A stretch of DNA of 34,151 nt from Planctomycetaceae bacterium. GTDB taxonomy: Bacteria > Planctomycetota > Planctomycetia > Pirellulales > Pirellulaceae. Made by a program: the position numbers and the translations under genes. Under the pieces are notes generated by a model. That model made no database searches and was not told the DNA's origin. It worked only from the letters and a program-made list of their open reading frames with translations. Positions 1 through 34,151 of this stretch are shown piece after piece (the stretch's first letter is position 1; each line of letters starts with the position of its first letter). The stretch lies in the NCBI GenBank assembly GCA_002862205.1, contig PKCN01000170.1:1-34151 (forward strand). The letters are read 5' to 3'.

Positions 1-6
1 GCTCCT

Positions 7-2550
7 ATGCCAAGAACTGGAAACGAAGCTCGATCCAGTCGCTTCTCTGGTGCAACGTCCGAAGGATCTTTGGGCGAAGATATTCTTTGGCGTGATCGTT
101 TGCGAAGGGAAGTTGACCAGTGGCGGGAACGTCAGATCGAATGCGATCTTCGCGAAGGTCGTGTGGATGAACGAGAATCCGAACTACGAAATCGGGAAAC
201 AGAATTGTGGTCCCGGGCGGAAAATCTTCATCGTCGGGAAGCTCGTCTGCAATCCCAAGAGACGGCAAATTTTCAACTGTATGATGAATTTTCCCAAAGG
301 CAGCAGGAGCTACTTGCGCTTCGGGAAGAAAATCGTTTGAGGGAAGAGGGTTTTCACGCTCGTGAGATTGTTCTTCGTGATCAGGAATTGCAGTACCGCA
401 GTCAGCTGGAAGAGGCGACTCGTCGCCTCCATCAATCACAGCAACAGGCAGATGCAGCCGCTGGATCTGTTGCCGAGATGCGTGAGCAGTTTGAGTCACT
501 GAATACCCAAATCGAGCAACTGTCCATACAACATGTGGAGATCGAAGCTCGTGAAGAAACTCAGCGTTCAGAGCATGAGCAACATCGGAAAACGCTTGAA
601 CTCGCACGGGATCAGGCGGTGCAGGAGCATGCTGCGAGCGAGAACCGGAGGCAGGTAGCGGAGGAGCAAGTTGCCGAGCTGGAAGAGCAAATTGTTCACT
701 TGCGGGCCACGCACGGATCCAGTGAGTCTGAGCAGTTGACGCGCTTGTCCGACAGTGAAGCCGAAGCAGAGAGTCTCAGGCAACAGGTGGAAGAGTTGCA
801 ACAAATGGTGTCCGAAGCCCGAAATGAGGCTGAAGTACTTCGAGCTGATTATGAGCAGGCTCGCTCGTCGGTTCAGCAACTCGAAAGCATCGTTTCGGAA
901 AGTCAGGGACGGGGAAACGAGAATCGTGAACAATGGATCGCTGAAACCAGCGAACTGAGATCCGCGGTGGAAAAACTCTCCTCGGAAATGGCACAAGCCA
1001 ATCATGAACTCAATCAATTGCGTGAAGCAAACGAGGATCTGAATCGGCGGCTCACCGAAGTCCAACAGGAACGGGATCAAGCCCGCCAGGAGATGGAAGC
1101 AAGGCCGAGTCAAGATGAAGTGGACTCGCTTCGCGGTCAGCTACAATCTGCCAATGAACATTTGGGAACCATGCAGCTTGAACAAGAGCAGACGCTGGTC
1201 AGGCTGGAGGCGGCAGAGCAGCAAGGTGAACGTGTTGAGTCGTCAGATGACCCCAAAGCCACTCACGCCGATGCCGTCTGGGGACAGGTTGGCAATGTGC
1301 AGGCCGATGTGCCCAGAGCAGATTCTGCTCAGGAAGTCGCTCAAGGAAAGTTGGAAAATCAGCGTGTTGACGAAAGCGAAACCACCGAGCAGTCAGCACC
1401 TGACCAGCAGGCCAATGCGAATTCGGCAGAGCACACGGTTGTCGGTGAGCAAGCAGTTTCTGAGGCGGATCCAGATCAACAAGACAACGATTTGTATAAA
1501 ACGCATCTAGAGAACGAGATGCGGGTCGATGGCGAATTGCCAGATGGCGACCAGATCGTGGATGGATCACTCGCCAGTAAATTGATTCAGGATTTCGAAG
1601 CGGAGGATGATTTTTCATCGTCAAGATCCGCTCAGCTTGACAGTTCGTTGGATGCTTTCTCGAATCTCACCTACTCAGGGGAAGAGAGAGATGGTTTGAG
1701 CTTCACTGGCTATGTTCGTCCTGAGTCGGAAGATTGGTCAGCGGAAGCAGAAACCAGCGATCAAGAATCGGAAACTGTCTCGGATGCGTTTGATGAGTCG
1801 GATGATCTCGCTGGCGAAGCCACTGTTGGGCTCTATGAGTCTGGTAGCGAAGTGGGCGATGAAGTGGATGGTGCTGAGAACGATCATGACCATCAGCAGC
1901 AGCGAGATCGGGATATTGAAGTCGAGGCTGATGCGACAGAATTGGATGAGCATCCGCCAGAGGCCGTTGAATCTTCAGAGACCGCCCAATCCACTCACTC
2001 TGAAGATGACTCCGAAGAAGATGATGACACGATCGAAGCGTACATGAATCGGCTGCTCAAGCATGTGCGAGGTGATGGTGACCAGGCAGCGAATGATAAA
2101 TCAAGTGCGGCTGAAGATAATGCAGAAGAAGTAGACGCAGCTCAAGAAGAGGATCTTGAACCTCTTGATCCGAATGCCCCTCTCGTCCCCAGATCTCTGG
2201 CGCCCGAGCGGGATACTGACCTCAACGCGATGCGTGAGCTGGCGAATACTTCTGCCCGGATCGCGATTAAACGCAGCGCGCGTTTGCAATCTCGTAATAC
2301 CCAAGTCAAGGGATTGATTCGCCTGGTGTACGCTCTGGGTGCGATCTCGTGCGGTGCTGTGTGTTACATGTTCCTGATTGGATTCCCCTTGTACATGGCC
2401 GCTGCGATGACTGGTGTGGTTGCCGTCGTTTATATTCGTGAGGCCATGCAGCTCTTCCAGGAAGCCAGCTATCAGTACAACGCGGCGACGAACGCATTGC
2501 AGGATGAAGAGACTGCTCCCGCGGAAAATGAGCAGTATGCTGACGAGTGA
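7..2550 (+). CDS. Large coiled-coil, acidic protein with C-terminal membrane hairpin
   Basis: I do not recognise a named family. Residues about 25-410 are rich in Glu, Gln, Arg and Leu with heptad-like spacing, which predicts a long coiled coil. Residues about 410-720 are acidic, rich in Ser/Asp/Glu/Gln and probably disordered. Near residues 672-690 there is a short ordered-looking motif (DDTIEAYMNRLLKHVRG). Residues about 770-815 are hydrophobic and probably form two closely spaced membrane helices, followed by a short acidic tail. The protein is therefore probably anchored in the membrane by its C-terminus, with the coiled coil in the cytoplasm, as a scaffold or tether; that role is inference. 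The first ATG is only six bases from the window edge and the frame is open to the edge, so the true start may lie upstream and the gene may be partial. It ends before a 586-base gap. Confidence 0.8.
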   Translation: MPRTGNEARSSRFSGATSEGSLGEDILWRDRLRREVDQWRERQIECDLREGRVDERESELRNRETELWSRAENLHRREARLQSQETANFQLYDEFSQRQQELLALREENRLREEGFHAREIVLRDQELQYRSQLEEATRRLHQSQQQADAAAGSVAEMREQFESLNTQIEQLSIQHVEIEAREETQRSEHEQHRKTLELARDQAVQEHAASENRRQVAEEQVAELEEQIVHLRATHGSSESEQLTRLSDSEAEAESLRQQVEELQQMVSEARNEAEVLRADYEQARSSVQQLESIVSESQGRGNENREQWIAETSELRSAVEKLSSEMAQANHELNQLREANEDLNRRLTEVQQERDQARQEMEARPSQDEVDSLRGQLQSANEHLGTMQLEQEQTLVRLEAAEQQGERVESSDDPKATHADAVWGQVGNVQADVPRADSAQEVAQGKLENQRVDESETTEQSAPDQQANANSAEHTVVGEQAVSEADPDQQDNDLYKTHLENEMRVDGELPDGDQIVDGSLASKLIQDFEAEDDFSSSRSAQLDSSLDAFSNLTYSGEERDGLSFTGYVRPESEDWSAEAETSDQESETVSDAFDESDDLAGEATVGLYESGSEVGDEVDGAENDHDHQQQRDRDIEVEADATELDEHPPEAVESSETAQSTHSEDDSEEDDDTIEAYMNRLLKHVRGDGDQAANDKSSAAEDNAEEVDAAQEEDLEPLDPNAPLVPRSLAPERDTDLNAMRELANTSARIAIKRSARLQSRNTQVKGLIRLVYALGAISCGAVCYMFLIGFPLYMAAAMTGVVAVVYIREAMQLFQEASYQYNAATNALQDEETAPAENEQYADE

Positions 2551-3136
2551 GACACGTTGATAACCATGCTAACTTTCTCCGATGGATTTTGATTGTCCCC
2601 CCGAGACAGTTCATGCAGGTTTTTTCCGGGTCGGAGCGTGAAGCGAAATCTGGTAGCGGTGTCTCCCAGGTCGAAAGATTTTGCAGATTTCAGCTTGCCG
2701 ATTGCGGTCATTTTCCTGTGTTCGTAGAAAGGCAAACGCCTGTCCTTTGGCTTGCCGCATCTGTTTGGTTTCCTGTGGCCTGACACCCTTCGAGGAGCCA
2801 TTTGGTTTCGCATTTGGTCTGATTGCGTACACTGGGAACAGCTTATTCAGGCCTTCTGTTCGTTTTGATGGCTTGCTGACGCCCTGTCAATTGAGGCGAT
2901 CGATTGTGTTGAAAGCGGCAGAGAATTCAAAGTCGTGGATTCCGGGGAAGTGCTGGAGTCGATTTGTTAATTGAGTCGGATCTCAGCTGCTGCGGTTGTG
3001 AAGGGTCGACTCGCTGCTCCGGGCATGGAAAGATGGTTGGTGGGGAATGATGTGGTGCAACGGCATCACTTCTGTGGGCGGATAACGTCTGGGTGCGATT
3101 CTGGGTGCGATTCTGGGTTCAACAAAGAGGCTTGGG
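2551..3136. other. Intergenic gap, no convincing gene
   Basis: This gap lies between the coiled-coil gene and the sigma factor gene. Short open frames occur on both strands, but none has a recognisable domain, composition or ribosome site. The only structure I can point to is a 12-base tandem repeat at its right end. A promoter for the sigma/kinase cluster is expected here but I cannot identify one. Confidence 0.6.
3089..3120. repeat. 12-bp direct tandem repeat before sigma gene
   Basis: The unit CTGGGTGCGATT occurs twice head to tail (3089-3100 and 3101-3112), followed by a partial third copy CTGGGTTC. It ends 16 bases before the sigma factor start codon and so lies in the likely 5' leader. 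Confidence 0.75.
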
Positions 3137-3745
3137 ATGACTGGTCATAGTGAACGCAGACCAATCAGCGATAAAAACATTGTGTCAGCTTCAGACAGTT
3201 GGTCCAGCGAGAGTCAATCTGTCGAGGCGATCTGGTATCAGTTCGGGGATCAGTTTCGCCGTCGGGCACGCACTCGTTTGCGGCAGTATGGGCTCACCGG
3301 ACAAGCAGAGTCGATGGACATTTGCAACGATGTGATGGCGGAGATGGCGAAAGGTTTCAATACCAAGGGTGTGACACCGGATGATGCTCTGGCTTACGTT
3401 TTGCGTGCCATTGATAATCAGGTGCTCGATACATTCAGACGGTTAGCCAGACAATGTCGGGATTTTCGTCGCAACGAAACTGTCCCGGTCGATGAGTTGC
3501 CAGTCGCAAATCAAGGCCATTCACCAAGTCAGATAGCGTTGCATCGGGAAGTGATCGCACGGATTCAGGCTTTGCTCAACGAGGAAGATGCGTTGGCTGT
3601 CAGCATGATGCTTGAAAATCGTGACTGGAATGAAATTGGTGAGTCACTCGGTGTCAAGCCGGATACCGTTCGAATGCGGGTCAGGAGAGCATTGGAACGT
3701 GTTCGCGAAGAAATCGGTTTCCGCGACGGAGAGTCGGATGACTGA
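3137..3745 (+). CDS. ECF-type RNA polymerase sigma-70 family factor
   Basis: This is a 202-residue protein of sigma-70 family architecture with only regions 2 and 4, as in extracytoplasmic-function sigma factors. Region 2 spans about residues 25-105. Region 4 spans about residues 135-192 and includes a helix-turn-helix stretch (DWNEIGESLGVKPDTVRMRV) followed by the basic recognition helix RRALERVREE. It would direct RNA polymerase to specific promoters in the cytoplasm. The ATG at 3137 has AGAGG six bases upstream. The gene overlaps the next by eight bases, so translation is probably coupled, and the neighbouring kinase-like genes suggest that its activity is controlled by phosphorylation or by a kinase-like partner. 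Sigma factors next to Ser/Thr kinases are a known planctomycete arrangement. No anti-sigma factor of the zinc-binding type is visible. Confidence 0.9.
   Translation: MTGHSERRPISDKNIVSASDSWSSESQSVEAIWYQFGDQFRRRARTRLRQYGLTGQAESMDICNDVMAEMAKGFNTKGVTPDDALAYVLRAIDNQVLDTFRRLARQCRDFRRNETVPVDELPVANQGHSPSQIALHREVIARIQALLNEEDALAVSMMLENRDWNEIGESLGVKPDTVRMRVRRALERVREEIGFRDGESDD
3728..3733 (+). promoter_or_regulatory. Shine-Dalgarno site of pseudokinase gene
   Basis: GGAGAG lies inside the sigma gene, four bases before the ATG at 3738. It supports that start over the longer in-frame opening at 3612, which would overlap the sigma gene by 134 bases. Confidence 0.6.
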
Positions 3746-5168
3746 CTCTTCTGACGTGTCGATGACCACCATTGATGGTCTTATCAGTTGGCTTAATCAG
3801 CAACGAAGAAACAATACGGCAGCTTCTTTGGCTGACTTGCTCGATGGGCAGATGCTGGATCACAATGCGGTTCTTGATCTTGCCTGCATTGATCTGATGC
3901 ATCAGCATCGAAATGGTCACCCGGTTTATGCTGAGGAATATGTTCGGGACTTTCCCCAGCTGGATCGAACCAGTGATTTGCTTGATCTGATCGATGCGGA
4001 GTTGTGCGTTGCGGCAGAGTTGCGAGAACCCGTTGAGTTGACGGCTTACTGCAAGAGGTTTCCTGATCTCGCAGGTGAGATTGAGGAGTTGGCGCAGCTT
4101 GACCTCAATCCGGATGTGCCGTGCTTTCACCGAGGTTCTGAAGTTAGAGGTTCCGGACATGATCCAAGCCAAGTGTCGCATTTCGATGCCTCTTGTTTGA
4201 CGATGAATGATCCGGACAGTCCGCTGAGCGGTTTTTCCATCGATCCAGCAGGGGCATCGGGTGATCAGGAGTTGTCGGAGGGTCGCACCGTTTCAATCGA
4301 GGCGCTACGTGAGGATTACCCACTGGCGATCCCTGATTGGTTCTTGGTCGATGAATGTCTCGCGCGTGAAAAGGACTGCTGTTTGTTGCGTGGCCGCGAT
4401 GATGTTCGTGGCATTTCCGTTGCGATGAAAATCATCCGTGTGCCCCGCTTGATGTCCGACAGGGATGTCATTGATTTGCTGGATGTTTGCGAGGCAGCTT
4501 CGCGTGTGCAGAATCCTCACTGGGTAGCACCACAGATGGCTGCTGTTCAAATGGGATATCTGGGTGTCATTCGTCCATGGCAATTTGCGAACCCCTGGCA
4601 GCCAACCTCGCGTGCACGGTGTGCTGAAAGTGGTGGCTCGGACAGTTCCATCACCAATGGATTGAAATCTGATACCTCGAATCATGTCGAGCTGGATGAG
4701 ATGTTTGTTTCGCATCGCTGGCGACAGTTGGCTGAGGTCGCTTTTGCGGTTGAATCGGCTCATCGATCGGGGGCGACTCATGGTGCGATTCATGCCGCTA
4801 ACCTTGCCGTTGACCATCAAGGTAAAGTTTGTGTTTTTGACGCAACGTCAAGTCGCGTGGCATTGCAACGCTGGCTGGGTACTGATTCCAGCGTCATTCA
4901 AAGTCTTGATCAACGCATTCAGATGGACGTGCAGGATGTGGTGACGTTGGTGTGTGATACTGCCAAATGGTGTCCCTCTCGTGCGAGTGAGCAGCTTGTG
5001 AACCAGGTGTGGCACTCCGTCTCGGGACATGAAGAATCACGGTTGGCGTGCATTGGTGAGATTCTGATGCAATACGCAGACCAACATCAAATCAGTCAGA
5101 ATTCTGGTGCTGAGCCGCAGTTGCGATGGCGTACTCGTATTTCGCGGTGGTGGTTGCGGAAGAATTGA
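3738..5168 (+). CDS. Degenerate protein kinase-like protein (predicted pseudokinase)
   Basis: This is a 476-residue protein beginning MTDSSDV, with its start overlapping the sigma gene stop by eight bases. Residues about 10-120 form an acidic helical region with two repeated 'Y...FP(D/Q)L' elements (YAEEYVRDFPQL and LTAYCKRFPDL), resembling the N-terminal region of many planctomycete Ser/Thr kinases. The C-terminal half follows the kinase fold order. A lysine in VAMKII (K231) corresponds to the beta-3 lysine. HGAIHAAN at 348-355 sits where HRDxKPxN is expected, and FDAT (D368) where DFG is expected. The glycine loop is absent, the catalytic Asp is Ala350 and the catalytic-loop Lys is His352; Asn355 and Asp368 remain. 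Phosphotransfer is therefore unlikely, and an allosteric or scaffolding role towards the sigma factor or the downstream kinase is inferred. No membrane segment is seen. Confidence 0.78.
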   Translation: MTDSSDVSMTTIDGLISWLNQQRRNNTAASLADLLDGQMLDHNAVLDLACIDLMHQHRNGHPVYAEEYVRDFPQLDRTSDLLDLIDAELCVAAELREPVELTAYCKRFPDLAGEIEELAQLDLNPDVPCFHRGSEVRGSGHDPSQVSHFDASCLTMNDPDSPLSGFSIDPAGASGDQELSEGRTVSIEALREDYPLAIPDWFLVDECLAREKDCCLLRGRDDVRGISVAMKIIRVPRLMSDRDVIDLLDVCEAASRVQNPHWVAPQMAAVQMGYLGVIRPWQFANPWQPTSRARCAESGGSDSSITNGLKSDTSNHVELDEMFVSHRWRQLAEVAFAVESAHRSGATHGAIHAANLAVDHQGKVCVFDATSSRVALQRWLGTDSSVIQSLDQRIQMDVQDVVTLVCDTAKWCPSRASEQLVNQVWHSVSGHEESRLACIGEILMQYADQHQISQNSGAEPQLRWRTRISRWWLRKN

Positions 5169-5296
5169 TTCATGCGGTGCTGGATCGTCAGGCAGAATGA
5201 GTACCGGGTGATGTGATCGTGATCTGCAAGTGAAACAGGTTGCCTTGGGATTGATCTGTTACCATGGTTTCTGCAAGTCAATGCGTCCTTGTTCGT

Positions 5297-5300
5297 GGAG
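5297..5300 (+). promoter_or_regulatory. Shine-Dalgarno site deciding the kinase start
   Basis: GGAG is followed by an eight-base spacer and the ATG at 5309. The earlier in-frame ATG at 5264 has no purine-rich site at a suitable distance, and the protein from 5309 begins directly with the zinc-ribbon cysteines. Confidence 0.65.
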
Positions 5301-5308
5301 ATCAGTGC

Positions 5309-7846
5309 ATGCGGATCAACTGTCCCAGTTGCGAGAAATCGTTGTCGCTTGGTCAGCCGAAAAAGGGGCGTTATCGACCCAAGTGCAAATACTGCGGGGA
5401 GCCATTTGATTTGCGGATTGACTCGGATGGGAAGCCTGCACTTGGACTGGGGCTTGAGGTAACGCAGCACTCTGCTGAGCGGGATGTGTCTTCTGGATCC
5501 CGGCACAAGTCGGCATCGGTGCTGAGGGAAGACGATACCACGAGTATTCCCCAACGTCTGGGAGGTTACCGTGTTTTGCGTCTCTTGGGGCGCGGCGCAA
5601 TGGGGACTGTTTATGAGGCCAAACAGATCTCTCTGGATCGTTTGGTTGCTTTGAAAACGATTCGTGGGCGGCTCGCCGAAAATCCTGCCTCACTCGCCAG
5701 ATTCACACGCGAAGCGTATGCGGCAGCCCAACTGACCCATCACAATGTTGTCCAAATCTATGACTTCGGAGAAGACGCTGGTCTCCACTTCTTCAGCATG
5801 GAGTGGGTGCGCGGTGGGCCGTTGGACCACTTGATTCGAGAGAAGGGACGACTCGAACCACGACTCGCTGTCAGTTATGCAGTCCAAGCGGCACGTGGAC
5901 TGCAGTTTGCACATTCTCATGGAATGGTGCACCGTGATATCAAGCCAGCCAATCTTTTGTTGACCAACGATGGTGTCATCAAAGTTGCAGATCTTGGACT
6001 CGTCAAAATTCCTGATCATGGTGATGCCGATTCGGTACAGGATGATGCAGTCGATTTGGCCAGCGGTACGCAGGTCACGATGCAGGGCACTGCGGTTGGC
6101 ACCCCTGCATACATGGCACCTGAACAGAGTGCTGATGCCGCTGGGGTTGATGCTCGCGCCGACATTTATTCACTGGGTTGCACGCTGTTCTTCATGCTTG
6201 CAGGTCACCCTCCGTTCGAAGGAACGGTTGTGTCAGAGATCAAGGAGCAGCATGCGACTGCGAAACCACCCCGCTTGAGCGAGATCAATCATCGCGTGCC
6301 CGAAGAACTACAGCGGATTGTTTCCAAGGCGATGGCGAAACAAGCCGATCAACGCTATGAATCATTGGCCGGCATGATCCGCGACTTGGAATCTTACCTC
6401 GGACTATCTGCGGAAAGCGACTTTTCACCGACCTCTCAGCAGGCTGATGCGTGGGAGGCTGTCGCGAGCAAGTACCGTGATGCAACACGGTGGGAGAAAG
6501 TTTCAGACTTGTTGCTGTGGACGTGTTTTCTGTCTTCGCTGGGATTGACCTGCTTGTTGGCGTGGTTTGGCGGAGGCCCAAAATGGATTCTGACAGGACT
6601 CGGTATCGTAGTGGGTGTTGTCGCTTTCGCTCAGATGTCGGGTGAACGACTGGTGGAAAGTCCCATCGTTGATCATGTCCGAAAGTGGTTGGGGACATGG
6701 TCTGGATGGGATTGGGTGCTGACTTTGGCGGGTCTGCTGACGACGGGCCTGCTGGTGGTGTTTTGTGGCTTGTGGCCCGGGTTGCTGGTTGGTCTCCTGC
6801 TGGGGGCGACCATCGGGTTCTGTATTGACCGCGTGATTGTCTTGCCGGTTTGGAAGGCACAACGTAGTCCATTGGCGGAAGCGGAACGCCTGATTCGAGA
6901 TTTGCGAATCAGTGGTACCGATGAAGATGGCTTGCGCTCGTTTGTGGCACGTTACAGTGGCCGAGGTTGGCAACGTCTGTATGAAGCATTGTTCGGGTAT
7001 GAGTCGCTCATTCAAATGCGAGAGAAGCTTCGTCGTGATTCATCATTCACCGGACCCGCTGATGTCAATTCTCTGCGTGATCGTGTTTGCGTCTTACTTC
7101 GCAGTAAGACAGAGACGCATCAGAAAATAAAAGATCATCGGCGTTTGGCAACCATTGAAGAGCGCGGACTGGAACGCGAGGGATTGTCACAAGACGAAGC
7201 TCGTGATCGCGCATGGCAGATCGCTGCGGCCGTCATGGAAAATACCAGAGTGGAATCAGATTCCGAATCGTCAGCACGATCCGGAAATGCCCAAGCAGCA
7301 ATTCAGAAACGCGTTCGTATGAAGCAGATGATCGCCGACGCGCGAAGTGGAAAATATCGGCGAGAACCTGAAACGTTGGCCGTTGCTCGATTTGCCATGG
7401 GGGGACAGACGCGATTGTTAGGCGGATGTCTGTTGCTTTGCCTGTTTGCCCTCTGGGGAAATAGCCGGGGCCTGTTTGATCAGTTCAAGCAAATCGATGC
7501 TCTGGAAGCCGTCCGTAGTGGGGGGCTCGATCTTGATCAGGTCGGTACGGCGTTGAAGGGTGCTGCCGTTACCGCCAATGACGCGGAATCAAGCAACCTC
7601 CTGTTCGCTTGGAGTATTCATGCCTGGTCGCTCGGATTCGCCGGGCTGTTGTTGACGCTTTCCAGTTTTGTCTCAGGATGGAGAATGACACCGTTTGCAA
7701 CTGCTGCCACTCTGGTAATCCTGTTTGGACCTGCTCTGGGGATCCCCGGTTGGGGTTCAATCGTCGCGCCATGGATGGTTGCAGCAGTCATTGGCATTGT
7801 GATCTATCTGCCAGGAATCATTTGGGGTGAACGCTCAGATGAGTGA
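5309..7846 (+). CDS. Membrane-bound Ser/Thr protein kinase with N-terminal zinc ribbon
   Basis: The protein is 845 residues from the preferred start. Residues 5-29 hold two CxxC pairs (C5/C8 and C26/C29), a small zinc-ribbon-like element. Residues about 86-350 form a complete Hanks-type kinase domain: glycine loop GRGAMGTVYEA, ATP-anchoring Lys116 in VALKT, catalytic loop HRDIKPAN with Asp210, DLG at 228 in place of DFG (common in bacterial kinases), and MAPEQ of the activation segment. After a linker there are two long hydrophobic blocks (about 390-440 and 465-510), a charged helical segment (about 515-690) and a further hydrophobic cluster to the C-terminus, so the tail is a multi-pass membrane region with no extracellular sensor domain that I recognise. 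It lies 140 bases after the pseudokinase and probably belongs to the same signalling unit as the sigma factor. An alternative start at 5264 would add 15 residues. Confidence 0.9.
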   Translation: MRINCPSCEKSLSLGQPKKGRYRPKCKYCGEPFDLRIDSDGKPALGLGLEVTQHSAERDVSSGSRHKSASVLREDDTTSIPQRLGGYRVLRLLGRGAMGTVYEAKQISLDRLVALKTIRGRLAENPASLARFTREAYAAAQLTHHNVVQIYDFGEDAGLHFFSMEWVRGGPLDHLIREKGRLEPRLAVSYAVQAARGLQFAHSHGMVHRDIKPANLLLTNDGVIKVADLGLVKIPDHGDADSVQDDAVDLASGTQVTMQGTAVGTPAYMAPEQSADAAGVDARADIYSLGCTLFFMLAGHPPFEGTVVSEIKEQHATAKPPRLSEINHRVPEELQRIVSKAMAKQADQRYESLAGMIRDLESYLGLSAESDFSPTSQQADAWEAVASKYRDATRWEKVSDLLLWTCFLSSLGLTCLLAWFGGGPKWILTGLGIVVGVVAFAQMSGERLVESPIVDHVRKWLGTWSGWDWVLTLAGLLTTGLLVVFCGLWPGLLVGLLLGATIGFCIDRVIVLPVWKAQRSPLAEAERLIRDLRISGTDEDGLRSFVARYSGRGWQRLYEALFGYESLIQMREKLRRDSSFTGPADVNSLRDRVCVLLRSKTETHQKIKDHRRLATIEERGLEREGLSQDEARDRAWQIAAAVMENTRVESDSESSARSGNAQAAIQKRVRMKQMIADARSGKYRREPETLAVARFAMGGQTRLLGGCLLLCLFALWGNSRGLFDQFKQIDALEAVRSGGLDLDQVGTALKGAAVTANDAESSNLLFAWSIHAWSLGFAGLLLTLSSFVSGWRMTPFATAATLVILFGPALGIPGWGSIVAPWMVAAVIGIVIYLPGIIWGERSDE

Positions 7847-7989
7847 CGTGAGTGCGTGAAGCCTCACATGCACAGCCTCAGAAAAGTCCAATTCATCGTG
7901 CATTGACCAAGACCGGTCACGAAGCAGATGGTGGATTTCCAAATGCGATGTGACAGGCATTCCATAGGCTGACTTGTGTGAATACCTGG

Positions 7990-10977
7990 CTAATTCTTGG
8001 CGGCAACCGGTGGAGCCGTTTTGGGTGGCGAAGAAAGCAGATAGCCGGACCAGAACAGTGGCTGTTTGCCAGTCAGCCCTTCACGTTCGTGCTCTGCTTG
8101 AGTTAGTAATGGCTCACCTGAGGGATCCAGATCCGTGCTTAGCAGGACCTGTTTTGCTCTCTGCCATGCTTCCTCCATCCCGATGAAAGGCAGTTCCTGC
8201 AGAAACTCTTTCAACAGGATGGCGGTTGAGTTGCCACCCACGGCCCAGCGGCTGAGCAAAACATTTCGGACCCCGGCGATATTGAGCGTGACCAGTGTGC
8301 CGAAGATTTCAGAACCATCACCCATGCGTCCCATTCCCACGGGTGTGCGGAACCCTGCGAGGATCACGCTGGCAGGCACTTTGGCAGGAAAGCGTAGCCA
8401 TGCTGCCAGATTGCCAAGTGGCGATCGTTGTTCATAGGGAGCCATGGGACTTAACAGTAAATTGTTGATGTTTGGCGTCTGGGGTGCGGCGATGGCCAAG
8501 TGACCAATCTCACGTCCCAAGAAAGCGGTTGGCGTGTTCTCCGCGTCTGGCAGACGAAGCGGATCAGTCAATGCATCCACAATGGAATCTGCAATTTTTT
8601 GATTCAGATCCGTGTCACGAGGTGCAAAAAACTTGCCGGTTGCAATTCCAATGATGTTGTTTTCCGGAGTTGCGGAAACTGGTTGTAACGCGAGTCCAGG
8701 GGTAGCTACGTAGCGGATTTTTATCTGGTCACCCAGGAGGGGCGAATCCGCTTCCAGAACAGGCAGCAATTCGAATGGCAGGTACCAGAGAGGGCCATCG
8801 GGAACGATGATCAACTCATCAAATTTTTCCGGGGTGATGGTTGTGTCTTCTGGAATCAGATGTCGTCTTAAGGTGACAGCATGTTGCTTCCATGACTCAT
8901 CCACGGGAAGACGCTCTCCCCGGGTTTTTCCAACGCCAATTCCTCGAAGGACCTTGCCCAATTCAGAAGGAATGCGATTGCTTCCGTTGACGGTCCACAT
9001 CACAACTTTATTTTTTGCTGAAAGTGTTGCATACACACGGTTGCCGACGGAGGTGAAGGTCAAGAGTCCGGTCTTTGGCGGTAACTTTGCAGCGGGGGCC
9101 TTTTCTTGAAGGGTTGGCAATGTGACTTGTGGTAGATGGATCCGTGACAAGGCAGCGGTACAAGCTTTTGCCTCTGCAGAATTCATGTTCGTCAGTGTTG
9201 GTTTGCCGGGAGCGGCAACTGCTTTACGGACCTCGCTGATGGGGTGTCCCGGTTGGTTCCTCATGTCAGCGATAGCAGGCGGCAGATCTTTTTCGTCGGC
9301 TCTGGCAATGGCGCGAACTTGTGCCACCCGTCCACCGAGTGGCAGTTGGCGGTGAAATCGTGATGCCAACATGCTGTCGATGGCTTGAAGTAATTTTTCA
9401 CCATAGCCGCTTGATGCCGCGATGTTCACGCGGGTGGCATGGGCCAGCGAGCGATCGATCATGACAGCAGCCAGGCCATCTAGCGGATCCCGTCTCCAAA
9501 CTTCAACGGGTGGATCTTTGCAATAGGCTTCCAGTAATTTTGTGATCGTGTTCTCGGATCGTGACTTGTTAATGGCCTGTTGGATCAAGTTGAATTGGTA
9601 AACGCGTGGCATTGAGACCAGAGGTTGCCGCCGAGGGCGATTGTTCAGCGCAAAGGTAAGCATGGGGACCAGAGCCTTGTCCAAGGCTGTTGTTTGCGAA
9701 CTGCTGATTGCTGCTCCCGAAGCTGCCGCGATTCGACTGCGAACATACGAAGCGTAGGCGATCAATCGAGGAAGAGTAACGTCTCGCCGGTTGGATAACG
9801 CACCGGCGTTGGTCAGCATTTGGGTGGCCATCTCAAGATTGCCCGCTGTCACGGCAGCATCAGCACCGGCGATCAGACAATGCAAAGTTGCTAGCCGCGA
9901 CTCACGAATGAGTGCTCCCGCGATCAGGCTGGAAGACTCCGCGAGCGAAGCCGCCTGCTGTGCATTTGCAGCTCCCGCAGCCAACTGGAATGCTTCCCCA
10001 ATGAACTCCGGTTGCCCCAACGCTGCGGCAACATGAACGGTTGTCAGGGCAGCGGGAATGGCTGTTTCCGGTTTCTTGCTTCCCAACAACGCGTTGGTCG
10101 CAGCCAACATGGTGATTGCAGAAAGTGGATGTGCGGTCCCACCGTAGAATCCGACGTTTGGCGCATCGGAGATGATTCGTTGGTCATCCAGTTTCCCAAA
10201 ATAACCAACGCTACGCGCGGCACCGATCATGGTCTTGCCGATTGGTAGCGGTGGTTCAGCCGGATACTTGATCGAATCGAGCAACAGATTTGCACCGGGG
10301 TCGGTTTCGGTCAACGGTCCTAGCAGGATTCGACGACGGTATGAGGAAATGGCGATGCCACGCATGATTTCCGCTACATCCAAGTTGCGAACATTCAGAT
10401 TTTCAATCGCTCCCCCCTGCTTAATTATGTCGGCCGTTATGCGCTGGCCTGATGCAACAGGCAGCTTGTCTCGAAACGGAGCGACCCGGACGGCAGCAGC
10501 ATCCGGCCACAAAAAAGCGCGTTTGGAAACAGCAGCACCCTGCTGGATTGCATTGTTCCAGTTCACGCCCCTGAGGAATCTATGGCGATTCAAAATTTGG
10601 ATGATCTGATCCGCGTTCTGACGACAACTCGGCACATCGCCCATCAGCCAGTAGCACTCACCCAACATCGCCAAGCCTGGGATCGCTTCTACGTAACGTC
10701 CCTGAACGTTGCGACGGCTGTTTCGTACAGAAGCCTCAAACAGGTCAAAGGCTGACTTCAGATCACCTGCCCGGTAAGCTTCCATGCCCGCGTAGAACTC
10801 CCGTGTGGGGTACTGTCCGGTGGGTTCCACCCCACCAAACGGCAGGATGTTTCCGTTGTTCCCCGTGTTGGGTTGACCGTTGCCGTTGTTGGCATTTCCA
10901 TTACCAAATTGTGCATGGATCGAATTTGATCCCAGCAACAGCAAACTGACCAGTAAGCAGAATACTGAGCGAACCAT
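7990..10977 (-). CDS. Secreted TPR-CHAT-like protein lacking CHAT catalytic residues
   Basis: The predicted protein is 995 residues. The start at 10977 places a good signal peptide at the very N-terminus (hydrophobic LLVSLLLLG, then SIHAQ with probable cleavage after Ala). An earlier ATG at 11055 and GTG at 11064 would add 26 or 29 residues. Next comes an Asn/Gly-rich linker, then TPR-like helical repeats (for example the segment with EAYRAGDLKSAFDLFEASV) and a long helical middle. Residues about 705-985 match the CHAT caspase-like fold: IIVPDGPLWYLPFELL, a strand at 826-831 (HLAIAA), VILAGFRTP around 876, then GVRNVLLSRWAVG. CHAT proteases normally have HxxxHG and LSAC in these strands; here the positions are Ala830 and Phe876, so peptidase activity is unlikely. 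It converges with the kinase gene across a 143-base gap containing no clear terminator. Its partner or role is unknown. Confidence 0.78.
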   Translation of the reverse strand: MVRSVFCLLVSLLLLGSNSIHAQFGNGNANNGNGQPNTGNNGNILPFGGVEPTGQYPTREFYAGMEAYRAGDLKSAFDLFEASVRNSRRNVQGRYVEAIPGLAMLGECYWLMGDVPSCRQNADQIIQILNRHRFLRGVNWNNAIQQGAAVSKRAFLWPDAAAVRVAPFRDKLPVASGQRITADIIKQGGAIENLNVRNLDVAEIMRGIAISSYRRRILLGPLTETDPGANLLLDSIKYPAEPPLPIGKTMIGAARSVGYFGKLDDQRIISDAPNVGFYGGTAHPLSAITMLAATNALLGSKKPETAIPAALTTVHVAAALGQPEFIGEAFQLAAGAANAQQAASLAESSSLIAGALIRESRLATLHCLIAGADAAVTAGNLEMATQMLTNAGALSNRRDVTLPRLIAYASYVRSRIAAASGAAISSSQTTALDKALVPMLTFALNNRPRRQPLVSMPRVYQFNLIQQAINKSRSENTITKLLEAYCKDPPVEVWRRDPLDGLAAVMIDRSLAHATRVNIAASSGYGEKLLQAIDSMLASRFHRQLPLGGRVAQVRAIARADEKDLPPAIADMRNQPGHPISEVRKAVAAPGKPTLTNMNSAEAKACTAALSRIHLPQVTLPTLQEKAPAAKLPPKTGLLTFTSVGNRVYATLSAKNKVVMWTVNGSNRIPSELGKVLRGIGVGKTRGERLPVDESWKQHAVTLRRHLIPEDTTITPEKFDELIIVPDGPLWYLPFELLPVLEADSPLLGDQIKIRYVATPGLALQPVSATPENNIIGIATGKFFAPRDTDLNQKIADSIVDALTDPLRLPDAENTPTAFLGREIGHLAIAAPQTPNINNLLLSPMAPYEQRSPLGNLAAWLRFPAKVPASVILAGFRTPVGMGRMGDGSEIFGTLVTLNIAGVRNVLLSRWAVGGNSTAILLKEFLQELPFIGMEEAWQRAKQVLLSTDLDPSGEPLLTQAEHEREGLTGKQPLFWSGYLLSSPPKTAPPVAAKN

Positions 10978-11206
10978 CGTGAACCACCGTGAGTGAGCTC
11001 GTGGATGCTCCAAACAGTTGCACGGCATGGATTGACGCAGGATGGATCGACGCATAATGAGCACCGGCTCTCAGCAGGAAAAAAAGGAATTCATAGTCAA
11101 GTGAAATGGATCAAACAAATCCAGTGGATGCCAAGTACGACAAAACGATGGATCGAGTGTTGAACTCAGCATGGAACCACGAAGGTTGACAAGTACTGGT
11201 CAACAA

Positions 11207-11234
11207 GTTGAGACCTACGAGTTGAGACCTACGG
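11207..11234. repeat. 14-bp tandem duplication
   Basis: GTTGAGACCTACGA (11207-11220) is followed directly by the same sequence with a final G (11221-11234). Immediately before it, GTTGAC (11185-11190) and GTCAAC (11199-11204) form a small inverted repeat. Confidence 0.75.
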
Positions 11235-11319
11235 TATGAAAAGTACGTGTCCAAGGTGGACTTGGTTGATTTGCACCATGTGTTCTTTCGTAACACAAAA
11301 AGTTCGTATACTTCTTGGC

Positions 11320-11325
11320 TATAAT
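11320..11325 (+). promoter_or_regulatory. Possible -10 element (TATAAT)
   Basis: This is a perfect TATAAT hexamer about 250 bases before the small membrane protein gene. The expected -35 position is A-rich and a poor match, so the promoter call is tentative. Confidence 0.25.
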
Positions 11326-11574
11326 GTGACGGGTAGCATGCAGTGTTGATTAGCTTTGAAGGCAAGTCACTTATTCAAAGATGACTCGTGCCTCTTGGCA
11401 TCGGAAAATCCCGGGTAAAAAAGCCTTCCGCCCCCAACCATTCAGTCTAGAGGGTGTCGCTGGGGCGGGCGCCGAAAATTTGGTCCGCTGGCTTTGAAAG
11501 TTGCGAAACGATCGGAATTTGTTGCGATTTTCATCAAACAGTTGACTCGAACTTCTGGAAAGGGTTAACGAGGC

Positions 11575-12150
11575 ATGTCCGAAGATTTGAATCCTTTTGC
11601 TCCGCCTGAAGCTGATCTTGAGCTCTCAAACGCTTTGAAAACCGAGATTAGCACTAAAAGTCCCCCTTCACTGGGGCGAATTGGGGTGCGCTGGTTGTTG
11701 GTCTGCTCCATCAGCGCTGCACCAAGTTTTTATCTGGGCGCGACAGCTAGTCGTGGCCAGTTCGCGGCTATGGCTCTTGGAGTGTTCATCTTTGCCGTCG
11801 GTTACACCATTCTCGACTACAAAACCACCTGTACTCCCATCCGCCAAAACCGAATTTTCTCGATCACTTTGCGAGTGGTCTACCTGACACGCATCCTCAT
11901 CACTGTGGTTTTTCCTATTGGGATGATGATCGATTTGTCTTGCGGAATTTTTTCGGTGAGCACCACAGAAGCCATTTTTGGAAGCAGCGCCATCAGTACG
12001 TTTTCTGGAGCCTTGTTCACTACACTCGTTCAGGGAGTGATATTGAACCTCGTGTTGGCGATCTATGGATCACTCGTGGTGGGGGTAGGCATGCTGTTTG
12101 CCCCTCTCTTCAGATCGGTACGCATCTGGTTCTTTGGTCCCCCTGGCTAG
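11575..12150 (+). CDS. Small multi-pass membrane protein of unknown function
   Basis: This is a 191-residue protein. The N-terminus contains NPFAPPEADLE, resembling the short NP(Y/F)xxP opening often seen in planctomycete membrane proteins. Four to five hydrophobic segments follow: about residues 38-58, 62-83, 100-122, and a long stretch at 138-180 that could hold two helices. No catalytic or binding motif is visible. AAAGGG lies roughly ten bases before the ATG and could serve as the ribosome site. The gene stands alone, with large gaps on both sides. It could be a small permease-like or envelope protein, but the sequence does not say which. Confidence 0.7.
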   Translation: MSEDLNPFAPPEADLELSNALKTEISTKSPPSLGRIGVRWLLVCSISAAPSFYLGATASRGQFAAMALGVFIFAVGYTILDYKTTCTPIRQNRIFSITLRVVYLTRILITVVFPIGMMIDLSCGIFSVSTTEAIFGSSAISTFSGALFTTLVQGVILNLVLAIYGSLVVGVGMLFAPLFRSVRIWFFGPPG

Positions 12151-12966
12151 AGACACGCCAAGCTTTCTGCGGTCATCCGCGGTCTCTCAAGGCGGGGTTG
12201 GCGGGTAGCACCGACTCCACGAAGCCACGATGTCATTTCGCTTCTGTTGAATCGCACGCGAGCGGCTTCAGACGGTCACGTCGACGTGCTGTCGAGGGCG
12301 GGGCGCGAGGCTCGTTTCGCGTGATTGCATCCCGCGTGGTTTGCACCATCAAGTCGAATTTGCTTGCAATCTTGTCTGTGAATGTTGAGTGCCGACACAT
12401 CGCGATGGCCAAAACTTTTTCCCGGTTGGATTTTCGCTCCGGGCTTAAGGTGCTGCAGGTAAAAGACTTAGGTCGATTCGTTTGCATGCATTGAGCGGTC
12501 CAATGGAATGACAGGGCGAGTGAGTCACAATCACAGTTGACCCATTTTCCCTAAACGCGTAACTTTAGCTACTGAAACAAGTTAGGGCCGGTGTGCGCGC
12601 GGCTGATTCGGAGCGTAACGATCGAGGCAAACAGGAATCACCAGAACCATTCTTTGGGTAAGGCTGGAATTGCTGTCGCTTCGCGTTCAGGTCTCTGATT
12701 CGGGCCGGATACTCTCTGGCCTGAGCGAGGATTGTGCGCTCTGTGTCATGGAGGTTTTGGGTCAATGCAGTTTGGGCCCATCTGGCACTGGCGTGGTGCA
12801 GAGTCATTGCACAGTCTTTGCACAGTCTTTGCAGAGTCATTGCAGAGTCATTGTGGCACCGTTTTTTGAGAAAAGCAGTACCAGTACGTTCTGTTTACTC
12901 AGCCTAAGCAATCATTCCAATTCGATCTCAACCGGTCCTTGCGACCATTCATTTAACTAAAACGAT
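12151..12966. other. Long intergenic region upstream of secA
   Basis: This stretch of 816 bases has no convincing gene. Several short open frames on both strands have no recognisable features. It contains a 12-base palindrome (CACGTCGACGTG at 12277-12288) and a striking array of five 11-bp repeats at 12799-12853. The secA promoter should lie near its right end but I find no good -35/-10 pair. Confidence 0.55.
12799..12853. repeat. Array of five 11-bp direct repeats upstream of secA
   Basis: Five exact 11-base units lie head to tail without gaps. Two variants alternate in the order A-B-B-A-A, where A is CAGAGTCATTG and B is CACAGTCTTTG; they differ at the third and eighth bases only. The period is close to one turn of DNA, so all copies face the same side of the helix. 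The array ends 113 bases before the secA start codon. Confidence 0.85.
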
Positions 12967-16698
<3,732 letters not shown>

Positions 16699-16740
16699 AG
16701 GCAGGTCTGAGCGAGGGACTGCGGTCGACGCAAGCGACGG

Positions 16741-16746
16741 AAAGGA
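16741..16746 (+). promoter_or_regulatory. Shine-Dalgarno site of waaA/kdtA
   Basis: AAAGGA lies five bases before the ATG at 16752 and favours that start over a GTG at 16695 that overlaps the secA stop codon. Confidence 0.6.
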
Positions 16747-16751
16747 ATCCG

Positions 16752-18113
16752 ATGTTGGCAAATCTGCTCTATTTGATGGCACTCATGCTGCTCTCCCCCG
16801 TCATTCTTTACAGGATGCTTCGGCACGGACGGTACAGGAGAGGTGTGCGGCAGAAACTCTGGGGCCTATCAAACGCGCAAACCAAAATCATGACAGGTGG
16901 GAAACGCTGTGTGTGGATCCATGCTGTCAGTGTTGGTGAAGTCAATTTGCTGCCCCGATTGATCAGCCAGTTGGAAGGTGTGACGACGCTGCCAATCGTT
17001 GTCAGTACATCGACTGACACTGGATATGATCTCGCAGTACAGCGTTTTGGAAGCCAACGCGTCTTTTTTTGTCCGCTCGACTTCACATGGGCGGTGCGGC
17101 GGACCCTGCGTGCACTTGATCCTGCCCAACTTGTTCTGGCTGAATTAGAACTCTGGCCAAACCTCATTCGGATCGCCGCCCAGCAAGGCTGCCCCGCGAT
17201 TGTGGTCAATGGGCGTTTGAGCGAACGGAGTTGTAGGGGATATCAAAAATTCCGGAAGTTGACAGAGACAATTTTTCGCAGCCTCCATTGGGTCGCCTGC
17301 CAGGATGAAACCTCGTTCCGGAATTTTGTCGCGTGCGGTACCGATCCGCAACGTTTGCAGGTTACCGGGTCGCTGAAGTTCGATGATGCGCCTCATGATC
17401 GTGATGTGCCAGAAGTGAAGCAGAGAAAAGTTTGGGCGGGAGTCGATTCATCGCACCAAGTCTGGGTGGTTGGCAGTACTCAGGAAGGCGAAGAGCAGAT
17501 GGCAATCGCTGCGTTTTTGAAATTGCGACTTCGCCACCCGCAACTCAGGCTTGCTTTGGTGCCCCGTCATCAAGAAAGATTTGACAGGGTGGCTGGTCTC
17601 GTCACACAAGCAGGCTTGGAATTACGCAGACGCTCCAAAGTCCAAATGCCCAGATCGGTGAGCTGGTCGTCCAATGAGATCATTCTGATTGACACCATTG
17701 GTGAACTCAGACATTGGTGGGGCGTCGCCGATATCGCCACTGTGGGCGGAAGTTTTGGTGACAGGGGCGGCCAGAACATGCTTGAGCCGGCTGGTTACGG
17801 TTGCGCTGTTTCGTTCGGACCGAACACTCGCAATTTTAAAGAAATTGCTGACCGTCTGATTGGAGCCAAGGGAGCCTGGAGATTGCAGGATGGTGAGGAA
17901 CTGATTGGTTTTGTCGACCGTTGTATCATTGAGCCCTCTTTCGCTGCGGCGCTCGGTACTGCCGCCCAGCAGTTGGTTCATCAACATCGTGGTGCCGTTG
18001 CATGTACTGTCGAAAGATTGCACAGAGAGTTGCAACCGCCAAAAATTACCGCAGTCGCTGAGGCACCGACGGGGCCACCATGTGACGATGAAGTCACTCG
18101 GCAGATCGCTTGA
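16752..18113 (+). CDS. waaA: 3-deoxy-D-manno-octulosonate (Kdo) transferase
   Basis: WaaA (KdtA) transfers Kdo from CMP-Kdo to lipid A precursor at the cytoplasmic face of the inner membrane, an early step of lipopolysaccharide synthesis. From the preferred start the protein has 453 residues, close to the usual length of about 425. The N-terminus is a single membrane anchor (MLANLLYLMALMLLSPVIL). The N-terminal Rossmann domain contains VWIHAVSVGEV with the conserved Glu at residue 63 that serves as general base in the family. The C-terminal domain carries GGSFGDRGGQNMLEPAGYG, matching the family GGSxxxxGGHNxLEPA signature but with Gln in place of His, and then FGPNTRNF. It follows secA in the same direction. 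Its presence implies a Kdo-containing outer-membrane lipid. A 21-bp repeat array begins 25 bases after its stop. Confidence 0.93.
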   Translation: MLANLLYLMALMLLSPVILYRMLRHGRYRRGVRQKLWGLSNAQTKIMTGGKRCVWIHAVSVGEVNLLPRLISQLEGVTTLPIVVSTSTDTGYDLAVQRFGSQRVFFCPLDFTWAVRRTLRALDPAQLVLAELELWPNLIRIAAQQGCPAIVVNGRLSERSCRGYQKFRKLTETIFRSLHWVACQDETSFRNFVACGTDPQRLQVTGSLKFDDAPHDRDVPEVKQRKVWAGVDSSHQVWVVGSTQEGEEQMAIAAFLKLRLRHPQLRLALVPRHQERFDRVAGLVTQAGLELRRRSKVQMPRSVSWSSNEIILIDTIGELRHWWGVADIATVGGSFGDRGGQNMLEPAGYGCAVSFGPNTRNFKEIADRLIGAKGAWRLQDGEELIGFVDRCIIEPSFAAALGTAAQQLVHQHRGAVACTVERLHRELQPPKITAVAEAPTGPPCDDEVTRQIA

Positions 18114-18137
18114 TCCAGCCTTCTGCCCCTAACGAAC

Positions 18138-18242
18138 CCAGCGGTTTGGATGACGCACCCAGCGGTTTGGATGATGCAGCCAGCGGTTTGGATGATGCAG
18201 CCAGCGGTTTGGATGACGCAGCCAGCAGTTTGGATGACGCAG
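18138..18242. repeat. Five 21-bp tandem repeats after waaA
   Basis: There are five adjacent 21-base units starting at 18138, 18159, 18180, 18201 and 18222, differing at three positions. In one + strand frame they read as the heptapeptide PSGLDDA or ASGLDDA. That frame is open from 18092 to a stop at 18263, and a TTG at 18110 overlaps the waaA stop codon. The period is a multiple of three, so a coding origin is possible. Confidence 0.9.
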
Positions 18243-18432
18243 CCGACTGTGAATTTCGCGGTTGAGGTTACTTTGAAGTGGGATTGGCAGGTCTGGGAAA
18301 CGTGTAGCCAAGATGAGTTACCGATATCAGTCGCTGATGTTGTCGACCGATGCGGGCAAGCGACGCCCTGTCACGTCTTGCCGTGGGAGGTTGCCGAAGC
18401 ACAAGTCATGATCGGGGCCGTTGAAAGCGCAT

Positions 18433-18466
18433 AAAAACGGGGCAGATTCCCGAAGGAACCTGCCCC
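18433..18466 (-). terminator. Rho-independent terminator of the Gly/Arg-rich protein gene
   Basis: On the minus strand, a hairpin with a seven-base outer stem (GGGGCAG/CTGCCCC on the + strand), one mismatch, a four-base inner stem (TTCC/GGAA) and a four-base loop is followed by five T residues. It lies 60 bases after the stop codon of the gene ending at 18527. Confidence 0.85.
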
Positions 18467-18526
18467 TGTCGGAACAACGGAGCGTTTCGCCGCAATCCGA
18501 TTTTTAGAAAGTTCAGGAGGTCTGGA

Positions 18527-19465
18527 TCACTCAATTTCGGGGCGTTGGCGTTCTCCGCCACCGCGACCGCCACGACCACCTTCTTCTCCACCACCGCGAC
18601 CACCACGGCCGCCTTGTTCTCCACCACCGCGACCGCCACGGCCACCCTGTTCTCCGCCACCGCGACCGCCACGACCACCTTGTTCTCCGCCACCGCGGCC
18701 ACCGAAGCCTCCGCGACCGCCCTGACCACGGCTACCTTCAGGCATCTCGAACTTTTCGCCCTTCATTTCCTCGAACTTTTTCTTCTGATCGCTGGTCAAA
18801 ACAGCCAGTACATCGCCTTCCATATCGTCTCGCATCTTTTCCATTTTCTCACGGATACCTTCGCGGCTTCCGCTGCTGAAAAGCTCACGCATGCCTTCTC
18901 GCATCTTTTCCATCAGGCCAGCTCGGACTTCCTCAAGCTCTTTTTTCTGCGCCTCAGTGATTTTCAGTTCTTTGGCAACTTCTGCGTTTTGAAGGGCTGC
19001 GATGCCTTGAAGCTGAATGTTGATTTCCTGCAAACGCTCCAGCTGCTCAGGAAACAGCACTTCCTCAAGTTGCTCTTTCATCTTGGTGGTGCGTTCCTCG
19101 GCCTGCTTTCGCATTTTCTCGATGAATTCAGTTCGCTCTTCCTCGCTCATGTTGCGGAAGTCTCCGCTGGGCCTTTCAGTACGGCCTTGCTCCTGCATTT
19201 TGGTCAGGGCTTCTTCTTGATCGGGAGAAACCTCCAATTCAGTGCGAACGGCCTCAATTCGCAGCAAGCTCATCGTCATGTCGCCACCACCGCGGCCTCC
19301 AAACATGCTTCCGCCGCCACCACCACGGCCCCCAAAGCCGCCTCCGCCACCAGCTCCACCGCGGCCGCCTTGGCCTTGCCCTCGGCCTTGAGCCATCGCG
19401 GGAGTCATCATAAACGTCAGTAGTGCGACTGATAAAAGGCCAGTCACCTTGCGAGAAAGTTTCAT
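18527..19465 (-). CDS. Secreted Gly/Arg-rich protein with Spy/LTXXQ-like helical core
   Basis: The predicted protein is 312 residues. The start at 19465 begins with a signal peptide (MKLSRK, hydrophobic core, AMA then Q), so it is exported; the frame is open further upstream. Residues about 26-65 are Gly/Arg-rich. The helical, highly charged core (about 65-235) has three spaced elements resembling the LTxxQ motif of Spy/CpxP periplasmic proteins: VSPDQ, ITEAQ and LTSDQ. The C-terminal part (about 240-308) is again RGG-rich and contains four copies of an 11-residue unit close to GGRGGRGGGEQ, encoded by 33-bp repeats. Spy-like proteins act as periplasmic chaperones or metal/stress sensors; whether this one does so is inference. 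It is a single gene with its own terminator. Confidence 0.82.
   Translation of the reverse strand: MKLSRKVTGLLSVALLTFMMTPAMAQGRGQGQGGRGGAGGGGGFGGRGGGGGSMFGGRGGGDMTMSLLRIEAVRTELEVSPDQEEALTKMQEQGRTERPSGDFRNMSEEERTEFIEKMRKQAEERTTKMKEQLEEVLFPEQLERLQEINIQLQGIAALQNAEVAKELKITEAQKKELEEVRAGLMEKMREGMRELFSSGSREGIREKMEKMRDDMEGDVLAVLTSDQKKKFEEMKGEKFEMPEGSRGQGGRGGFGGRGGGEQGGRGGRGGGEQGGRGGRGGGEQGGRGGRGGGEEGGRGGRGGGERQRPEIE
18551..18682 (-). repeat. Four 33-bp in-frame coding repeats (RGG-rich)
   Basis: Four adjacent 33-base units, starting at 18551, 18584, 18617 and 18650, encode the 11-residue GGRGGRGGGE-x unit. A degenerate fifth copy follows to the right. The copies differ mostly at synonymous positions. 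Confidence 0.88.
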
Positions 19466-19736
19466 TGATTCATTATCCAGAGTGAGCTGAGAAGTCGTCA
19501 TTGCGCAATGCATTTCCAACTCGGTGCAAAAGTACAAAGATACATTACAAACCTGCGGACCACTGCGGGGTTTCGGCCTATGAAAAAAAACATGGTATTT
19601 TCCCCGAGATGGGTCATTATGCGGCTTTTGAGGCAGCTTTTTCCGAACATGTAATCCTTAATGGGGTCGTGTTCGAGCTGGGCTACCTGTCACGTGCCCA
19701 CCCGCAAGGCACAGGGGACCCTCTGCCTCTGCTATG

Positions 19737-19756
19737 CCCCCCCTAAGAAAAGGGGG
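19737..19756. repeat. C-run/G-run hairpin, possible dispersed repeat
   Basis: CCCCCCC is followed by a short A-rich loop and GGGGG. Translation across it gives PPLRKGG or PPFLRGG, peptides that commonly arise from dispersed palindromic repeats in other genomes. There is no following T-run in either direction, so it is not a typical terminator. Confidence 0.45.
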
Positions 19757-19821
19757 ATCAAAAAATCCGGCCTTGTGGCCTATCTCGAGATGGCCGGGCG
19801 AATCGGAGCAGAATCGGCCAC

Positions 19822-19843
19822 TCCACGCCAAGCTTGGCGTGGA
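19822..19843. repeat. 22-bp perfect palindrome
   Basis: The half-site TCCACGCCAAG is followed without spacer by its exact reverse complement. It could be an operator or part of a mobile repeat. Confidence 0.8.
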
Positions 19844-19875
19844 TCTGAGCCAGCTTTCCCGAGGCCTGCTCCAAC

Positions 19876-19929
19876 CCACAGAGTGCCGACAAGCCACAGA
19901 GTGCCGACAACCCACAGAGTGCCGACAAG
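19876..19929. repeat. Three 18-bp tandem repeats
   Basis: The unit CCACAGAGTGCCGACAAG occurs three times head to tail, with one base changed at the end of the second copy. It lies about 105 bases downstream of the pfp stop codon on the minus strand. Confidence 0.85.
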
Positions 19930-20033
19930 CCGGGGGTAAGAGCTCGCAGGTGCTAACAGTGACACCGGGGCGGCTGCCGATAGTCGCTGGGCGATGGTGG
20001 TCCTGAGTCCTCGGGATCTGTCAATTCAGCTTT

Positions 20034-21317
20034 TCAGCTGTCGATGCATGTTTCCAGGAATCTGGCCAAGCGATGGAAATCACTATCTTGCTCGATAAAG
20101 CGAACTTTGGTGACGAGAGTTTCAGGATCGACTAGTTCCTCAAAGGGAACGTAGTGCAAATCCAATTGGCCTGATGCCGAAACCATGACTCCGTTGAGTT
20201 TTTCCTCGACCAGAGCACGATAGGCACCCACTCCCAGTTGGGAACCAAGCATCACGTCATAGGCGTGAGGGGGGGCACATCGGGATTCGTACCCAAGTTG
20301 CAATCCATTGATTTTGCGGGTGCGATCGGTTCGCTCGTTGTAGCGTTCACTCAGCAGTTTGGCGAGTAACGCGGACAGATTGATTGAGGAGATATTGATA
20401 TGTCCGTGGTCATCACGGCTGACACCCTCGAGGTACTTGGTTGGGAGGTATTCCGCCATGCCTTCTGCGACCACGATCGTGCCATACTCTCGACCTTCGC
20501 GTTCGCGGGCCATCATCATGTCAACCATGCGGTCAATCACGCGATCCAAAGCCATCACCTTTCGGGTTTCACCTGTCTCCTGGTTGACCACTTCTTCTTC
20601 GGCCAGCGAGCCAGTGACATCTTCCACACTGAGAACCATGCTGGCTTCACCGGCGATCGCAGCACCGTAGGCGAGCCAACCAGCGCTTCGGCCCATCGCT
20701 TCGCACAGAAAGTAAGCTCGGCCGGCAGCTGCATCGTAGTTCAGGTTCCGGATTTCTTCGGCCAGTGTTTCGACAGCGGTGAAGAATCCGAACGTGAAGT
20801 CGATGCCTGAGTAGTCATTGTCGATGGTTTTGGGCAGGTGAATGACAGGGAATCGACGAGCATCCTCAGGAAGATTGTCCTGGAATAATTTCATCTTGTT
20901 GGCTGTTTTCAGTGTGTCATCACCGCCGATTGAAATCAAAGCGTCGACTTCAAGTGAACACAGGCCTTCGTAGACGCGACGTAGCGGAGCTACCAGTTCA
21001 GCGTCTTTGAGGTGTTCCGGAGCACTGACGTGTTTGCCAGGGTTGGTTCGAGCCGTTCCGATCATGATTCCACGACTGCTACGCGCGTGCGTCAACGTAT
21101 CGTGGGTGAAATGGATGTAGTCTGCACCTTCCTGCAGCGGGCCGGCTGCGGTGTATTCAGCCAAGCGGCTATAACCGTGCTTGATGCCAAATACCTGAGC
21201 GCCTTCTTCAAGAAATGAGAAGGCTGCAGTCGAGATCACGGCGTTGGCTGCCGGTGCAGGGCCCCCGGCAAACAAAATGGCAACGCGTTTGATATCCAAC
21301 GTGTGGTGGTCAGGCAT
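20034..21317 (-). CDS. pfp: Pyrophosphate-dependent 6-phosphofructokinase
   Basis: This cytoplasmic glycolytic enzyme interconverts fructose 6-phosphate and fructose 1,6-bisphosphate, here using PPi as phosphoryl donor. The 427-residue protein has the phosphofructokinase fold signatures AILFAGGPAPAANAVI near the N-terminus, GGDDT (131-135), PKTIDND (162-168), EAMGRSAGWLA, and GYESRCAPPHAYD near the C-terminus. The second Asp of GGDD (residue 134) and Lys163 of PKTIDND are the residues known to mark PPi rather than ATP use; ATP enzymes have GGDG and PGTIDND. The reaction is then reversible. The start at 21317 has no clear ribosome site, but the frame and the conserved N-terminus support it. 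It is a single gene between two long gaps. Confidence 0.95.
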   Translation of the reverse strand: MPDHHTLDIKRVAILFAGGPAPAANAVISTAAFSFLEEGAQVFGIKHGYSRLAEYTAAGPLQEGADYIHFTHDTLTHARSSRGIMIGTARTNPGKHVSAPEHLKDAELVAPLRRVYEGLCSLEVDALISIGGDDTLKTANKMKLFQDNLPEDARRFPVIHLPKTIDNDYSGIDFTFGFFTAVETLAEEIRNLNYDAAAGRAYFLCEAMGRSAGWLAYGAAIAGEASMVLSVEDVTGSLAEEEVVNQETGETRKVMALDRVIDRMVDMMMAREREGREYGTIVVAEGMAEYLPTKYLEGVSRDDHGHINISSINLSALLAKLLSERYNERTDRTRKINGLQLGYESRCAPPHAYDVMLGSQLGVGAYRALVEEKLNGVMVSASGQLDLHYVPFEELVDPETLVTKVRFIEQDSDFHRLARFLETCIDS

Positions 21318-21801
21318 GTTCAGTCGTCAGGGAAGGAGAGATGAAAAAATAGAATGAGAATGCGATGGAAAACCACGAGGTGGTTTCGCACTTTCCTGTA
21401 AAAGCAGGATCAGTAACGCTCGACAAGTGCTCAGGCTGGGCTGAAGCACCGCGCAGGGACACCGCATCCGGACCACTGATTTTAGAGATGCCAGCAATGT
21501 CGCCAAGACCGCAGCCCTTTTCCCGCCAATGTTGTCCCGTTAAGGTTGCGATTGTTACCTTTAGGCAGCCGTTCGGGAGAAACAATGCGAATTGTGGTTC
21601 TGCTTCACGAGGCGTGTTTCTGACTCGTTGATGCCTTCCATCGCAACAAACTCGGATCGCATGCCCGTCCGGGAGGGCAGGCCATGGCGGTGCTGGCCAC
21701 AGCGAAAGATCCGAAATGGTCAATGATGTGCTGCACCGGGCAGTTCAGGCTGCCGCGTGTGTCGGCAAATTTCATTGCATCATTTGCATTCCGGAAGCTG
21801 T
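21318..21801. other. Intergenic region, nothing recognised
   Basis: These 484 bases lie between the end of the pseudopilin operon and the start of pfp, both on the minus strand. Overlapping short open frames lack domains or ribosome sites. There is a short GC-rich inverted repeat (TGCCC/GGGCA) near 21661-21678 without a T-run. A pfp promoter is expected but not identified. Confidence 0.5.
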
Positions 21802-22410
21802 CTACCAGTCCAGCACAAGCGACCACGAATCATCTCGACTTTGGTGCTGGATCAGAATTCGATCCGCATACCGAGTTTGATTCGTCATTACCTGCTTTGC
21901 ATCGATGTAGCCGCCTCTCTGCAGAACGAGGCTTGGTTTGATGTTGCTGGGGGCAGATACAGCAGCCTCAACAATGCATAGGTCATCACTGAAGGTTGCT
22001 CCCAGTTCACTCGCATCATCGATCACTCCGTTGACATTATCGTCCACGTCGATGGTTCCAGGTTGTTGATCCAGTCCGGGAAGCAGGCGAACACGAGCTG
22101 CCGGATCGAACTTCTGCCAGATCAATTGATGATGGCTGAAAATTTCGGGGTTGAGTGAACGCAGATCACTCTGAATCCGGGCCCATGTCGCACGATCCAG
22201 ATCTTCGCCAGCCTGCTTCATGTCCCCAAGCTGATTCCGCAGCTTTTCCATTTGCGATTCAACTACCTTGGAATCGCTTGCAATTCTGTTGGCTTTTTGC
22301 AGGCCGGTGGTGCGGATGAAGATACCGAGTATCAAGGCAAAGACGGCACACACCAGAAAAAACTTCGTGGAACGCGTTTCCTTGTTCATAACGGGATCAA
22401 CTGCGTTCAT
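21802..22410 (-). CDS. Small membrane-anchored coiled-coil protein, last gene of pseudopilin operon
   Basis: The predicted protein has 202 residues from an ATG at 22410, which follows the stop of the preceding gene by seven bases; a TTG at 22437 would overlap that gene. A single hydrophobic helix at about residues 16-34 (FFLVCAVFALILGIF) is followed by a charged coiled-coil-like segment (about 40-80) and a C-terminal domain. It contains an acidic motif, VDDNVNGVIDDASELG (about 119-134), similar to motifs in the two preceding genes. No prepilin cleavage motif is present. A single N-terminal helix plus coiled coil recalls inner-membrane assembly proteins of type II/IV systems such as GspM or PilO by topology only; I see no sequence evidence for that identity. 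Confidence 0.7.
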   Translation of the reverse strand: MNAVDPVMNKETRSTKFFLVCAVFALILGIFIRTTGLQKANRIASDSKVVESQMEKLRNQLGDMKQAGEDLDRATWARIQSDLRSLNPEIFSHHQLIWQKFDPAARVRLLPGLDQQPGTIDVDDNVNGVIDDASELGATFSDDLCIVEAAVSAPSNIKPSLVLQRGGYIDAKQVMTNQTRYADRILIQHQSRDDSWSLVLDW

Positions 22411-22417
22411 ACCGGCA

Positions 22418-24541
22418 TCACTTGCCACGATATTCAACGGATGCCTGTCGCACGAACCGCAACGAAGGATTTTCCAGCCGCACTGTCACCCGAACTGCTT
22501 CGGCTTGATTAAGAAAGGGTGCGAGCGTTTCGCGTTCATTGAAATCATCGACGCCAAATTGCAGGTCATCATCAAGACCGTTGGCACCGCGATCGACCGT
22601 CACAGTGTCGTTGCCTTGGATGAACGTTGTCCACAGTGAACCTCGACTGTTGGGATTCACCATCCCCTGGTAGAAGCCGTCTTTTTCATAGGCCGATGTG
22701 TAGGTATCAAACGCAGGCTGAAACAGTACCACGTTCTGTCCCGATGTCACCATCCGGCCTGAGCGTAACAAAGCGTTTTGATACGCGGTGCGCGGATCTG
22801 CCGTGACTGCCCGGATCCCGGAAAAATCAGATACTACAACACCAGACATGCGGTTCTGGGGATCAGTGAAAACAAAGTCACTGTTACTACGGCGGTCGAG
22901 TCGGCGCGGTTGCCAGCCACGCATCGCTCCACCTGCAAGCACAGGGTAAGCCAAGTCAACAAAGGCACCATTCTCGCGTTTTGTGACAACATTGTTGTTG
23001 AGCCACGCTTGAACGGCATTTCTGTATCCGGCATCTCCGGGGCCAACTGTCTCTTGCATCACTGTGCCGTTGGCATCAGCTGGATTATCGCTGAGAATTG
23101 CAACACTGGGGTCGAAAATCTGTACATCAAAGCCGAGTGCATTGTTGGTGACCAGATCCTCACCTATCCGTTGCAGGCCCCAATTGTCATTTGGATCGTT
23201 GATATGGGTCAGGTCGTTGCCAAGCACAAATTCGGGACGAATGAAACCACTGAGCCAATGGGGCGTCACAATCGTGGCGGTTGTGGGTGTGTTGACGGGA
23301 GCCAGTCTCGTTGAATCAGGTGTGACCGCTGAGAGAATCGTAGCGGGACCCCCGAGAGCAAGCACTGGCATGGAAGTCGGGTAAGCGTTGGTGCTACCTG
23401 CCAACAGATTTCCGGGGGCTCGTACATGGGCGAAGCGGTTGTGAGGTTTGCTCAGGTCAGCCAGCGAATTGGCAGCGATCAATCCACCTGACACAGGTAG
23501 TCCGTTTTCGGCAAGGATTCGACGGACAGATAAATCGCACTGCTGATGAACGCCTGCCATCCCGTACAACCAACCATCAGCAGCGTTTGCAGTGCCCGTC
23601 ACGGTCGGTGTCAATGCATTCGCGTTTGGCCAGTCATCGGCCCGCATGAAGTGGTGGGTGCTGCCATTGGCAAGCGTCTTGTTGTTTTGCGGTAAAACCC
23701 CGCCATAGTTGGCATACAGACCTGTATTCAGGTTCAGGTCGGGGCGAATCAGCAGGACTCGCCGGTGGATCTTGATGCGGTCAGGTAACCCATTCTGGGT
23801 TGCGGCTCCAATTCCAAAATCGGTGTCTCCATCTACGTCCAGATAGGCAGGAGATGCAGGCAATGATCCAGGTGCGTACTCCGGGCTGGCAAAGTAAATG
23901 ATTTCGGCGTACTTGGATGTGATGGTCACTGCATCGAACGGGTCGCCTGCAAAGTTGGCGGGATCGTAGGCATCACCAGCCAGTTCTGCTGTTTTCCGGT
24001 TCAAGATGTACCGTGGAACTTTACCCCGGAACCATTGGCTGCCTTTGGCCACTGCCGTGAAAGCAATGTAGTCATCGAAGTCGCCATAACGAGCGTCTTT
24101 CAGTTGCAGAGTTCCAGAGGAATTGTCTGCCCGGAAGAGCGATGAGGTTGCGTCGGTGACGGGGCCTTCGTAGTACAGGAAGTAACCGTTTTGATCTTCT
24201 TCCAAGCCGGTGTTGGGCTTCAATTCAACGGTGCACTGTCCAAGGTCATCCTGCAGTTTTGTCGTGACATCCCTCAAACTGGTTGCCAATTGTGTATCGG
24301 CTCGGCTTTCCTGTATCTGTGTTCCCACATACGCAAAGGCGCGCGCTAAAGCAGCCATCATGAGCAGCGTGACTGTCATTGCCACCAGCATCTCGACGAG
24401 GGTGAAGCCTGTACGAGGTGCGCGATCTCTTATATTCGTCGATGAATGTTGTGTCGGGTGCATCGGATCATGTTGCTCATGGTTGTCGCGATTCATCGCG
24501 ATTTGTTTCATCATGCTCTGATTCTTTTTGCATTGCGTCAT
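22418..24541 (-). CDS. Large prepilin-like protein, GspJ-type position
   Basis: This 707-residue protein has a type IV prepilin N-terminal signal: RTG, then FTLVEMLVAMTVTLLMMAALARAF, with predicted cleavage between Gly45 and Phe46 and the conserved Glu at mature position 5. A prepilin peptidase would cut and methylate it, and the mature hydrophobic helix would pack in a pseudopilus. GspJ is usually about 200 residues; here a domain of some 600 residues follows. Near its C-terminus (about 645-677) is an Asp-rich element including GANGLDDDLQFGVDD and then NERET. The ATG at 24541 overlaps the stop of the previous gene as ATGA, implying coupled translation; internal ATGs at 24514, 24496 or 24463 would give a more usual leader length. 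The GspJ assignment rests on the N-terminus and the gene order. Confidence 0.8.
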   Translation of the reverse strand: MTQCKKNQSMMKQIAMNRDNHEQHDPMHPTQHSSTNIRDRAPRTGFTLVEMLVAMTVTLLMMAALARAFAYVGTQIQESRADTQLATSLRDVTTKLQDDLGQCTVELKPNTGLEEDQNGYFLYYEGPVTDATSSLFRADNSSGTLQLKDARYGDFDDYIAFTAVAKGSQWFRGKVPRYILNRKTAELAGDAYDPANFAGDPFDAVTITSKYAEIIYFASPEYAPGSLPASPAYLDVDGDTDFGIGAATQNGLPDRIKIHRRVLLIRPDLNLNTGLYANYGGVLPQNNKTLANGSTHHFMRADDWPNANALTPTVTGTANAADGWLYGMAGVHQQCDLSVRRILAENGLPVSGGLIAANSLADLSKPHNRFAHVRAPGNLLAGSTNAYPTSMPVLALGGPATILSAVTPDSTRLAPVNTPTTATIVTPHWLSGFIRPEFVLGNDLTHINDPNDNWGLQRIGEDLVTNNALGFDVQIFDPSVAILSDNPADANGTVMQETVGPGDAGYRNAVQAWLNNNVVTKRENGAFVDLAYPVLAGGAMRGWQPRRLDRRSNSDFVFTDPQNRMSGVVVSDFSGIRAVTADPRTAYQNALLRSGRMVTSGQNVVLFQPAFDTYTSAYEKDGFYQGMVNPNSRGSLWTTFIQGNDTVTVDRGANGLDDDLQFGVDDFNERETLAPFLNQAEAVRVTVRLENPSLRFVRQASVEYRGK

Positions 24542-27500
24542 TGTGCGTAGCTCTCAAAGATGACCACATCGCGAGCATTGAGGTCTTGCCCAGGTGAGAA
24601 TCCGACCGGAACTGAGCGATCGATCACAAACGTGCCCTGATAACGTTGGCTTCTGCCGATTTCGGCGTTGTATTCACGACCCAGCGATTGTGTGGCAGAA
24701 TCAATTTCGAAAAAGCCGACTGTCATTCGTAGCAGAAATACCTGCGAGTTGTCTGAGACCAGGTTTGGCATTCGCATCAGGGTCTGTTGTCTCATGAACG
24801 GGTTGCGAAGTCGATCGAGCGCGGGGTTGTTGCCGCCTGTCGTGATGGGCACCTGATTCGCTCCACGAACAAACAACGGATTCTGCGCAGGGGTCGTTGC
24901 CGTCAGATTCGCGGTGTCTCTCATGAGTCCACCGTTGACCGAAGTGCGTCGTAGTTGATTGCGCGAGCCATTTTGCCCAATCCTGCTGGCACGTGTCTGG
25001 ATTGCCTTGTCCGCATGCACACCGGGCCGGAATGCGCCACCAAACTCGGTCGGGAAATCTGGGTCCAGATGATCAGGGTCGTAGTTGTAAGGACCGGCAC
25101 CGTCAGTCACTTTGTTCGGATTCGGAGCGCTGGGGATCTGATAGCCCCGGCGGACACGACGGAAATTGTCGTAGGCAAGTGGGCCTGCGGAGGCGTTCGG
25201 TGAGCTGAACTCGTTTGCCGTCATGTGACCCTGCATCAAGCCCGCCCATACTGGAAACTTGGACAGGGTGTTGAGATTGATTGTCCCCTGGCGGTGATTG
25301 TCGTACTTGATGTTGAAAGGATTAGGCAGTAACGAAGTAAACACGGGCGGCAATTCACGCGGATTCAGTCGTGTCGGGCTGATCAACTCAACCTCGCCTC
25401 TGAACCTCGGCAGTGTATTCACGAAATCGAAAACTCTCGCAAATTCCATTCCCGCGCCGGGTGAGTTGCTGCTGTGGAAAAAATTCAGTAAGTGTCGAAA
25501 CGGTGCGTTGACGACAGCCGGTTCCTGATCGTTGGTGCCATCACAAAATACATCGGAATCACCCGCCAGATTGAATGAGAGTTCCTCGAACAGGCGACCT
25601 TGTGAACAGGCCGGCACCATCATGATTTCCATGGCAGACGCGAAGGGGCGATTCAGCCAAGGATGGACCGCATATGGCCTTTGCGGCAGGTTGCGATCAT
25701 TTCCAACCACGCTGTCAGAAGCAGGTAAGCTGCCAAGCGTGGGGGCAAAACCGGCGAAGTTTGGATTGACGTCGGTTTGTGCCGTATTGAGGAAGCTGAA
25801 TGATGACTGCAGGTGTTGCGAGTCCTCAAATTGGAAGAAATCGTTTGCTTGGTTGCTTACCGAGACATTGGGTGAACGGAAGTCGGTTTCATAAGAGTAC
25901 AGCGAGTTGGCAGATACCGAACCCCCGTTGCCGAGCTGTCTGATATGACCATTACGCTGTCTGCTGCGTCGGGTGTAATCACCCGCTCCACTGATTTTGT
26001 TTTGTCGATCTTCACCACTGAATACGGTCAGGTCGATTGGCAACCAGTCAACCGTTCGATAAGGGTTGGTGATCGCGTTGTAAGGTTTGGTGGGATCAGC
26101 CAGACGTTGCAGCATGGCGGAACAGTAATCTTCAATCGTACCCAGCAGTGGTTCATTATTGGCATTCGGAATGCGACCCCGATTGATGTCCAATGGGCTG
26201 TCTCTGGCTGTCTTGGCTTTGCTGGGGTCCGAGTAATCAAGGTAGGCATCGGTCAGGAAATAGTCCGGGTCGCCATCGCCATCGAAGTCGGTGTCAGCTG
26301 TTTCGAAATATTGGAACTCTGGTTGAGGGTAATAGTTGCCACCGCGAGGCAGCGGCTCAGATACATTGATGCCGACAACATTCTGAGCGAGGTTGGGATG
26401 GTCCTGGGCCGGGATCGTCCAGCCTGTGGGGCGTGGTGCGGCAATCACAAGGGGTAACGCTGCCGTACCCACTTCACCTGCAGCGGCAAGCGTGGGTGTC
26501 AGACGCTGGTCGCGTTGGTCGGACTGAACCAGGCCTTCGTTGGGAAAGACCACCCAACGTTGATCGCTTGGGCCGGCGGGTTGACCATTGGCTGCCTTGG
26601 ATCCAAACCGCGTTTCCAGGCGTGGAGCTAGCGTCAGAAATTGTCCCGGTTCAAGATGACGATCTGAGTTCGTGACGTTGTCCTGGTCAAACGTGGGAGC
26701 GATGAAGACCTGATTGGCTGACATGTCATTGATGTTGTTCGTGCTGATCACATTGCCAATCGCGTTGAAGGCGGCGTTGGGATTGGTGTCGGCGTTGCCA
26801 ATGTTGGTGAACCAGATGAATCGGTCGTATGCCAGCCTTGTGTCCTGAGCCAAACTGCCATTTGGATCGAGCTCATTGGGTTGTGGCAACTCGAACGAAG
26901 CAGTGTCGGGTAACCGGCTTGCAAAGCTGGGTTCACGCAAACGCCCTGGTGACAAATCTCTCTGTGCGGCATCCGCGTTTTGATCGTGCCGCTCGGAAAT
27001 GGCTATCCGCCATACCGGAGCCCCATCTGCACCGCCTGCCGCACTGGGCGCCCTGGCATCGAGCTTCAGTTGAACAGGGGCGTTGCCTCCCACTTGTTGA
27101 TACAACTCCATCGGAAATCCAGGCTTGGTTGCCTGATCGTTGAGTTGAGTGGAGTGAGGGCAATAAAGTTCCAGAAATAAAGAACCTTGAGGCATCCGTA
27201 CTTGATCGGAATCATTATCCGGGTCGTCATTGGCGTCTTTGGTTTTTCCCGGCCCATTATCACGTTTGTCGTCGCGTAAGCGTACATCGTGAAAGGCCAT
27301 GCTCTCGCTCAAAAGCAGCTCAGGCGATTCCACCCCCCAGACCACGAATTCAGCAGAAGCAGGGTTCGTGCTCAGGTCTGCTGGGGGATTCCAGCCAGTG
27401 GCATCGAAGGGGTCGGAATCAAACACAAAGCGTGTCATGATTGAGTCGGGGTCGCGATAATCAACCACATTCACGGCCCATTGTGCCAGACGCCTCGCCT

Positions 27501-30099
27501 TGTAGGCTTCCGCGTTCGAACCGATATCGTTGAACGAACGATTGGGATCGGTAGGCGGAAAGAATGATTCTTCAGAATTGTGTTGTGCGTTAATGTCCCG
27601 GCTCAGGGCCATCATCAGGACGTACAAGTGTCGGGCAAGAAGTTGCCGACCTTGAACCGGTAACCGGTTTATCTGTAGATCATTATCTTCATCCCAACGG
27701 TAATTGGGAGTTGCATTTGCAAAATCATTCGGGATTGCGCCAGTCACTCCATTGGTGAGCTTGAATGCAGACTTCTCGCCCATGTCTCCATCAGGATCTT
27801 GGCCGTCGATGCTGCCGTCCAAGTCGTTGTCGAAACCGTCGCGACTGGCGAGATTTGCGTGGACAACTTCCATCGGTTCATCGATGACCAGATTGTTATT
27901 GTCGTCCACCATGTTGCCGATGGCCCGATTGACATCCAGTTTGCGTCCCAAACGCAGTTCCGGTGCCACAAGTTCCGCCATTTTGGCATTGTCGTAGGTC
28001 GTGGCACCGTTGAGACGCTCAATCAGGTCTTCAAGCGCAAAAGTGGGATGATCGCTGGATGTACTCTTGGCCGTGAATGCGTGTTCGTACAAAAGCTGAT
28101 CCGGGTGGTTCGGGTCGTTGTTACCACCAATCAACGACTGCAAACGTTCCCGGAGTTCCGCTGGCAGTAATTCTGAATCAAAGTCGTTGGAACGCAGAAG
28201 TGCTTCCAGGTCAGATACTTTGAAGTTGGTGTCGCCACTCAGGTTACCGGTGGGATCCTGTTCGTAGGGAGTGTTGTAAGATTCGTCCAAGGGGACCGCA
28301 GTTGGTTGGCCAGCCACCAGTACGTGCCCACTGCGTCCAATGGCCGTCCCGTTTTTCCCAAACGGATCAGTGCCATAACCGAAGCCACCCATGGCAGTGT
28401 GGTGCGACGGGCGAAAACCAGACAGCAATGCGTCGACCGCATCTCGACCGTTGCGGCCAACTTGGAAGACGCTCCCGCGTTTTTCGTGACCATACTCATA
28501 GCGGGCATTGACCGCCTTTTGCAAACTTGTGGCGTTCACTCCGCTGACATTCGCCAATTGCGGAATGGTGATTTCTGCTGGCCCCCATCCGAGGCCGCGA
28601 AACAGATTGATTGCGGGGGTCTGAGCTGAGCCAACCGCTGCTGCCCATTTTGCCTGCTGATTGGATTGGAGCCCTGCGGTACCGATCAGTGTGTTGAGTT
28701 GAACGTTGCTGTGAGCATTGAGATTCAATCGCGCGCCAAGATCCTCGATCATGGGTGCGACAAGAGGACGAATCAATTTTCCTTCGCGGGTGATGAACGG
28801 GGGCAGGCCAACGTCAACCCAAACACTATCAGCTGTTCCGTCACCATCGTTGTCGACATCCCACTCGCCACTGACCAATGCTTGCAGTAACTGATTCAAC
28901 CGGGCTGGGTTGGTACCCACAGGCAGGGCGGTGCGAAGTGCATACTCGGGACTGCCACCGGTGAACCTTTCATTGATCGAGGGCGAACCATTCCCCAGTT
29001 GGTTTTTGGCGATTGGCAATGGGCGAAACGTGGCGCGCTGCAAACTGGCCATCAATTGATTGAATTCCTGTCCAGTTGCATTGGACCAGTCGGGTGATTC
29101 ATTGATCAGGTAATTCAAAACTGCAGGGCGGTGAAACGATGGAATGACCGTACCATCATCGCGCCGCAGACTGAGCCACCAGTTGTTGTGATCGGGTGCA
29201 TCGTAGTCCTCGTCAAAGTCGCCGGGCGTTTGGCTCTTGTCAACTTCGCGACCCATGTGATTGGGCTGCAATGAAACTGGTAGCCCTGTGAAACCCGCAT
29301 CCTGAATTGCCGTTCCGGGTATGGTCTGTGCCAGTTCTGCTACGTCCGCGATTGACTCGTTCAGATTGTTCCCATCAAAACCGACCCCCGCTGAATTGCG
29401 AGGAGCACCATTGAGAACAAAAGTGAAACCATCCTTGGCAATGTCAGTCGGATCTTCGTAGAAGTAACTCAAAAGATTGCGAAGAGTCGCTCCGCTGGTC
29501 ATGCCAGCATCGTCCAAGTCGATGTACAGATCATCCCACTCGGTACCGGCTTGCAGCTTGTGAACTGACCTCATTACTTGGTAGGTGCGGTTGGCAAGCG
29601 GGCCACTGGTGAAGGTGACTAACCTACCGGCGTACACGTCATTCTGCCTCGGCAAATTTGGGCGGGCGCTGCCATTGGTGGTGGCTGGAAAACGTACGAA
29701 CCCAGTGAATCTGTCTGCGGTATCAGACAGTTCGTCCAGTGGCCAGTTGTTGGGATCTGAGACCCCCAGGAGTTGTGGGCCGAGAATGTATTGGTTGATG
29801 TTTTTGACCTGCAGGGATAGGCCATCGTGGCCATAGAAATCACTGAGCAGGTCTTCACCGTAGAACGGATTGTTGGGGTCGTCGGTGCCACGTACCAACG
29901 TCATCAACGCTTCGTTCATGATCCAATTGACATCGGGCTCACGCGTGCTGCGTTTCGACAGTGCCAGTGATGCATCCCGGGACTCGTTGCTGAATACCAG
30001 ATAGGCAGCGACAAGAATGCTGAAGAACGTCAGCGAACTGAGCACGACTAACAGGATCACACCCCTGCGATTGGTCGTTCGTTTTTCGTGTTGGTGCAT
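24538..30099 (-). CDS. Giant GspK-like pseudopilin
   Basis: The predicted protein has 1853 residues from the ATG at 30099; a GTG at 30165 would add 22 and overlap the preceding gene. The N-terminus is RRG, then VILLVVLSSLTFFSILVAAYLVF, a prepilin-like signal with cleavage after Gly13. Mature position 5 is Val, not Glu; loss of Glu5 is characteristic of the GspK minor pseudopilin at the pseudopilus tip. GspK is normally about 330 residues, so this is more than five times larger. Calcium-site-like acidic loops occur at about 414 (DVDNDGDGTADSVWVDVG), 730-745 (DDNNNLVIDE) and 752-775 (FDNDLDGSIDGQDPDGD). The remainder is rich in Asn, Pro and Asp and looks extracytoplasmic. No protease or carbohydrate-binding domain is recognisable to me. 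Confidence 0.82.
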   Translation of the reverse strand: MHQHEKRTTNRRGVILLVVLSSLTFFSILVAAYLVFSNESRDASLALSKRSTREPDVNWIMNEALMTLVRGTDDPNNPFYGEDLLSDFYGHDGLSLQVKNINQYILGPQLLGVSDPNNWPLDELSDTADRFTGFVRFPATTNGSARPNLPRQNDVYAGRLVTFTSGPLANRTYQVMRSVHKLQAGTEWDDLYIDLDDAGMTSGATLRNLLSYFYEDPTDIAKDGFTFVLNGAPRNSAGVGFDGNNLNESIADVAELAQTIPGTAIQDAGFTGLPVSLQPNHMGREVDKSQTPGDFDEDYDAPDHNNWWLSLRRDDGTVIPSFHRPAVLNYLINESPDWSNATGQEFNQLMASLQRATFRPLPIAKNQLGNGSPSINERFTGGSPEYALRTALPVGTNPARLNQLLQALVSGEWDVDNDGDGTADSVWVDVGLPPFITREGKLIRPLVAPMIEDLGARLNLNAHSNVQLNTLIGTAGLQSNQQAKWAAAVGSAQTPAINLFRGLGWGPAEITIPQLANVSGVNATSLQKAVNARYEYGHEKRGSVFQVGRNGRDAVDALLSGFRPSHHTAMGGFGYGTDPFGKNGTAIGRSGHVLVAGQPTAVPLDESYNTPYEQDPTGNLSGDTNFKVSDLEALLRSNDFDSELLPAELRERLQSLIGGNNDPNHPDQLLYEHAFTAKSTSSDHPTFALEDLIERLNGATTYDNAKMAELVAPELRLGRKLDVNRAIGNMVDDNNNLVIDEPMEVVHANLASRDGFDNDLDGSIDGQDPDGDMGEKSAFKLTNGVTGAIPNDFANATPNYRWDEDNDLQINRLPVQGRQLLARHLYVLMMALSRDINAQHNSEESFFPPTDPNRSFNDIGSNAEAYKARRLAQWAVNVVDYRDPDSIMTRFVFDSDPFDATGWNPPADLSTNPASAEFVVWGVESPELLLSESMAFHDVRLRDDKRDNGPGKTKDANDDPDNDSDQVRMPQGSLFLELYCPHSTQLNDQATKPGFPMELYQQVGGNAPVQLKLDARAPSAAGGADGAPVWRIAISERHDQNADAAQRDLSPGRLREPSFASRLPDTASFELPQPNELDPNGSLAQDTRLAYDRFIWFTNIGNADTNPNAAFNAIGNVISTNNINDMSANQVFIAPTFDQDNVTNSDRHLEPGQFLTLAPRLETRFGSKAANGQPAGPSDQRWVVFPNEGLVQSDQRDQRLTPTLAAAGEVGTAALPLVIAAPRPTGWTIPAQDHPNLAQNVVGINVSEPLPRGGNYYPQPEFQYFETADTDFDGDGDPDYFLTDAYLDYSDPSKAKTARDSPLDINRGRIPNANNEPLLGTIEDYCSAMLQRLADPTKPYNAITNPYRTVDWLPIDLTVFSGEDRQNKISGAGDYTRRSRQRNGHIRQLGNGGSVSANSLYSYETDFRSPNVSVSNQANDFFQFEDSQHLQSSFSFLNTAQTDVNPNFAGFAPTLGSLPASDSVVGNDRNLPQRPYAVHPWLNRPFASAMEIMMVPACSQGRLFEELSFNLAGDSDVFCDGTNDQEPAVVNAPFRHLLNFFHSSNSPGAGMEFARVFDFVNTLPRFRGEVELISPTRLNPRELPPVFTSLLPNPFNIKYDNHRQGTINLNTLSKFPVWAGLMQGHMTANEFSSPNASAGPLAYDNFRRVRRGYQIPSAPNPNKVTDGAGPYNYDPDHLDPDFPTEFGGAFRPGVHADKAIQTRASRIGQNGSRNQLRRTSVNGGLMRDTANLTATTPAQNPLFVRGANQVPITTGGNNPALDRLRNPFMRQQTLMRMPNLVSDNSQVFLLRMTVGFFEIDSATQSLGREYNAEIGRSQRYQGTFVIDRSVPVGFSPGQDLNARDVVIFESYAQ

Positions 30100-30154
30100 G
30101 ACAGTAATCTCGGTGCGGTGATGAGAAGAAAAGAGAGATTGAGTCAGTTCAATG

Positions 30155-31582
30155 TTACAGGTCACTCAGTTTGACAATTCGTTCAGTGACTGAGACAACA
30201 CCCTCGACCATCGTGGCATAGGTGTTGCTTGAAAACGGGATGGTTGCCGGGTTGCCAGGGGCGTCAGCAATGATGTACGGCGTCCAGTTGTTGTAGACGG
30301 CATTGTTACTGGTGCTGTACGAGTTCACTTCCGGAGTCGTGGCGTAACCACTGGGATAGTTGAAGTTCCAGTCAGGACCATCAAGGGTGATTTTCTGGAG
30401 CCAGACGTTGTTGGTGAACCCGCTCGGGGTAATGCCGCTGTCTGGCGGCGGGTTTGTTGGTGTGTAAAGCGTGCCCGCTGCATAACGCTCTTCCTTGCCG
30501 TCAACGCTGACCACTCGATACCAGCGGTGGTAGTCAATCAGCTTATCACTCGCGATTTGTGAAAAACGGGAAAGCATGATCCAACTGCCGGGCAATATCT
30601 TGGGCACGGTGTTGGCGTTCGACGCCAGATGCACGATGCCACCCGCACCACCATTGAAGCCACTGGCATAAGTGACGTAAGCCAGACGCTCACCAATCGC
30701 GTTGCCTTCCGCGGTGGTTGGTGGATTCGTGTTGTTTGAAGCATCGAAGGATCTCAAGCGGCGACGAATGACAACCACTGAAACGGAAGCATAGACGCCG
30801 CCGGGCAATGGATTGACGGTCGCGATCCAACTGTATTCGCCACTGGGAATTCGCTTGCCATATTCCAAGCCTCCGGTGACCGGTGCTACCTGACCACTTT
30901 TGAAAGTTGCTGGTAGCGACTTGTCAGATCCACGAGTGATGATCAGGTCATCCTGATTTTCCGTCAGACGCAATGCTTCGGTTACATTGATGAAACGAGT
31001 GAAGGTCGAGGATGAATCTTCCTTGACGCCCACGCGAAACATTCGTGGTTGTCGCGTTGGCCAACTTGTCGAGTTACCCGAAGAGGGATCTTTCATCGGG
31101 TCGTGATTCTGTTTGAAATAGGGGAAGCAACCCACGTAGTAACTGTTAGGGGTCAAGGCGTTGTAGGGTGTGCTCATGAGCGAGGCGCACATCGGGTCAA
31201 TGCAGAACGAAGGGGTGACAGGCGGCGGGTCAATCCCTTGGAGAACCTGTTGGTAATAATTCAGAGGGAAGGTTGCTGGGAACTCCGGGCCACCTTGCAG
31301 GTCGGGATTACTTTCACCGACTGCTGACGGATCGATGGCACCAAAGGTGATCGCTCCCAGTCGATCGTCTGCCAGAAACTTATTCGCCAGCAATTGTGCT
31401 TGTACGTTATTGGCGATCACGGGAGCGACGCTGAGGCTGATGGAGTCCTGTGCTCGTTTGCCCGCTAGTGGCAGGATTGACAGTAAGCCCAGCAATCCGA
31501 TCAGCACCACACCGATCGAAAAAATTACCTCGACCAGAGTGACTGCTTTGCGGACCGATCGTGTTAAGTATGGTTTGCTCAT
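30155..31582 (-). CDS. Prepilin-like protein, GspI/PilV type
   Basis: This 475-residue protein has the N-terminal prepilin motif RKA, then VTLVEVIFSIGVVLIGLLGLLSILPLAG. Cleavage is predicted after Ala13, with Glu at mature position 5. The hydrophobic helix with its internal Gly-Leu-Leu-Gly-Leu-Leu pattern fits GspI/PilV-type minor (pseudo)pilins. GspI is about 125 residues, so most of this protein is an extra C-terminal domain of unknown fold. The start codon overlaps the stop of the previous gene as ATGA (31579-31582). Ala rather than Gly at -1 is less usual for prepilin peptidases. Confidence 0.8.
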   Translation of the reverse strand: MSKPYLTRSVRKAVTLVEVIFSIGVVLIGLLGLLSILPLAGKRAQDSISLSVAPVIANNVQAQLLANKFLADDRLGAITFGAIDPSAVGESNPDLQGGPEFPATFPLNYYQQVLQGIDPPPVTPSFCIDPMCASLMSTPYNALTPNSYYVGCFPYFKQNHDPMKDPSSGNSTSWPTRQPRMFRVGVKEDSSSTFTRFINVTEALRLTENQDDLIITRGSDKSLPATFKSGQVAPVTGGLEYGKRIPSGEYSWIATVNPLPGGVYASVSVVVIRRRLRSFDASNNTNPPTTAEGNAIGERLAYVTYASGFNGGAGGIVHLASNANTVPKILPGSWIMLSRFSQIASDKLIDYHRWYRVVSVDGKEERYAAGTLYTPTNPPPDSGITPSGFTNNVWLQKITLDGPDWNFNYPSGYATTPEVNSYSTSNNAVYNNWTPYIIADAPGNPATIPFSSNTYATMVEGVVSVTERIVKLSDL

Positions 31583-32829
31583 TCGATGTCCACCGTGTCA
31601 GCGAAATTGGCCAGCAGACGTGCCTCGGTGATCGCTTGATCGAGGGACGCGTCATAGGGATTGATGACTGCCGCCGCTGGTATCGACGAAACCGATGAGA
31701 AGGGTGCAGAAACGACACGACCGGTTCCTGGGTTGATTACGATCCACTTGGATTCCAGGTTCACCAGGTTCGCAGGCGCCTTTTTCTCTGACGTAAACAG
31801 GTTATCGGGCCGGATTCCATCGGAGTCACCAAGGCAGAGGAAAATTTGTCCCTGAGGGAATGAGGGGACGTCACTGATCGCGCTGGTAATTGATGCGACG
31901 CCACCATCGGGTCCAAACACGATGTCGATCGGCTTGGCATTGGCACCGTTCTGAATCTCGGTGGGCAGTGGCGACGGAGCGAACTCGTTACCCTTCATGC
32001 CAGTGCCGGAATAGTTAAGGTCAATCGCGACACCCCGGGGCAGAGAATACGGTGCAGCGGTTGAAACCACAGGGCGTCGATGAATCTTGTATTTGATCCG
32101 TCGACCACCCGTGGGAAAAATCGGATTGCCTGAGGGAAACGATTTTGTACCCGCCGTTTTCATCTCACTAAGATCAAAAAACAGTCTGACAGGAACAGTT
32201 GGTGCGGCGTTTTTGGCACGGTACTGAATCTTGAATGGGACCAGACGTCCACCGGGCAATTCAATGAAATCGCCACTGCGAATCGGGGCACTTGGGTCAT
32301 CTGCCGCTTCTGACTTGGGCGTCAGGATGTAGCCCGGTTGGGTTGAGTCGGTGATCTGGAGTGCTGCATTCTGGGCGACCATGCTGGCGCTGAGCGTTAG
32401 CAAGGCATTGTCGAACGGATTGAACTCAGCAATCGTGACATAGGACAGATTGGCGTTGGTGTATCCCGTGTTGGTTTTGAGTATTGCAAATGAATTGGAG
32501 GCGTCACCGGTGTAAGGTGGCACGCTGGTCAATTCGCGAACACGAATGGATTGAGCCCGACTGACGGGGTCGAGCGCATTGAGTCTCTCCAAGCGTATTC
32601 CAACAAACTTCCCTTCCGCGATGGCCCGGCTACGGGCTTTGTCCATGTAAGCCGATAAGTTTCGGGCCGTTTTGGCGATCTGCTGGTTTGCAAGCAGGTC
32701 TTTGACCGTTGGCAATGCTACTGCCGCCAGCAGCACCATGATCGCAAGAACGATGAGCAGCTCGACCAGTGTGTACGCTGCTCGGCTGTAAGGCGTTGTA
32801 CGCTTCGTTGATGTATTTGCAGGAATCAT
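31579..32829 (-). CDS. Prepilin-like protein, GspH/FimT type
   Basis: This 416-residue protein has an N-terminus running SRAA, then YTLVELLIVLAIMVLLAAVALPTV. Cleavage is predicted after Ala18, with Glu23 at mature position 5. After the hydrophobic helix, KTARNLSAYMDKARSRAIAEGK resembles the amphipathic 'L...L..ARS.AI..' segment typical of GspH/FimT. GspH is normally about 170 residues. Its ATG overlaps the stop of the upstream gene as ATGA (32826-32829), and its own stop overlaps the next start in the same way, so it sits in a translationally coupled chain. Confidence 0.82.
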   Translation of the reverse strand: MIPANTSTKRTTPYSRAAYTLVELLIVLAIMVLLAAVALPTVKDLLANQQIAKTARNLSAYMDKARSRAIAEGKFVGIRLERLNALDPVSRAQSIRVRELTSVPPYTGDASNSFAILKTNTGYTNANLSYVTIAEFNPFDNALLTLSASMVAQNAALQITDSTQPGYILTPKSEAADDPSAPIRSGDFIELPGGRLVPFKIQYRAKNAAPTVPVRLFFDLSEMKTAGTKSFPSGNPIFPTGGRRIKYKIHRRPVVSTAAPYSLPRGVAIDLNYSGTGMKGNEFAPSPLPTEIQNGANAKPIDIVFGPDGGVASITSAISDVPSFPQGQIFLCLGDSDGIRPDNLFTSEKKAPANLVNLESKWIVINPGTGRVVSAPFSSVSSIPAAAVINPYDASLDQAITEARLLANFADTVDIE

Positions 32830-34091
32830 CGTGGCGACACCTGCAGTTGATAGTTAGTGATGTTGTCGGTGACTTCGTTGACGGAAGTTGTGGTCGGACG
32901 CAGTTGCCCAGGAAGACGTCCAGCAAACTGACCATTGTTCAGATTCGCGCTGACGAAGACGCGAAGATACGGATCCGGAAAGGCGCGTTTGGCCTCGCCA
33001 CCTCGACTGGGGAGCTCTTCGCCGTAGAAAGGAACCGTTGTCGGCCACCACCAATTCAATGCCTGGTAGTTGTAATTCGCCATTGAGACTCCCGCTGCGG
33101 TGATCGGGTCGGTCGTGATTCCGTATTCCCCGTCGGGGCCAGCGGAAAAGACGAGGGGACGCATCGACCATGGTTTGACCGTTGCATTATTGACAAAGTT
33201 AAGTCCCGAAATCACGTCATAAGCTCCCGCTGAGGAACTGGTGCTGTTGGGCACTGTGGTGTAGGCATAGTCGGATCGGAACAGATCGAATTCATCGGGG
33301 ATTGTTTTATCAATCGACAACTCCGGATCGAAATAGCCCACAGGCCAGCGGATGAAACCCAATGGATTTCCCCACCCATCCAGAATTTCCCGCAGTCCGT
33401 CATTGTCGGTGTCGCCGATATTGGCCGCAGGAATAGCCTCCAGCGCGGGTGAGCCTCCCACAAACGAAGTTGCCATGATCAGGTACAGGCACTCGGCTCC
33501 CTGATTGGCAAGGGCGCCGGGGCTATTGAGTGTTAGTCCCACAGGCATGCGGTTACGGTAGGCGGCCAGACGTGATGGAATGTTGTCACCACCATTGAGG
33601 AATGTCGCGTTGGGTGAATACCATGACACAGTCATGATTTTCCGCTGGTTCTTCTGATCGCGCGTATTGACCACGTTACCAGAGTTGTCGATCAGCACCT
33701 GATTGGTGGCTGCGTACATTTGTGATGGGGCGGTAGTAATGTCCGAGAGACGATCCGGCAGTTCCATCCGCTGCAGGTCTCGAGTCATCATCAATCGGAC
33801 CCGTGCTGCCTCAGTTGCAAGCACTTCCAAACCCACTTCTCCCGCACCACCATTGACATCAGTGAACATGTCGGGAATCTCAACAGGAAGTTGACGATAC
33901 TTCAAGTTGGCGTAGCGTTCTGCCAGTACGCTGTCGATCAGTGAAATGATCGTTTTTGTGCGTGACTGTTTCGCTGTCGTCGTTACCCCTGAAATAGCTG
34001 TCGTCACCATTGCGCCCATGATCGAAATGATCACGATCACGACGAGAACCTCGACGAGTGTGAATGCGGTTTTCGATCTCTGATGATTCAT
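32826..34091 (-). CDS. Prepilin-like protein, GspG-type (first gene of operon in window)
   Basis: The predicted protein has 421 residues from the ATG at 34091, which has GAGG nine bases upstream (34101-34104); a TTG at 34121 would add ten residues. The N-terminus is SKTA, then FTLVEVLVVIVIISIMGAMV, with cleavage predicted after Ala9 and Glu14 at mature position 5. In its second half, DTDNDGLREILDGWGNPLGF resembles the conserved (D)PWGxPYxY region of the major pseudopilin GspG, next to its calcium site. GspG is about 145 residues, so this version is roughly three times larger. The gene is followed by GspH-, GspI-, GspK- and GspJ-like genes. Only 60 bases of leader are visible, so the operon may begin outside the window. 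Confidence 0.8.
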   Translation of the reverse strand: MNHQRSKTAFTLVEVLVVIVIISIMGAMVTTAISGVTTTAKQSRTKTIISLIDSVLAERYANLKYRQLPVEIPDMFTDVNGGAGEVGLEVLATEAARVRLMMTRDLQRMELPDRLSDITTAPSQMYAATNQVLIDNSGNVVNTRDQKNQRKIMTVSWYSPNATFLNGGDNIPSRLAAYRNRMPVGLTLNSPGALANQGAECLYLIMATSFVGGSPALEAIPAANIGDTDNDGLREILDGWGNPLGFIRWPVGYFDPELSIDKTIPDEFDLFRSDYAYTTVPNSTSSSAGAYDVISGLNFVNNATVKPWSMRPLVFSAGPDGEYGITTDPITAAGVSMANYNYQALNWWWPTTVPFYGEELPSRGGEAKRAFPDPYLRVFVSANLNNGQFAGRLPGQLRPTTTSVNEVTDNITNYQLQVSPR

Positions 34092-34100
34092 AGTGACATG

Positions 34101-34104
34101 CCTC
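34101..34104 (-). promoter_or_regulatory. Shine-Dalgarno site of GspG-like gene
   Basis: GAGG on the minus strand lies nine bases before the ATG at 34091 and supports that start over the upstream TTG. Confidence 0.5.
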
Positions 34105-34151
34105 GGGTTTCTTGCGGACAACGACTCAACGGTGCTTATTCCTTCAACTCG

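Follow-up and report, generated by a model that had tools for sequence, protein, structure and literature searches.

Enlarged minor pilins in a planctomycete operon for a putative type IVa-like pilus

Introduction

What kind of machine is encoded by consecutive genes whose products begin like prepilins, yet exceed the usual size two- to sixfold? The question is raised by a Planctomycetaceae contig (C56), which in its entirety forms the window analysed here (34151 bases). The operon bears on an open question, the uptake of whole macromolecules by planctomycetes: the paper describing crateriform structures calls them enigmatic and the macromolecule uptake system uncharacterised (PMC5394234). A preliminary description, made from the window alone, had likened the proteins to enlarged Gsp pseudopilins, in a pseudopilus that may be a distinct surface or periplasmic machine. 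In place of a Gsp-type pseudopilus we propose a type IVa-like pilus, and weigh this reading against three others.

Extent and organization of the locus

Six genes, all in the same orientation, occupy positions 21802-34091 on the minus strand (table 1), with ATGA overlaps at the G2/H, H/I and K/J junctions. They had been described as a six-gene operon; the six genes, their sizes and their order are as claimed, but the window truncates a larger operon. The end of C56 and the end of another contig of the genome, C275, have 123 bases in common, and C275 carries two pilB-type genes, pilT, pilC and a further pilin gene of approximately 400 codons (G1), in the same direction. Read across this overlap, the full locus would comprise 11 genes (pilB1-pilT-pilB2-pilC-G1-G2-H-I-K-J-X), of which the window genes represent the downstream three fifths by length. 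The orthologous order across the join is unbroken in three relatives (L046, L048 and L049), and the assembly ATPases to be sought beyond position 34151 are indeed present and linked on C275. A scan for promoters and terminators returned counts no higher than the shuffled expectation, and eight further window proteins scanned with Pfam gave no Gsp-type match.

Table 1. Features of the window, with the main evidence for each (^, predicted prepilin cleavage site).
Feature	Position	Strand	Evidence
G2, enlarged GspG/PilA-like pilin, 421 aa	32826..34091	-	ATG at 34091; A^FTLVE; N_methyl over cut-off
H, enlarged GspH/FimU-like minor pilin, 416 aa	31579..32829	-	A^YTLVE; TIGR01708, TIGR02596 family matches
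I, enlarged GspI/PilV-like minor pilin, 475 aa	30155..31582	-	A^VTLVE; TIGR02523; placed between H and K
K, apparent giant GspK/PilK-like tip pilin, 1853 aa	24538..30099	-	ATG at 30099; no Glu5; hhalign; AF2
J, enlarged GspJ/PilW-like minor pilin, 707 aa	22418..24541	-	G^FTLVE; AF2 model
X, small membrane-anchored protein, 211 aa (TTG) or 202 aa (ATG at 22410)	21802..22437	-	hydrophobic N-terminus
Contig overlap	34029..34151	.	123 bases exact versus C275 end; operon runs on upstream (pilB, pilT, pilB, pilC, G1)

Conservation and constraint

Iterated hidden Markov models did not keep G1, G2, H and X apart, one family drifting into another, so that families were then fixed by position. Of 19 relative loci, 18 contained the series G1, G2, H, I, K, and the nineteenth stopped at a contig end within H; the enlarged pilin genes are thus conserved together, as the preliminary description had anticipated. 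Among 80 further loci, those with enough flank contained I in 54/60 cases, H in 46/51, G2 in 38/42, G1 in 37/39, the platform gene F (pilC) in 33/35 and E2 (pilB2) in 11/11, each counted as the family's best-scoring gene on the K strand of the locus, strict adjacency not being required. The misses fall in L107, L109, L121, L126, L160, L170 and L153. An early comparison of gene order, in which a longest-ORF rule let antisense ORFs hide some ATPase genes, was not used for these counts. Of the 44 loci with room for J downstream of K, only 24 had it called; one candidate (L062:17948-19981) matched squalene-hopene cyclase models, was dropped and was excluded from the J alignment (A8).

The operon is also present in Planctopirus limnophila, where all genes except X were called. 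As this species is genetically tractable, the genes behind its fibres may now be testable; mutants lacking each of three pilQ-like genes already exist in it (PMC11958385).

The five pilins are under purifying selection: dN/dS amounts to 0.046-0.085 for G2, H and I and to 0.048-0.066 for K and J, against 0.20-0.29 for X, the weakest constraint in the set, all values being rough owing to synonymous change near saturation (pS 0.51-0.69).

L107, L109 and L121 are K copies lying outside pilus operons.

Enlarged pilins

The five prepilin-type N-termini, borne by proteins of 421, 416, 475, 1853 and 707 residues, were confirmed in size, order and motif (table 1). K carries RRG^VILLVVL and lacks Glu5, as in GspK. 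Pfam N_methyl exceeded its cut-off in G2, H and J, was weak in I and was absent from K; beyond N_methyl, no Pfam domain reached its cut-off in the window proteins.

Profile comparisons extended these likenesses to a variable degree. In wrong-pair hhalign controls, the helix by itself yielded E values down to 2e-7, so that only matches extending past the helix were counted. Against their f18 counterparts, J (38-480), H (11-378) and G2 (3-253) passed beyond the helix; for I, the alignment covered 6-69 only, with no likeness past the N-terminal part. G2 was aligned with three GspG-type proteins of canonical size over residues 1-67 (E 9e-14), followed by weak collinear segments at 266-325 (E 4e-4) and 401-416 (E 0.3). 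Comparison with single E. coli Gsp proteins aligned only the N-terminal part, and a PDB sequence search with the G2 profile found N-terminal helices only, plus two chance matches. Among 18 H-family members, all matched TIGR01708 (gspH) and 17 matched TIGR02596 (Verru_Chthon D) at E<=0.001, window H remaining below both curated cut-offs. I matched TIGR02523 (PilV) at E 6.6e-4, below cut-off and in its N-terminal part only. The AlphaFold2 (AF2) model of J (pLDDT 73.2, pTM 0.80) contains a helix of 54 residues (48-101), with two strands, at 683-690 and 697-704, close to the C-terminus; Foldseek found nothing below E 0.001 with it.

K is apparently a GspK-type tip pilin of exceptional size, a likeness drawn through its orthologues. 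Window K itself gave no match to GspK models, and only its N-terminal helix aligns with E. coli GspK; longer forms of 1091, 1638 and 3215 residues likewise matched no GspK model. Four short orthologues (809-947 residues), however, gave E values of 1e-6 to 5e-12 with NF037980 GspK, short of its 130-bit cut-off. Against these four, hhalign recovered residues 411-683 of K as a collinear segment (97%, E 1.4e-11), together with further collinear segments, weak alone (5-37%), at 1-70, 872-891, 1599-1622 and 1766-1830. Since shared segments run along the whole of K, the earlier picture of a short helix with one large added domain is not supported for K, and the added mass seems inserted between segments. 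Within the order, K attains 1552-2899 residues at 15 loci, subject to the choice of start codon.

The nature of the added mass was approached through structure. Residues 422-1621 of K were modelled by AF2 with pLDDT 80.4 and pTM 0.87; nothing below E 0.001 was returned by Foldseek with this partial model, nor did the K profile match any PDB sequence. The first impression that the added domains resemble nothing recognised thus stands for most of the added mass, as judged from Pfam, PDB and, for K and J, Foldseek. In one short orthologue, and in that orthologue only, PF00932 LTD (lamin-tail domain) exceeded the Pfam cut-off (E 8.5e-9); for window K, sequence likeness is the sole hint of such a domain, and we make no claim to one.

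Extra mass on or in a pilin is also found in modular pilins such as PilB and PilC of S. sanguinis, ComZ of T. thermophilus and GspK (PMC8179133), the most extreme multi-domain example named in the part of that review drawn on here having 860 residues. The pilins of the operon combine, likewise, a pilin N-terminus with extra sequence, as seen from their sizes and motifs and from the LTD of the short K orthologue. In this operon, by contrast, enlargement affects all minor pilins simultaneously, with a total of 3451 residues (roughly 380 kDa) for H, I, J and K; the modular-pilin principle, so far seen in individual pilins, would thereby extend to a complete tip complex.

A further likeness concerns the Verru_Chthon cassette A-D (TIGR02600, 02598, 02599 and 02596), for whose name we found no paper. 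Besides the match of H to D, J matched C in five of ten members scanned (a set that included one false J), with an N-terminal match in window J, and a short K orthologue matched A near its C-terminus (E 4e-5). These proteins stay below the curated cut-offs wherever scores were shown, and window K gave no match. Among 40 relatives, none exceeded the TIGR02600 cut-off; the one weak match lay on a different contig from the operon.

Assembly machinery

The genes upstream point to the machine that these pilins would serve. PilT scored 349 bits against PilT (2ewv) versus at most 132 against GspE or PilB. The two extension ATPases scored 482 (PilB1) and 533 bits (PilB2) against Myxococcus xanthus PilB (3jc8) versus 387 and 401 against GspE, a comparison in which PilB is favoured by the shorter length of the PDB chains of GspE. 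The platform protein F reached 268 bits against PilC (3jc8) versus 58 against GspF fragments, and matched Pfam T2SSF at E 2.9e-62. By sequence, the operon combines two extension ATPases of PilB type, one retraction ATPase of PilT type and a platform of PilC type with a full pilin set.

Elsewhere in the genome, PilM_2 was detected on C166 and Peptidase_A24, for the prepilin peptidase, exceeded its cut-off at three loci. In relative G017, the PilM orthologue (97 bits to M. xanthus PilM) lies approximately 12 kb upstream of the operon on the same contig; the two proteins that follow it (596 and 703 residues) had no Pfam match, and PilN, PilO and PilP were not recognised. The genome has six secretin matches, all on contigs other than C275 and C56; of the two compared with the PDB (C172 and C64), C172 scored best with GspD and C64 came out undecided, and none of the six was assignable to the pilus. 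The PilY1 family was found nowhere in this genome and in one of 40 genomes, itself marked as 8% contaminated, in a search that was also negative in all 14 control genomes and whose power rests on that single match. With type IVa pili the system thus shares PilB, PilT, PilC, PilM, a prepilin peptidase and minor pilins of H-I-J-K type, with K lacking Glu5; it differs in subunit size, in having two pilB genes in one operon, in the lack of a detected PilY1 (frequent, not universal, in type IVa pili) and in that PilNOP and PilQ were not identified.

One rival reading is a secretion pseudopilus like that of the type II system (T2SS), with enlarged pseudopilins, which would stay in the periplasm and push exoproteins out. 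The G-H-I-K-J order does resemble gspGHIJK, the N-termini of H, G2 and J match Gsp models, K is GspK-like via its short orthologues, and a pilus in this organism is a prediction from its genes. However, the T2SS has no retraction ATPase, PilT having been lost (PMC10191384), whereas the operon has PilT, and its ATPases and PilC are closest to type IVa proteins; neither a secretin nor a PilM/GspL-type match lies on C275 or C56; and the pilins, at 416-1853 residues, differ in size from T2SS pseudopilins. The genome also holds a separate T2SS-type cluster on C22, with a secretin, GspE, pilins of 150, 181 and 170 residues and a K-like protein of 334, of which pilins only the 150-residue GspG was confirmed by Pfam. 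Taken together, PilT, the affinities of the ATPases and platform and this second cluster argue for a type IVa-like pilus, and we regard a secretion pseudopilus as unlikely.

It had also been argued that such bulky tip subunits could not pass a secretin in the usual way. This argument is weakened, not voided: in M. xanthus, PilY1 and minor pilins are modelled at a pilus tip that exits the machine, yet bulky sfGFP fusions jam that same machine (PMC7541494). How the mass of a giant tip gets through the outer-membrane gate is a question that the operon raises in turn.

Proposed function

The explanation that we consider probable is a type IVa-like pilus in which giant minor pilins form a ligand-binding tip replacing PilY1. 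The prepilins would be cleaved, and a complex of H, I, J and K would both prime the pilus and make up its tip, where K, devoid of Glu5, would take the extreme position. Extension would be driven by PilB and retraction by PilT, the pilus being probably retractile in view of its gene content. The minor pilins, K most of all, would be enlarged by added sequence in the manner of known modular pilins, leaving most of the approximately 380-kDa mass free for ligand binding in place of the undetected PilY1. Least certain are the last steps, by which the ligand would be an extracellular polymer and retraction would pull it to or through the outer membrane, as 'fishing rod' fibres of planctomycetes; polysaccharide capture by the pilus is plausible but unproven.

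Such a pilus might alternatively serve mainly for surface attachment, rosettes or twitching, its giant tip being an ordinary adhesin. Adhesins are known among modular pilins and in PilY1 (PMC8179133; PMC10191384), attachment and rosette formation occur in planctomycetes of this family (PMC8303584), and most of the evidence is common to this reading and to that of a ligand-binding tip. Nevertheless, dextran-gold in P. limnophila was primarily seen on fibres of large crateriform structures, holdfast and stalk being tied to small ones (PMC5394234), and we hold the adhesin account to be possible, though somewhat doubtful. A competence pilus with a DNA receptor at its tip would find parallels in Thermus ComZ, a minor pilin whose sheet accommodates a large inserted domain, with DNA as its proposed ligand (PMC8179133), and in the DNA-uptake pili of Vibrio cholerae, which use PilT (PMC6668835). 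We deem it quite improbable, a judgement that comes solely from the absence of a positive sign and from the polysaccharide fibre data (PMC5394234).

Returning to the ligand-binding tip, its most specific version is a tentative one: the operon may itself encode the fibre system of planctomycetes, in the form of a thick retractile pilus that is composed of enlarged pilins and whose polysaccharide-binding K-J-I-H tip is reeled in by PilT, bringing whole polymers into an enlarged periplasm, while extra K genes in sulfatase islands would supply alternative tips. The large crateriform structures of P. limnophila bear 12-nm pili-like fibres that bind dextran, in an organism that has the operon; the fibre genes are not named in the part of that paper drawn on here, and the link is ours (PMC5394234). 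In Rubripirellula lacrimiformis, fibres formed on algal medium were likened to type IV pili by the authors (PMC8303584).

The sixth gene

X closes the operon. No prepilin motif was found in this protein, and its family model called it in 10 of the 80 further loci, many of which stop short of its position. Its hydrophobic N-terminal segment is accompanied by a recurrent motif of the form DGLPG..VDDGxNGxxD..ELGATGSDD.

The operon and its continuation

The six window genes G2, H, I, K, J and X, named after the subunits of type II secretion systems (T2SS) and type IV pili whose places they take, were proposed in the preliminary description to form an operon of greatly enlarged pseudopilin-like proteins. 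The six genes and the protein sizes stand, but the operon is incomplete in the window, which cuts it, and it continues on contig C275 of the same genome (see table). The ends of C275 and of the window contig (C56) have 123 identical bases in common, a protein search located the start of the G2 frame (41 residues) at the end of C275, and the same gene order is unbroken on single contigs in the relatives L046, L048 and L049. ATGA overlaps are found at the G2/H, H/I and K/J junctions. G2, H, I and J carry prepilin motifs; K has the basic, glycine and hydrophobic segment but lacks Glu5, and X has no prepilin motif. Compared with near relatives, dN/dS is 0.05–0.09 for the five pilins and 0.20–0.29 for X, as rough values with synonymous change near saturation.

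The five C275 genes run in the direction of the window operon. Their products match, in Pfam, T2SSE (pilB1, pilT and pilB2, the two large ones also with MshEN), T2SSF (pilC) and N_methyl (G1), so that the ATPase and platform genes to be sought beyond position 34151 were indeed found there.

Three minor observations concern this region. A phosphofructokinase gene of unrelated function follows the operon, as in three relatives of the genus (L066, L071 and L075). At locus L045, pilT is flanked by two full-length pilB-type ATPases in one operon, an arrangement kept as far as P. limnophila. Finally, the pattern DGLPGxAxVDDGxNGxxDxxxELGATGSDD recurs in the X family, and J has near its C-terminus an acidic stretch somewhat like it.

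Location and length of the operon genes, of related loci and of other window genes. Contig C56 is the window; the last column gives the P. limnophila operon (chromosome, genome G360).
Feature	Contig or locus	Positions	Strand	Residues	P. limnophila residues
E1 (pilB1)	C275			585	565
T (pilT)	C275			385	373
E2 (pilB2)	C275			570	577
F (pilC)	C275			478	419
G1	C275			397	352
Six-gene part (G2 to X)	C56	21802–34091	minus
G2	C56		minus	421	384
H	C56		minus	416	363
I	C56		minus	475	468
K	C56	24538–30099	minus	1853	1611
J	C56		minus	707	566
X	C56	21802–22437	minus	202–211	not called
PilM region, own genome	C166	11721–15791		719 (PilM)
PilM region, relative G017	L228	6920–13196
pilT between two pilB	L045	420–5566
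K paralogue	L109	9902–15442		1778–1851 (range of three)
K paralogue	L121	4387–9942
K paralogue	L107	9896–15232
Protein kinase	C56	5264–7846
CHAT protein	C56	7990–11064		1024
SecA	C56	12967–16698		1243
LTXXQ protein	C56	18527–19537		336
Phosphofructokinase	C56	20034–21317

Pilus or secretion system

Against PDB sequences, the pilT product scored 349 bits with PilT and at most 132 with GspE or PilB, and the pilC product 268 bits with PilC versus at most 58 with GspF fragments. Both large ATPases had Myxococcus xanthus PilB as best match (pilB1: 482 bits versus 387 for GspE; pilB2: 533 versus 401), the matched GspE chains being shorter, which favours PilB. A prepilin peptidase and a PilM are also encoded in the genome. 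In the relative G017, the C166 genes including PilM lie on the same contig as the operon, with PilM approximately 12 kb upstream of pilB1. From the PilT, PilB, PilC, PilM and peptidase matches, we conclude that the predicted machine is type IVa pilus (T4aP)-like. The searches yielded no assignable PilQ, PilN, PilO or PilP. PilM is about twice its usual length. After it come, in G017, two proteins of 596 and 703 aa, neither with a Pfam match, and in the own genome this stretch runs off its contig; inner-membrane alignment parts may thus be enlarged too.

According to a review, T2SS arose from T4aP through PilT loss (PMC10191384). The genome has a separate T2SS-type cluster on contig C22, with a secretin, GspE, pilins of 150, 181 and 170 aa and a K-like protein of 334 aa (H, I and K assigned by position); its 150-aa pilin matches Pfam T2SSG at 4.7e-26, and its K-like protein has no Pfam match. 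Therefore, the enlarged set is not simply the T2SS pseudopilins of this cell. The initial interpretation, a distinct surface or periplasmic machine, was partly right: the predicted machine is T4aP-like, and its whole minor-pilin set is oversized. For eight more proteins of the window, Pfam gave unrelated domains or no match.

Conservation in relatives

The proposed comparison of gene order among planctomycetes bore out the pilin series. A search of 40 genomes, the own one among them, led to 19 relative loci that were fetched; 18 of these have G1, G2, H, I and K in series, and the 19th stops at a contig end inside H. Scanning named genomes with the K family turned up 214 relatives (80 retained), among them Rhodopirellula, Rubripirellula, Blastopirellula marina, Roseimaritima and Bythopirellula. 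Where the flank sufficed, the kept loci contained I (54/60), H (46/51), G2 (38/42), G1 (37/39), F (33/35) and E2 (11/11), and J was downstream of K in only 24/44. In a phylum-wide sample of 392 genomes, 85 had a K-profile match at E ≤ 0.001 (63 among the 217 good-quality genomes), many matches covering the N-terminus or one segment only. Among the matches listed in open-licence PMC text (titles and abstract beginnings), neither the operon nor an enlarged planctomycete minor-pilin set was described, and the main text of PMC6668835 contains neither ‘planctomycet’ nor ‘PVC’.

Build of the enlarged pilins

K measures 1552–2899 aa in 15 loci of the own taxonomic order (longest frame taken) and 1578–1881 aa in five loci read from f18, another family of the class; there the gene order, as far as the stretch shows it, is G1-G2-H-I-J-K. 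Four loci farther off have a K of only 809–947 aa next to pilins of 149–293 aa. All four of these shorter forms hit the NCBIfam GspK model (E 1e-6 to 5e-12, under its cut-off), with a lamin-tail domain above the Pfam cut-off in one (36.2 versus 34.3 bits) and weak or not significant in two others; no NCBIfam model matched K forms of 1091, 1638 and 3215 aa. With hhalign, the window K is collinear with the short-K alignment, at 97% for residues 411–683 (E 1.4e-11) and at only 5–37% for 1–70, 872–891, 1599–1622 and 1766–1830; it aligns over residues 7–1853 with mid-size K proteins (the five f18 loci and locus L215; E 2e-75), and the control of K versus the J family gave 2.6%. From these collinear segments, K looks like a GspK-type protein with sequence inserted at several points, rather than the helix plus one large domain first described. 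G2 and H have weak collinear segments beyond the helix in common with canonical proteins, and I has no likeness to its counterparts past the N-terminal part (hhalign).

AlphaFold2 gave a fairly confident model for K 422–1621 (pLDDT 80.4, pTM 0.87) and a moderate one for J (pLDDT 73.2, pTM 0.80). Foldseek against the PDB returned nothing below E 0.001 for either and no structural confirmation of a pilin core in J and K, so that the absence of a recognizable match noted initially holds at fold level; multi-insert proteins can defeat such searches, and this null is no proof of new folds. K also has eight matches to a loose acidic loop, D.[DN].[DNS][GA], versus 0.85 expected (0 of 300 shuffles reach eight), which are possible calcium loops.

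A putative tip and its ligands

According to the model for M. xanthus, PilY1 and minor pilins prime the machine, pass out through it and form the tip; GspK and PilX, both without Glu5, are assigned a position at the tip or close to it, and fusions to the bulky sfGFP block the machine (PMC7541494). Modular pilins are established adhesins (PMC8179133). PilY1 was not found in the own genome and turned up in only one of the 40 genomes searched, while the H-I-J-K set is huge; we therefore infer that the giant minor pilins would act at once as priming complex and ligand-binding tip. The sole PilY1 match (L230, G010:C125) is in a genome marked 8% contaminated.

Typical type IV pili are thinner than 12 nm, so that enlarged pilins might explain the width of the fibres of P. 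limnophila. These 12-nm pili-like fibres bind dextran-gold and are in some cases attached to large crateriform structures (PMC5394234), and a 2025 review puts forward, as a hypothesis, fishing-rod pili built from pilin-like proteins (PMC12078418). The operon lies on the chromosome of genome G360, whose second contig matches the P. limnophila DSM 3776 plasmid NC_014149.1 exactly over its first 500 bases. Rubripirellula lacrimiformis K22.7, which would carry the operon if genome G003 is that strain's, has fibres through the envelope on algal medium, likened to type IV pili by the authors (PMC8303584).

K paralogues outside any pilus operon were found at at least 74% identity in 3 of 22 genus genomes. 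The neighbours at L109 are four sulfatases (Pfam), a GFO/IDH/MocA oxidoreductase, a GDSL esterase and two MauG-type peroxidases; those at L107 and L121 are sulfatase-like, with N-termini similar to those at L109. As sulfatase genes are common in this group, K copies in this context may speak, weakly, for a polysaccharide role.

Other window genes

SecA, usually of about 900 aa, is another core protein that seems enlarged, with extra sequence spreading its SecA domains. The 1024-aa protein has a C-terminal CHAT (caspase-like) domain, and its gene lies downstream of the protein kinase gene on the opposite strand. The 336-aa protein with an LTXXQ match ends in a glycine-rich C-terminus of GGRGGRGGGEQ-type repeats.
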